Shown: positions 1 to 64,000 of the stretch, in pieces
Layout: each line of letters opens with the position of its first letter
Position numbering within the stretch: the first letter of the stretch is position 1
NCBI GenBank assembly: GCA_963920635.1
Contig: OY987298.1
Location: 41,819,787-41,883,786, forward strand
Origin: Pseudeuparius sepicola
Taxonomy: Eukaryota; Arthropoda; Insecta; Coleoptera; Anthribidae
Reading direction: 5' to 3'
DNA length: 64,000 nt
Translations under genes and position numbers: made by a program
The notes under the pieces: generated by a model
Databases searched by the model: none
What the model was told of the DNA's origin: nothing
What the model saw: the letters and a program-made list of their open reading frames with translations, nothing else

Positions 1-2748
1 GTTACATCTTCTAGGAAAGTATTACATTTCATTAACTTGTAAGCTGCATTTTTAAATGTTTTCCTGAGAATCTCGCATATACGTGGAGCATAATCTTCTT
101 TATCAAAATATATAGCATAAGTGAATTTAGGATCTAAATAATTTTTACACAAGTTAATTATGTCGGTTTCTACATTATTTATGGAAATTTGGACATTTAA
201 ACGTTTTTTATTAGGAAAAGTGCTTTCGCGTTTAGGCGTCGCTGGGGAATGTAAAACAAATTTTATTTTAATTTGGTGGTCAAAAGAATTTAAACACCTG
301 TCAGTCGAGGGTAATTCTTGTATTGGATTTTCATGGCTAGTATGAACCGTGTTATCGTCGATTTCCTCGGCTGATATAGTTTCTTCTGATGAAGGATCCT
401 GATTTGGATCATGATTAATTTGTGCATTATTTGTCGATGGTTCGTTTTGTACATGGGTTGTGCTTGTAGATGGTTCGTTCACGTCATTTAAGTCTGGTTG
501 CTCGTCAATGTTTCCTGTAGTCGAAAAATTGTCAGTTTCTTTTTCTTTTGATTTTTCGAGAGATTTGTTAAATTCTTCTATGTAATTAAAAATTTCTTTG
601 GTGTGTATTTCTACACGTGAAAGTGCGTCTGCGTTTGTGTTTGTCTTTCCTTTTTTGTATTGTATTTCATAGTCAAATTCTTCAAGTTTTAGTCGCCATC
701 TTACTAGTCGTGAGTTGGGTTCTTTTAGTGACATAAGCCACACGAGAGGTCTATGATCTGTTAAAATTTTGAATTTGCGTCCAAATAAATATGGTCTGAA
801 ATATTTTGTTGCAAATACGATTGCTAAAAGCTCTTTTTCGATGGTGCTGTAATTTTGTTCCGATTCATTTAGAGTCTGAGAGGCGTATGCAATAGGTTTG
901 TCATTTCCGATAGGTCCTTGTGATAAGATAGCGCCGATCGCGACGTTACTTGCATCAGTGGTCAAGTTAAACTGTTTCGTAAAGTCGGGGTATTGTAAAA
1001 GTGGTTCATTCATTAAGAGATTTTTACAGTCTTCAAAGCATTTGACATATTGGGGAGTTAATTCGATTTTTGCATCCTTTTTTAAACATAAAGTGAAGGG
1101 TTTAGTGATACGAGCGAAGTCTTTAATAAATTTTCTGTAGTAACCTAATAAACCTAAAAATCCTTTTATCTCTTTTGTTGTTTTTGGTAAGGGATATTTT
1201 TTTATAGCAATAATTTTGTCTGGGTTTGGTCGTACTCCTTCTGGGGTAACAACATGTCCGAGATACGCGACTTCTTTTTGTAAAAATTCCGATTTATCGA
1301 GCTGAATTTTGAAATTTGTTTCTCTTAGGCGTTGAAATACTTTTGTTAAATTTATTAAGTGTTCTTGAAGCGAAGTGGAAAAGATTATGATATCGTCGAG
1401 ATATACAAGGCATATCTCGTTTTGTAACCCTCTGAGGATATTGTCTATTACCCTCTGAAAGGTTGCAGGGGCGTTTTTTAAGCCCATAGGCATTCGAACG
1501 TATTCGTAATGCCCGTTCTCTACGTTAAAAGCGGTTTTAGGGATGTCTGCAGGGTTCATCGCAATTTGATGAAATCCACTTGCCAAGTCTAGTGTCGTGA
1601 AGTAGTTACAACGTCCAAGTTTGTCTAGTACGTCTGTAATGTTAGGGAGAGGGTAGCGGTCATCGATAGTTTTTTCGTTTAATTTGCGATAGTCGACGAC
1701 TATTCGCCACTTTTTCTGTCCAGATGCGTCGGCCTTTTTGGGGACGATCCATATGGGGGATGACCAGGGTGAATTACTTGGTCTAATTATACCTTGGTCT
1801 AACATCGAGGATATTTGTCTCTGTACTTCGGGTTTATGTATATACGGGTACCTATATGATTTGGTGTATACGGGAATTTCGTCTTTGGTCCTTATGCTGT
1901 GTTTCATTTGGTTCGTAAAAGTAAGAGGTAATTCGGGTCTATGAAAAATGTCTGAATATTTTCTGCAAATTTTTAAAATTTGTTTACGTTCTTCTTCATT
2001 CATGTGAGAGGTTCTAATTAAATTTTCTATGTCTGAATTTTCTAAATAAGTGTCATTGGGAATAATTTCTGCTGAGTAAATAAAATGTTCGTCTAAATCA
2101 AATTCTGATGTAGGTACAGGGTCGGTCAAAGTAATTTGGATAACGTCATCTGAATTATTAACTAGTTCAGCCCACGCTAAGTTTTCGTTTGCTGTAGAGA
2201 GAGAGTTTTTTAAAATTGCGCCTTGAAATTCCTGATATTTTATATATATATATTTTAATACAGGTCCGTATTCTTCTTTAACGGGTAATTTAACAGGGGT
2301 TATACTATGTGGTTCTAACTGTAAATGGTAAAAATGTGATTGATTGGTTTCGTAATATCGAAGTGGTAAAATAGCATTTTCAGTTATAAGCTGATTTCGA
2401 TTGTCTCTAAAATCTAAGAGTGCTTGTATTAATTTTATATTGTCCATCCCAATTAATCCATGGAAGGTTTTGTGAAAATTGAAAAGATAAAATTTCATTG
2501 GTAAATTTGATTTAAATTCTTGAAAACTTGGTATATTTGCGGAGTAATTTTGAGAATAACTTTGGAAAACTGAAGATACAATAAATGGATCATGCTGTAT
2601 AAAATTTTTAAAATTTTGAAAAGCAATATTCGGGTTAATAAAAGATTTGGTGGAACCAGTGTCGATTAAAAGTTTGATTGGGGGTTTAGAGATACAAATA
2701 TAGGGTAATATTTTTTTGTCAGGGAAATAGTGCAATTCTATTACGTTT
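1..2748 (-). CDS. pol: Pol polyprotein (protease, RT, RNase H), partial
   Basis: One minus-strand frame stays open from the gag overlap to the window edge. It begins with an aspartic protease ([11 protein letters not shown] near 2660). The reverse transcriptase palm motif [12 protein letters not shown] lies near 1385-1420, and the RNase H-type segment [10 protein letters not shown] near 740. The Gypsy signature NADALSRVE follows near 620, then an acidic linker and a conserved segment before the expected integrase. No stop or frameshift was seen where checked. It is read in -1 relative to gag. Integrase and any envelope gene are outside the window. The product copies element RNA into DNA in the cytoplasm. 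Confidence 0.88.
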
Positions 2749-4045
2749 CTAGTTCGTAATTTTGAGCGTGTTGAAAATTTGCGTCTTGCTCGGTGTGCGG
2801 TTCATAGAACTGTTCGTTATTTTCGGTTTCAATTATTGTGTCATTATAGGGTTCATACTGGTTTAGATCAGATTGATTGTCATAGTCAAGTTCATCGGTA
2901 TGTTCGGTATTAAATAGTTCTTCAGATGCGAAATTGGGTTTTTGTCCGTAATTTTGGAAGTAAGAATTTGGTCGAATATTAGAATTTGGTTTTGGAATAG
3001 TTTGATTAATTCCAGACATTGGTGTAGGTCTGTTAGTGGGTGGTTTATTGGTAGGTTTAAATTGGTTTTGGGGTCTTCCAAATACTTGTGAGTTTGTGGG
3101 ATATCTCTGTGAAGGAGGATTTGGATTTCTTTGGATATTGGATATAGGTCCGCGAGGAAATTGAGAATTAAATTGTCGGGGTTGTGTCCAGTTCGATCTT
3201 TGCATTATTTGGGGTTGATTTTGGGGTAAAGAGTAGCGATGTTGTGGTTGTGGTGGAAAATATTGGGCAGGAGTAGGTTTTCTTAAAATTTGAGTTTGGG
3301 GTGTATTAGATTTTTGATAATATTTTATATTTTCTTCTTCTGTAATAAATTGTAAAGCGGATGCTAGAGTAGTAGGTCTCATAGCACGAATTATAGGTCC
3401 CAGGGGTTCTCTTAAACCTGCTAGAAAAGTTTTTATTGCTTGTTTTGTGAAAAAATCGCGTTTAGACGGTCGACTTGCCTCATCACATTTTAGATCTATG
3501 TGGTTACAAATGGTATTTAATAAATGCATAACTTTTTCGTGAAATTGGTAAGGAGATTCGTTAGGTTTCTGTCTTAAGTTTACAAGGTCTTGATTTAGAC
3601 AATTTTCGTCTCTTTGATCGCCAAAATTCAAAATGAGAGTATTTTTTATATCGTCCCAAGTTTTACAACCATTAATAGCGACAACTTCCTCTGCTCTACC
3701 CTCTAGTTTGTTTAAAATTCCATTTAAAAGTAAAGTATTTTGAAAATTTTGAAGGTTCACTGCGTCAAAATAGTACACTAAAATTGATTCTGCTGAGGAA
3801 ATAAATCGATGTAACTTATTTGGGTTTCCATCGAACAATGGAATAACACTAATATTTTTAATATCTAAGGCTGGTGCCATTTTAACACTACTTTCAAAAA
3901 CTGAATTAATTTGTGATTGTTTTAATTTTATTTGATCAGATTCGATCGATAAATTTTCAAGTAATTCAGAAACTAAGCCTAACTCAGTGCCGGAGTAATC
4001 GTTTTCACAAAAGGAATCGTTACGGGACAAAGAGGAGTCTGACAT
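2741..4045 (-). CDS. gag: Gag polyprotein of the Gypsy element
   Basis: This 434-residue protein starts at an ATG 214 nt inside the primer site. The N-terminal half is a helical capsid-like domain (for example [14 protein letters not shown] near residue 175). From about residue 240 it becomes rich in Pro, Asn and Gln and is probably disordered, with an acidic tail. No CCHC zinc knuckle is visible, which is typical of 17.6/297-like Gags. It would form the particle that packages element RNA. The stop codon lies inside the start of pol, which is in the -1 frame, so pol is probably made by -1 frameshifting. Confidence 0.88.
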
Positions 4046-4258
4046 GAAAGAGAAAAACTAACTCACAGTATCCACGTCCTTTCTGTTTCCATCTAGTGCC
4101 TGAAGTTCTCTGGTAGGTGTTGGTGCTCACGGATGTCCACGTTGGAGTCCGAAAAGTCCAAGCCCGAAAACAACTTCGTACACGATAGGTTACTTTTTTT
4201 TTCCGTAAAGCGTTGAAACGCACCGGTTATCGATATTGATTCCGACGAAAAATCCGTA

Positions 4259-4269
4259 CGACTGCGCCA
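4259..4269 (-). other. tRNA-Ser primer-binding site
   Basis: Minus-strand TGGCGCAGTCG matches the complement of the CGACTGC acceptor strand plus G-CCA of insect tRNA-Ser. It lies between the LTR and the gag leader, where minus-strand DNA synthesis would be primed. Confidence 0.75.
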
Positions 4270-4432
4270 CTTAAATTCAGTGAACGCAGATACTGGTTTT
4301 TAAAAAGATTTATTTTTCTCAAAAGGTACAATCTACAATAGATGTGAACCGTGAAATGGCTATGTCGAGACTGAATACACAAGAACGGGTGAAAACATAA
4401 AAAGTAACATTACTGCTGACAAAGGTGTTACA
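4270..4432 (-). repeat. 5' LTR of the Gypsy element (approximate bounds)
   Basis: On the minus strand the segment begins TGTAACACC and contains an AATAAA polyadenylation signal near 4312. It stops just before the tRNA-Ser primer site. At about 163 bp it is short for a Gypsy LTR. The partner LTR is not in the window, so both ends are inferred. Confidence 0.6.
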
Positions 4433-4469
4433 TTACAATTATTACAAGAACTGCTTGTTTAACAAGTGT

Positions 4470-5405
4470 TTTCTAGTTGGCGTTGATATAACTCGCGGCA
4501 CCGTTCTGATGTGTTGTGTAAAAAGTGTTTCATGTTTAGTGTAGTAGGTGATAAAAGATAGCATATTCCAAAATTCCAATGCAGAAATTGTAGGAGAAGT
4601 GGTCGCGCAAAGAATGCATCGTGAAGAATTTCCAGAAGTGAATACTCCAGAAGGGCGAATACGCGAAATTTTGTTAGAATGAGATTTTCGAAGCTTTGGA
4701 CACCCAAGGCAAGATATTAGCCGTGAACAAGCCGCTAGAGTAAGACACTTAGATCCTCAAATTTTAGATGCAATTGAAGAAACTCGTAGTAAAGAAGATT
4801 GGCCCTATCGTGTACCTACAAAAAGTTCAGGCTCTCAAGGAGGAAGATTTGCTAAGAGGAGTAGCGTCTTGTGAATGGTATGGTCAAAAGTTCACTTAAT
4901 GATAATTTTGGCAAAAATGTCTTATGGACGGATGAAGCCGTATTTACCCGAGAAGGGATTTTTAATGTGCACAATACTCGTGTCTGGGCAGATGAAAATC
5001 CGCATGCATTACGAGAAAGCCATTTTCAAGAACGATTTTCTTTAAATGTGTGGTCAGGAATTGTTAATGACAATCTTGTTGGGCCACATATTTTTGAAGG
5101 GCGGCTAAACGGAGCTATCTGAGGAATAATCTTGAATTTTTTGGATGATTTGCCATTAGATTTGATCAGAAATTTATGGATGCAGCACGATAGTGCTCCG
5201 CCCCACCGAGCAAGAATAGTACGAGAGCGGCCACCGAGGTCACTGGACTTAAATCCATGTAATTTTTTCTTGTGAGGTCACATGAAAGAAATTGTTTACT
5301 CGACTCCTGTAAATACATTAGAAGAGCTACGAACTCAAGTAGAAGCAGCTGCGAATGAAATAAATAATAATAATATTACTTCTTACCCTCACAATACTCC
5401 AAACT
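4470..5405 (+). pseudogene. Mariner-like transposase remnant (DD41D group)
   Basis: Three broken plus-strand stretches line up with a Tc1/mariner transposase. The clearest is 4871-5122, with LWTDEAVFTREG (first catalytic Asp) and ERFSLNVWSGIVND. After an in-frame stop comes the second catalytic region, WMQHDSAPPHRARIV, which runs directly into PPRSLDLNPCNFFL. About 20 residues between the two motifs are deleted and the third acidic residue is changed to Asn. Upstream, 4560-4865 resembles the N-terminal DNA-binding part but contains a stop. It closely resembles the copies at 22, 29 and 52 kb. It is non-functional, and its terminal repeats were not found. Confidence 0.75.
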
Positions 5406-5455
5406 AAAAGTACCCCAGAAGCAACTGAATGCTTGTGCGGGGGAGGGGGCAATTA

Positions 5456-5550
5456 CTATTATTTTGTCGTCGTTGCCATTTGCTAGGGCCGACTTTTCCC
5501 GATAGAACTAGGATAGCATTCGCTCAAGCACTACGGAAAACCGTAGTAAG
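5456..5550. repeat. Dispersed repeat, inverted partner at 43310-43395
   Basis: About 80 bp around GATAGAACTAGGATAGCAT recurs as the reverse complement near 43.35 kb with a few differences. No coding function is visible. The rest of 5405-6090 shows only short local duplications such as GTGTTGTGCCGTGAAATTAT and nothing else assignable. Confidence 0.6.
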
Positions 5551-6094
5551 TATAAGACAATTAGTAAATCACACTGATAAAGCTATTAAGGAGCAACACC
5601 GTGTATCCACAATTTGCCCAGCACTCTTGGCCATAAAAGGTGTTTTTCTATAAAGACGTGCCTAGACCTCGGTTCGTATCAAGGTCGATCGAAGGCAGAA
5701 AAACATGCAGTCTAAATAGTTCGACGACGCTACGAACGTCGCCACAACGTCAATAGTCACGATACATTAGATAAAATAAAAGAATCTAGGCAGCGAAGAG
5801 TTGAAGCTTGTATTGACAACATTTCGAACAACTTCTATGAAAAAGCTACATCGTTAAGAAGTATTGAGCTGTGTCGCGAAAGTATTATTGTGAAAAGTGA
5901 AAACAAATTATTGAAGTGGTAAGTAAATGTGATTATTATTAGGTTATGGCGAGTGCTAGGTCATTAAGTGGTGTGTTGTGCCGTGAAATTATTATTGTGT
6001 AAAATGAAACAAGTTAGTTAAGTGGTAAATGTGATTATTACTATGTTATGGTGAGTGCTTATGTGCTAGGTGAGTCTTGATATTATTTTTCTTT

Positions 6095-6790
6095 ATGCGG
6101 GATGATAGGGTTACAGGCGAACATCCACTTAGTAACAAATAGTAACGCGTCACTGCTCCATGGGTGCTGTGGAAATTTGCAAATCTTTACAGATATTTTG
6201 TATTCTTTACAGGTTATTCTTTATTTTAATGATTGCTGATCAGAAATTCAAAAATTATCGTTATGACAAAAAAACGAAACGAAAAATTGTTTATTTTTTA
6301 ACCAATATTGTAATTCTGGGTACAAGTTCTTTTTACTAGCATTATTTAAAGTTCCGCTAACTATGTATACTTCAAATATCAGTAAAGTGATAAAAAGTTA
6401 CGTGTTTGCTAAATGAATTGTATGTGCGCTTCAAGAAACAATAGCCAGTTCGTGGGAGTGGGATAGCAAACGAGATCACAAAAAAGTAGATACCTAAAAA
6501 CAGGACTTTCCAAACTTAAATTCTACAAGCATTTTTATTCCATTCTGATGTAACAACGTCGCAAGCTCAGTCTCCCAATCTAAATTTTCCCCTACATCGC
6601 TTAGGGAGAGGGGAGACTGGCTCGCCGAGCCTGCGTCTAGCGCTTGCTGCGGACCCAGCAGCGTTACATTACGCAAGGGCTAAGGTTGATTTTCACCATT
6701 CTTTAAACATAGAGTAAATTTTATGGGGGCCCAGATTACGTGGTGAAAATTTCTGTACTTATCTGTGTAAAACCTGGAATATTTTCTGTC
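6095..6790. repeat. Dispersed non-coding repeat, partner at 11571-12362
   Basis: This block matches 11571-12362 throughout, in the same orientation and order. Shared landmarks are GATAGGG-TACAGGC, GGAAATTTGCAA, TGATCAGAAATT or its near match, CAGTAAAGTGATAAAAA, CTTAGGGAGAGG or its near match, and a final GATTACGTGG. Identity looks moderate with indels, so the copies are old. The right end here has lost the terminal inverted repeat kept at 12.36 kb. Confidence 0.75.
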
Positions 6791-7149
6791 ATTTTTTCAA
6801 TTCTATTAATTATTATTTTAATGTATTTTTCGATATTATTCTTAGTTGGCCATGAAACAAAATAATGTGTCAGATAACGCTTCTTGTTACCTGTTTACTT
6901 TTTTACAGTTTGCGACATGTATGTCATAGAATTGAACAAAATGTTCATTCAATAATCTTGAATGAAAGTTAATGTTTCTGGGAATTCTTCAAAATGTATT
7001 AAAATGGGAAATTCTTGTTTCTAGTTGGGCAATTACCAACAATATCTTATAGCTTATGTGATTTTTCGAAAAATTTGTTAAAACGCGATCGGATTGACCA
7101 ACAAAAGAAAACAAATAGGTCTTCTTTGACATTTCTTACCAATGATTAG

Positions 7150-8385
7150 TTAGGTATGTATATTTGGTTTAGATATGTAGATGACATATTTGTTATATGG
7201 GAACATGGAGTAGATGATTTAAATTCATTATTAAATTTTATAAACTCGCAAGAACCTTCTATTAAGTTTACCTTAGAAATTGAAAATAATAATCAATTAC
7301 CTTTCTTAGACGTTTCTATACTGAAATCAGATAGTATAGAAACTAGTGTCCATAGAAAACCAACACATACTAATAGATATCTCCATTTTAATTCCAATCA
7401 TCATATTAGTGTAAAAAAAGGAGTAATTAAAAATTTGTATGACAGGGCTAAAGAGATTTGTTCTAATAACACAAAATTTGAGGAGGAAATTAAACATATA
7501 AAACATGTTCTTGAGAAGAATAGTTATCTTACTGAATTTATTGAGCAAGTTTTTCAGGATTGCCAACAAAATAACAATTCTAATAGAATCAGAGAAATAA
7601 ATCTGGTGGACCAGTAAATTTAATTATTCCTTATATTCCTGGACATCAGATAAGCTAAAACGCATAGGCAATCGTTTTAATGTCAGAACAGTATTTAAAA
7701 CCAAAAATACATTAAGATCGATGCTAGTTAAAACGAAACCATTTAATGAGGTACAAAGTTCAAAAAATTGCATTTATAAAATTCCTTGCGAATGTGGAAA
7801 GTTCTATGTTGGGGAGGTTTGTAGGCCATTTAACGTTCGTTTAAAAGAACATAAAAATTATATCAGGCAAAATCAAATTTCGAAGTCGAAAATATGTAAA
7901 CACTATTTTAATAACAATCATAGGATTTTGTGGGATAGTTCCAAACCAATTCTCAAAAAGAAGTAGGAAATAGACGAAAAATTAAAGAATCAGCATTTAT
8001 TCTAGGAAATACAGACAACTGTGTTGCTGAATGTTCAGTGGAATTCAGTAAAATATTATTGCCACTTATTCAAAGAGAAGTTAGTATAAATAATTAGGTA
8101 GAACACAGGGTACAATATCAGACAGGTGGCTAGGCTATTGTTTCTGTTGTCATGACATTTTAACCTGAAATTTATCTGTCATTTCACTTTGACGTGACAT
8201 GATCTTTGAGAAAGGAGGAAGTTTTATTCTCCGAAAGCTCAGGAAACAAATTTGTTGAAGATATTTTTTGAGTTCAAAGTTTAGTTCGTTTACTGTTAAG
8301 AATTTATTAATTTTCCAGGCAACTTGTAAAAGTTGTCTTTTAACCAGTCTGGTGGCGAAAGACCCAATTAAACTTCAATGGATGG
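7150..8385 (+). mobile_element. Penelope-like retroelement, 5'-truncated
   Basis: The order is RT palm, GIY-YIG endonuclease and 3' untranslated tail, as in endonuclease-bearing Penelope-like elements. The left end cuts the RT immediately before its YVDD motif, which fits 5' truncation during target-primed insertion. The tail (8160-8385) recurs inverted at 29030-29240, so both copies share a 3' end. Upstream, 6800-7150 shows no recognisable feature. Confidence 0.82.
7156..8097 (+). pseudogene. Penelope-like RT C-terminus and GIY-YIG endonuclease, frameshifted
   Basis: The first open stretch (7156-7617) has the Penelope RT signature RYVDDIFVIW, then LPFLDVSI and HRKPTHTNRYLHF, which are characteristic of this RT group. 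A frameshift near 7625 moves the frame to 7721-7966. That part carries the GIY-YIG nuclease: CIYKIPCECGKFYVGE with the conserved Arg in RPFNVRLKEH. A second shift near 7960 leads to a conserved C-terminal segment ending at 8097. The RT fingers are missing. At least two frameshifts make it inactive. GIY-YIG would nick target DNA to prime reverse transcription. Confidence 0.85.
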
Positions 8386-9109
8386 GTATGTATATTCTTA
8401 AAAATATATAGCGCGGTCTGAAGCGTGCAGGGGGTGTGGGTTGGGTTTTACTCCTACTACGCGCCGCGCTCTAAACTACTCCGCTACTGGAGGCTAGCCA
8501 GGCATAGACAACAGACAGAGAGCCGGGCGCTGTCACCAAATTTTTGTAAATCGTCTTTGTTATTCTTTATATTCAAATGTACTAATTTAATTGCGATGTC
8601 GTATAACTGACAACCTCGTCGTCAATAGCGATCGTAGTGCCCGTGCCCCACTAGGATACATTCCAAGCATTCCTGCGGCGTGTCTAGTTAAAATGTGTGA
8701 ACTGTACTGGTTGTTATTACATAACATAATGAATATTTTAAAAACGAAAAGTCCATTAATGTGGCAACAAAGTGTTCACGTATTATCACTTTCTTAGAGT
8801 GGTTTTTCCATGGCTATACAGGGTGTAACTTTGATAAGTACAGAAATTTTAAGGGCAGGTCGGGAAAAATGCACTTGTTACGCCTATGCAATTAAAATTT
8901 TTCTAAAGTGCATATTAACGTCAGAAATAAATTTTTTTAAAACGCTATTAAAACCCCTTTTTCCGACGCTACGGCCATGGGTCCTTGACCTTGCCGGGAC
9001 CAGCTGGAACTGAGGCCGGTTCCGGCGGATCCCCCCCAATTCCGCCGTGCAGCGTTGTCAGACGTATATCTCTTTCACAGTATTTCAGGAATAGTCTTTC
9101 AACTAGTTT

Positions 9110-9930
9110 TTGAACAAATCTTTAATGGTTCTTTTAGCGAATAGCATGCAAAAAACTACCTTTCGGATGCCTGGATGATTTTCCTTGCGGGTGTCGTACT
9201 CCTTTCTTATGTTATCCAAAAATCCTCTCGAAAATCACAAGAAGCACTAGGTAACTGGTTGCCAGTCGAATCGCTTTTTCCGAGGCTTTTTCGCAGTATT
9301 TGAAGAATATTGACGCAACCATGTATCATTTGGTGTATGTGGAGATTAAATAAATAAATAAATAATTTTTGGACAACTCCTTAAAGGTTCTTTTAGCGAA
9401 TAGCTCGACGAATAGCATGAAAAAGCCTACCTTTGAGATGCATCGATTATTTTTACTATTTTCTTGTGTTTAGATACTATCCAAAAATCTTCACAAAATC
9501 ACATAAAGCACTAAGTACCTACCTAACTAGTGGCACTGTTTTTATACGATGGTCGCGAAGGTATAACACTTCATAGTCTCTTTTTACGGAAATACGAACA
9601 AAACACTTGTTTTTTTTTCACTGCACACTTAAAGCGGCGCGATGCCAAATATTAGGGACGTCTCGGTTTCCCTCAGCTGATTTATTCCAACGGGGACTCG
9701 ACTAGGTGGATTGTACAATTAGATCCATACCGTATGCGTCTAATAAAACCCGAATTTTCGCGAACCCTTGAAGCTGCTTCTTTTATCCTCGCGCGTAATT
9801 GGGGTACCTAGTAGGAACCTATCTAGCACTGTTTTCATACGAAGGCCGCGAAAGTTTAACACTGCATTTCTTAACGGAAATATGAAAAAATCACTTGTTA
9901 TTTCACTGCAAATTCGTAGCGGCAATTGCA
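9110..9930. repeat. Diverged internal duplications
   Basis: The motif CTTTAATGGTTCTTTTAGCG at about 9120 recurs near 9383 followed by the same AATAGC...ATG context. The 9530-9640 stretch recurs at 9815-9925 (CACTGTTTT-ATACGA, then CACTTGTT and TTCACTGCA). At least three old tandem units of roughly 260-290 bp are implied. A short (AAAT)n run lies near 9350. Confidence 0.6.
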
Positions 9931-10539
9931 ACAGGTTTGGACATCACTGCTGGTCCAAAAAAATGGCGAACGGATCTGGAAAAATGTACAGAAGCAGGTT
10001 CAGTTCCGACGACAGTTCGTAAAACAAAGCAAAGTAACGGAACAATATCGGTTAGCGAGACGCGACGTTTGCATACGCGTCCACGTTTTGGAAACAGAAT
10101 TGTTATACCACAGAATAGCCACACGTAAGGCATTCTGTATAATAATAAATTGCTTATTGAAGCTGGCGCTCCCAAAAATTACAGGCGGACGCGGATCGAT
10201 ATCAATCAGCTGTTAAATCCCATAATAATCGGACGGACGATCTTCGACTAGCGCGTCGGCTACGGCGCGGCGGTACGGTGACGGCGCACAAGCTTTCCCC
10301 CATACCATTCAATACCACTATTCGGTGTTGCCGTTTATGCCGATATGTCCCCAAACTGACTTAAGTCCCTTAAATCCGATTTTTGATTTTCGCGGATTTA
10401 TACGGGGTTTCTTTCGTTATAAGTTAATCTACTATCTCGTATAATTATTACGCACAAAAACGGGTAAATCCATGTAAAAATCCACTACACAATTAAATTT
10501 ATACGGAATTAAATTACTAAATCAGGTAAATTTTCAGCA

Positions 10540-10900
10540 CACTTGGCAACATAGTAGCGCCGCCCCGAGAGAAGTAGGGGCCGCGAGCCGCGATTGGCTA
10601 ATATCGCGCACTAGTTATGAGTAGTGGGGATCACCTGTAGTGTCGATGTCAAGTGGCGCCCCGCGCTTGCGCTCCTCGCCCAGCTGTAATTTAGTAGGTC
10701 GGCCGGGCCGGGCGGCGTGGAAATGGAGCAAAATCGAGTGAATCAGTGCCAGTGAATTCATTCGTAATTGTAATTATTGCGCGATTCGGCGCGGCGTCGT
10801 TTTTGTGTGAAGTTGGCGTCGGACGCCAGCGCCCGACGCCAACGTCATATGCCCGCGCCTGGCGAATCTCGGCGAAGGAATGTCGGGCAGTAGTCAAGGG
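10540..10900. other. GC- and CpG-rich block
   Basis: GC content rises sharply compared with the surroundings and CG dinucleotides are frequent. Frames are open on both strands simply because stop codons are rare here. It could be a promoter-like island carried by the repeat. No TATA and initiator pair was convincing. Confidence 0.35.
10812..10843. repeat. Perfect 11-bp inverted repeat
   Basis: GTTGGCGTCGG and CCGACGCCAAC are separated by 10 bp inside the GC-rich block, giving a very stable GC stem. Confidence 0.7.
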
Positions 10901-11260
10901 CACGCAGAAGCTTAAATTCACCAGGATTAGTCGCTGTTTTTCGGTTTTTGGGGACATTACGCGACATTTCGCCACCAAGTTTTTACGAAAAGTAAGAGGA
11001 ATGGTAAGGAATTAACTTGAGAGAGTTCCGAAACGGCAAAGGGTTAAAAAATGCGGAAATGATAAGCACGCCAATTTGACAGTCTTCCCCAACTATTTTC
11101 GGAACCGAATAATTTTTTATTTACAACCATGTATGTAATATCGACATTTCTGACTTTTTAGAAGTTTGAAAGTGTCAATTTTTTGACTTTTACTTCCCGC
11201 CCTCCCGCCCGGGTGGAAAGTTTACTTTATCTCGAGACACCTCGGTGTGTAATATACTAT

Positions 11261-11578
11261 TAAAAGTAGACAATAGACAGGACAACAACCCTGAGGGGGT
11301 TTAAAAGTGGCGCACCATCAGGCAAGGGTAGAAAAATATTAAAAACGATGAACAAATCGGGGCCGCGCGTTAAATTCACATCAAATGACAGTCTTCCCCC
11401 ACTTTTTTCGGAAACGAATAATTTTTTAAAAGTAGATAATACATAGGACCACAACCCTGAGGGGGTTTAAAGGTGGCGCACTATCGGGCAAGGGTTGAAA
11501 AATATTAAAAACTATGAACAAATCGAAGCCGCGCGTTAAATTCACGTCAAATTACAGTCTTCCCCCACTTTTTTCGAG
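11261..11578. repeat. Two-unit tandem repeat, period 166 bp
   Basis: The unit begins TAAAAGTAGA at 11261 and again at 11427. Both contain ACAACCCTGAGGGGGTTTAA, GGCGCAC-ATC-GGCAAGGGT and CAGTCTTCCCCCACTTTTTT. A partial third unit precedes them at about 11080-11130 (CAGTCTTCCCCAACTATTTT). Confidence 0.8.
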
Positions 11579-12362
11579 ATAGGGCTACAGGCCTACACTC
11601 GCTAAAAAAAAGTAACGCGCCGCTGCTCTACGCTCTACCCTATGGGTGGTTGTGGAAATTTGCAATTTTTACAGATAATTTGTATTTTAAAACAAATACT
11701 TTATTCAGTTGATTGCCGATCAGAAATTTATTATCCCAAGGTGTCCCAAGAGATGGCTAATTATTAGTATAAAAAAATTGCGGCCTGAAAATCAGTTGTA
11801 AAATAGGTAGGTAGGTAGATACCTACTCCACAAAAGACTTGTCAAAAAATTATGAGTGTGAAATCAGCAATGAGTTTTCTAGCAATGACTTCTCCGAGCG
11901 GCGCTCGGATACATTTCTGCTGCCTAGGGACTTAAAATAACAGTAAAGTGATAAAAACTGACGTGTTTGTTAAATTATTGTGTGCGCCTGTGAAGAAAGC
12001 AATAAACAGTTCGTCACAGCAACCGACATCATAAAAAAACGTGGATACCTACCAGCAGTAATTTTCAAAGGTACCTAGGTACCTAATTCTGCAAGCAGAT
12101 TTATTCCACTCTGACATGCGGCAACGTCGCGGTATTCCCCTTCCTAATCTAACGTTATTCCCCTCCATCTCCTAGGGAGAGGTTAGACCTCCCCTCTCAG
12201 CGCTTCTAGTGACGATCCAGCGGCGTGCATTGAGCACGGATAAAGATTGATTTGCCCCATTTTCTAAACATCGATTAAAAAAATTTTTTTTTCATTTTTC
12301 GGTTTTATGAACGTCCCCGATTACGTGGTTAAAATTTCTGTACCTATCAAAGATACACCCTG
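11571..12362. repeat. Dispersed non-coding repeat ending in the TIR
   Basis: This is the partner of 6095-6790. Here the right end retains the inverted terminus, ending ACACCCTG before TA, which shows that the family ends in the TIR. Confidence 0.7.
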
Positions 12363-12387
12363 TATATTCCTATCTTCGATATGGAAT

Positions 12388-12837
12388 TTAAAAACTTTCA
12401 TCGCTAATATCTTCCCAGATATTAAAGCAAACGTGCGACATATTATTAATAATCTCTATAAAACTAAAATAATTTAATAATAGAAGCATGTACACATGTG
12501 TGAACACGCAGAATGCTGCCTTGTATAATGCATAGGGATATTCAAAAATACTATTCCAGAAACAACTTTGCGATATGCGATAATACCTTCCCGCCGGGAT
12601 ATTATCGAGCATTATGATAAACAGGGGTATAGCATAAACAAGCAAAACTAATATTAAAGTGCATCTGTTGCGGAAGTTCACTATCTGAAAATTTTCCAAG
12701 AGAAACCAAGTGCAAAAGATACACTTCCTATAATAGCGCGTCCTGAAACTGCAAGCAGTTGCGGGAAAGTTACCAAATAGCGAACTGGGATCGATGCTTT
12801 GAAATTGGGATATGTTTGCCTTAAAAGAATATATCAA
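12388..12837 (-). other. Unrecognised open frame with two hydrophobic segments
   Basis: A 149-codon minus-strand frame has no ATG near its upstream end (it opens at a TTG), so if real it would be an internal exon. The middle contains LILVLLVYAIPLFIIML, and the C-terminal part contains ALYKAAFCVFTHVYMLLLLN; both could span a membrane. The pattern is loosely like an exon of an insect chemoreceptor, but no diagnostic motif is present. A 60-codon frame just upstream (12834-13019, other frame) might be a preceding piece. It may also be chance. The remainder of 12840-13430 shows nothing assignable. Confidence 0.2.
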
Positions 12838-13430
12838 GTTATCCTCAGAAATATGTTAATAGAAAATGTACTTTGAGTTATTGGTTGATTATCAAATTTA
12901 AAAATATTTTTGGTCAGCGAAGCTTCTTGTATAGATAAACATTTTTGAAGATCGTATATAGTTTCTCTATTCATATATCCATCTAAAACATTCCAATATA
13001 CTTCAGTTTTATCGCTCAAAAAAAGCTTCGAATGTGTTTACCCCACTTCGGTTATACGCACAATTTTCTACCCCATATTTTTTTGATGTCCACATTTTGC
13101 GAAAGAGAAATCAAACTGAACTACACTAAAAATTTCACCCCGGAAACTTTCCAAATCTCCTTTCCCTACTCTAAAAACTCCCCGAGCAGAAAGTTTGTCT
13201 ATGTCTGTTTGTCCCTTCCGTTCGCACACATAAAAACAAGTCAATTTGTCTTCATCTTGCACTTCCTTATTGAAAACACCATAATCGATTCGGTATGTGG
13301 AAATGGGACGACACGTGAAATGAGGCTTCCTTTTTGTTGGGTTGGCTTCGTTTTCTTTTTTAGACGTCAAAATATATTTAATCGCACCTGAAGAAAAACG
13401 GTTTTTTGTCATACGCTCCCAAAAATAGCT

Positions 13431-13460
13431 ATTTTACGGACTCATTTAAGTCCGTAAAAT
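13431..13460. repeat. Perfect 12-bp inverted repeat
   Basis: ATTTTACGGACT and AGTCCGTAAAAT flank a 6-nt loop, about 40 bp beyond the 3' side of the Crypton-like fragment. GGCAATCTTTACGG just after it also occurs near 26970. Confidence 0.7.
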
Positions 13461-13496
13461 GCTTCTTTTTCGGCCTAAAAGTCGTCATGGCAATCT

Positions 13497-13688
13497 TTAC
13501 GGGCTACTCCAAAATTCCTTAGAATGTTCTTCATAGTAAATGTCACGAGACTTCACAGGAAGTAAATCCAACACGACTTCTTTGACACGAGACTTCACAG
13601 GAAGTAAATCCAACACGATTTCTTTGGCCTTATTAGCAATATATTCGGGATTTTGGAAAGTTTTAAAATTTATGTCACTTTCTGACAA
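13497..13688 (-). pseudogene. Crypton-like recombinase N-terminal fragment with duplicated segment
   Basis: The minus-strand frame contains VLDLLPVKSR twice, 14 residues apart, from a tandem duplication of about 42 bp (13537-13625). The segment corresponds to LDLLPTKSREKYNYAY near the start of the tyrosine recombinase at 26.6 kb. The fragment continues with NIYYEE-like sequence and stops. No catalytic region is present. I read it as a relic of the same Crypton-like family. Confidence 0.5.
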
Positions 13689-13699
13689 ATTTCGAATGA

Positions 13700-15950
13700 C
13701 ATGACAAAATTATCAAATAAACAAACTTGTTGCCATGATTTCAAAAATTATGGAAAATTTGCAAATTTAAGCGTTCTGAAGAAGTGTAAAAAGCGTATAA
13801 CAAAATTTATATATATAACAAATAGTGTTTGTCACACAATTTTAACAAAAATAACTATTTCATTATTATTTTTATGTACATGCATTTGGTTCCTATTAAC
13901 TTGTTGTATGTCTATGCTTGCCCTAGATTTTTGTGATGTAGAACTCAATTGCGGTTACGTTAAATTTAATCACAGAAAATGTATTCAAAACAGATCGCTC
14001 CTTAATGACAGCTGTCGAATGGACTCCAACTTTTATTCTTAATATTTTCCAAATGCATTGATATTGAGGTCCACTATTAGATATTGGCTAATCTACGAAG
14101 TTGAAAGATTGTATTTTAGGAAAATATCATTTTATAAGGAATGCAATCTGCTAGTTTTTGGTTTTTGGTGACGAAAATTTGAGTTCATTTGACAGGTATT
14201 GTTAAAGATCTTTCTGTTGTGGAGCTATATATTTTCTGTGATATAATCAATCATATTGTATGTGCAGGGGGTCCCAGAGTTGGGCCTCAGAGCTGTTGTA
14301 AAACACGGACAAACGAAAATTTTTGAACTGGGGTATTAACTTAAATAATTGTAAATTAAAATATTCAATATTTTATTGTGTGTTCAGAATTTATCTGGAA
14401 CACCCCTGTAAAATTGTGAAGCTCTGCATAATTTTTACGATTTGGTGCATTTGTGCAGGGCCGTATGAACCCCCAACCCCCCCCCCCCCCCCCACCCCCA
14501 CCCCGAAATTCCACCATTGTATATGCAGCAGTATCGAGTTCTGTCATCAGAATATGCTTTCAAATAAAACAAAACATAACTGACAACATTGGACAACAGT
14601 AAACGGTGAACGGTGGTGCATGGCTGGAGAATAGGGGATTCCCAGAGTCTTTTATGAATAGATTAGTACTAATTTGTATTTGAAGATTTATTTATTATTT
14701 TTATAAAAGGTACAGTTAGGCAAGTGGCGCGAAGAAATCTTTTACTATACCTACTGGCAATTCTAAAGGTGTCGTCAGTGTCGTCAGGCCAGGCGAAGAA
14801 TGTGTAGGAATATATCCGTAATAATGAAAAATCAAATAAAGTAGAAAAGGGATAGGTATAAATGCGAGAAGGAATATTCAGCTATTATTATAATTAATAT
14901 TTAATATTTTTAAAGGTTTAATGTTAAACTTGTTCAACTTAAGCTTGTTTCAGTTTTTTTTATTAAAAACCAGTTAAGAATAGTAGTTTTTTTAAGCCTT
15001 AAAGCTATTTCAACTTCAACAGCCACTGGCCCAACCCCTTCAGGACCGGCTCAAGGCGGGTGCGAACGGTGCGGCGTACGCGGCCTGCGTTTTGATTGGC
15101 CCCGCGCCTCCGAGTCCCGTGTACAGGGTTATCCAGTCAGTAGCGTATTTCTAACAAATTTCGCCTGCGGCGCATTTTACAGGTTTATTTTAAATGCACT
15201 TGTTTGAAAGAAATTCACAAAAATTGTCCCTCCCCACCCGAAATTAATTTCTATATAAGTACGTCACTGAAGTGATCTAAACACATCGCCCCGGCCTACT
15301 TTTTTTTTAAATATATACATACGTCATGGTGGCAGCATTATTCCACGGCCGGCTATGATTTTTTTTTCGATGCAATTTTTTAGAAAATGGTATTAGGGAT
15401 TTTTATCGGAAATCTGACAACGTAGCTTTATTCAGCACCCCCTGAAACCCCAATGTCCCAAGTTTTATTAATTTACTTATATCCGACATATATTAACATT
15501 TCTACAGATCTTGGAGCTATTAGGGGAATTACACCAATAACGAAACGCGTCTGAAAATCTAATATATTTTTCCAAAAACTCTGTATATCTCGAAAACAAT
15601 ATACGGTTCAATTGCCATATTTTGACGTCAAGAATATGCGGTTAATGGCCCTATTTTCTGGAATACCCTGTATACCTCTAGGATGTTGGAGAAAATTGCT
15701 GTTTTATATAGATACCTAATATTATTTTAAATATACAAAAATAAATAAGATTGAGATTAAGTTTGGCAGCATTGTGGGGGGGGGGGTGGAACAAGAACGA
15801 GGTAAGTAGTCCCAAAACATGAGAAATTTTTTAATGGAAAATGGAAATTTGCATAGACGTGCACCAGGGATTCAACCCCCTGGTTGAAATTTCTGCAATT
15901 AAACCATCTCTCAAGAGATAGTTGTTTTAAATTGGAAATCCAGATCCTTC
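13700..15950. other. Unassigned stretch with a poly-C tract
   Basis: No gene, transposon end or structured RNA could be supported. A C-rich run of about 40 bp lies at 14468-14508. A G-rich run of 11 lies near 15780. TACCCTGTATACC near 15665 resembles a mariner-type end without a visible partner. The plus-strand frame 13701-14042 has no recognisable motif. Confidence 0.5.
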
Positions 15951-16009
15951 TCTCAATGACTTGCCATTTCCTCTAACAATAAAGAAGAAGAGCCCTTAAC
16001 GCTGGAAAA

Positions 16010-16216
16010 GACTTGGCATAAAACTGCATGATTTAATAAATCAATCATAATTCCTAGGAACGCGCATAAATTGCCAATTTCCGGAAAATTCCGGGTATCG
16101 CATTAAATATTTATGCACCTCCACAGCTCTATAGCACTTCCGGCGACATTTCAGTTACAGTTTGCAACTGGTTTACTTTCTTTTATTTACCTTGATACGA
16201 GTTTACGACGATGATG
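16010..16216. repeat. Promoter-like block, copy 1 (partner 20214-20427)
   Basis: About 210 bp shared with 20.2-20.4 kb in the same orientation. Shared landmarks in order are AAAACTGCATGAT, TAATAAATCAATCATAATT, GCATTAAATAT, CTATA, GGCGACATTTCAGTT and GAGTTT-CG-CGA-GATGG. The spacing from the TATA-like T to the A of TCAGTT is 23 in both copies. It could be a duplicated regulatory region or an old repeat. Confidence 0.6.
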
Positions 16217-16636
16217 GGGGGCTTTATGGAATTTCGATACAGAGGATGGAAAACAGTTAGACACAAAATGAATTACATGCTTACCTACTTTCTGTCTGAT
16301 TTGGGTGCTTTGAGACCGTGGTCGACGTCCGACTACTGTTCCTAACGTTATATTACGAAAGCGGTCTCCTTTGCGGGTAGAAAAAAAGACCTGACTTTTT
16401 CAGTGGTGGCATTTTGCCATCCCTAGCCACCTTGTCGCACAATCCAGCAAGTTTATTGTAAGAGATAGAAGAAAACTTTTATATTAAAAATTAATGGCAT
16501 TGAGAAAGTTTATATGTAACCGGGCGCTCAGATAGTTTCAGAAAATTACAGCGAATTACACAAAAACGCGGTGCTAGTATTAGAAAAGGCATCCTGTATA
16601 CTCACTTCAAATTAGAATATCGTTTGCTTGACTTAA

Positions 16637-16974
16637 GAGGGGGTTGCCGACAGCGAAAATGACGTTAGATTTCGTATTTTTTTAAGTTGTATAGCATAGA
16701 ATCTAATAACATTTTACCTGGCAAAAATTTACTACAAACATCTCTGTCTTCATTTTAATCATAAGATCTTAAAAGCATATGCACTTGAAGTATTATTTTT
16801 CCCAAGATTTTCATAACCTATAAAACGAAACACTGATTGTAAGATCTTATGATTAGAATGAAGACAGAGATGTTTGTACTAAATTTTTTCCAGGTAAAAT
16901 GTTATTAGATTTTATGCTATACAACTTAAAAAAATACGATTTCTAACGTCACTTTCGCTGTCGGCAACCCCCTC
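16637..16974. mobile_element. Palindromic MITE with TTAA flanks
   Basis: Arms of about 125 bp are inverted around a centre of about 80 bp. They start GAGGGGGTTGCCGACAGCGA and end in the reverse complement. TTAA lies immediately outside both ends (16633-16636 and 16975-16978), which matches piggyBac-type target duplication. No coding capacity. Confidence 0.8.
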
Positions 16975-17096
16975 TTAATAAGAACATAACATTCTTGTTC
17001 CACAAGTATTGAAAAATATACACTCTTTATACGTTCCAAATCTGATAAATATCTATTACCCATTTTTACAAGCTTTTATTTAACTTGCCCTTGTTA

Positions 17097-17166
17097 GTAT
17101 GTATGTATGTATGTATGTATGTATGTATGTATGTATGTATGTATGTATGTATGTATGTATGTATGT
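17097..17166. repeat. (ATGT)n microsatellite
   Basis: About 17 repeats of GTAT/ATGT. A shorter run in the same position relative to shared flanks occurs at 35750, so the array belongs to the repeat family rather than arising by chance. Confidence 0.95.
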
Positions 17167-18040
17167 ACGTGTGGGTCGAATCTTGTAATCTGAATTAGGA
17201 CCACTTCTTGATATCCGATTGAGCTGAAATTTTGCGTACACCTTTAGTTCTGGTGACAATACAATATGCAATACTCAATATTGCAATACTATCAAAATGG
17301 CAGTCGCCACAAGATGGCGGATGATGTATTATTTCTCAATCCCCTTAATATGAATATCAAATGGCTTGAAGATTAGAACACGATATCCCCCTTAATAAGG
17401 GTATCAAATGAAAGGACTTGAAATGTAGAAAACGATAAAGTTAGTGACATGTAACTAAATTCAATACGGCCGCCGCACCAAGATAGCGGATTACTTTTTC
17501 TTTTCAACCCCCTTAATATGAGTATCAAATAAAAGGGCTTGAAAAGTAGAAAGCGATAAAGTTAGTGACATGTCTCTAAATTCGATATGGCCGCCGCTCC
17601 AAGATGACGGATTACGTTTTCTTTTCAACTCCCTTAATGTGGGTATCAAATTAAAGGGTTTGGAGAGTAGAAAACGATAAAGTTAGTGACATCACACTAA
17701 ATTCAATATGGCCACCTCTCCAAGATGGCGGATTACATTTTCTTTTCAACCCCCATGGGTATCAAATGAAAGAGCTTGAAGAGTAGAAAACGATGAAGTT
17801 AGTGTCATCACACTAAATTCAATATGGCTGCTGCTTTTTAGATGGCGGAGTACATTTTCTTTTCAACCCGTTTAATATGGGTATCAAATTATCAAATGAA
17901 AGAGCTTGAAGAGAACAAGACGAGTACAAAATAATAAGGTAAGTGACGTCATACTAAATCCAATCGAGGCCAACGATAAAGACAGGCCATGGCGCTAACG
18001 CATAATCGCGTAGTCACGTGGCTAACTTAGTCCTATATAA
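17166..18040. repeat. Helitron-associated tandem repeats, period about 120 bp
   Basis: Five to six diverged units each contain AAGATGGCGGATTAC or a variant, a TATCAAAT-AAAGGGCTTGAA motif and CGATAAAGTTAGTGAC. The start, GATTGAGCTGAAATTTTG after the ATGT run, matches 35.8 kb. The right side has TCCTATATAATAAAAGGCAT near 18031, which resembles the 5' TC terminus of insect Helitrons (family knowledge). The exact element limits are not defined. Confidence 0.55.
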
Positions 18041-18593
18041 TAAAAGGCATTTTTGGAGATAAGTAGGAAAACCAAATTTCGTAACAATTTGGCGAGTTTT
18101 CTTTCATCTAGTACATTATTGGTTTTGTGCATCCAGGCTTTCTCCAATTGTTTTTTCAAAATTTTCAACCTGCCTCAGCTGTTTTGGGTTGAGAGTTAAA
18201 CGGCACTCCACTCAAATATTTTGGCACATTCTCAAAAATTGTTGGGACAGCACCTTCCTTTAGCTTAGGTGATATTCTCTATAGGTATTTTTCTCCCACA
18301 ACACATTTGTCCACTTTAATTATTTCACTTTTTTGAAAATCTGTTAGCCACACATACTTAAGGGTTTTTTAGAAATTAAATCTCAGTTGGAATTTGACGA
18401 ATCCATTTTTGGCGCAAATTTTCATCCCGAGGCAAAGCAAATGTTGTTATGGTGACATTTTCTTCCTGGCTTTTGTAATATCACAGACTAACGAGTAGAT
18501 ATTTATTCTGTGGTAATATGTATAAATATAATATAAACAGACCCAATATTTGGTATTTAGGATATTTTTTACGAAATTAAAATGAAAACTCAC

Positions 18594-19040
18594 CTCAGTA
18601 TACTGTAAATATTGACGAGGTCCCAGTTGACTGGCAGCGTGAAAGGCCGAATAGGAACCGTATCAGGACGTGGGTCGACAACGAAAATCCTCGAGTACGT
18701 TACAACACTGATTCATTTCGCACAAGGTGAATGGTGAATACAAAACACATAAACCCGAACGTTGTCAACGGGATCAGCTTCCAGCCACCCGGACCGTCTG
18801 AACTCGCGGATCTCCCATAAGCAGTTCACCAGTTCACCCGTCTGGGTCCCAGGCTCCACAGTTCATGTCCATTCCGGGGGAAGAATTGCCCTTACAGCGC
18901 TCACGCGTCGGCGCGAGCGGCACCAATACTCCTGCACCGCACGGCTCCCACCCAGAGGCCATAATAACACCTGGGCGGTTCCCCTCCCCCAGGATACACG
19001 CGCACTAGACACAAACTCGTTTCTAAAATATAAACTAAGA
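18594..19040 (-). other. Possible non-coding exon
   Basis: On the minus strand a GC-richer block ends in CTGAG followed by GTGAGT, a good splice donor, at about 18593. Short ATG frames inside all stop early, so if transcribed it would be 5' untranslated. Nothing else supports it. Outside it, 18040-18590 and 19040-20200 show no supported feature. Confidence 0.15.
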
Positions 19041-20213
19041 CGTTTAAAAACACTTTAAATATTTAAAACTTCTCAAAACCCAAGCTGCCGCTTTCAGTTA
19101 TGTGACAAATGACATGTAATGTCGGAGTTTTTTTTACCTTTTATTTTTTCATCACATTAAGGTACAGGTGATGACCTTGACCTTCTTTCCTTAATACCTG
19201 GTACAACGCATTAGGTATAATAACTTTTTAGAATCCTATAGCTTAAATCAGGTAGTGAATGAACCTACCCGAAACCCGAGTCTCTAAAGTATCCCAAACT
19301 GCACAAACACATTCTGTCTTCTATAGTAAAAATGTTGCTGGTACTTTTCAGCAACTCTCAAGTTCAACGCTATAGAATTTTTTTGATTATTATATTATTT
19401 CAACTTTTCAAAAAATAAAATTAACTAAATAAAAATAAAAACGTAAATTTTGTTACAATTGACATCGGTCTCCCCTACCTACCTAACTTTTGAGATATTC
19501 CATACTTTCAACAGGAAGATCACTAATCATCATATATATATTTTTAATATTTTTGTCAATGTATCTAGGACTTTAAACTAAATATAAAGTTGAAATTTTA
19601 TATAGGTTTATTTGAGTATAATTAAGGGTACAATGCGTATTTACAAGTGGATCTAGAAACAGATTTCTCGGAATGGGATCGAAATATACGTACGGTTGGA
19701 ATCAGTCGAAACCAAACGCTCTGAAGCCATTTTCTTCTATTTTTTTTTTATTCTGTTCTGGGTATTATTAATCCAAAAGTCTTAAGAAAATGGTTTTACA
19801 TCGTTCGGTTTGTATGATTATAGAGAACAAAAGTGTTCAGCTGGAACATATTCTTGTTTGCTGCCCTTACATACCCCTTCAAGCACCTTTCTCCAAACTA
19901 CATAACAAATTCCTACTCCTGCTTCTACATGAAATGCCTTCCTTCTGCTTTTATCAATATAAAAGGCAGGGGAAATACTTATTTAGTTGGAAAACCTTTT
20001 CATATAACATTCTTGTTTGCTTCACTTACAGTATATGAACATAAAGTGTATTAAACCGTTTGCATCGGTGAGCCTCTTTATTCGAAACGTCTGCATCTCG
20101 GAGAATACGATTCTCACCAGAAAGTAGCTTTGCATTGGAAATATATAGATCCAGCCTGAGCCCAGCGCAGCTCTTCAATAAGCGCATAAAAATATCCTTA
20201 ATGTACTCTTACA

Positions 20214-20427
20214 GAAAAGACGGCACAAAACTGCATGATGTAATAAATCAATCATAATTACGAGCCCAAATAAGTTATCAATTTCTCCGAGACTCCCCGG
20301 ACGGGCATTAAATATGCATGCTCCCCAAAAGCGCTATATACCGCTCGGCGACATTTCAGTTTGAGTTTACATCTGTGCTCGCTCCTTTTCTTTCTTTATT
20401 TCGATGCGAGTTTGCGGCGACGATGGT
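20214..20427. repeat. Promoter-like block, copy 2 (partner 16010-16216)
   Basis: This copy has CTATATACC followed 23 nt later by the A of TCAGTT. It is then followed by a pyrimidine-rich stretch and GACGATGGTAAAG, an ATG directly followed by a GT-AAG donor-like sequence. An ATG at the exon end is seen in some insect cuticle-type genes (family knowledge), but no downstream exon was found. 20430-20926 holds nothing else assignable. Confidence 0.55.
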
Positions 20428-20926
20428 AAAGCAGTCGCGTATTCATGAAATTTCAAAATTCCTTTTGGGGGCGAATACCTGATTCCTATATTTTTAAATA
20501 CCCGTTTAAAAAAAATCATTAAAATTCATTGAAAAACAAATTTCTATGATACGCCATTGCGGTAAAGTATCAGAATCAAAATAGTACCTAACTTCTTTAA
20601 TTTGTATTTTATTTTTCGTCATTTTACGTTCAGCGGCTGTGAAGTCCGACCGCTGAGCGAGGAATAACAGCCCATGGCTATTTACTACATAATTTCGGCA
20701 TAACCAAGCGAATTAAAGTTGTGTTTCGGCAAATCGGTTTTAAATGTTCTCAAATATGTTTATATAAAAAAATTGTTCGTGTAGGTATCGTTTATTATTT
20801 AGTTTTTCGTGATGTAGTTACATAACAGTTATGAAAGTGCATTTTAGAATTTTAGAATAGGCAGATGTTTTTTCGAAGTGAAATTGTTATATTTTTAATC
20901 GTTTTAAGCTAAAAATTAAGAATATA

Positions 20927-23386
20927 CAGGGTTAACTATGAATTAGTACAAACAATTTATCACGTGCGCAGGGTGGCATAAGAAAACGTAGAAAAATATT
21001 TTTAGATTTTTTTTTACGATCTTTAAAAAAAAAGAGTTAAAACCCCTATTTTCCCTGTAAATCTCCACCAATAATTACGTCATCCAATATGGCTTCGGAA
21101 CGTACTGTCAGCTGGAAGTGATTTTCCGCGGTGTTGCCGTTGATTTAGGGTGAAAATACCTTTTTACTCAAACAAATTTAAAAAATACATAAATAACAAT
21201 CGATTTAAATCTGTACAGATGCAGCGCTATTAGATTCCCCTTACCTTAGCTCGAATCCGGAGCGGAGTACCGCGTGACACCACAAGCCGTCTCCCTTAAT
21301 ACCTCCGCAGCTCCTCTGATGAATTCTTGTCCACCATCTAACCTCCCTGAAGCCTCGGCGCTATAAATTAAGCGACGTATCGACAGGGTCGAGTCGATGA
21401 AAATACTTGGACAACTCGTCGGGTAGTTGTTGTCCTCCTACCAAGGAATATTTGGGCGGCAGCTGACGCGTCAAGTCAACCCGCCTACTTCCTCGTCGGG
21501 CACCTCGTTTACGACTGCTCCCCGTCCCCGCCTGGCGGGCGGACGGCAAACCACTCCGTCCGTCACTTCACAACTTACTACCTAGGCAACTCTACATACA
21601 TTATGATGGGCATGGTACAAGTAGAGGTTGGGGTGGTGCGTAATAATTATCGATATCGATATCGATGTCAATATTAGAAGTTAATTGCGTCTTCAAAAAA
21701 ATAATTTTCATAAGCAATCTTATTGAAAATCTTCTAAACTAAACAAAAATAATTCTGTGATTTCTTGACTGAACGCTTTGCAATGCAAAGACTGAACGTC
21801 TATGTGTACCGAATCGATGCTTTTATCTTGTTCGACGCGCATCTCTAATAACACTTCACATTAGTTTCGCTAGTAGCCGACGGAGGGCATTTGCGAATGT
21901 AACCTGGCGTTGTTTCCCAGTTTTGTCGTTTTGTCTTGGTTTTCGCGGTAATTCGTTCAGCGTCTTTGTGAAAATGCCGGAGTATTCGAACGCCAAGTTA
22001 ACGGACATGGTTATAATGAACGGGAAATGCAATGAAAGTGCACATCGAGCTGCTGCAGAATACCGTATTCTTTTTTGCTAATAGGGCAAATATGCCTAAC
22101 CCACGTACGTTCGTGAACGTTGTACAACGTATGTGAAACACTGGGGTTTTGCAAGCTCGAATGGGGGACCTGAAGGGCAAATGAATATGGACGATGTTGA
22201 GGCAGTGCTTGATTTGGTGGAATAGCAACCTTCCATAAGCACTACATCTATTGCAAGGAGATTAGGAATATCTCAGAACAAGGCAAGTAAAATAAAACCA
22301 ATAAAACTGACTTCTACCAAAGACTATCCCATCTGATGGGATTGTCTTTGCTTGCACCTAATACCTACATAAAATTTAAAATGTAACAATAAAATTATTG
22401 ACATTGATTCTAAGGGAAAACGGCCTTCACCCTTATCACATACAAAATGTCCAAGCATTAGAAGCAAATGATTTTCCGGTGAGAATGACCTACTGCACTT
22501 GGCTACGATGGTGCACCAGCGCGTTTTGCGAGACCTGTTCGTGCACTTTTAGACGACCAATGCCCCAACCGTTGGATCGGACGAGGAGGGCTAATTGGCT
22601 GGCCCCCTCGATCACCAGACTTGAATCCAATGGATTTTTGTATTTGTGGATTCATGAAGGCGATTGTGTACGAGCAGGAAATCGACAACGAGCAGTAGTT
22701 ACGTGAACGGATTGAAGGTGCAGCTGTTCAAATCCGGAATAATCATGAACTTTTTGCACGTATCCGGACTTCTTTAGTTAACCGAGTGAATTTGTGCATC
22801 GAGGTTAACGGGGGCCTTTTTGAACAGCTACTGTAGTGCTTTGCATGTGCAGTTGTGTTTTTTGGTTACCCTTCGGGGTTTTCCTCGCAGAAGGGGATCC
22901 ACCTCGTCGTGGTCGTCAGGCTGAATACCTCGCTTCAAACAAAACGAATAGCCGAGGGAAACCAAGAGATCCCCAACAGATTTAGAAAATGTGAATGTTG
23001 TGTTGTGTGACTTTTAATGTAAAAAAGCAAGAAAACAGAAAATGGTGCAATACAATCCTGGAAATGTCAGTAAGGTAGGTGTTTTATAGGCATTCTACAT
23101 GTTCCTTAGAAAGAAATCGTTTTTAAAAGGAAATCGAAATTTTGTGGTGAATCCTCGGATAAATTGATAGACGTGACAAAGCCGCGCTATTTCACTACCT
23201 GTCACTACCATTGACATAGACGAAATTTTAAGACACGTCGCGCGGGCGTCCATAGGCGGCGTTTTTTGAGACGTTTTTGAGGCGTTTTTAAGACAAATGT
23301 TAGATAATTTTTGAAATTTATTTTGGCAAGTCTAATTTTTCTTTATCTGTCATAAAATTTTTTGTACTAAGTGATAGTTAACCCTG
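20927..23386 (+). mobile_element. Degenerate mariner-type element (DD41D group)
   Basis: The left end CAGGGTTAACTATGAATTAG and the inverted right end CAGGGTTAACTATCACTTAG continue as imperfect inverted repeats for about 40 bp. TA lies outside both ends. The only recognisable content is the dead transposase at 21975-22840. At 2460 bp it is longer than a compact mariner and probably contains extra insertions. Confidence 0.7.
21975..22840 (+). pseudogene. DD41D mariner transposase, disrupted
   Basis: The N-terminal start MPEYSNAKLTDMVIMNGKC with an AHRAAAEY helix is readable, but stops follow within 35 codons and the frame changes. The central first-Asp region appears deleted. The C-terminal catalytic part reads DGAPAHFARPVRALLDD, then RWIGRGGLIGWPPRSPDLNP and MDF. 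The spacing between the second and third catalytic Asp is 41 residues, the DD41D (rosa/Visitor-like) pattern. The C-terminal tail with RERIEGAA continues to about 22840. Confidence 0.78.
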
Positions 23387-23389
23387 TAT

Positions 23390-25380
23390 ATTACTTTACC
23401 CAAAATCCAATCAACAAACAGGGGATCAAACTCAGGCCCAGGCGACGTTTGTCAAAAGTCAGAACAAAATCCAAAAATCTTAAGAAAATGGCTTTACTCG
23501 GTTCGGTTTCATGTGATTTCAGCCGCACTTACAGTGAATACTCCACCGTTCGCAACTTTAGTAGTATCTACCATAGCCGAAAAAGATAGTCTCGAAGCAC
23601 CATTGTTAACTCGTTGGCGCAATAATTTGATGCACGAAGACTACAGCATCTAGCGGCTGCCTCAGAAATTAAAAGCACCACATCATCGGCTAACATTTTA
23701 TTTTTGTTGCGTAGGAGTAGGCACTAAAACCCTTCCCTCTTTTTCGTGCCGAATTCTGGCGAAACCTCTCAAAGTACTTATTACTTCACCAGGACTGCGC
23801 TGCTGCTGACTGCTCGAATAGCTCCGTCCTGTCCTTTCTTCTGCCTTCATTGTTATACTCCGCAGCCACATATTCGAACACAGTATACTCAGCAAATAGG
23901 GCCTGAAAAACTTCATGCAGATATCGCAGTATACGAGGGGAAGTCAAAAACTTAAACGCGGCACAAGAGTAAAGTACCCTTATTTTGAATCGTATATAGA
24001 GAAAAATTGTATAATATATTTTTTGTACATTTATATATCATTAGTTGAAACTATATATTAAAAAACGGGCCTACGTGAGTGATTTAATTTAAAATAGCAT
24101 ACGAAGTAACTTTTATGTGTAAAAAGTCATTATTAATTGCTTGCTGAATATGTCTGTATTTTATTTAGCGCAAAAGGGTTGAATAATCGTTAAAACATGG
24201 TGGCGTGTAATTTCCTTCATGGGCAAATAAAAAAAGAAACGGTCATAATCCTTACATCTTAAGTATCTTTTCACCAACAATCCGAAGTATAATAGCATAT
24301 CGAGACTTTTTCAAAATGTCACCGTGTAAAAATCATGTACCTATTATTTTTTTCTCATAGCCTTTCTGAATTACAGCCTATAAATTCAACAACCAAGTGC
24401 ATTAAAAGAATAAACTAACTTTCAGAATATTAAATAATAAGTAATTGGATTCGATGGATGGAGCGACTTATCACCCCAATTCTCTCTGCGGTTTCGAAAA
24501 GGGGCAAAGAAGCCCGCTCAAAGGCACCCTTCACACAATATTAATTTACATACACAATTTTGCCCCCAAACAAGTTTGCCTAACAACATCTCGACCCTTA
24601 TAAGTATTTCAATCAATTTTAAATTTCCGAAGGTGTATCCGTTTCAAAAAAGGCACAGAAAACACTTAAAAACACAACTCCAAACTTTCGGCGAGCACAA
24701 AAATTTACTTAGGCTGTCCCCAAAAGTTTTAAAATCAATCGGGGAACGGCGAATTTAAGATTAGAAAGTTTCCAAAGTAATTAAAAGTGGGGGCCATAAT
24801 CCCCGTAAATAAATTTGGGCCCTTCGGATCACACGGTTTGGTTAACGACGTCGCCAACATAAAATTAAATGTACTAGTTAGTTTACCTTCCTTAAGCAGC
24901 CAGGGAGATTAAATTGATATTATACGTCTTTTCTTCTTTCACTTAGTGTAAAACTTCGCTTCACTCCAGATTCCTGACTTATATGAGATATGTATCTGGT
25001 TAACGTTTCTGAATCACAGTCTGCGGCTTTGCGACCGGCTAGGTTTGTTATTATTCTTTTTATACATGTGATTGAATTGATATCCTTTACCTGATATGAT
25101 ATGGCACTAAAAATCCTTTATTATTATAATAATTACCTATCGCTTATTCGAAAATTTACATGCGCCACTTTCCAACGTTCCTAGGATCAGAATATTTCTT
25201 TGTTTGTTTGCCTCAGAGCCAACTGTAACTCTGAATTGAACACTATAAACAGTATGTAGTTATTTTAAAAAGGAATCCTTTTAAGCGTGCTAGCATGCTC
25301 CGTTTACAGAATGAAAATATCTCTTCTCGTCCGGAGACGGATTTTATCTGAAGATTGAAAGCTAGTATAAAAGTATAAAG
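23390..25380. other. Unassigned stretch
   Basis: No gene or complete transposon was found. CTTAAGAAAATGGCTTTACTC near 23480 resembles CTTAAGAAAATGGTTTTACATC near 19775, a short shared segment of about 45 bp. CGAGGGGAAGTCAAAAA near 23933 resembles a mariner end without a partner. Confidence 0.4.
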
Positions 25381-25382
25381 GG

Positions 25383-25540
25383 GAAGTGGGGTCCCCTTTG
25401 CCGGACCAGAGTCCGGCAGACTCGATTAGCGCCGATTCCGGCCCGAGGCGTCGGCCAATTTGGTCCCATTAGGAGGGGGCCGCCCACCACCTCACACCGC
25501 CCTGTTGTTTTTGAAAACAGCGACCCTAATGTGATGCCAC
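25383..25540. repeat. Dispersed GC-rich repeat, inverted partner at 30450-30600
   Basis: GGCCAATTTGGTCCCATTAG with its flanking GGGGGCCGCCCACC occurs as the reverse complement at 30.5 kb. The outer part also matches, with a hairpin-like AGTGGGGTCCCC end here and GGGTCCCCCGAAGGGACCC there. Confidence 0.7.
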
Positions 25541-25746
25541 ACCGCCCTTTCCTTGAGTTTGGCCTTATTTCGAAGTAATAATTTGACGAATCTAGATTAT
25601 TATAGCTGTCCGTTTAGGCGTAAAAGGCTCATTTTTTCTCTTTTTATTTGTGTAAAATTTCCAGTTAAAACTTGAAATTTCGAGTTCAAACACGAAATTT
25701 TATTTTTCAGGTGCTCCATTAGTGCGTGAACGGATCCTAGTATATA

Positions 25747-27177
25747 CAGTGTGGATACAAATTGTGGAATATTCCTTATATTTCTTAAAATATTCCTCAT
25801 ATCAAAAACATGTTTTTCCGAAAATCAATCAGAAATATTGACATTTTTGATAACATTTTTGAAAGAAAAAGTCAATATTTCCTTGCACTTAGTCGTTGCC
25901 AGGCAACGGAAAGTAACTGTTAGGAAATATTTATTTTTGTACTGTAAGGAAATATTATTTCCTTACAGTTATTTATAAACTAAAAAAATGATTGAGAACA
26001 AGTTTTTCGAAAACAATTTTTACTACAAATGATCTTGATGTATTCGTTTTAGAGTCTGGTATGCCAACTAAAAGCTTAGATTGTAGGTCTTCTACATCTT
26101 GTAAGGTCATTTTAACTAACTCGTCCATTCTACAAGCTCCAGAAATACCAAATATTACAGCAACCTACAACAATAAATAAATATGTAAATAATCCGAATA
26201 AAAATTGAAGTTTTGTGACCTACCTTAATCATTAAATATTCTTTATCTGAAGCTTCCTGGATAAATTTGTTGATTTGTTCTTTAGTTAAAATCTTGGATT
26301 TTTTTGGCCTATAGCCTTCTGCCTGCCATTTCAATAATGAACGAAGTTTTGGATATTTAGATATATCCACATCATGTCTAATTGCAAGGGTTGCCTTCAA
26401 CATTGAATAGTTCGCCCACAAAGTAGAAGATTTCATCTTGGAACCAAGCTCCAAGAAGTATGCCATTACAACATTTTCTGAGAATGAACTTGCATTTTTA
26501 TTCTTACGATATTCCATAAAACGATTGTATGCATAGTTATATTTTTCTCTGGATTTTGTTGGCAACAAATCCAAGGAGGCAGTATTTACTGCTTCCGTGA
26601 GTTCTGGGGGGGTTCCAGAAATGGAACAGTCATCATCACTCATCACTTTATACTTTTACTTTTGCTTTTTAGAACGTTCGAAAACGCGGAAAACACTATG
26701 GGAAAACGCCAAAAATAAACTTTTCATGCGTCAAGTTTGACAATTCAATATTACTTTGTTTCCATAGTTACAAAACAAATATTTCATGGCATCCTTTATT
26801 TGTGAATAAAATTAATAATGCTTATTTCAAAATTTTAACAAGTTGATTGTAATAATTTATGTTCTTTGAGTAATTTTCGATTTTCGGAAAAATAGTATGT
26901 ATATCTCGTAGGAAAAGCCACATTCCCCGACACCGTATTGCCAGTCTCGGCTTACGCCTCGACAGGCAATCTTTACGGTCGTCCGGGAATGTTCAGCTTT
27001 TCCTACTAGGTACACAATGTACTATTAATAAAAGTGTTAGGGAAAATTATTGTTCTTATTACTAAACGGGAAATAATTACCCCCCACACTTTTATTAAAA
27101 CATGTTTTTGATATGAGGAATATTTTAAGAAATAATAAGCAATATTCCACAATTTGTATCCACACTGTATAAGGTTT
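25747..27177 (-). mobile_element. TIR element carrying a tyrosine recombinase gene
   Basis: Inverted terminal repeats of about 75 bp begin CAGTGTGGATACAAATTGTG and differ at only a few positions. TA lies outside both ends (25745-25746 and 27178-27179), as for Tc1/mariner insertions. The sole recognisable gene, on the minus strand, is a truncated Crypton-like tyrosine recombinase, not a DDE transposase. Near 26930 is an imperfect inverted repeat built around GGAAAAG/CTTTTCC and ATTCCC/GGGAAT. Confidence 0.72.
25973..26646 (-). pseudogene. Crypton-like tyrosine recombinase, truncated, two exons
   Basis: Exon 1 (26224-26646) encodes 141 residues with an N-terminal SAM-like core-binding domain: SREKYNYAYNRFMEYRKNK, then the AIRHDVDISKYP and LLKWQAEGY region. 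A 59-bp phase-0 intron (26165-26223, GTAGGT to TTGTAG) leads to exon 2. That begins the catalytic domain with GISGACRMDELVKM, containing the first catalytic Arg. The reading then departs from the family after SFVV and stops at 25973. The HxxR box and catalytic Tyr are therefore missing. The copy at 41.8 kb has the same splice position and retains the rest. Confidence 0.78.
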
Positions 27178-27179
27178 TT

Positions 27180-28990
27180 GATACCCTGGTGGGTGGCGAC
27201 ATGATGCACATTTAAAAACTATTTTTAGTTGAGGTCATTTTTTTACCCCAATATTTTTTCAATTAATTGTAGATAGTCCTTATCACGCCGAGTCAAACGA
27301 TAAAAGGTTTTTTTGTTGTCCATTTTTCGTTGTCGTTTCGTTTTTTAACTTGAAAATTATTATTAGGAGAAATTGCATAGTTCGGGATGTTTACAAGTAT
27401 ATTTCACCTGTTATTAATTTGAACGTCGTCGCAAAGTAATTCTGTGACGTCACGTAAATATTACGGTTCTTTTGGCTTTTGCCCCATCCTGTATATGCAT
27501 TTTGACATATCAGTTGCTTCCGTCCACCCTGTGTTTATTCTTAATTCTGTCACGTGATGGGATGATTAAGATCCTTTCCTATGTTATTGCTTCAAACTGT
27601 AAATATATTTTTGTCATATCAGTTGCTTTCATCCACCGTGTATTTATTCTTAATTCTGTCATGTGATGAAATTAGGCTTTTGTCCCATCCGTGAATTTTT
27701 GTCAGTTGCTTTTTGTCCTGTATTCTAAGACACTCTGTACATTAATTTCGAGACATCCTGTATTATTAATTTTTTGAGAAAATGTTTAATTTAGATACCT
27801 GAAATTTTGCCATTTTATCCCTCCCGTTCGTACGCCATTACCCGTGACCTAGTTTTCATTTTCGTTGTTGCTGATGCCTTATTCTGATTTTGAAAATGTT
27901 CATTATCGTTTCGAAATTTCATAACACACAGTAGAAACAATATGTCTTACTTAATGAATTGTCTTCCTTATCCAGTCATACACATGTATTTAGGGACACG
28001 TTCTTAGGCGCTTGGTGATGGATATCTAGGTCGGTTTCTATGAACAATCTGTACCTTGCGACCGAAGAACATACTTTTTTATTAAAACTTTATGTCGGCA
28101 TTTTTCGCTGACAACCTATGCTAATTGAGAAAAAAAGGTCCTTTTGGATTTAGTCCAGTCATAGTTGCTTTTGCCACAACCTGTATTAAATCTGTCACTT
28201 TAAGGTCCTTTGGTCCCGCACAGGCATTTTGGTACACCGTGTATTCTTAAATCTGTCACGTGATGTAATTAGGCCTTTTTGACCGTATTTTGCCATTTAT
28301 CCTTCCCTTCGTATGCCGCTAGCCGGGACCTAGTTTCTTTTTTTTGTAGCTGTTGATATACCACTTGTGAAATATTTGGGAAAAGTGCTGAGCAAGTTTT
28401 TTGCAAGTCCCTGTCGGCAAGCTCCAGGGGTTAATGACCGAGCCGACGTATTGACCCAGAAATGTTCCTTTTTTTTCTGTCTAAGACGCTAATGGAAAAC
28501 TTTTTTTTATTAATTTCTCAGAAATTGTTTGTCTTAATAAAAGTCGGTGCATCATTTCAAACTCATAACGCACATATCAAAATTTAAATATATCTTTTTG
28601 AATACGAGTTAGATTCAAAAATGTCAAAATAGCTCAAGAGTAAATTACCCTTATTTTTTAAAATACGGTAAAAAGTTACGTCAGATTTAAAGTCACAGCC
28701 ACCTACTTTAGTCAAAAAAAAATTACCACCCTGTGTATTACAAAAAAAAATACCGTAAGCGCAACTTATCATCGGATAACACATGAATTTGCTACTAAAC
28801 TTGAATTTTGTTCGATTAGCAGCTAGAAATTTAAATTAATCGAAATCAGAGTTTAAAAATATTAAATTTTTGTGTCCAACTTTCTGCCGGTCACTGTATT
28901 AAAATTCAATGTGAAACAGCCAAATGGAATAAATTCAGTATCTTCATATTTTGGCACATCGCAATGAAATTACGAAACACGTCACTTTTA
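27180..28990. repeat. Unassigned stretch with old direct repeats
   Basis: TTATTCTTAATTCTGTCACGTGATG at about 27535 recurs near 27645 (period about 119 bp) and in part near 28240. CCCTTCGTA-GCC and a GACCTAGTTT context occur near 27825 and 28310. CATATCAGTTGCTT also repeats. No gene or terminal repeats were found. Confidence 0.45.
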
Positions 28991-29029
28991 GATTATATAA
29001 CCACATAAGTACAAACGTATACATTTAAG

Positions 29030-29240
29030 TTTTAATTGGGTTTTTCGCCACCAAACTGATCGAAATACAACTTTTTAAAGTTGCCTGGAAAATTCATAAA
29101 TTCTTAACAGTGAATGAACGAAACTTTAAACGTGTGACTCAAAAAATAACTTCAACAAATTTGTTTTCTGAGCTTTCGGAGAATAAATCTTCCTCCTTTC
29201 TCAAAGATCATGCCACGTCAAAGTGAAGTGACAGATTTTT
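29030..29240 (-). mobile_element. Penelope-like element 3' tail
   Basis: This is the reverse complement of 8160-8385. It shares TTGCCTGGAAAATT-ATAAATTC and CTGAGCTTTCGGAGAATAAA. It keeps the short AACTTTTTAAAGTT stem. Only the 3' end is present, a typical 5'-truncated insertion, and it abuts a mariner transposase remnant that it appears to have cut. Confidence 0.75.
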
Positions 29241-29244
29241 ATAA

Positions 29245-29925
29245 TTAGTTAAACTTGTAGGAGACAACCATGGGACTTATCGAGAAGCTGCTGAAGTATT
29301 TAATAGACGGCACCCAGAAGTAGAGCCTGTAAGTTTTCAGAGGGTAGCCAGAGTTAATATGGAATTTGATAGAACTGGTAACGTTAGTTTAACAAAACGA
29401 AGAAGAAATATAACATTATTTTAAATCAACTACAAAGAAATGCGAAGACCAGTATAAGGCAAATTTCAAGAGAAGTTAATATGAAGCCAACGAAAGTATG
29501 GCTGTGTCTAAAACGGAATAAAAAGATCCCAAACAAACCCAAATTTTTACATACCTTAGAAAATGGGGATGAATATATGCGCATGGAGTATGCATTGTGG
29601 TGCCAAGGGATGTATTTATCCATTTATCCAACAGGAATTTTTTAAAAACAATCATGTTTACGGACGAGGCTACATTCACCACCAATGGTGTTGTATCTTC
29701 CCATAGAATTCACGTTACTGGGCAGATCAAAACCCCCATTGGGTGATAAATTGCAAACGGCAGTATTCTTTTAAAGTTAATGTTTGGTGCGGCATTTTCA
29801 ACAATAAATTAATAGGACCTTTCTTTTTTGAGAACAATTTAAATGCCGATGTTTTTTTTTTAATTTTTCAAGTAATGAATTGTGGAACGGGATTGAAGAC
29901 GTACCGATAACATTGTCATGAAATC
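29245..29925 (+). pseudogene. Mariner transposase remnant (DD41D group)
   Basis: The frame starts inside the N-terminal helix-turn-helix region (KLVGDNHGTYREAAEVFNRR), which parallels the GDNERSAAEAAAEFNNRH segment of the 52-kb copy. After a stop and shifts, IMFTDEATFTTNGVVSS carries the first catalytic Asp, followed by FKVNVWCGIFNN and GPFFFE. The second and third catalytic residues are lost. The start is missing where the Penelope tail joins. Confidence 0.78.
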
Positions 29926-29929
29926 GTGT

Positions 29930-30345
29930 GAATTGTTGGCTTTATGTGAGCCCTAATCAAACTGCATAGAAATAATTTTAAAATATCTCTCGGTGTTTGT
30001 ACAGGGTACTCCGAAAAACCGTAGTTTTGCTATGTTTGAAGCTATTTTGTGAACGCCTTGTATAAGCTATGACCGTGAAACTTGGCATGTGGGGTTTTCG
30101 GGTATGGCCAATACGACTGGGCAATTTATTTATATTTTTATTTTTTTTTCTAAAAAAATGGCTAATGTACTTTTGCAGTTTTTGCGGGTATAATTTTGAT
30201 CGTAGTAGGTCATGGAAAAGACGAATCTGAATAAAATTAGTGGCAATATGTAGATCTTTCTGAGTACTATATTTTAAAAAAAGTTTTTGAAAATTGGTCA
30301 ACCCGTAAAAAAATAATGAATTGTCTCGACATGAAGTGAAACACT
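29930..30345. repeat. Dispersed repeat, copy 1 (partner 32628-33035)
   Basis: About 400 bp aligned in the same orientation with 32.6-33.0 kb. Shared landmarks include GTGAGCCCTAATCAAACTGC, CTCGGTGTTTGTACAGG, TATGACCGTGAAACTTGG, GGCCAATACGACTG and AATTTTGATCGTAGTAGGTC. Copies are roughly 85-90% alike by eye and carry no coding frame. Confidence 0.8.
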
Positions 30346-30449
30346 TATTCACTTATATTCACTTACTTAATGACCAAATCGTCGTCTCATGTCATTCACC
30401 AAAAGAAAAATATATGACCATTTACTCAATGCCCATGTTTAGAGCAGGC

Positions 30450-30600
30450 GCGACTGGGTACGTGGTTTTAAAAAACAGGCGGGGTGGGATAGTGGGCGGC
30501 CCCCTCCTAATGGGACCAAATTGGCCGACGCCCCGGGCCTGCGGAAACGGCGCTAGTCAAGTCTGACGGACATGGGTCCCCCGAAGGGACCCTACTTCTC
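30450..30600. repeat. Dispersed GC-rich repeat, inverted copy
   Basis: Reverse-complement partner of 25383-25540, sharing CTAATGGGACCAAATTGGCC. Confidence 0.7.
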
Positions 30601-30892
30601 TTGTTTTTACTTTAAAAAGCACTTCCAACTTCCAATATATAGATGGAATCACTATCGCGCTAGAGATTATACATTATACACTCTAGATATTCAATTTGTT
30701 TAAAGATAACAGAGACCTCCCCGCAAATTCTTACGGCATATTGATAAGCAAACCAGTTCCTATAAGCAGTTGCAAAGCTTGATTAATAAAATAGTTTGGG
30801 GGGAGGTTTAGTTTGAGAAGTAAATAAAACAACAAAAATATACTTACATGAAATTTAATATCTATATATTCATCCGAAAAACTACGACATAT

Positions 30893-31015
30893 TTATAAAG
30901 AAGACCTTTCTGGGGTAGCAGTGGATACAGGAATGGTAGCCAAGATTTGTAGTAATGTGTTAGATGTAAGATTAGGATAAAGGTTTTTATCGCACATATC
31001 TAGGCATTCCAAACT
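30893..31015 (-). pseudogene. hAT-type transposase C-terminal fragment
   Basis: A 40-codon minus-strand frame reads LECLDMCDKNLYPNL followed by LLQILATIPVSTATPERSSL. This is the hallmark of the C-terminal dimerisation region of hAT-type transposases and their ZMYM-like relatives (PVSTATxERSFS). The copy stops where Phe-Ser would follow. It lies in a different frame from the small frame immediately upstream, so a frameshift may separate two parts of one relic. Confidence 0.6.
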
Positions 31016-31181
31016 AGATTTCGGGGTAGGCAGTCTTCTTATCAGCATGCAAGGTAGCTGAAGCTTTGATAGCTAAATCCAAATTTGTTTCTTTATCAGA
31101 AACCCCTTGACCTTGACTACACCACTTTTTCCAGTAGTCCATACCTTTAAGTTTATCACCCTTCCTTTTTTTCCCCTCCAT
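31014..31181 (-). CDS. Small lysine-rich ORF downstream of a heat-shock-type promoter
   Basis: A 55-residue frame starts with ATG at 31181, about 166 nt from the predicted transcription start. The N-terminus is basic (MEGKKRKGDKLKG), followed by MDYWKKWCSQGQG and an Ala/Lys-rich end. No family is recognised. Its stop overlaps the start of the hAT-like fragment, so it could be the broken upstream part of that transposase gene rather than an independent protein. A possible splice donor, GTGTAAGTGAG, lies in the leader near 31260. Confidence 0.3.
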   Translation of the reverse strand: MEGKKRKGDKLKGMDYWKKWCSQGQGVSDKETNLDLAIKASATLHADKKTAYPEI

Positions 31182-31371
31182 TTTTCGACATTAATAATGA
31201 TTCACGTATCTATCCTTAACAAGGTCATCGAATAACAGCGCACTAAAATTACTCACTTACACGGTACACTTAATTCTCTTCACTATTCGTTCACCACTTT
31301 TCACTTTTATTCGCTTCGAGTTCGCATGGAACAATACTGCCGTAAGCGCGGTCACGCGCCGCGGCGCCGCT

Positions 31372-31415
31372 TATATAGCAGCCCAGTAGCCGTCCAGAAA
31401 CTTCCACAAAGTTCC
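31372..31415 (-). promoter_or_regulatory. Heat-shock element plus TATA box
   Basis: On the minus strand, five contiguous 5-bp units (31391-31415) read GGAAC TTTGT GGAAG TTTCT GGACG, close to alternating nGAAn/nTTCn. TATATAAG follows at 31371-31378, with a predicted start near 31347. The leader is purine-rich with GTGAAAAGTGGTGAA, like insect hsp leaders (family knowledge). Confidence 0.55.
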
Positions 31416-31629
31416 GCTCATTTCGACCGAGGGGCGTGGCGAATAATCGAGAAACAACGCAAAGTGTCCCTACAATACAAAATAGTTCGGCTGCAACTGC
31501 GTCTGCCTCTCGTCAAAGGATGGCGCTAGGCGCTACTATTACTACATATATTCAAACGTAATAATAATTTAACTCTTCACTCCTCGTGTTTTTTCGGTAT
31601 AATATTAGGTAATATTTTGCTTATTTCGG

Positions 31630-32620
31630 GGGGGGGGGGGTTTCAACCCCCGAAACCCCCCCCTTGGCTACGCCCGTGGTTGGAACTGCTTAAAGAGATT
31701 TATGCCAAGATTACAGCTTCACCGGAAATCAATATTCAATTTATTATTTTTGTCCAGCGACCTTTTTCGACTGCATAAATAAAAAATAAGACATAAATAC
31801 CTATCAATATTCTTGACGACAATAACACAAGCGATTAATTTGGTCAGTCACGCCTCAGATGTTGGTTAACCTTATAAGACATTTTTATTTAAGATTGTGA
31901 TGCTGTCAAGATGTTCGATAGGAGCATTTTTAGAATTTTCTACATCGAAAGTGATTTCTTTCGTCCACATTATCACTAAAAAACGGTATTCGTTATTTAA
32001 TTTTAAGTTTGTTATAGCGAATTTCGTGTAATTTTTTTGCCGTTAATTTTTGCAATAAATTTCAAAAACATAGTATTTTTGTATGGAGAAAGAAGAGACC
32101 TTTCAAATGAGGTATCACAAACCCTTACTTCCACTTTAAAAAGTTGAGGGTTCCTGCTCCCACTCGAAAGGGGTTGAATTTAGGGATGAAATGTATACGT
32201 TTGATTTAATGTTAAGATTCGCACCATTTTTATACTAATTCGGTTGCTGTATAATTGTCACCAGAAATAACAAATAAGTGACAATAATTGTTTGATTCCA
32301 TGGCATTCTATGATAAACGTTTTATATTTAGCAAAAATAATGCAAGAGACCAATACTAATAATTATTATTAGATATTATGAAAATATGTCAGTGTCTAAA
32401 CTAAAATACGAATAAGTTTCCTAGTTGTTCAAATTCTTGCATTTGCTAGAAAGCTTATTTTTAAAAGAAACTCACAGTGTAATGAACTTCATTAAAAATA
32501 TTTCAATATTTTAATAGGCATAAATTAGAAGTGTAGAAAAAATGTAAAAAAAAACATCAAGAAAAAAAAAGATTTTTTTCGATTTTTACATTTTTATTGT
32601 TTTATATTTTTATTGTGTAT
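31630..32620. other. Unassigned stretch with G-tract
   Basis: A run of 12-13 G near 31629 is followed by CCCCCCCTTGGCTACGCCC, the kind of terminus seen in hAT-like non-autonomous elements elsewhere in the window. The remainder is AT-rich with no supported feature. Confidence 0.35.
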
Positions 32621-32627
32621 AAGGCAC

Positions 32628-33035
32628 GGCCATGAAATCGTGGGAATTGATGGCTTATGTGAGCCCTAATCAAACTGCAAAGAAATAATTTTACAATATA
32701 TCTCGGTGTTTGTACAGGATCCTCCGAAAAAACGTATTTTTGCTATGTTTGAAGCTATTTTGTGAACGCTATGACCGTGAAACTTGGTGTGTGGGGTTTT
32801 CGGATATGGCCAATACGACTGTGCAATTTATTTTTTCCAAAAAAATGCCTAATGTACGTTTGCAGTTTTTGGGGGTATAATTTTGATCGTAGTAGGTCAT
32901 GGCAAGGACGAATCTGAAAAAAATTAGTGTCAAAATGTAGATCTTTCGGAGTACTATATTTTTAACAAAAAGTTTTTGAAAATCGGTGAACCCGTAAAAA
33001 AATAATGGATTGTCTCGACTTGAAGTGAAACAGAC
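32628..33035. repeat. Dispersed repeat, copy 2 (partner 29930-30345)
   Basis: Same family and orientation as copy 1, with a small deletion near 32770. Both end in GTCTCGAC-TGAAGTGAAACA. Confidence 0.8.
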
Positions 33036-33251
33036 TGTATATTCATTTACTCAATAATTTTGTGTTGTAAGTCCTGGGATTTTTAGGCTTCGTGAAATAT
33101 CTGCCTTGCGGGACGCTTCGCGACGCTACGTCCGCCACTCCGAATTGCCAACACCGCATCCGCCGCATATATCGTCACAGAAAGCGTAGCCGGTTTTGAT
33201 CTACACCGAAATCCCAGCAAGCCCATCATCCCATCTTGAAAAGGTCACCTA

Positions 33252-33310
33252 ACGTCCATTGGCGTAGCTAAGGGGGGGGGGGGGCTAAGCCCCCCCTGGT
33301 ATAAAAATAG
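33252..33310. repeat. hAT-like terminus with G/C hairpin
   Basis: TTGGCGTAGCTAAGGGGGG and the following GGCTAAGCCCCCC form a strong inverted repeat. Near 36985-37030, AAGCCCCCCC then GGCTAGCTACGCC is the inverse arrangement, so the two could be the ends of one element holding the material between them. No target duplication was seen. 33310-34110 holds no other supported feature. Confidence 0.35.
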
Positions 33311-34114
33311 CCCCCTCTGACAAATTCTAGCGTTTATTTTTATAATTTTTTTGACATTATCGGTTTACATTAAAAACCTTGTTGTTGTTATTGCGTATAG
33401 TAATAGACACTGCTAAAACACTAATAACAAAATAAAACAAACTAAACAGCGGCAACACTGAACACTGGCAACACTGCCGTCACGCACTCACCCCGCACCC
33501 GACCCCATCACTCCGCCACACTCACAGAATTAGCATCACTCAGGGACTCTTTAAAATAAGGGGACCCGGCATTTCACAGTCTATCACATAGGAAAAGTGA
33601 AGCCTTGAGAGGAAGTTTGTTTTCTGTAGACTCCAAGGAGACCACATAAGTGAGCTGGTACAAGGTTATATGTCAGTGTGTCCAACTGCCATCAGGTTTT
33701 ATGTGATAAGATAGTGCCATAGATTCTAAAGGAGGCAAAAAATTTCCCATCATAATTCACAATTTTTAAGTTTTCTAACTTCCAGATACTTAGATGTGAC
33801 AATTAAAGAATTTCAACTATACAATAAATGTGTTTCATTTGACAGTTGCCATATTCTGTATTTGTAGACACAACATTGTCAACTCTAATTTTTAGAAATC
33901 ATGACAACCATTATTAATTTTTACTAACAATCAAAGTACCTGTTTTGTTACCATTAGATACCATTAGAATGTGGAAAGAATAGGCCTCACTTTGGAAAGT
34001 ATAATGCTGGGTCCCCTTACTTTAAAGAGTCTCTGGCATCACTGCGAACCTGGACGGCTGGACGTGACTGCTAACTGTACCTAATTGATATGTAATACCC
34101 TTGTTTATTAAACA

Positions 34115-35345
34115 TGGCTCACTAGATATTTTGAAAAGAGTGATTTTTGCTATTTCATCAGATCTCTGTAGCTCCGTTATTTCTGATTATACAAAAAACT
34201 GTAGAGACAAAAATTGTAGATAATTTTGGCCTTAATAAAATAATCTGATCCAATTTTTTATGTTGTTTGTGATTTTTTAGATATGACATAAACTTGTGTT
34301 TTTTTAAATGTAAATCATAGTTGGCTGTGGCCTTATAACATCGGCCATTTTTTGAGCTTTCTAAAGATATAATACTCGGCATAGTTATTATAAAAAATAA
34401 AAGAGCTATGGCTAATTTTCTGATTTTTTTAAATTTTCACATAGTCAGCCATGGAATATTTTCATAATTATTACGTTCTATTTTATAATTAGACATACTT
34501 CAAACTTTCTAATATTTTGTTTTTAGCTGGTAACAAAATGTAACAAAATAAAAAAAAATTAAAAACTAAAATTCATATTATTATTATTTTAAAAGGTCAC
34601 ATTTTGAAATAAAAAAAGGTGTTCAAACAATCCACAATAATTATTATTTATGCAAATATTGCATCTTTTTAAAACTGAATTTGTCGCCTTTCTTAGAGAG
34701 CGCCTGTCAATACTGGCAATTGCTTCTAAAGCAGCTGTTCTTAACTCAACAAAATTGTCTCATACTTTATTTTGTACTGTTCCCCATGATACAACACTCT
34801 TTTGTTGTATCATGCTGTTCCCCACAAAAAGAAATCCAAAAGAGACAAATCAGGGGATCGGGGCTGCCAGGAAATAGGTCTATTTCTCCCTATCCAACTA
34901 TTTGGATAGAGCTGATCTAGGTAATTTCTTACGGGCAAATAATTATGTGGTGGAGCTCCATCATGATATTTTTGTTTTATTTTGTTACATTTTGTTAACA
35001 GCTAAAAATAAAATATTTGAAAGTTTGAAGTAGGTATGTCTTATTATACAATAGAACGTAATTATAAAAATATTCCACGGCTGACTTTGGAAAGCTCAAA
35101 AAATGGCCGATTTGATTAGGCCACAGCCAACTATGATTTACATTTAAAAAAACCCAAGTTTATGTCATATCTCAAAAATTACAAACGACATAAAAAAATT
35201 TGATTAGATTATCTTATTAAGCCCAAAATTATCTACATTTTTTGTCTCAACAGTTTTTCTGTATAATCAGAAATAACGGAGCTATAACAGAGATCTGATG
35301 AAATAGCAAAAAATCACTCTTTTCAAAGCATCTAGTGAGCCATGA
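34115..35345 (-). mobile_element. Mariner-type element with long TIRs of about 400 bp
   Basis: The left arm (about 34112-34545) and right arm (about 34970-35345) are inverted copies with several indels. The outer ends are CATGGCTCACTAGAT and its inverse. The middle holds a transposase fragment on the minus strand. The long arms resemble the intact-ended element at 51965-53902. Confidence 0.72.
34650..34985 (-). pseudogene. DD41D transposase C-terminal fragment
   Basis: Minus-strand reading gives HHDGAPPHNYLPVRNYLDQ, then NSWIGRNRPISWQPRSPDLS and LLDFFLWGTA before a stop. There are 41 residues between the two catalytic Asp residues. A tandem GTTGTATCATG / CATGATACAAC inverted pair lies just downstream. 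The N-terminal half is absent. Confidence 0.75.
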
Positions 35346-35744
35346 ACTTTTTTAAAAATCCAAAAGGGGCATTAGATTTAGCATTCAAAACTGCAATTCT
35401 TTCCTCATTTAACCTTTGTTCTAGCTCTGCTAGTTTCCGAGATCCCCATAGTGGGCATCGAAAAAAAAAACCCTGTATGTAGTAAAGTTGTGTATATTTA
35501 AATTAATAACGTTGTGCCGATTAATAAGTAAATAAGCTCTACTATAGTTTGCGTAAGTACTTTAATTTTCTTTATTTAGTTCAGTAAGTTCATTTACAAA
35601 TAAGTACCTACCTAATTAATTGACAATTGACTATTCATTCACAGAAAACGGTATGCCCGCGCGCAGGTGCTGTGCCGTAAACGGTGACGCTTATTCGACA
35701 AAATCATGGCTTACTTGTATTTTAAAAGCTTTTATTTAACTTGC

Positions 35745-36298
35745 AATGTATGTATGTATGTAATTTGTTCGGGTGGAATCTTGCAACTCAATTTTGAAGC
35801 AGATATCTTCAACCGATCGAGCTGAAATTTTGTACACACGTTTAATTTGGATGACAATGCATGATTATATGTGTGACGTCATTCTAAATCCAACATGGCG
35901 GATCACCCAAGATGGCGGACTAGTTAAATTTCAACCGATCGAGCTGAAATTTTGTACACACGTTTAATTTGGATGACAATGCATGATTATATGTGTGACG
36001 TCATTCTAAATCCAACATGGCGGAACACTCAAGATGGCGGACTAGTTAAATTTCAACCGATCGAGCTGAAATTTTGTACACACGTTTAATTTGGATGACA
36101 ATGCATGATTATATGTGTGACGTCATTCTAAATCCAACATGGCGGAACACTCAAGATGGCGGACTAGTTAAATTTCAACCGATCGAGCTGAAATTTTGTA
36201 CACACGTTTAATTTGGATGACAATGCATGATTATATGTGTGACGTCATTCTAAATCCAACATGGCGGAACACCCAAGATGGCGGACTAGTTAACTTTG
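35745..36298. repeat. Helitron-associated tandem array, four units of 122 bp
   Basis: The units start AACCGATCGAGCTGAAATTT at 35811, 35933, 36055 and 36177, and are nearly identical. Each holds GTGTGACGTCATTCTAAATC and a CAAGATGGCGGACTAG end. A short ATGT run precedes the array, as at 17.1 kb. The near-identity implies recent amplification. 35345-35740 shows nothing else assignable. Confidence 0.88.
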
Positions 36299-36334
36299 AC
36301 TTGTGTAGTTTGGTTAGATAGGCGTCAACAGCAT

Positions 36335-36547
36335 TGGTCTGCAACCTGTCTCGTTGTATATTTAGGCTCCAAGCTCTTCGCGCCTGGTCAAGCATACGTG
36401 GCCTTAAGTAGGGTTAGATCATTAGAAGGTCTCCTCATTGAAGAGCTAGACTGTTCTAAACTAACCGGCAAACGACCTTGCAACAATGATGCGTTAACTG
36501 AGATGAATAGACTCAGACACCTGGCCAAACTAAAAATTACAAAATAA
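36335..36547 (+). pseudogene. Helitron helicase C-terminal fragment
   Basis: The frame reads VYLGSKLFAPGQAYVALSRV followed by RSLEGL. This is motif VI and the end of the PIF1-type helicase domain of Helitron Rep/Hel proteins. The tail runs to a stop at 36547. The join to the 122-bp array just upstream removes the rest of the protein. Helitrons transpose by rolling-circle replication, so this fragment marks the 3' coding end of one. Confidence 0.85.
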
Positions 36548-36874
36548 ATTAAAAGTAAAAAAATATTTTTAAAAAAAGCTTTTATTTAAATGCGCTAAAA
36601 AGAATAAAATAATCTTTTCTTTTAAAACTTTTACTATCAACTTATAACGTCATTCCACAATTTATATGATATAAAAGCTTGTCGCGAGATTTAAGTTTTC
36701 AAACTAAGTAAATACCACTACTTAAATCTCGCGACAAGCTTTTATATCATATAAATTGTGGAATGACGTTATAAGTTGATAGTAAAAGTTTTAAAAGAAA
36801 AGATTATTTTATTCTTTTTAGCGCATTTAAATAAAAGCTTTTTTTAAAAATATTTTTTTACTTTTAATTTATTT
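36542..36874. repeat. 155-bp inverted repeat, perfect by eye, 23-bp spacer
   Basis: The arms 36542-36696 and 36720-36874 appear perfectly complementary. The left arm begins within the stop codon of the Helitron helicase fragment. The arms contain no coding frame. Such identity means very recent origin, gene conversion or an assembly fold-back. Confidence 0.9.
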
Positions 36875-37029
36875 AAACGGAAATTTGAGTCGTTTTATAG
36901 TGAGTTAGGTAAACACATATACACCAAAGTGTTTATATGCGGCGCTCCGGCGCTTTTGCGGGTTACTGAATCTCATCTCCTTCAGGGGCTTAAGCCCCCC
37001 CGGAGAAAAAAGGCTAGCTACGCCTATGA

Positions 37030-37855
37030 AGCAACGTTGTCGTATTAAAGGTATTGAAGTGGAACAATCCCACCGAGTCCACCAAAATTAACAATGCCCA
37101 GAGAACTAGGTAACTGGGGTTACGGGTGTTGTTTATTTTCATTTTAATTTTAGAAAACAAAAACGCGGTGTCATTTGCTTTTATTACTCTTTCTCAAAGT
37201 AAAACAGGCTAGGGTGCAACCCTACGGGTTTTTTATCCATTATTGGCAAATATAAATAGGCTTACCCCGGTGTGTTCCTAGGTAAGACCATAATGGCCAT
37301 TATTGTGTTCCTAGTTCTGTTTTAGCACTAAATTAAGAAACCGCTGTAACCAATGTGATTAGAGTATCTCTTCCAAATTTAATAAACTTGGTTTTTGATT
37401 TCATTTGGTTAAATGAATATGGAGTCACCTCGGTCGACTGAACCATAACCCTGACAGAGTCTCGCCCGGACAACCTACATTCCAGCTCAGTATCTAGGCT
37501 TCGCAACGACGATTGGTTGAAAGTATTAGTCCTGGGATTTACTACGGGACCGCTTCGAGTAGAAGTTGCATATTTCTGCCAGAAGAAACTTTTATTCTAC
37601 TGATTAGTTTAATTTCAACATGAAATAATTCAAAACCATAACGTAAATGTTGAAAACAAACATAACGTAAATGTTAATTATATTAACATTTACAGGTTGC
37701 ATTCTGGGTAGTAAGATAAATGACACCCATACAAATTGCGAATTATCAGTTTCGACCCACAGATTAGCCGAATACTGGTATAGCACTAGCCCAGTAGCAT
37801 TAAATTTTCAATTGTTTTTGCCGCGGCCAGATGCAACTGATACACCAACACATTG
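37030..37855. other. Unassigned stretch
   Basis: No supported gene. CATAACGTAAATGTT occurs as two close copies with an inverted partner near 37680. Several short frames lack family features. Confidence 0.4.
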
Positions 37856-37865
37856 CGACCACTGT

Positions 37866-38394
37866 CAGTGGCGTAGCGTCGAGGGGGCTGGGGGGTCTAT
37901 AGCCCCCCAGATATTTCTGGAGAGAACTTTTGTGTTTAAAAATGTAAACTATCCACTTTGTTTCAATAAGATTTTTAACTTGTAACTACATTTTTTTCTT
38001 TTGTTAAGTTGACAACAGAATTCTGTTTATTAATTTGAACGAAATTTGCAAAAAAAATGCATTTGTATTTTTCTTAAAATAAAATATTAGCAAAAATAAA
38101 GGAAAAGTACCAAGAAAACATTACCACCAGTGGATTTACGCAATATTTTTTGCTCATAATAGATTAATTCGATCGCTTTATTCATTCATTTAAAATGTTT
38201 GAATTTGAAAATTTGAAACATTTACGCCTACGGCACAATTTTTAAACGCAAAAATATATATTTAAATAAATCATATAAATTTATTTCCCCCTCATAAAAA
38301 AGCCCCTTGCACAAACCACCACTATCACTAATTTTAGTACTATTAAATCTGTCAGACCCCCCCCCCCAGTTTTAAATGTCACTCTACGCCGCTG
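37866..38394. mobile_element. hAT-type MITE with 8-bp target duplication
   Basis: The left end CAGTGGCGTAGCG pairs with the right end CTACGCCGCTG. Flanking 8-mers ACCACTGT and ATCACTGT match at 7 of 8 positions, as expected for hAT insertion. G-rich and C-rich tracts lie just inside the ends. No coding frame. Confidence 0.7.
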
Positions 38395-38612
38395 ATCACT
38401 GTCTAAAATGGCTCTAAAATATTAATATATGGCCGATATGTAGCCGAACCTATAAATATCCGATTTTATTTACACGAACCCTTGCCCATATTTTTTTTAT
38501 TTATGGTTTTAATTAAACCCAACTACCTTTCCCACGTTGCAAAGTGCAAATACTCCACACTTGAAATAATTCATGAGAAATTATATAAAATTATTTTGTC
38601 TCGAGTATTATA

Positions 38613-39261
38613 CAGGGTGGCCCACCACGAACTACATCGATCTATATATGGAAAACTAAAAGTAGGAAAATTCTGAAAATTTGGCACCTCACCAATGTCG
38701 ATGGGCGATGCTCAACTAAAATATTTTGGTGAATCTGGCACCTCCGGAAGTCGATATCAACTTTCTTATCTCAAATGGAACACCCTATATATTATTGCAT
38801 TTTTGGATTCTAGGCATCATTTTGAAACAAAAACATGCAACATGTCCTATGTCTAAATCCAACCGTTTTTTAGATATTTGCATTTTTCCGAAAAAAATTA
38901 CAGGTGAAGACCTAAAGTCAATTGGCAATTTATACGAGGAAACCGCGAAATTTCAAAACGAATTTTTGGCATCGTGTAACAGAAGCCCCCACCTAGTGAC
39001 CTCTGCTGAGAGACATAGGACATGTTGCATGTTTTTGTTCCAAAATGATGCCTAGAATCCAAAAATGCAATAATATACAGGGTGTTCTATTTGAGATAAG
39101 AAAGTTGATATCGACTTCCGGTATAACCGCAAGTGCCAGATTCACCAAAATATTTTAGTTGAGCAGCTCCCATCGTCATTGATGAGGTGCCAAATTTTCA
39201 GAATTTTCGAACTTTTAGTTTTCCATATATAGATCGATGCAGTTCGTGGTGGGCCACCCTG
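38613..39261. mobile_element. Palindromic mariner-type MITE
   Basis: Inverted arms of about 235-250 bp start CAGGGTGGCCCACCACGAAC, with TA outside both ends. Inner repeats CAACATGTCCTATGTCT and AGACATAGGACATGTTG flank the unique centre. The long frame across it arises from the palindrome and is not called. Confidence 0.85.
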
Positions 39262-39308
39262 TATAAGGCCTCCCATATCGAAAATTGAACATGTTGGAAT
39301 AGTCGCAC

Positions 39309-39742
39309 CCAATGACGTCAAAACCTATAGACGTGGTGCCCCATTGTTGGAATGCCCTTTATTTTGACTCCAAGATTAAATATATCCATACTACTCTAAA
39401 AACATGCTACAAACAAAGACAGAAATCAACCATCAACCAACTATACACCCGGTGATTCCCGGTTATAGTTCCCCCAGAATCACACTTAGATATCGCATGT
39501 TTGGGGGCGCCGGAAGCATCGGAACCTCACCTGAAGACTCGGGGGATGGTCTAACGACGCCAACGACGCCAGCCTCCGAGCCCAGAGTCGAAATAAGTTC
39601 GCTAGGGCTCGACAAAAAGGGGCAATTTCTGACAATTTCGCGACATTTTCGGAATAATTTAATGGAGCGCTTAGATCGTGATTAGTTCTGGGCGTCAAGC
39701 GTTTATCAAAACAAACCTGTCTATAGGTTCTGACGTCATTGG
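39309..39742. repeat. 24-bp inverted repeat pair flanking 386 bp
   Basis: CCAATGACGTCAAAACCTAT and its inverse near 39723 match with one difference. It could be the termini of a small element. The frames inside on both strands overlap and have no family features. Confidence 0.5.
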
Positions 39743-40062
39743 TCGCACCTTTACACATTTACCAGAAGTACCAACATGACAACAGGACATATTAGTACCT
39801 ACCACCAACCCAAGCTTATATCTCAATAAAATAATCTCTTTTACAGTATACAACCTCAGACATACAACCGGCATTATATGGGACATTTTTTAAGTTAATT
39901 TTGATGGTGACAATTATTGTTTTGCTAAAAAAATGATTTATATGACGTACGCAAAAGCAATCAAGTCATTTATCTGTAAAATTTGAAAACATTTCTGAAA
40001 ATTACATTATTTCTAAAAATTTAGAAAAATGTATAGAAAATTTTTACAAAAAAATTAAAACC

Positions 40063-40445
40063 GACTTCAAAAGTTTTCCCGTATGCACACTCCACTAAAA
40101 ATAAAAATAAAATACAAAAAATTACACCGACTTCACAAATTTGCCCGTATGCATGCACATTTCAACTAAAATTTTAGAAATTTTTTTCTCTTTCTAAATT
40201 GAGTTATCTTTGGATTTGGTGACAGTAAAGGCAAGGAATTTAAATCTATTTAGATATATGAATACATCATATCCTGCATACATCATAACTTACTGTCACC
40301 GACTCCAAAGATAACTAACTCAATTTAGAAAGAGAAAAATATTTCTAAAATTTTAGATGAAATGTGCATACGGTCAAATTTGTGAAGTCGGTGTTATTTT
40401 TTTTTTATTTTTTGTGGAGTGTGCATACGGGCAAATTTTTGAACT
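40063..40445. mobile_element. Palindromic MITE-like repeat
   Basis: The arms 40063-40225 and 40289-40445 are inverted, sharing CCCGTATGCACACTCCAC, AAATTTGTGAAGTCGGTG and CTAAATTGAGTTATCTTTGG in order. The ends and target duplication are unclear. Confidence 0.7.
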
Positions 40446-40449
40446 CCTA

Positions 40450-41825
40450 CAGTAATCCTTTTCTAATAAAAAGAGAATCTTCGAAATCGGTCCAATATGA
40501 AATTTCATCTCCTATTGGTCCAACCTTAGGGATGGATTTTTTTCTTTAAATTTAAATGGGACCATTCTGTAGGTATACCCTTTCAAATAAAAAAAGAATT
40601 GTCCAAATCGGTTTATAAATGACGGAGTTCTGAGGTACAACCGAATTGATAACCTCCTCCTTTTTTGAACTCGGTTAACAAATTGTTTGCCTTTCAATTT
40701 TTTACCGCAATACCAGATTTCTAGAAAATACTAGACTAGAAAATACTTTTATTTATTTATTTAAACATATCTAAGTTTTGAATTTATTTTTCTAAAATCT
40801 TATTAGAGAAAGTATGGTGTACACAAACGTTTAGAATTATAGGGATACATTTCACATTCGGACACCGTACCTATAGTCTTCGATTTTACAGTTTTCACTG
40901 TTCCGATTCAGCTAGAATGTGAAAAACTGGTCAATATGCACACTCTAAAAGGAGATTATTATACATATACAGCAACGAGCAACAAACCATTAAACAAAAC
41001 CCTTTGTTCTTCTAGAAGAGTTTTGTACATATCAGAGATCTAACAGGACTAGACTGCACGCTGCACGGATGCACATCCCGCTCGCGCAACAGGACAACAC
41101 AATGGAATAAAACGGGCTAATTCGGTTAAAACTTTACGACGCGGGCTGAGGGGAGCAAGGATCGCGGAATTAAAATAAGGAATGCGATGTGCTGTTATTA
41201 GACAGTTGGACTGTCGCGTCGAGCCGGAGACCGCTAATTCCGCGGGATTGAGGCGCGCAGGGCGGTTTCGTGACTTTATGGTTTCCGCCCCGGCGAAATG
41301 TGACCGTATTCGACTGCACGAGACACCGACACGGCACCACTAGTGACCTCTTTGTGTGGGGGATTTAACGGACATTTTATGCCGACACGACAGATAGATG
41401 GCCGAGAGCAGTTCAGTTTGGAAACAAAACTACGTCGATGGACATCTGTAGTGAGATGTAGAGACTAAGGACGAAGATCCAGTTCATCAATATCGTTATG
41501 GAGACAAAAAATACACTTCTAATCTTGCCAACAGTGCCAAATATCGTGCATCAGAATGAGATAAATTTATTATGTTAAAAGTATACAACGTCCAGCGAAT
41601 GTCTTGAGCAACAGAAAGAACGCGTCGAAAAAACCTGAAACTGCATAATATGTGGGTCGTTTCCGCCAGAGGTTTCGTAGTAATTTTTTAAGCTGAGCCA
41701 GCAATCATCAAGCCACTGTCACAAAATGGGATGTGAAGGTCTCAGGTTCTTCACTTAAAACTCTTTTTCGAATGGTTGTGAAGTTTCCGGTACTGGTACT
41801 TGGTTCACCTTCCAGAATTTGAGCA
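40450..41825. other. Unassigned stretch with a CpG-richer part
   Basis: 41040-41400 is GC-richer with many CG dinucleotides, and could be regulatory. No coding frame, terminal repeat or RNA is supported. 39750-40060 is also empty. Confidence 0.35.
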
Positions 41826-41829
41826 GCTA

Positions 41830-42316
41830 TTATATCAGTTTTTTAGAAATTGACTCCTCAATGTAGCCCTCAGCTACAGTTGAAGATTTCCATCCCCCAT
41901 GGCGTTTTAATGACTAATGTTAACAGGTCTGCCCCAGACGCAGAAGATCTGCGAAAACAGTGTCCTGTGTATTGCATTGGGTTTTCAATCTTTAAGTATT
42001 TTACAATATCACTTGGAATTTTACTAAAAGTATTTACACCAACAGGTTGAACGGAGCATTTTCCGTTATAATATCTTATAAAAAATCTAGTGTGACTGGT
42101 AGACTGGGTACGAAGGGATGCATTTTTGCGATACATTTCAACAAAATTAAAACTTCTAATTTTACCGGTTATTACAAATAATGATCGAGGTTTGTTTGTC
42201 GTGCTATCGGGAATTTTCACAGCTATCATAGAATCCATGTCGTTAATATCATTTAATGATAATTTCTGTAACTCGTCTCTGCGGCATGCTCCTGCAATGC
42301 CAAATACTGCAACTAT
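41830..42316 (-). pseudogene. Crypton-like tyrosine recombinase catalytic exon, frameshifted
   Basis: The exon follows a TTATAG acceptor at the same position as in the 26-kb copy. It opens with GIAGACRRDELQKLS (first catalytic Arg) and continues through IPDSTTNKPRSLFV to the HxxR box in YTGHCFRRSSASGADLL. A one-base shift near 41895 then moves to the other frame, which holds RHGGWKSSTVAEGY, supplying the His/Trp and catalytic Tyr, and ends at 41830. The upstream N-terminal exon was not found. It is a relic of the same family as 13.5 and 26 kb. Confidence 0.8.
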
Positions 42317-42452
42317 CTATAACAATACACAAGTAGGTATAAAGTTAAAAATCGGCCAAGTGTTATATTGTACCACCGTACAATATTTAACACTACATAT
42401 TTTTTAAAAACACTATAGTAAAAAATAAAAAAAGAAATAAAAAGTTTGCCCC

Positions 42453-42513
42453 AGAGCGTAGTTTCGAGCTGGGTTATGAGCCCAGCACGCTTACACTGCG
42501 CCACACCGCTCTT
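42453..42513 (-). tRNA. tRNA-Met-like sequence without a normal T arm (probable pseudogene)
   Basis: On the minus strand AGAGCG pairs with CGCTCT as an acceptor-like stem. GCGC and GCGT flank AGTGTAA as a D arm. CTGGG-CTCATAA-CCCAG is a perfect anticodon arm with CAT. Only 10 nt (CTCGAAACTA) stand where the T arm should be. It could be a decayed nuclear tRNA-Met or a SINE head with A and B box remnants. Confidence 0.45.
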
Positions 42514-42839
42514 TCAGAAATGTTTGATAGTAGTTAGTTAACCCTGTCGTCATTGTTATTACATTAACTTTATTTTACTTTTATTATTTGATGTTATAGC
42601 GGCCATAGAGGTACACCCTCTGAAAATTTCAAGTGTCTATCTATTACGATTCAAAAGATACAGAGATAAGGATAGTTGGTCTCCCGTGGCGTTTTCTAAA
42701 ATATTCTACGAGTTTTTACATAAAAATACAGCGCGCCCGTACCTGAAAAAATCACCCATGGAATAACAGATGGGCCTCTGAGCCCCCAAAGTCTCAAATC
42801 GCTACGAAATTTGAAAATCCTTCACACCAAAACAAACCT

Positions 42840-43250
42840 AAATGCGGCTCGGCCACGATGTATACTGTACGATCTCGGGGACTTTGCCAAAGCGCCCAAA
42901 TGGCTTTTTCGATCGGGGGCCCTCTCGCAGGCGGGAGGCCCATATCCGTCAGCAGCCCCACGCGAAAATTGAACTCAACCGGCGCTCCCTCTTCAAATCG
43001 CTAGTCATTTTTCCCGACAAAAACGGAAAAAAATTCCGGGGCCGAACGGCTCTCCCGATTCGGACGCCCTCCAATAGGGTTGTTGCCCATGAGCTCGTGC
43101 GGCCGTACGCCAAATTTGGGCTCGAAATATCGAAAACTGCGGCCTGTAGACGAGAGCATAAGTACACGTATTACTACACAGGAGTGGAGGCCAAAACAAG
43201 CACCTACGGTCCGGCAGGGCCGGTAGGCGCTTGTTAACAAGTATGGGAAA
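42840..43250. other. GC-rich block with overlapping frames
   Basis: Frames are open on both strands (131 codons plus, up to 79 minus), driven by GC content. None shows a motif or a good start context. GCACCTACGG...GTAGGCGC near 43200 is an inverted repeat. It may be an island-like regulatory region or a repeat. Confidence 0.25.
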
Positions 43251-43309
43251 ACACGCTCCTCGGTGTGGTTTATTAATTATTGTCCAACACTCTCTGGGAT
43301 TATTATTAT

Positions 43310-43395
43310 TTCCCGGGTTTTCCGTAGTGACTTGAGCAAATGCTATCCTAGTTCTATCGGAAAAATGTCGGCCCTACCTATAACAACAAATGGGA
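43310..43395. repeat. Dispersed repeat, inverted copy of 5456-5550
   Basis: Shares ATGCTATCCTAGTTCTATCG and GGCCCTA. 43395-44545 shows no supported feature. Confidence 0.6.
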
Positions 43396-44549
43396 ATGAC
43401 TATTATTAAAACTTATTCAGAATTATAAGGGCTTAATTTGTTCTTGTTTGAGTGAACTTTTGAAACACATTAAGGTAAGTTGAAAAGAAATTTTTGAATT
43501 TGAAGACCAAAACTTTTTCAGTGTCCTTTTTCTTAGGCTTCGGATATGCTGAGAAAGCAAAATCGGAGTTTAGGTATAACAATATGTTCTATCATTATTA
43601 TTTTTCACAATGCTAAAACCGAAAACTGCAACGAACCATACATTATGGAATTTTTTCTACTATTTTAGACAAATTCCCCATCTTTTTAGCTGGAGAAGCC
43701 CAAACTGTGTTACAGGTAGTAAAACATCTATTAATCAAGGGAGAATGTACTGCAGGGGAACTAAATTAGGGATAATTAAATAAAATGGGCATTAAGGTTG
43801 AGAGATTTGTTGTGTTGCTTGCTACACCACTTCCCATCCTTTTCCCATCCCTCCTCACTGTTTTACTCTTTTTAGGCAGTGTTCGACTGATGGTTTTAAT
43901 TATATGATGCTTGGGTGTGCGAATTGATTTACAAGTAGACTTTCATGGATTTTTGTAGCAAAATGTCGCCAATTTTTTAAGTTGGAGAATATTACAGGCA
44001 TTTTAGTGGGGGTATGATATACATGTGTTTGAAGGCGCTGTGTCAGTTTATAATACTTTTAAGATTGTATCTTTGAACAACTTATCGAAGGGACTTCTCG
44101 ATATCGATACTCTGTATGCATTTCTTCACTCAATAAATGCCATAGCCATAGTTAAACAGTGATTGTGCTTTATAATGCCTTCCTAAACAACTCAATAATC
44201 TTGTTGTTAGTAACGGAAAATAAAATCCTTAAATTATTATATAATTCAATGAGTAGGAATAACTTTTTACTCATTGATAATTATTATCAAGTCTATTTTC
44301 AAATTCTGCTTTCTTTCACTTTTGCAAAAGTTTGAGTCATCATTCTTAAGTTATTCTGCCATTTAGATCATCAATATCAATATCTTTTCCGTTACCGACA
44401 ACAAACTTATTTAGTCGGTTAGGATCAAGTATCAAAAATGTTGTTTATGCGTGCAATATGCTGTATTTTATTATTTTTCAGCCGATTTATTATTACAACC
44501 CTTTGAATTTTGGAAAATATTGGCCTGAAAATTGGAATGAAACAACTAA

Positions 44550-46330
44550 AGTATTAAAAGGCCTTCAAAAACCTCTTCTTTTGACCCTCCTGCCATTTTC
44601 AAAATGCAAATCCGGGGCCGGCTGCGATTTTTTTATAACCCCAATTTTCACGAAAACCATTTAGCGATTTTTTTATTTAAAACCAGACAGCGTTAATCAG
44701 AACACCCCAAAACCCCTATATACCAAATTTGAATAAAAAATATACATGGAGTTCTATTCTGCAGGGTGTCAAAGTTGAGCAAAATAGGAATTTTAAAGGC
44801 ATCTGCCAAGTCAAGTGTGCCATGGAATCCCCTCAAAACAGTTGAATGGTCAATAGGACCACTCAAGGTGTTGGTGTGCAAAGGTCACAAAATATACAGA
44901 GTGTTCTTATCGGTGCCATCTCAAATTCCTGAATTTTTGGAACTTTACACGGGTCAAAAATCGAGTATATCAAAACCGCTCCACACACTATAAACGAACT
45001 AAATCTAAAAAATACAGAAGCCTGCCAGTCAGTAAGTCCATATCAGTTAAGGTGGCTGGTGTGCGAAACGAAACGTACAGAAAATGTATCCTCTTAGACA
45101 GTGAAGCTGTTGAGAAAGGTCCAATAATTTAACTTGTTTTTATTTGTTAGTTGGCATTTTGTAAAGAAATACATTACTTTTGTGTTTATCAATATTTTTT
45201 CAATGATTCCAGAACACGTATAAGTTTCATTAAATTTCAGAATTTTGAGATGGCTCAGAGAAAAATACCCTGTAGATTTTTGTAGTAAATCTTTTCACAC
45301 CAATATTTTGAGAGCTCCTGTTGACCATTCAACTGTTTTGAAGGGATTCCATGGCACACTTGACTCGCCAGATAACTTTAAAATTCCTATTTTGGTCAAC
45401 TTTGACACCCTACAGAATGGAACTCCCTGTATACAGTGTGTCCGTGGATGGAGTCCCCAAGAGGACAAATGAACCAAAAATTTCATTTTTCGACAAAAAG
45501 TCATTCTTGATAAAAGTTTCTGCTTCTCGAAAAAAATATGGTCTACGGAGAGAATTTTTAATTTTTTTATACGGGGTGCCCAAAAAATACAAAAACATGA
45601 ATTACCACCAAGAATAAACTACCTTTATTTTTAAAAATATCAGAAACTTTTACTTATAAAAGTTGTTTAGAATTAAAAGGTGTGTGCGATTGTCACTTTT
45701 CAAACAAATCAGCCAACTTCGATTTTTTTGATTGCCAAGTGTGAAACTCCTTTGTTTTTAAAAATATTAAAAACATTTATTTAGAAAAGTTGTTTAGAAT
45801 TAAAAGACGTGTCCGACTGTAACTTTTCAAGCACATCGGCCGACTTTAATTTAAATAGGTAAAAAAAACAAAAAATCAAAGTCATCCGAATTGCTTGAAA
45901 ATTTACAATCTGACACGTCTTTTTTATTCTAAACAACTTTTCTAAGTAAAAGTTTTTGATATTTTTAATTAATGTAGTATATTCTCGATGGTATTTCATG
46001 TTTTTGTATTTTTTGGCGCCCTGTATAAAAAAAACCGAGAATCAAGAATGACTTTTTGTCGAAAAATGAAATTTTTGGTCCATTTGTCCTATTGTTTTTT
46101 TGTTCAAATTTGGTATATGAGGGTTTTGGGGTATTCTGATTAACGCTGTGGAGTCAGATTTTAAATAAAAAAAGTCGCTAAATGGTTTTCGTGAAAATCA
46201 GGGGTATAAAAAATCGCGGCCGGCCCTGGATTTGCATTTTGAAAATAGAAGGAAGGTCAAAAGAAGCGGTTTTTGAAGGCCTTTTAAACAAAAAAAATGT
46301 TTAGGGGATTATCTTCAAAAATGGAGATTT
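44550..46330. repeat. Nested palindromic elements
   Basis: There are at least three layers. The outer arms are 44550-44735 with inverse 46090-46300, sharing GCGTTAATCAGAACACCCC. A middle pair is 44760-44885 with inverse 45290-45425, sharing AAGTGTGCCATGGAATCCC. Another is 45470-45600 with inverse 45965-46085, sharing AAAATTTCATTTTTCGAC. The centre 45640-45990 repeats AAAAGTTGTTTAGAATTAAAAG in direct and inverted copies. Ends such as GCAGGGTGTC and ACACCCTGTATA point to successive mariner-type MITE insertions. The frames here follow the palindromes and are not called. Confidence 0.75.
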
Positions 46331-46334
46331 TATG

Positions 46335-47940
46335 ATTATACATTTGTAAAGTTGGACACCCTGTATATGCACGGTGAGTTTTTTTATCAGTAAGAGGATC
46401 TCGCAAACTAGCGGAGATAGAAGGAAGGTTAAATGCTAAAAGAATTGCAGTTTTGTGGGCCCAATTTAATTCAATATTTTGGCGATTTATTAAAATCCAT
46501 CTAGCTTCGTCGTTTCCGATTTTAGATAAACGTAAATATCAAAAACGACTTTGGAATATCTTACTGTGTTTGAGGTTGGTAATTTGAAATTGCTTTTTAA
46601 TCCATTGTATTGGAAAAACACAGTATACTTACTATTGTTTTAGCAAGCAAAAACAGGATTCTTCTTTTGCTGCCTAGAATTTATGGTACCTAGAAAAATG
46701 AAAGAAACGCTTCAACCAATGAACTATTTATTAACAAGTTCTCGTCTCCAATACTAGGATTATCATTTATTATCACATCAGTAGTGTTTTCAAGTCCTAG
46801 CCCATCTCTATTATCCTAATCACTTTGATGCCAGAATTAAAAAGCATAACAACTATTTGTTTTCATTTTTCTTACTATCATTTTTCACACCTAGCATGTA
46901 TTTGAAATTATTAGGTTCTTAATTTCTTTTATCAGGCATGACTTCAAAATATTGATAACAATTTTTATTTTAAGAACCACCATTTGCTTAACATTAGTCA
47001 CCCTGTATATTATAGTTAAATATTACGCTGGAAAATATAGTATTTCTTATGTGCTAAGTTTTAGAAAAAGTAGAATTTTGCAATAAGCGCTTAATTTAAA
47101 ACGCCTCGTATAGCTTGAAGAAACTATACACCTGTCAAAATAAATTATAAAAACCATAACAACTAATAAAGTAATATATCACTAAAATGGTTAAAACTAA
47201 TATCCTCGGTCACAATATGTGGAAAAAGCAATCGTTAATAATATCTTCTAGTCTGGATCCTGGAGATTGTCATCGTCAGCCTCCTTAAGACTTTCTTCAT
47301 TCTCTTAATTTCTACACAAACAACCCAACATTCACTTAATAGCCCCACATTTACAAACATATTTGGATAAACTTACCTTTTCTGAGTGCATAATGCTACT
47401 AATCTTTTTCCTGGACTAGTCATTGTCTTAGGATTTTGTTCCACCCAAATATTTAAAAAATTTGTATTTAGCTATCACGAACACGACAATAATTCATAGA
47501 AACAAGCGAAGGTGCCACTCCCTCAACTGTGTTAGGTTAGGTTAGGTGAAACCACTAAAACGAACCGAAACAAAACTAATACTATTACCACAATATGTAA
47601 TAGTTGCCCGTGCAAAAACACAGCTTGTAACTTGTAATGGACATACTGGGTTCTCACTGTGGGCAACCTCTACTATTCTGGATTATACCATAGAAGTTAT
47701 ACCTTCGTATTACTGGGAAAAATAATGTGGGCATACTGTGTTCTAGGCTAAGACCCTTTGCAAAAGTTAGGAGGACACCTAGTGTGTATGAATACTTTAA
47801 AATTTCAATTTATAAAAAAATGCTTTTAGTGTGTTTTTGCATGGATCAGCCGACAGCCCTTGCGAGCTAAAAATAAGCTGAGTCGATGTCTCGAAGTTAG
47901 TCGAAGTACAGAAGTATGAAAATATAGAGTGACGCTACTG
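46335..47940. other. Unassigned stretch
   Basis: No gene was supported. Three TTAGG units lie at 47532-47546, and isolated mariner-type ends (CACCCTGTATA) near 46355 and 47000. Confidence 0.4.
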
Positions 47941-47945
47941 CATAA

Positions 47946-47991
47946 TATCACAGACCTATATAGCTTAGCGAAGCTATATAGGTCTGTGATA
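47946..47991. repeat. Perfect 21-bp inverted repeat, 4-nt loop
   Basis: TATCACAGACCTATATAGCTT, loop AGCG, then the exact reverse complement. The hairpin is stable but too short for a typical microRNA precursor. No flanking repeat was noted. 47995-48670 shows nothing else. Confidence 0.85.
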
Positions 47992-48674
47992 ATATGTATA
48001 TACTGGTGGTATAACTTTCAAAATTCTTTGTCAAAAGAATATCTGTCAATATTTATTTATTAATAAAACAGTATGTGACAAGTTACCACCTTACTTGAAT
48101 TTCCTATTACATTTCGAAATATAATATTGTACGGGATTTAAACAATAACACTTCAATTGCGTTGTCTTAGTCTTAATTACTAGGGTTACTACAGGGCTTA
48201 TATACTCAAATGGAAGAATGGAGACTACTCTAGAATATTTCCGGCCAATGATAGATGTACAAATCATATAAAGTTCTAGCAAATTTCTAGAAATCCTATG
48301 GAAGCTCTACAGGGAAAACTAAAGAAATTGGGAAACTGGGGGCCTCAGACCAACAAAGCTGTAACGGAAAATGCCTCCAAATTAATCTTAAAAATTAAAA
48401 AACTGTAAGTAGAATACTGAAACCTTAAATTTATCTGCCAAATCTGTTAGTAAGTTAGAAAACAGTGCAAACGTGTTCATTAAAAGCTGATATAAGAACT
48501 TTCGACGCATTTTTCGTTACAATATATTATCCGAATACCTGGGAGAACCACAAACAGATACCCCACGCCCAGAGTTTAGTTCTTCGACCCTGCCAATTGC
48601 GTACCAAATTGATATTCACGCGGCTGCTCGTGCCCCTCGTCTTGTCCCTGCCTGCGCGGAATCTCCCCATTGAA

Positions 48675-49155
48675 CAGTGGCGCGGCGAGGGGGGAATGTG
48701 CCTCCTTATCTACGACAACCGGCGAATGATTTTGAGTTTTCATATATTCTTTATTATCTTCTTTTTAAACCTTATTTATCCATTTCTGGATGGACGTCCC
48801 GTCTCCCAGTCTTTTCCACTCATCTGTCTCGTGCTATTCGCTCCTACTGTTTTTCAGCTACAGTTTTGATATCGCCTACTCACAACTTATACTTTTTATC
48901 CGTGTTTGCGAAGAACAGTTTGATCACATTCGTAGCCAGATAGAGGCAGGGAGGCTTGCCCTCTAAAAAATTAGGGCTTCTAAAAAAATTCTCCGAAACA
49001 TAAAATTGAAAATTTTTGCATTAGCATTTTTTATAGGAATAAATAATTTTTTATTTTATAACTTAATCATATAGGTACCTACCTTTTTTGCCTATTTAAA
49101 AAAATCATTAGAAACTTTAGGCCCACCTCTAGACAAATGTCTCTATACGCCACTG
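48675..49155. mobile_element. hAT-like non-autonomous element (tentative)
   Basis: The left end CAGTGGCGCGGCGAGGGGGG and right end TATACGCCACTG resemble the 37.9-kb MITE. The flanking 8-mers do not match, so the insertion is old or these are two separate ends. Another CAGTGGCGTATATG lies 25 bp beyond. Confidence 0.4.
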
Positions 49156-49511
49156 GTGTCCGTAATTAACCAGTGGCGTATATGTGACTAACCAAAAAAG
49201 TACAAGTTATTAATATTGGTTTAAGATTAGGATTCATTACGTTTTTGGTATTTGGTATTTACGGAAATTAGATGCCTACTAAACGGGGAGTCTTATTAAA
49301 TTACTGGCTACTTGCAAAAATATATTTCTCGATATCTTTGCATTTTTTCGGATATTGGTTTTTTTGTATTGACAGTCCTGTCCCTATAACATAAGCTTGT
49401 TATGATAAAGTTTTTTTATCTCGTTATTTCGACATTTTTTGGGTGGGGGACAAGGTCGGCCAAACTATTTTTTTGTTTTTACTGGAGAGGGACCCTATGT
49501 GGGTTAATCAC

Positions 49512-49583
49512 ATTTTCAAAAATGAGGCAAGAAGAAGACAAAGGTCTATTTATTTGCTTATTTCTTGCCTCATTTTTGAAAAT
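49512..49583. repeat. Perfect 22-bp inverted repeat
   Basis: ATTTTCAAAAATGAGGCAAG-AA and its exact inverse are separated by 28 bp, about 50 bp to the left of the Polinton end region. It may belong to the Polinton terminus or the flank. Confidence 0.8.
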
Positions 49584-49630
49584 TTTTTTTTGTAGTACAA
49601 ACTTTTTTCCGTATTAGTAGAGATACTAAG

Positions 49631-49676
49631 AGAGCACCAGACCAGACTTGTCGAAACCTGTCTGGTCTGGTACTCT
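49631..49676. repeat. Terminal-region hairpin of the Polinton
   Basis: AGAGCACCAGACCAGAC pairs with GTCTGGTCTGGTACTCT with one mismatch around a 12-nt loop. It begins with AG, as Polinton termini do. Confidence 0.7.
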
Positions 49677-49726
49677 CCTAGGTTTTGCCCGTCTCCCCAC
49701 TCTCTCCCCACTCCTATTGAAACAGC

Positions 49727-49760
49727 TATATAGGAGAGGTTCAACTAAGATCTCATCAGA
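49727..49760 (+). promoter_or_regulatory. TATA box and initiator for the OB-fold-like gene
   Basis: TATATA at 49727 and an arthropod-type initiator TCAGA with its A at 49758, a spacing of 31. The leader to the ATG is 22 nt. Confidence 0.65.
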
Positions 49761-49779
49761 CACGCAGATCATTTACAAC

Positions 49780-50067
49780 ATGTCCTTCTTAAATAGTTTA
49801 AACAATTTGCTGGTGAAAAATCTGGTGAATGTTCGAGATTTGGAAGTAAATAAAAAATTTGAGATCCAGTGTTTTAAGAGAATAAATACCAAGTTTGGGG
49901 AAAAGGTAGTGGTGGAATTTGCCGACTTCAAGACCATCCTGCCTCAGCGTTTTACGGAGCAATTAACTCAAGAGCGAATTGATGAATTGAATGGTGACAA
50001 AAGGTATTTTTTAACAAGCTTGGGGCCCGTCGGCAAGACTACAAATATTATATTTTCTGAAGCATGA
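49780..50067 (+). CDS. Polinton small protein, OB-fold/ssDNA-binding-like
   Basis: This 95-residue protein uses the ATG just after the predicted cap site; the longer open frame upstream lacks an ATG. The sequence alternates short strands (NKKFEIQCFKRINTKFGEKV, VVVEFADFKTILP) then PQRFTEQLTQERI and a final strand ending in IIFSEA. Strand-rich small proteins of this kind, with an LPxRF-type segment, accompany insect Mavericks and suggest an OB fold. A single-stranded DNA-binding role in replication would fit but is inference. The stop overlaps the next start in ATGA. Confidence 0.6.
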   Translation: MSFLNSLNNLLVKNLVNVRDLEVNKKFEIQCFKRINTKFGEKVVVEFADFKTILPQRFTEQLTQERIDELNGDKRYFLTSLGPVGKTTNIIFSEA

Positions 50068-50165
50068 GCGAGAGACTGCGGCGATATATGGAGGCACTCG
50101 AAGAGCTGAGACGCTTGATTATTATGTATGAACTAACTAAAAAGTTTAGAAATGTAAAGTTGTGA
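50064..50165 (+). CDS. 33-residue ORF overlapping the OB-fold-like gene
   Basis: It starts in the ATGA overlap and reads MSERLRRYMEALEELRRLII, then MYELTKKFRNVKL. It is predicted to be one amphipathic helix. An AATAAA follows within about 10 nt. Such stop/start overlap is used for termination-reinitiation in some viruses. It is too short for homology, so it could be chance. Confidence 0.35.
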   Translation: MSERLRRYMEALEELRRLIIMYELTKKFRNVKL

Positions 50166-50390
50166 AAATAAAAAATATTATTTGTTTGTGTGTTTTTTAC
50201 TACAAATCCCAATATTGTCTGCGCACAGATATTCTGATTTTAAACAAAGTGAGAAGTGAGACAGTGAGAAAATATTCTACATAATATCCAATTAGACAAT
50301 TGCTCTAAGAATATGCAAAAAAAAAGTAAAACATTTTTTGAAAAAGTAATTTTTATTTTTTTATTTAAAAAAATATTGCCAATTGCCAAT

Positions 50391-50739
50391 TGCTTTAATT
50401 GCCACTTAGCCACTTGGCCCCCTTGCCCCCCCTCCCCCCATTAGTTTTGTTTTCAGTGCTCTGAAATACCCGGGGATTGAACCCGAGACACCTAGCTGGT
50501 AGCAAAAGACGCTTGTCTCTTAACCACGGCTGTATTTCCAAAGGGGTTTCTTGAAAATTTCTACTGCTTTAATTGCCACTTAGCCACTTGGCCCCCTTGG
50601 CCCCCCCTCCCCCCATTAGTTTTGTTTTCAGTGCTCTGAAATACCCGGGGATTGAACCCGAGACACCTAGCTGGTAGCAAAAGACGCTTGTCTCTTAACC
50701 ACGGCTGTATTTCCAAAGGGGTTTCTTGAAAATTTCTAC
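50391..50739. repeat. Two-unit tandem repeat (174 bp) holding tRNA-like sequences
   Basis: The units at 50391 and 50565 differ by about one base. Each includes, on the minus strand, a tRNA-like segment (50462-50534 and 50637-50709) with GTGGTTAAGAGACA and GGGTTCAATCCCCGGG, which resemble A and B boxes of pol III genes. No clean cloverleaf could be drawn by eye. Possible SINE or decayed tRNA captured and duplicated. 50170-50390 has nothing else. Confidence 0.7.
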
Positions 50740-50996
50740 CCTTTCTTATTCAGGTAGCGCGTTGAAGTCGCCTGCTTGGGGTATGCAACGTGGGTGGGCC
50801 AGTAGGAGAAAGTATCAAACGCCGCGCTGCGGTGGTACAGTCAGCGGTACCGCTTCTCGGATGCTGCCGCGGGCGTGCCGAGGGTACAGTCTAGTCGGAC
50901 GCTAGAATACCGCTCAGTCGGGGCTCCTCCGGTACAGTCCAGACAGGCAGGTAGAATAACCGCGCTTCGAACTGGACTCGACCTTACGGTCTTGGG

Positions 50997-51790
50997 TTGA
51001 CTATGGCTTATTTTTTGGGCCCTTTATGGTTGTGTTATACAAAATTATTCGATATTTACAAATTTATTATAAAAATAGTTTTTTCTTTATGGTATTTTCA
51101 GAGAGTTCTATGGTATACAGAGTGTTTAACTCGGCGCTCTCATTCCAGAAGGTGGCGGACACGCGCCACGCGCTCCATCGAAGGTCGAGGCGCGGTTCCA
51201 GTCGACGTGCGGTACAGACGACGCTTCGGGCTGGAAGCTGTGGTCTTGGGTTGATTATAACTTATTTTTTGAACACTTTATGGTTGAGTTATATAAAATT
51301 ATTCACTATTTATTATAAAAATCGTTTTTCGTTATATTTTCAGAGAGTTCTATGGTATACAGAGTGTTTAACTCAGCGCTCTCCAGACTAATTATATTGG
51401 TTTCTATGCTTAAGAAACATTCTTGAAAATTAACTGGGGGCGACTATAGTTTATTTTTGAAAACATTACGGCTGTGTTATACAAATTATTCTCTATTTAT
51501 TATAAAAATCGTTTTTCTTTATATTTTCAGAGAGTTCTATGGTATACAGAGTGTTTAACTCAGCGCTCTCCAGACTAATTATATTGGTTTCTATGCTTAA
51601 GAAACATTCTTGAAAATTAACTGGGGGCGACTATAGTTTATTTTGAAAACTTTACGGCTGTGTTATACAAATTATTCTCTATTTATTATAAAAATAGTTT
51701 TTTCTTTATATTTTCAGAGTTCTATGGTATACAGAGTGTTTGACTGAGCGCTCTCCAGACTAATTATATTGGTTTCTTTGTTTAAGAAAC
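50997..51790. repeat. Tandem array, about four units of 187-242 bp
   Basis: AGAGTTCTATGGTATACAGA recurs at about 51103, 51345, 51532 and 51717. Each unit also has TTTATTATAAAAAT-GTTTTT and, in the last three, CTCCAGACTAATTATATTGG. The unit start follows a CTTTATATTTTCAG that looks like a splice acceptor. The preceding GC-rich 50740-50990 contains repeated CGGTACAGTC motifs. No coding frame. Confidence 0.8.
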
Positions 51791-51964
51791 TGGAAAATTA
51801 AAGGCTCAGAATGATTTTGTTAGATATTTAATGTGTGGAATGAAACAAGAGAAATATATTTATGTTTTATATTAAAAAAATATATATATACAATAAACAC
51901 TAATTTCTAAATATATACACACTTACATCTAATTGGATAAAATAATGAAACTTATCTATACATA

Positions 51965-53902
51965 CAGTGTGACCCATTTGTTTTGGGGTCAGTCTGTAAA
52001 AAGTGTATCAATCGTGCGATTTGGCTGATTTTTTTTTAAATTGTAGAGCTCGATGAACTGCACATTTTGAACAAAAATTGCCTGGTTCGCATAAAATCCA
52101 AAGCCTACTATGACCGTTTTTATGAGCAAAATTTTAAGAAACCATATTAGCGTTTTTTTTTTAAAAAATCTGTGTGCGCCAATGGATTGAGCACCCCTCG
52201 AAATGGGTATGTACAAAATTTCATCAAAATATTTCAAGTAATAACGATTTTGTAGAAAAATTAAAAATGCAGCCAAGGTACGTCTTTATTTTCAAAAATT
52301 CAAAGTTGGCCATGGAAAATAATTGAATTGTTTACTTTTATTAAGTGTCAAACTGTCTAAATTGAGTTCAGAAATTGTTTGTGCTCAATACAATTAATTA
52401 TCATAATTATGGAATATTTAAGCATAAGAGACAAAATAGAAATTGTTCGACTCGTGGGCGACAACGAGCGCTCGGCAGCAGAAGCTGCGGCCGAATTTAA
52501 CAATAGACACCCAGGTAGATCAGTGAGTCGAAGTACTGTACAACGTATAAACAATATTTTTGATGAAACTGGATCGATTTCTAAAAATTTATTAAAAACT
52601 AGGCAAAATGAACGCCGTGGACTTGTTGAAAATAACAATCAAATTCTGCAATACTTTAGTGACAATCCTCGAAATAGTGTTCGAACGGCTAGTTTAGACC
52701 TTCATATACCCAGAGAGAGTATAAGGAGATGTTTGAGACAAAACAAAATAAAACCGTTTAAGCCAAAATTTTTGCACACCCTGGAACCAGGAGATGAGGA
52801 GAGAAGATTAGAATTTTGCTATTGGCTGCAAGGTGAATATCTCCATAATGGCAACTTTTTAAATGAAATTTTATTCACCGACGAAGCCACGTTTACTACA
52901 AATGGTGTAGTATCAAGTCAAAACTGCCGTCACTGGTCAGCTGAAAATCCAGAGTTTATAATAAATGCAAGGAGACAATATTCACAAAAAATTAACGTTT
53001 GGTGTGGAATACTACGCGACAGAATAATTGGCCCATTTTTCTTTGAAGGGAATTTGAATGCGGCTGGCTTCTTGAATTTTCTAGAAATTGAATTTAGAAA
53101 TGCTTTAGATGAGTTACCATTAAGATACCGTTTAAATTTAAAGTTACAGTTAGATGGCAGTCCTATTCATAATGCTCGTTTAATCAGAAACTGGCTAGAT
53201 AATAATTTTGAAAACTGTTGGATAGGGCGAAATAGTCCTTTCTGTGAGTGGCCACCGAGATCTCCGGACTTAACTCCTTTAGATTTTTTTCTTTGAGGTA
53301 CACTTAAGCAAAATGTTTATAAGTCAAGACCCCATAATTTACAAGAACTGCAAGCTAGGATAAACCGTAGTTGTTAGGAAATTACTCCACAGCAAATACG
53401 AAATGTAATTTTGAATGTACGCAAGAGGAACGACAAATGCATTGTAGAAAATGGAGGCTTGGTAGAAGTTACAAAAATTTTATAATTTTAATTGTTTTTA
53501 TGTTTTGTGTTTATAAGCATAAGGTTGTATTATTACAATTCAATTATTTTCCATGGCCAACTTTGAATTTTTGAAAATAAAGACGTACCTTGGCTGCATT
53601 TTTAATTTTTCTACAAAATCGTTATTACTTGAAATATTTTGATGAAATTTTGTACATACCCATTTCGAGGGGTGCTCAATCCATTGGCGCACACAGATTT
53701 TTTCAAAAAAAAACGCTAATATGGTTTCTTAAAATTTTGCTCATAAAAACGGTCATAGTAGGCTTTGGATTTTATGCGAACCAGGCAATTTTTGTTCAAA
53801 ATGTGCAGTTCATCGAGCTCTACAATTTAAAAAAAAAATCAGCCAAATCGCACGATTGATACACTTTTTACAGACTGACCCCAAAACAAATGGGTCACAC
53901 TG
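51965..53902 (+). mobile_element. Mariner-type transposon (DD41D group) with 366-bp TIRs
   Basis: Ends read CAGTGTGACCCATTTGTTTT inwards, with TA duplicated outside (51963-51964 and 53903-53904). The TIRs 51965-52330 and 53536-53902 are almost identical by eye. The element sits inside the Polinton, 22 bp past the stop codon of the minus-strand four-exon gene. High TIR identity suggests a recent insertion. Confidence 0.9.
52409..53485 (+). pseudogene. DD41D-type mariner transposase with in-frame stops
   Basis: From the ATG at 52409, a helix-turn-helix region (KIEIVRLVGDNERSAAEAAA) and a second DNA-binding helix (RPxR-like, SVRTASLDLHIPRESIRRCL) precede the catalytic domain. LFTDEATFTTNG gives the first Asp, LQLDGSPIHNARLIRN the second, and PPRSPDLTPLDFF the third. 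There are 42 residues between the last two, one more than the copies at 22 and 35 kb. TGA at 53294 sits where a Trp codon is usual, and a TAG follows at 53375; otherwise the frame is open to 53483. A 295-residue product would keep all three Asp residues. Confidence 0.85.
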
Positions 53903-53923
53903 TATACGTATAACTAAATATAT

Positions 53924-54755
53924 TTAGGGGAGATTTTTTTTCATGCGTTCAAGTTTTTCAACTTCATTCATACATGAGGCACGCCCTTCTTTCGCACGAT
54001 TATAAATGGCTTTTATTTTCAACATCCTCTTTTCACATTCATTCCACTCCCTTTGCATTCGATTCATCACACATTCAAACCTTCTCTTTTTTTCGTTTGC
54101 GTTTGAAATGCCCCCATCTGCCAACTCTCTCATATTCATAAATACTTCACTCACACTTTGATGCTGCTCGTTCACAAATCTCCCCTTTTCATTTAGCATT
54201 GTCAAATTCTTTCCCCCACGCGTTGTCTGTGACTCCTGGGAGGGTCGCTTCGCTACCAAATCGTCTGCCTCGTCGCTTAACCTCTTGCATGACGACCGCG
54301 ATGAAGCCCTGGAGCCCCCACACCGGCTTTGATTATCTATCTGTGAGGAAGAAACCTTATTTGAAAATAGCGAATTTTATAAATGTTAGCTTACCTTTGA
54401 CGATGCTGCCGGTGATGGAAGACGTCCAACTTCAAAATCGGAACCATAATCATCAAGAGCCATGTCGCAGAGTTGCTGGTTGGTGAGCCCTGCGATGAAT
54501 GGCTCCTCCAGCAGACTCAACACGCTTGAGTTGAGATTGGGCAGCTATGAAAGGAAAACATTATATGGGAAAATACTGATTAATGCAAACTTACAGGTTC
54601 GGGGCAAATTGACGCCACAGCGTTGACCGTCTCGTCGGCACTCCGAGTTGGCTACAAGTAAATGGGTTCAATGAGAATCGAATGAGAAATTAAATTAAAA
54701 AACTTACAGCTACCAAACGGCAATCACTTAGAATTTTAATTTTTGATGATTCCAT
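53924..54755 (-). CDS. Four-exon Polinton gene, nuclear/coiled-coil protein of unknown function
   Basis: Exons are 54708-54755, 54595-54651, 54395-54544 and 53924-54340. The introns are 56, 50 and 54 bp, each GTAAG to AG and all phase 0. The spliced frame gives about 223 residues. Residues 36-85 contain an acidic stretch (MALDDYGSDFE). Exon 4 begins Ser/Arg-rich with a bipartite-like basic signal (KRLSDEADDLVAKRP). The C-terminal 80 residues are charged and helical (NEKKRRFECVMNRMQREWNE), probably coiled coil. No family is recognised. A regulatory or DNA-associated role is a guess. The mariner insertion begins 22 bp beyond the stop and may remove its normal polyadenylation site. Confidence 0.65.
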
Positions 54756-54774
54756 ACTGTTCAAAGCGACGAAG

Positions 54775-54862
54775 CACAGGTGAACTGAGTAAAAGCGGTT
54801 CGGAACACGGGTGAACTGAGTAAAAGCGGCTCGGAACACGACTGTGAAACACGGGTGAACTG
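54775..54862. repeat. Short tandem repeat in the leader
   Basis: GGTGAACTGAGTAAAAGCGG-TCGGAACAC occurs twice and GGTGAACTGA a third time. The copies place an initiator-like motif (TCAGTT on the minus strand) every 30-40 bp. Confidence 0.8.
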
Positions 54863-54893
54863 AAGAGGAAACGCGCCACGCATCGTGTGTATA
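54858..54893 (-). promoter_or_regulatory. TATA box and initiator for the four-exon gene
   Basis: On the minus strand TATACA starts at 54893 and TCAGTT has its A at 54861, a spacing of 32. Two further TCAGTTCACC copies lie downstream within the leader. Confidence 0.5.
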
Positions 54894-55063
54894 TCGGAAC
54901 AGTGTTGCCAGTTTGGTAGATTTTTCCTGAACGTTAGGGAGACCCGCCCACCGGAGGCAACGTTGTCAGATTACCGAAAGTCCCCACCAACCCCGCCCCA
55001 TCAGTGCCCTCCTACATGGTACCGCCCACATCCCTTCTTTCCGCATAGTAAGAAGTATTGGAA

Positions 55064-55092
55064 TATAAGAGTCATATCTTTGCTTTCAGTGA
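55064..55092 (+). promoter_or_regulatory. TATA-like box and TCAGTG initiator
   Basis: TATAAG at 55064 and the A of TCAGTG at 55088, a spacing of 24 that is shorter than at the other genes. Leader of 40 nt. The divergent start of the four-exon gene is about 230 bp away. Confidence 0.45.
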
Positions 55093-55128
55093 TAGTTTCT
55101 ACAAATCTTTAGTTTTCTGCAAATCGTA

Positions 55129-55656
55129 ATGTCTAACATCAGGTATATCATCGACGCTGATGGCTTTCAAGTTAGTGGAAAGTTCGTTATAAAAGAAATG
55201 TCGATATACGATATGAAATCGAGGGAAGTGACATCCAGGTATTATCGTGTGGGAAACTACCGCAGCCTATCTTCTAAGGATGCATGCACTGCTCGTTGGT
55301 TAACGATGAACTTGCACGGCTTGAAGTTTGAAGATTGTGCAACGGATGAAGCCCAGGAAAGTGCGTTAGAAGAGATTCGGCGTCTGGGGGAGTCCGCTGG
55401 CGATGAACTTATAGCTTACAAGGGAGGACAAGTTGAAAGGAATCTGCTGCAGGCCGCGGGGTATGCCCATTTATCTTACAATATCGAGGATCTAGGCTGC
55501 CCCAAGTTCGACGTCCTTGTTCGGAAGCAGCAGAGGTTCTACGAGCGAGTGCGTGCAAACCAATGTGAGCGACACATCACGAGGCCTGGAAAAGCATTTC
55601 ACTGCCCGAGGGTAGAACTAATGTTTTTTTCTGAATTTATAAGACGATGTAAATAA
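55129..55656 (+). CDS. Polinton protein, possible DEDD-type nuclease-like fold
   Basis: This 175-residue protein starts at the first ATG after a TCAGTG initiator. The N-terminus reads YIIDADGFQVSGKFVIKEM, like a strand carrying paired acidic residues. Then WLTMNLHGLKFED and, later, ELIAYKGGQVERNLLQAAG and YNIEDLGCPKFD. The D-x-D strand followed by a KGG segment and a cysteine-Pro end loosely resembles RNase H-fold exonucleases, but I cannot identify a full catalytic set. Similar proteins recur in insect Mavericks (impression from family knowledge). Function unproven. 55660-55905 is non-coding with an A-rich run. Confidence 0.5.
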   Translation: MSNIRYIIDADGFQVSGKFVIKEMSIYDMKSREVTSRYYRVGNYRSLSSKDACTARWLTMNLHGLKFEDCATDEAQESALEEIRRLGESAGDELIAYKGGQVERNLLQAAGYAHLSYNIEDLGCPKFDVLVRKQQRFYERVRANQCERHITRPGKAFHCPRVELMFFSEFIRRCK

Positions 55657-55911
55657 TTTAGTTTTTGTGAAAATGTAAATAAAAATGTAAAGTTATTATG
55701 CTGTTTCATTTCCAGCAGAAAAGAATGATTATGAAAAAAAGTCAATTTAAAAACTTTCCCGCTGCAGGAAAGACGTGCTTCGTGAAATTAATGTTTGTAG
55801 AAAATGGTAAAATGTTAAAATAAAAAAGGGAGCAAAAAAAAAAACCTTTTCTCAGATCCTGTTTTCATACTAAAATTTTGGAGAGGGGACCATCCTTCGA
55901 CGCTCTTACCC

Positions 55912-55945
55912 TATATAGGTAGGAACTCTGCCTATTTCTAGCACA
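55912..55945 (+). promoter_or_regulatory. TATA box for the polymerase gene
   Basis: TATATA at 55912. The sequence 31 nt on is GCACAC, a weak initiator. The ATG is at 55969. Confidence 0.45.
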
Positions 55946-55968
55946 CTGCTCTACTCATTGCTTCGAAG

Positions 55969-58900
55969 ATGATCGATGGTAATGAAATAGCTACAGAGAG
56001 CGACAAAACTGTAAAGGCATATGAGAAGGTGTTTAACATACTTAATGAAAGTGACAGACCTACACTTCCACAAGTATTACAACGTTGGCAGCAAAAGTTG
56101 CAATTGTCGGTGAGACAGCATTCCTCAGCACTCCGATGTCATTTTCACCAAGGCACTTTGTCAAAGTTGCATGCCAATCTGCAACATCTCAAAAGACTTC
56201 AATTATACTTCAAAACATTATGCAAAACTGGATCTGGTAAGCAACACCTCAATAGAAGTCATCGAGTCAAATGGGTGGACGTTCAAGCAGCGTTCCAGAG
56301 TCGTCTTCGCACAGGTGTTATAGTAAATATGAGGCACATCGATTTATTCCAGTTTTTTGACGATGCATTTATTCTTTTTAAGAGTCGCATAACTAGAACT
56401 TTAAATGCTTTTCACATTGTTAAGGTAAATGCGGTTTTTAATGGTGAATTTGTTAAAATGTCTCAAGATACAGTCATAAGTGACAACAAATGCTTCAACA
56501 CAAAAAATGCTATAATTGACCAGGGGAGTGATTTAAAGTTGTGGTTTACAGATAATATAAAGGATAGGATTATAAAGAAGCTTGAAGATTTTCTTGACAA
56601 TGGATCGGGGTGGGCGTTACGCAAAATTTTGAGTTTAGTCATCAGTATAAATAAAGTTGAGATAGGAAACGGTGCTTCATATCTGCCACTCCCCGTTGAA
56701 ATTTCCAAAAAACAAGCATGTGTCAATGTAAAAAATAGTGATGAAGCATGCTTCTTTTGGAGTGTTATTGCCGCTCTTTACCCCTCTCAAAAGCATATTG
56801 ATCGGGTTAATTCATATCCTCACTACAGGCTGAAATTTAAATTAGATGATATAGACCTACCAATGCAATTATCTCAAATATCGAAATTCGAAAAATTAAA
56901 TGAAATTTCTATAAATGTGTATATTTTGGAGTTGGTAAGTGAGACTCCACGTCAATTTATCACCTCTCCAGCTCGACTAACTAAAAATAAAATGGATAGA
57001 TATGTGAATTTACTTCTAATTCAAAGTCATTATTTTTTGAAAACTAGCGACTTTGAAGCACCGTCTGTCGACGATGCGCACGTTGATATAAAATACCATT
57101 ATTGTTGGATTAAAGATTTATCTAGACTGATTTCGAAACAGTCTAGTAAACATAACGGTAGAAAATTTATATGCGAGAGATGTTTAAATTACTTTTCATC
57201 GCAAGATAAGTTAGAAGAGCATACAGTTTATTGCGAGCAAATAAATAATTGTAAAATCGAGTTTCCCAAAGAGAAGTTTATCGAATTTAAAAATTTTGTT
57301 AATAAAGAACGCACCCCATTCACCCTGTATGCTGACTTTGAAGCAATGCTAAAACCCTGCGGAGATTCTGATGCTAGCCTAAAAACTGTTAAATATCAAA
57401 GACACGAAGCATTCAGTGCCGGTTATTATTTCAAGTGCTCTTTTGACAACTCGCTCTCTTTCTACAAAGCTTATCGCGGGGGAGACTGTATGATATGGTT
57501 TGCCAATCAAATAGAGGAAATTGCTAAGTTTATATCATCCAAATTGAATCTTGTTGAACCTATGGATGAAGCCATAAGTCTTAAAGATGCCACCCCTAAT
57601 TGTCACATTTGCGAGAAAAAATTCAATGTTAACGACATAATTGTACGTGACCACTGTCACCTGTCATCGATGTTTCGAGGTTATGCACATCAAGCGTGCA
57701 ACTTAAATTATAAAAACTCGTTTGTAGTTCCCATCATTTTCCACAATCTTAGTGGGTATGACAGCCACTTTATAATACGAGAACTTGCCAAACGGAATCA
57801 TGTCAACCTACTTCCTGTTAATAATGAAAAATATATAAGCTTTACAGTATTCGATAATGAAACAAATATTAAATTTCGGTTCATCGATTCTTTCAAGTTC
57901 TTGGCCTTTCCTCTCGACAAACTCGCATCATCTCTAAATAGTTTCGAAAACACTAGAAATGAATTTCGATTGTCTTCCGAAAATTTTGACTTGTTAACTA
58001 GGAAAGGGGTTTTTTGTTATGATTATATCGATTCTCTGGAAAAATTGGAAGAAACCGCATTACCATCGATTCAACATTTTTATAACAAATTAAATGACAC
58101 TAATATTAACGAGAAGGATTACGGACATGCGCAATTAATTTGGGAGAGGTTTGGTGTAAAAACCTTGGGTGAGTATTTAGATCTGTACTTAAAGACTGAC
58201 GTGCTCTTGCTCACAGATATATTTGAACACTTTAGAACGACTTGTCTTCAAAATTACGGTTTAGATCCTGCCTGGTACTATACTTTGCCTGGATTCAGTT
58301 GGGATTGCATGCTTCGATATACGAAATGTAAATTAGAAACCTTCCAAGATAGTGACATCTTAATGTTTTTCGAGAGGGCAATTCGAGGTGGGGTAAGCCA
58401 GGTAAGCCACCGCTTTTCTCAGGCCAACAACAAATATATGGCAAACTATGATGCTAGTATGCCATCAAAATATATTCTTTATGCGGACGTTAACAACCTT
58501 TATGGCTGGGCAATGTGTGAACCCCTTCCTTACGGAGGATTTGAGTGGGCCTCCAACGATACTGACGTCACCAAGGTTGCTGACAATGCCGATGAAGGAT
58601 ATATTTTAGAAGTGGATTTGTCGTATCCCGATCATCTTCATGACCATCATAAAGATCTTCCTTTCGCACCTGAACATCGTAAACCTCCAGGTTCCAAAAT
58701 AAAAAAGCTCATGACCACTCTCGATGATAAGAAGAATTATGTGATTCATTATAGAGCGCTTAAGCAAGCTTTACAACATGGTTTTATTCTGAAAAAAATT
58801 CACAAAGTTTTGAAATTTAAGCAGTCTACCTGGTTAGCTCCCTATATACAACTCAATACCCACTTAAGAACTGTGACAACATTAGATTTTGAAAAAAATA

Positions 58901-59706
58901 TAATGAAACTAATGAATAATGCAATCTACGGCAAAACAATGCAAAATGTTAGAAAACATAGGATTGTGAGATTATTAAGGACGTGGGAGGGTAGATACGG
59001 CGCCAAAAATTTAATTTCTAGCCCTCGTTTTAGACATAGGATAATTTTTGAAGAGAATTTAATAAGTGTCGAATTAAATAAGACAAATATTATGTTTGAT
59101 AAACCTCTGTACGTTGGGATGTCTATTCTGGACATATCAAAAACCTGTGTTTACGAATTTCACTATGACTTTATGTTGAAAACATTTTCACCAACTAACT
59201 GCTTATTATTATATACTGATACTGATAGTTTAGTTTACGAAATCCGCTGTGAGGACATGTTCGAGGATGTAATTAAGAATCATATTCATCGGTTTGACAC
59301 TAGTGACTATCCTGCAGATAATCAATATGGAATTCCGCTTGTAAATAAGAAGGTGCCAGGACTGATGAAGGACGAATTAAATGGTCGTATTTTAACACAT
59401 TTTGTTGGACTTAGATCTAAAATGTATACTTATAAGGTTCAAGGAAAAAATTTGTGTGTTAAAAAATCCAAAGGTGTTAGAGGTAGTGTTGTAGCGAAGC
59501 AGATAACGTATCAAGATTATTTCGATTGTTTATTCGATAAGACAGAGAAAATTGTAAATCAACGATCTATACGATCGTTTTCTCATAACGTCTTTAGCAT
59601 AAGTCAATCTAAGATTGGTTTAAATCCATTTGACGATAAGCGATATTTAGTTGATAGTGTTTCAACCCTTCCTTGGGGTCATAAAGATGTACGTGTGGAT
59701 GAATAA
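55969..59706 (+). CDS. polB: Polinton family-B DNA polymerase (protein-primed type)
   Basis: This is an intact 1245-residue frame. The N-terminal 450 residues include a CFFWSVIAALYP segment and a C2H2-like finger (FICERCLNYF, near residue 400). The proofreading exonuclease has ADFEAM (D456, E458), HNLSGYD (N593, D598) and YLKTDVLLL (D744). A Cys/His cluster (CHICEKKF, then DHCH and HQACN) lies at about residues 544-580. The polymerase has DVNNLYGWAM (D840), MNNAIYGKTMQN (K989) and YTDTDS (D1084, D1086). This is the DNA_pol_B_2 type of Polintons, adenoviruses and linear plasmids, which starts DNA synthesis from a terminal protein. It would replicate the element in the nucleus. Length is normal and no break is seen. 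Confidence 0.95.
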   Translation: MIDGNEIATESDKTVKAYEKVFNILNESDRPTLPQVLQRWQQKLQLSVRQHSSALRCHFHQGTLSKLHANLQHLKRLQLYFKTLCKTGSGKQHLNRSHRVKWVDVQAAFQSRLRTGVIVNMRHIDLFQFFDDAFILFKSRITRTLNAFHIVKVNAVFNGEFVKMSQDTVISDNKCFNTKNAIIDQGSDLKLWFTDNIKDRIIKKLEDFLDNGSGWALRKILSLVISINKVEIGNGASYLPLPVEISKKQACVNVKNSDEACFFWSVIAALYPSQKHIDRVNSYPHYRLKFKLDDIDLPMQLSQISKFEKLNEISINVYILELVSETPRQFITSPARLTKNKMDRYVNLLLIQSHYFLKTSDFEAPSVDDAHVDIKYHYCWIKDLSRLISKQSSKHNGRKFICERCLNYFSSQDKLEEHTVYCEQINNCKIEFPKEKFIEFKNFVNKERTPFTLYADFEAMLKPCGDSDASLKTVKYQRHEAFSAGYYFKCSFDNSLSFYKAYRGGDCMIWFANQIEEIAKFISSKLNLVEPMDEAISLKDATPNCHICEKKFNVNDIIVRDHCHLSSMFRGYAHQACNLNYKNSFVVPIIFHNLSGYDSHFIIRELAKRNHVNLLPVNNEKYISFTVFDNETNIKFRFIDSFKFLAFPLDKLASSLNSFENTRNEFRLSSENFDLLTRKGVFCYDYIDSLEKLEETALPSIQHFYNKLNDTNINEKDYGHAQLIWERFGVKTLGEYLDLYLKTDVLLLTDIFEHFRTTCLQNYGLDPAWYYTLPGFSWDCMLRYTKCKLETFQDSDILMFFERAIRGGVSQVSHRFSQANNKYMANYDASMPSKYILYADVNNLYGWAMCEPLPYGGFEWASNDTDVTKVADNADEGYILEVDLSYPDHLHDHHKDLPFAPEHRKPPGSKIKKLMTTLDDKKNYVIHYRALKQALQHGFILKKIHKVLKFKQSTWLAPYIQLNTHLRTVTTLDFEKNIMKLMNNAIYGKTMQNVRKHRIVRLLRTWEGRYGAKNLISSPRFRHRIIFEENLISVELNKTNIMFDKPLYVGMSILDISKTCVYEFHYDFMLKTFSPTNCLLLYTDTDSLVYEIRCEDMFEDVIKNHIHRFDTSDYPADNQYGIPLVNKKVPGLMKDELNGRILTHFVGLRSKMYTYKVQGKNLCVKKSKGVRGSVVAKQITYQDYFDCLFDKTEKIVNQRSIRSFSHNVFSISQSKIGLNPFDDKRYLVDSVSTLPWGHKDVRVDE

Positions 59707-59778
59707 AAAATATATTTTACAAATAGTGTTTCATTCTCTTGTAGCCCCCCCACCCCTGACGTCCCACCGCCCAGTTTG

Positions 59779-59813
59779 TATATATAACCGAGACATCGAG
59801 CTCATTCTGCAGT
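59779..59813 (+). promoter_or_regulatory. TATA box and initiator for the CHHC-finger gene
   Basis: TATATATAA at 59779 and GCAGTC with its A at 59811, a spacing of 30-32. Leader of 34 nt to the ATG. Confidence 0.65.
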
Positions 59814-59844
59814 CTGAAAACTTGTAACAAGAGTTCGCAGCAAC

Positions 59845-60057
59845 ATGTACAACCAGACCATTCAGATCGAATCAGACATGGTGCCCTGCCCCTACATTGC
59901 CAGCCACATGGTACGGAGAAGTCGACTGCAGAATCATCTGGTGAAGTGTCGGCGACAGTTGGGACATGTGCCTGAAATCAATTGGGAAGAGTATTACCGA
60001 CATATCAACAATCAGCCGTCGATGATCATAAGAAATCCCAGGATTGGCCCGGAATAA
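59845..60057 (+). CDS. Single CHHC zinc-finger protein, GTSF1/Asterix-like
   Basis: This is a 70-residue protein. C15, H21, H31 and C35 are spaced C-x5-H-x9-H-x3-C, exactly the CHHC finger of U11-48K, TRM13 and GTSF1 proteins. The context VPCPYIASHMVRRSRLQNHL then VKCRR fits GTSF1 best (CPY at the first Cys, HLxKCR at the end). GTSF1 proteins normally have two fingers and an acidic, Trp-containing tail that binds PIWI. Here one finger is followed by PEINWEEYYRHI, a short acidic segment with W47. In animals GTSF1/Asterix is needed for PIWI-piRNA silencing of transposons. The gene has its own TATA and initiator and two AATAAA signals. An RNA-binding or piRNA-interfering role is inference. Confidence 0.8.
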   Translation: MYNQTIQIESDMVPCPYIASHMVRRSRLQNHLVKCRRQLGHVPEINWEEYYRHINNQPSMIIRNPRIGPE

Positions 60058-60065
60058 AAATGTTG

Positions 60066-60118
60066 TAAAATAAAAATATTGTAAAATAAAAGTCATATTT
60101 TTTAATCAGTGCTTTATT
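60066..60118. terminator. Convergent polyadenylation region
   Basis: Plus-strand AATAAA occurs near 60069 and 60086 after the CHHC gene. A minus-strand AATAAA lies at 60112-60117, overlapping the stop codon of the minus-strand gene. Transcripts from both directions would end within about 50 bp. Confidence 0.65.
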
Positions 60119-60746
60119 CCAACCTTCTTCTATACAAGTCTGCTAACAAAAATTGATTATAATAAGAGTACAGTTCAAAAATGCAATATGTTTCCACGCT
60201 ACATACCGCATTGCACATTAAAAATACAATTTCCATTACATTTATGGCATAGTTACTACGTACTAATAATTCATTGACCTTATCTAAAAAATTAAGGTAA
60301 AAATCATACAATTCAAAATTAATCAAAAAGCTCATCCTTAAAGTCACATATGGTGCGATATTTAGTAGCTCGAAAACCTCTGCTATGGAAAACCATTGGC
60401 TAACACCATTTTTTGCAAGCAACACTCGTTGATTTCCATCTGCAGTCAACATAGTTCTTAACAATATATCGTCAAATCTGATGAACATCGGGGTACCCAG
60501 GTTGTTGGTAAAGTTGTTTAAATTATTCACTAATTCTTTCCACTCCAAATAGTCCAGCGAAATCACATTTCGTCGCACTGTTGATCGGATATTAACTTGG
60601 GGTTTGAAATATCTCATAATGCTCAAACCATTATTAATAATATATGTAGGTAATGTGAAGCATGATGATAGAAGCAGAGAATCTTCGCTTACATTGTTTA
60701 CTTCTTCATGGTCGCTACCATCGGTTTCATAGCCGCTGTCAACCAT
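60114..60746 (-). CDS. Polinton protein of unknown function, possibly PC4-like
   Basis: The ATG at 60746, 17 nt after the integrase stop, is preferred, giving about 210 residues. An earlier ATG at 60797 would overlap the integrase end. The N-terminus is acidic (MVDSGYETDGSDHEE). A segment FKPQVNIRSTVRRNVISLDY then LEWKELVNNLN recalls PC4/p15 single-stranded-DNA-binding folds (xVDIR, then ISL...W..L), and NGVSQWFSIAEVFELLNI follows. The C-terminus is helical and hydrophobic. PC4-like proteins occur with insect Mavericks as far as I recall, so the match is tentative. It is the last gene of the minus-strand block. Confidence 0.5.
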   Translation of the reverse strand: MVDSGYETDGSDHEEVNNVSEDSLLLSSCFTLPTYIINNGLSIMRYFKPQVNIRSTVRRNVISLDYLEWKELVNNLNNFTNNLGTPMFIRFDDILLRTMLTADGNQRVLLAKNGVSQWFSIAEVFELLNIAPYVTLRMSFLINFELYDFYLNFLDKVNELLVRSNYAINVMEIVFLMCNAVCSVETYCIFELYSYYNQFLLADLYRRRLE

Positions 60747-60762
60747 CTTAACACTTGAAGCT

Positions 60763-61689
60763 CTACACGACGTTTGACTCAGAGATCCACGAGTCATGGT
60801 CTTTATCAAAGCCCAACCATCGTACTAGCACCTTCCCCCTCTTTCTACGAAGAATCTTTTCAACCAGGTAGACATCGGGATGTTCAGTTTTTTGCAATTC
60901 TTCGCGGTAAAACCCGCCCTTTATAGGACTTCCATTTAAATCCTCTAGAAGATATGTAGGCGGGATGGTAATTTGTACTTTGCTTATTTTAAACAATTCT
61001 GTACTCCAACTAGGCATATATCCTTTGGCAAATACGTGTTTCACTTTACTTATTCTCACAATATCTCCAACCTTCAATTTACTACCTCTGAAAATCTTCA
61101 CGTGACTATACACTTTTTTAAGCAGATATTGTTCGTTACTTTTATTAACTTGGTTGGGTTTCATCTGAATCACTCTATGCTTTCTGTTATTATACTCGGC
61201 AACTAGCGTAGGCAAATAATCATCCCATTTAAATTTACCATTTAGACTAAAATACTTAAATAATCGCTCTTTTAGAGTTCGTATTACTCTCTCGGCCATG
61301 GCGGCTTTCGTGATGCTAAAAGTGCTGTAATGACTAATTTTGAATTTTCGCATCAAATTTTGAAATCTAGAGTTATAAAACTCTTTGCCCTGATCAGTTT
61401 GAAGGTTGCGAGGCTTTCGAGTTCCCGATAGGATATCAGCAAAGGCGTTGGTAACATCTTCGGCAGACTTGGATTTGAGCGGTCTGCACCAAACAAATTT
61501 AGAGAAGCAATCGATTACAACCAGTATGAATTTGAAGCCATTATTGTGACTAGCATACTGATCTAACTGCGCAAGATCAGCTTGCCACAAATCGTCTAAA
61601 CCTTTAATGATAGTTCGACGACGTGGATAATTTTTTCGCGCTGGTTTATGTAATTCCTTAACTACTTGAATTTTTTCTTTACTATGCAT
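60763..61689 (-). CDS. int: Polinton integrase with C-terminal chromodomain
   Basis: This is a 308-residue rve-type integrase. The catalytic core has LWQADLAQLD (D38), NLQTDQGKEFYN (D99) and KAAMAERVIRTLKE (E133). The spacing from D99 to E133 is 33 residues, close to the usual DDE range for this group. A SH3-like segment (LKVGDIVRISKV) follows. The end, VEKILRRKRGKVLVRWLGFD then SWISESN, is a chromodomain, which in related elements directs integration to marked chromatin. The zinc-binding N-terminal domain appears short or absent. It starts 2 nt after the upstream gene's stop. It inserts the element into host DNA. Confidence 0.95.
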   Translation of the reverse strand: MHSKEKIQVVKELHKPARKNYPRRRTIIKGLDDLWQADLAQLDQYASHNNGFKFILVVIDCFSKFVWCRPLKSKSAEDVTNAFADILSGTRKPRNLQTDQGKEFYNSRFQNLMRKFKISHYSTFSITKAAMAERVIRTLKERLFKYFSLNGKFKWDDYLPTLVAEYNNRKHRVIQMKPNQVNKSNEQYLLKKVYSHVKIFRGSKLKVGDIVRISKVKHVFAKGYMPSWSTELFKISKVQITIPPTYLLEDLNGSPIKGGFYREELQKTEHPDVYLVEKILRRKRGKVLVRWLGFDKDHDSWISESNVV

Positions 61690-61691
61690 GA

Positions 61692-62090
61692 CTATGCTCC
61701 ACCCTCAAGGATCTCTGCAAGTCTGAGAGATAGTAAGGATTGCATGCTCTTACCAGTTATTTTTAAATAATAATCTTCCATAGTTTTAACCAACTCTCTC
61801 AATTCATCGATCTTATCTTGGAAATTGTCTATCATTGTGTTGCGAATATGAAGATCGCATTCATCAGAATGCTGTTTAAGATTTGTGTAAAAATATTTTA
61901 ATGTATGAATGACCCCCTCATCGACATATTGTTTTGTGCTGGCATCGCTTTCATCGATCGGGTGATTAACGTTGCTCAGTCTGCGGTTGCTACAATCATA
62001 GTTTCCTTCTAGAGTCAAATTTAATGTGTAAACAGGTGGGCAAGACCTGCTCCTTGATTTCGAGGCACGTCCGAACTTGTTTAAGGACAT
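61692..62090 (-). CDS. Fibre-like coiled-coil protein, copy 1
   Basis: This 132-residue protein begins MSLNKFGRASKSRS. The segment SNVNHPIDESDASTKQYVD matches the pattern of phage and viral fibre shafts, where a P.D..DA.TK.YVD turn precedes a trimeric coiled coil. The rest (LKYFYTNLKQHSDECDLHIR, then FQDKIDELRELVKTMEDYYL) is heptad-like. It is clearly paralogous to the next gene. A surface fibre or spike role is inferred. It is separated by 2 nt from the integrase start. Confidence 0.65.
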   Translation of the reverse strand: MSLNKFGRASKSRSRSCPPVYTLNLTLEGNYDCSNRRLSNVNHPIDESDASTKQYVDEGVIHTLKYFYTNLKQHSDECDLHIRNTMIDNFQDKIDELRELVKTMEDYYLKITGKSMQSLLSLRLAEILEGGA

Positions 62091-62097
62091 CTTTTAA

Positions 62098-62460
62098 CTA
62101 ACTTGAATGATCTATAGGGACAAATCTGTCTAATAATTTGGGATTTGGCCCGGACTGTTCACCAACCATTTTTAAATAACATTCTTCAACAATTTTAACA
62201 AATTTTCTTATTTCATCGATCTCTTTCTCCAAAGCGTCTTTCACGCTACTCTCAATATTAACATCATGTTGTTCGAGCGTGACGTTAAAAGTTTTGAATG
62301 CCTCATTCATTTGTTTGTCAACATATTGCTTTGTCACAACATCATTGCTGCTAATCGGATAATTAACGTTGCACAGTCTGCGGGTTTTCAAATCATAATC
62401 CCCGTCATTCAACGAGTAAGGAATAGTCCTTGAAACACGTCCGAACTTGTTTAAAGGCAT
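62098..62460 (-). CDS. Fibre-like coiled-coil protein, copy 2
   Basis: This 120-residue paralogue of copy 1 shares LNKFGR at the start, DYDLKTRRLCNVNYPISSND then VVTKQYVD, and the later KEIDEIRKFVKIVEECYLK coiled coil. Only 7 nt separate its stop from the start of copy 1. Divergence is substantial, so the duplication is old and both copies are probably kept for function. Same inferred role. Confidence 0.65.
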   Translation of the reverse strand: MPLNKFGRVSRTIPYSLNDGDYDLKTRRLCNVNYPISSNDVVTKQYVDKQMNEAFKTFNVTLEQHDVNIESSVKDALEKEIDEIRKFVKIVEECYLKMVGEQSGPNPKLLDRFVPIDHSS

Positions 62461-62473
62461 CTTATAAATAACG

Positions 62474-63412
62474 TTAGAGAATAATTTTTGCTTCTTTCAA
62501 TTCATTGATTATTGCTGTTATTTCGTTTTCGTGGGAAGTATTTCCGGCATCTTTTGATGCTATTAATAACCTTAACCTGTCCACAAGTTCATTAGGATCA
62601 TCCCAGTAAACATATTCCACAGGTTTTGTGTTATACTTAAGATGCATGCCAGAACCCTTTACAGGTGTGGAGGTAGCCACCGGGCCCTTCATAAGAGGTT
62701 TAATAATATTAGAATACTTATTTTTGTAGCTATGTTTTAATCGTCCGTTTGAAGTAAGATGAGCACCAGTGAGATTTAAAATATCTCTGTAACTTTTCAA
62801 ATCATCATCAGTACCTTCTGGATTATTATAGAAAATTAGCTGGTAGAGACCATCAGTTCCCGCGAATCGGCTATTGTTGATGATTATATCACCAGACGTT
62901 TTTTCAAAATCGATATATTTATTTCCTAGCATCCATACTGATTTAGTTTCGTCATACTTAGGACCATATGTCCTATCGATTTTAAGTGAATTAGCCATAA
63001 AGTCTGTTATACATGGTATAGATACTTTAGGATACACAGTATCAAAATGCCTGTACACTTTGTCAATTCCTTTCTCAACATCATTTAACGTTTCATTCAT
63101 TTCTCCTAAAAGTGCAATTGGACTTTTCAACGACTCGCGCCACTTTTCCATAAATGATTCAACTTTTGATTCAACTTTTGGTTCAACTTTCGGTTTTAAT
63201 TCTTGCTTAACTTGTAAATTTGCTAGAGAGCTTGTCACAGGTTTGAAAATTTTTTGTAAAGTTTCATTCTCATCAAATTTCCCTATTTTTAAGGCGGTGT
63301 ATTTTTTTCTAATCGTTCGAGCTAGTTCACTGATTTTCTTTGCGCGCTGCGCTTCTTGAATCTGTTCTTGCATCGACATCTCGATTAATAATAAGCGTAT
63401 TGTGCTTCTCAT
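62474..63412 (-). CDS. DUF8207-type Polinton protein
   Basis: This 312-residue protein has a basic, helical N-terminus (ARTIRKKYTALKIGKF) and a Lys/Glu-Pro-Val repeat (KPKVEPKVESKVES, about residues 73-86). The conserved body contains YGPKYDETKSVWMLGNKYID, then GTDGLYQLIF and LKHSYKNKYSNIIKPL. The hallmark end is YVYWDDPNELVDRLRLLIAS, then AGNTSHENEITAIINEL. This domain is widespread with insect Mavericks and is thought to be a virion component (family knowledge). Its ATG overlaps the ATPase stop by 4 nt. A second ATG 12 codons in is an alternative start. Confidence 0.8.
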   Translation of the reverse strand: MRSTIRLLLIEMSMQEQIQEAQRAKKISELARTIRKKYTALKIGKFDENETLQKIFKPVTSSLANLQVKQELKPKVEPKVESKVESFMEKWRESLKSPIALLGEMNETLNDVEKGIDKVYRHFDTVYPKVSIPCITDFMANSLKIDRTYGPKYDETKSVWMLGNKYIDFEKTSGDIIINNSRFAGTDGLYQLIFYNNPEGTDDDLKSYRDILNLTGAHLTSNGRLKHSYKNKYSNIIKPLMKGPVATSTPVKGSGMHLKYNTKPVEYVYWDDPNELVDRLRLLIASKDAGNTSHENEITAIINELKEAKIIL

Positions 63413-64000
63413 AACTTTATATACCTATCAAAACCTATTCTATAGCGTCCCTCATTCATATTGAAATCTTTAACAATAACTAGAGTTCCAAAATTATCAT
63501 TCCAACAGAGCGAGCAGAGATTCTTGAAATCACCGTATGAGATGTCTGGTGATACGTGCTCTTCATAAATATGTCTAAGGTTTACCTCATCTTGTTTAAA
63601 CAAAACGATTACATTACAATTGTCTCGTATTAATTGCTTAGGTATTTTTGAATATGTCTGGCAGAGATATGCAGCATCTATATTTTTATGACGACCCATG
63701 GAGTAATATTCTCTAATTTTTTCCTGTGTCCCACAAGCCACATCATCGAAAATAAAAATTGAATTTTCTCTAGCCTCTGTTGGTGCAATGACGTCATCGT
63801 TTGAGCTAAATGGAAAATATCCAACACATTTTGCTTCTTTAAGCACGTCTTGTAGTAACTGATATTTAGGTTGGTATAGAGATTTACTGTAAAGGTAGAT
63901 GTTCTTAAATTTTAAGCCATTCTCGTTGAATATTAAACTAAGCAGACTGTTTGTTTTACCACAACCGCTAGGACCGCAAAATATTGCTCTAATTGAATTT
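63409..64000 (-). CDS. Polinton packaging ATPase (FtsK/HerA type), partial
   Basis: The frame runs in from beyond the right edge, so the start is not visible. Walker A is FCGPSGCGKTNSLL near 63965, and Walker B is SIFIFDDVA near 63755. Later motifs include NIDAAYLCQTYSKIPKQLIR, with the sensor-like Gln and Arg, and NCNVIVLFKQDE. This matches the A32-like ATPases that pump viral DNA into capsids. About 197 residues are present to the stop at 63409. No break was seen. Confidence 0.92.
   Translation of the reverse strand, partial: NSIRAIFCGPSGCGKTNSLLSLIFNENGLKFKNIYLYSKSLYQPKYQLLQDVLKEAKCVGYFPFSSNDDVIAPTEARENSIFIFDDVACGTQEKIREYYSMGRHKNIDAAYLCQTYSKIPKQLIRDNCNVIVLFKQDEVNLRHIYEEHVSPDISYGDFKNLCSLCWNDNFGTLVIVKDFNMNEGRYRIGFDRYIKL

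Follow-up and report, generated by a model that had tools for sequence, protein, structure and literature searches.

The described systems closest to the locus reported here include GTSF1 and the TART elements of flies. According to the accessible parts of PMC9385479 and PMC9539491, GTSF1 binds PIWI proteins through aromatic residues located after its fingers; the same part of PMC9385479 states that mouse GTSF1 uses three tryptophans for this binding and that residues R26, R29, K36, and K39 of the mouse protein are needed for RNA binding and for PIWI stimulation. In the accessible part of PMC9539491, no more than three groups of eukaryotic proteins are described as having CHHC fingers. A transposon acting on the piRNA machinery is known from flies, whose piRNA machinery is targeted by TART elements; unlike the case below, this involves a TART-A insertion in nxf2, a gene of the host, and not a GTSF1-like protein (PMC7785250, accessible in part). 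In the titles and abstract beginnings of the papers listed, most subscription papers being outside reach, no mobile element with a GTSF1-like protein was described.

We analyzed a 64-kb stretch of DNA, called the window throughout, in which a Polinton carries a 70-residue ORF encoding a CHHC zinc finger (Table 1). The zinc ligands are C15, H21, H31, and C35, in the exact C-x5-H-x9-H-x3-C spacing that the preliminary description had claimed, and no match to this pattern was found outside the ORF in any of the six frames of the window. The HMM search placed the ORF product in the Pfam family zf-U11-48K (PF05253) with an E value of 1.6e-8 and 34.7 bits, above the curated cut-off of 21.1 bits, and this was its sole Pfam match at E values up to 0.1. 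Related ORFs at two other loci, L108 and L112, scored 29.0 and 35.2 bits against the same family. The single finger and the short acidic tail with a tryptophan, also claimed earlier, were both recovered, as there is one CHHC match and the tail reads EINWEEYY. The ORF had further been said to possess its own TATA box, initiator, and polyadenylation signals. The window contains all three: TATAWAW at 59779/59781; GCAGTC, which resembles an initiator, at 59809-59814; and three AATAAA signals (60053, 60069, and 60085), of which the first shares letters with the stop codon. Locus L108, from a second Polinton family described below, likewise has a TATA box, but no initiator-like site occurs there at the TATA spacing of the window, and this part of the claim is not confirmed by the second family.

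Table 1. Coordinates of the CHHC ORF, its flanking signals, and other features of the Polinton and of a related family (window positions unless another locus is named).
Feature	Position	Strand	Remarks
Left terminal inverted repeat	49616..50199		584 bp; CGTATT target duplication outside
ORF upstream of polB, same element	55129..55656	+	175 aa; GC3 0.49; no Pfam match
polB	55969..59706	+	1245 aa, open frame; closest named relatives are beetle proteins
TATA box (TATAWAW) and initiator-like GCAGTC	59779..59814	+	5' of the ATG at 59845
CHHC-finger ORF	59845..60057	+	70 aa; finger domain, residues 12-38; conserved tail, residues 39-70
CHHC finger, C15 to C35	59887..59949	+	Pattern match in six-frame scan
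AATAAA signals	60053..60091	+	Within a tandem repeat (unit 16 bp, 2.4 copies)
Convergent Polinton gene, function not assigned	60114..60809	-	231 aa; used here as neighbor control
rve integrase	60763..61689	-	Pfam; chromo-like end under the Pfam cut-off
A32-like packaging ATPase	63409..63999	-	Pfam; runs off the window
BIR-RING inhibitor-of-apoptosis type	L035:205-627, outside the window	-	140 aa; BIR E 4.9e-21, RING 6.8e-12
Third-family example	C3:36503150-36503790 and other places (L114-L116)		polB 84% identical to family 2

The identification of the carrier as a Polinton was borne out. The element is complete and 19,500 bp long, with most of its length at the right end of the window, and its right terminal repeat lies beyond the window (L035 4532-5115; 584 bp, 99.5% identical to the left one). 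The terminal repeats start AGTAGAGATAC, and the 6-bp target duplication CGTATT is found outside both ends. Apart from polB, the rve integrase, and the A32-like ATPase, the element encodes a double jelly-roll (DJR) capsid protein (E 1.6e-76) and a PLA2-like (phospholipase-like) protein, both beyond the window. polB was identified by homology, some of its relatives being annotated as DNA polymerase, with no Pfam polymerase family at E values up to 0.1; because its closest named relatives come from beetles, the host is probably a beetle. A candidate adenain/Ulp1-like protease, likewise beyond the window, matched Peptidase_C48 with 19.2 bits, under the cut-off of 20.7. Terminal inverted repeats starting AGT, a 6-bp duplication, polB, integrase, ATPase, DJR capsid, and a PLA2-like gene are as in Polinton/Maverick (adintovirus-like) elements, from which the carrier differs by the CHHC ORF and perhaps by a BIR-RING apoptosis inhibitor, both additional accessory genes. 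The PDB matches shown for the BIR-RING protein are BIRC/XIAP proteins and “Apoptosis 1 inhibitor.” Host-interaction genes therefore belong to the kit of this Polinton, an observation that is silent on piRNA.

Several other features of the element were recorded. A Tc1/mariner-type transposon is nested in it at 51962-53905, with inverted ends of 303 bp (100%) and 79 bp (99%) and a 305-aa frame whose matches to HTH_Tnp_Tc3_2 and DDE_3 fall just under the cut-offs. Two adjoining minus-strand ORFs (61692-62090 and 62098-62460) look like a tandem duplicate, both starting M-x-LNKFGR and each having a weak phage-tail-fiber-like Pfam match below the cut-off. A 139-aa ORF, the left copy of which is without a Pfam match, is found at both ends of the Polinton (49648-50067 and L035:4664-5083) because it is located within the terminal repeat.

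The ORF was then followed through the source genome (769 Mb in 16 contigs), on which all evidence of conservation rests. When the protein was compared with the genome, the 150 best of 403 candidate places were scored; all 150 match residues 1-70, 110 at 100% identity, and three have an internal stop. In all 30 excised loci the alignment with the window runs through the end of polB and the ORF and reaches the convergent gene; some of these loci exit the element ahead of the integrase. With the convergent neighbor gene as query, 132 of the 150 best places (out of 1469) proved to have a scored ORF match no more than 3 kb away. At the remaining 18, the ORF region is still present in 16, some with deletions, and absent in two. 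We examined 98 copy records (30 picked by ORF identity, 20 for divergence, and 48 from the neighbor list), several of which cover the same copy. The ORF is unchanged in 43 of the 98 records, and in the 96 fetched records containing it no amino-acid substitution of a zinc ligand was seen. Basic positions are altered in a few copies (R24Q in L045 and L051; K34N in L046/L071), exceptions in the tail, among copies read here or for the second family below, are E44V in L106, E44K in L098, and W47C in L107, and deletions or stops of the ORF are present in some copies.

A second multi-copy group was found by a genome search with a frog GTSF1-like protein. Its locus L108 belongs to a second Polinton family, in which the C-terminus of polB shares 66.5% identity with its counterpart in the window. 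In this family a 71-residue ORF lies 138 nt 3' of polB, the same distance as in the window, with 52% identity over its full length. Among the 150 best of 395 places returned by an ORF search covering both families, 117 rows belong to family 2, with identities of 78-100% (46 rows being fully identical), and the other 33 to family 1, with 51-54%. A polB search (150 best of 2098 places) gave 111 places of family 2; an ORF match lies within 1.2 kb on the same strand in 88, and 23 are without one among the matches listed. The other 39 places belong to a third family. None of these 39 has a family-2 ORF match within 5 kb among the family-2 matches listed, and in the three copies read (L114-L116) no more than a short spacer, without a CHHC ORF, separates polB from the convergent gene. 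As to related Mavericks, within this one genome the ORF thus recurs in two families and is missing from a third, in three of three copies read. Given this distribution, the 70-aa ORF is an accessory Polinton gene. Its absence from family 3 would fit loss and exchange between families alike.

The preliminary description had made purifying selection a test of the ORF, and selection was seen between diverged copies. Comparison of the window ORF with L112, whose DNA is ~92% identical to the window copy, gave a dS of 0.276, a dN of 0.031, and a dN/dS of 0.11 (one-sided Fisher p 6.9e-5), and comparison with L113 gave a dN/dS of 0.30 (p 0.025), both partners having been chosen by their high PF05253 search rank, a choice that favors intact fingers. 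Outside the finger the ratios were 0.11 (p 9e-4) with L112 and 0.42 (p 0.16) with L113. Between families (window versus L108), silent sites are saturated (pS 0.90) and pN is 0.29. By part, pN is 0.26 in the finger, 0.25 in the tail, and 0.47 in the first 11 residues, compared with 0.20 in polB; finger and tail are equally constrained, near polB, and the first 11 residues less so. No purifying selection was seen inside the young family 1, where changes look neutral: nine of the 12 distinct ORF variants in 30 neighbor-chosen copies are non-synonymous, as are all three ORF differences common to at least three of four older-subfamily copies. Judged from dN/dS and from between-family pN versus pS, the ORF encodes a protein that has long been of use to the element, under purifying selection between diverged copies.

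GC3 is 0.61 in the CHHC ORF versus 0.33 in polB. This ORF and the one upstream of polB, both small plus-strand genes, are at 0.61 and 0.49, versus 0.28-0.40 in seven other frames, and polB holds no stretch of 70 codons with GC3 above 0.49. Recent host capture was considered as a source of the high GC3; it is not favored, because the two families share the ORF and its silent sites are saturated.

Which CHHC family the finger belongs to was addressed by several comparisons. Among the PDB matches of the ORF product, mouse GTSF1 ranks first (9e-8), ahead of the SIWI-complex GTSF1 (3.5e-6) and U11-48K (0.0026). Per-finger scores are close (23.0 and 19.7 bits for GTSF1, 19.6 and 20.6 bits for U11-48K), and the U11-48K alignment extends past the finger, RKMGY facing RQLGH of the ORF. 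Over 23 finger residues, identity to GTSF1-type first fingers is 13 for the host protein L104, 14 for the frog protein P0128, 12 for mouse, and 11 for the SIWI-complex GTSF1, compared with nine for U11-48K, eight, eight, and five for three second fingers, and seven for the first finger of a second host protein, L105. BLOSUM scores are 87, 80, 77, and 66 for the same four first fingers, 57 for U11-48K, at most 51 for the three second fingers, and 48 for the L105 first finger. In these comparisons and in the tree, U11-48K is represented by the human sequence only; TRM13 is represented, in the tree, by a single human finger. The tree of 38 distinct fingers places both Polinton fingers with GTSF1 first fingers, a split separating them from second fingers, U11-48K, and TRM13 at 76.8 SH-aLRT / 88 UFboot, a support under the usual thresholds for a tree built on 23 residues. 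The first finger of L105 falls on the U11-48K side of this tree, and the whole L105 protein matches GTSF1 best in the PDB. The two host GTSF1-type genes differ in form: L104 (C10:24316600-24317000) appears to have an intron within the second finger. The frame of L105 (C3:8668400-8668900) is short, has no interruption, and closes with SCEENWDD; its second finger has x10 spacing.

The residues required in mouse GTSF1, R26, R29, K36, and K39, correspond to R24, R27, K34, and R37 in the window ORF and to K, R, K, and R in L108, compared with P, S, S, and L in U11-48K. The four basic positions are kept in five of six family-2 copies read, the fourth being S (R37S) in L111. A profile comparison by hhalign with the GTSF1-type profile gave 97.5% and an E value of 8.4e-12, with an alignment restricted to the finger. 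The AlphaFold model of the protein has a mean pLDDT of 67.8, and its Foldseek matches (mouse GTSF1, E 0.059; U11-48K, 0.12) are too weak to discriminate. A three-row profile search of proteins, with a length range of about 39-122 aa and not an insect survey, matched 16 of 16 candidates. Fifteen of these are vertebrate records, bearing the names GTSF1, CHHC-domain protein, or hypothetical protein, and the sixteenth has no name.

Taken together, the Polinton finger groups, with modest support, with GTSF1 finger 1 over finger 2, U11-48K, and TRM13. The two outcomes that the preliminary description had named as refuting it, absence of the ORF from related Mavericks together with a lack of purifying selection and a firm placement of the finger with U11-48K/TRM13, were thus not seen in this one genome, although one of the three Polinton families is without the ORF in the copies read. 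U11-48K (SNRNP48) shares the CHHC spacing, the CPY start, and a G shortly past the finger but differs at the basic RNA-binding positions; TRM13 shares the spacing. The likeness to GTSF1/Asterix comprises the sequence of finger 1, the four basic positions, and a tail tryptophan with N/D before it and an acid or amide after it. However, GTSF1 has two fingers, is usually longer than 70 aa, and is not encoded by a mobile element. Judged by its sequence, the ORF product is not GTSF1 proper, because the second finger is absent. The GTSF1-like context and the expected tree position thus stand in part: the finger falls on the side of GTSF1 finger 1, but weakly and with a host first finger outside the group, the second finger is missing, and the likeness of the tail is partial.

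The second-family counterpart of EINWEEYY is EVNWQEYF, and most Polinton tail rows read E-(I/V)-(N/D)-W-(E/Q)-E-Y. Aligned GTSF1-type tails, from host L105 and ten vertebrate rows, share the motif E-[D/N]-W-[D/E], of which E and W never vary; five of fifteen vertebrate records (P0121, P0125, P0127, P0133, and P0134) were left out because they end or diverge before the tryptophan motif. The SIWI-complex GTSF1 tail is DENWDD. W47, the only tryptophan in the Polinton tail, is thus flanked as in GTSF1, except that position W-2 is I or V and not the invariant E. The tail also has a conserved sequence of its own around QLxHVPxxxWxEY, which is missing from GTSF1-type rows, and the hhalign profile comparison found no extension into the tail. 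A shuffle test of the tryptophan motif gave 1.35e-4; it is given little weight because it is post hoc, the motif having been picked after the host tails were seen and ignoring the absent E at W-2. The resemblance of the tail to the PIWI-binding region of GTSF1 is partial and suggestive only.

No protein sharing three words was found in a protein homolog search with the ORF alone. IMG/VR protein scans with the ORF, integrase, ATPase, polB C-terminus, and two-family ORF alignment confirmed no relative; the strict finger pattern had no match in IMG/VR, and a looser one was found in four contigs, of which three translate to matches without likeness beyond the pattern and the fourth was not recovered by a regular expression. 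No ORF match was obtained by phage tblastn or in PHROGs, both at E values up to 1, and Rfam gave none on the window at gathering scores.

We propose that the ORF product would act as a truncated GTSF1, because finger 1 and an aromatic-acidic tail are present and the second finger is absent. From what is known of GTSF1, a finger with its RNA-binding basic positions would bind structured RNA such as tRNA; the truncated protein would take up sites on RNA or PIWI but not help to cleave targets, which is the least certain step, and piRNA silencing of the Polinton would be dampened as a result. We consider it nearly an even bet that this accessory gene encodes such a GTSF1-finger-1-like, RNA-binding, truncated GTSF1, and an anti-piRNA decoy role is our leading guess. 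Held more tentatively is a single-finger GTSF1 mimic that would bind RNA and/or PIWI and poison GTSF1-stimulated piRNA cleavage, its patchy presence among families being as in an arms race. The strongest rival to a GTSF1 competitor is an RNA-binding factor (perhaps binding tRNA) that would assist the Polinton in its own expression and life cycle, for instance in handling transcripts, in translation, or in packaging, with a finger of GTSF1-like origin and no role in piRNA silencing. This would agree with a likeness to GTSF1 that is clear in the finger only, with a tail conserved around a sequence of its own, and with the structured-RNA binding shown for all three known CHHC protein groups in the accessible part of PMC9539491. 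However, the third family replicates without the ORF, as several of its polB frames are open over 1255 codons, and accessory genes of such a pattern are probably more often host-facing; we regard the helper as somewhat unlikely.

The truncated-GTSF1 reading was also weighed against three others. CHHC and C2H2 fingers have a common global fold (PMC9539491, in its accessible part), and a protein this small, with one finger and with a TATA box ahead of its ORF, could regulate transcription of the Polinton or of the host by binding nucleic acid, its CHHC finger working in the manner of C2H2 fingers. The basic positions that are conserved are, however, the RNA-binding ones of GTSF1. Moreover, a lone C2H2-like finger seldom gives DNA specificity, and such a regulator seems improbable. 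A finger of the U11-48K or TRM13 branch, touching minor splicing or tRNA modification, would be in line with U11-48K being the next PDB match, near in per-finger score and alignable past the finger, but it is at odds with the tree split, with the residues of U11-48K at the four basic positions, and with a length of 70 aa, which cannot accommodate the methyltransferase domain of TRM13; we hold it to be very unlikely. The neutral-looking variants of the young family, the non-synonymous ones shared by older copies, and the deleted or interrupted copies are what a chance ORF or a decaying passenger without function would give. The low dN/dS between diverged copies and the intact zinc ligands speak against it, and the chance ORF is refuted by the excess of pS over pN between families, which leaves a functionless passenger hardly credible.

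A constrained GTSF1-type CHHC finger on a mobile element would widen the known range of this domain. The Polinton ORF would also offer a direct test of whether animal transposons encode proteins countering the piRNA pathway: binding and cleavage assays are easy because the protein has 70 aa, and a natural comparison is available because Polinton families with and without the ORF share one genome. If the proposed role is true, the ORF product would be a protein with which a transposon antagonizes the piRNA pathway.
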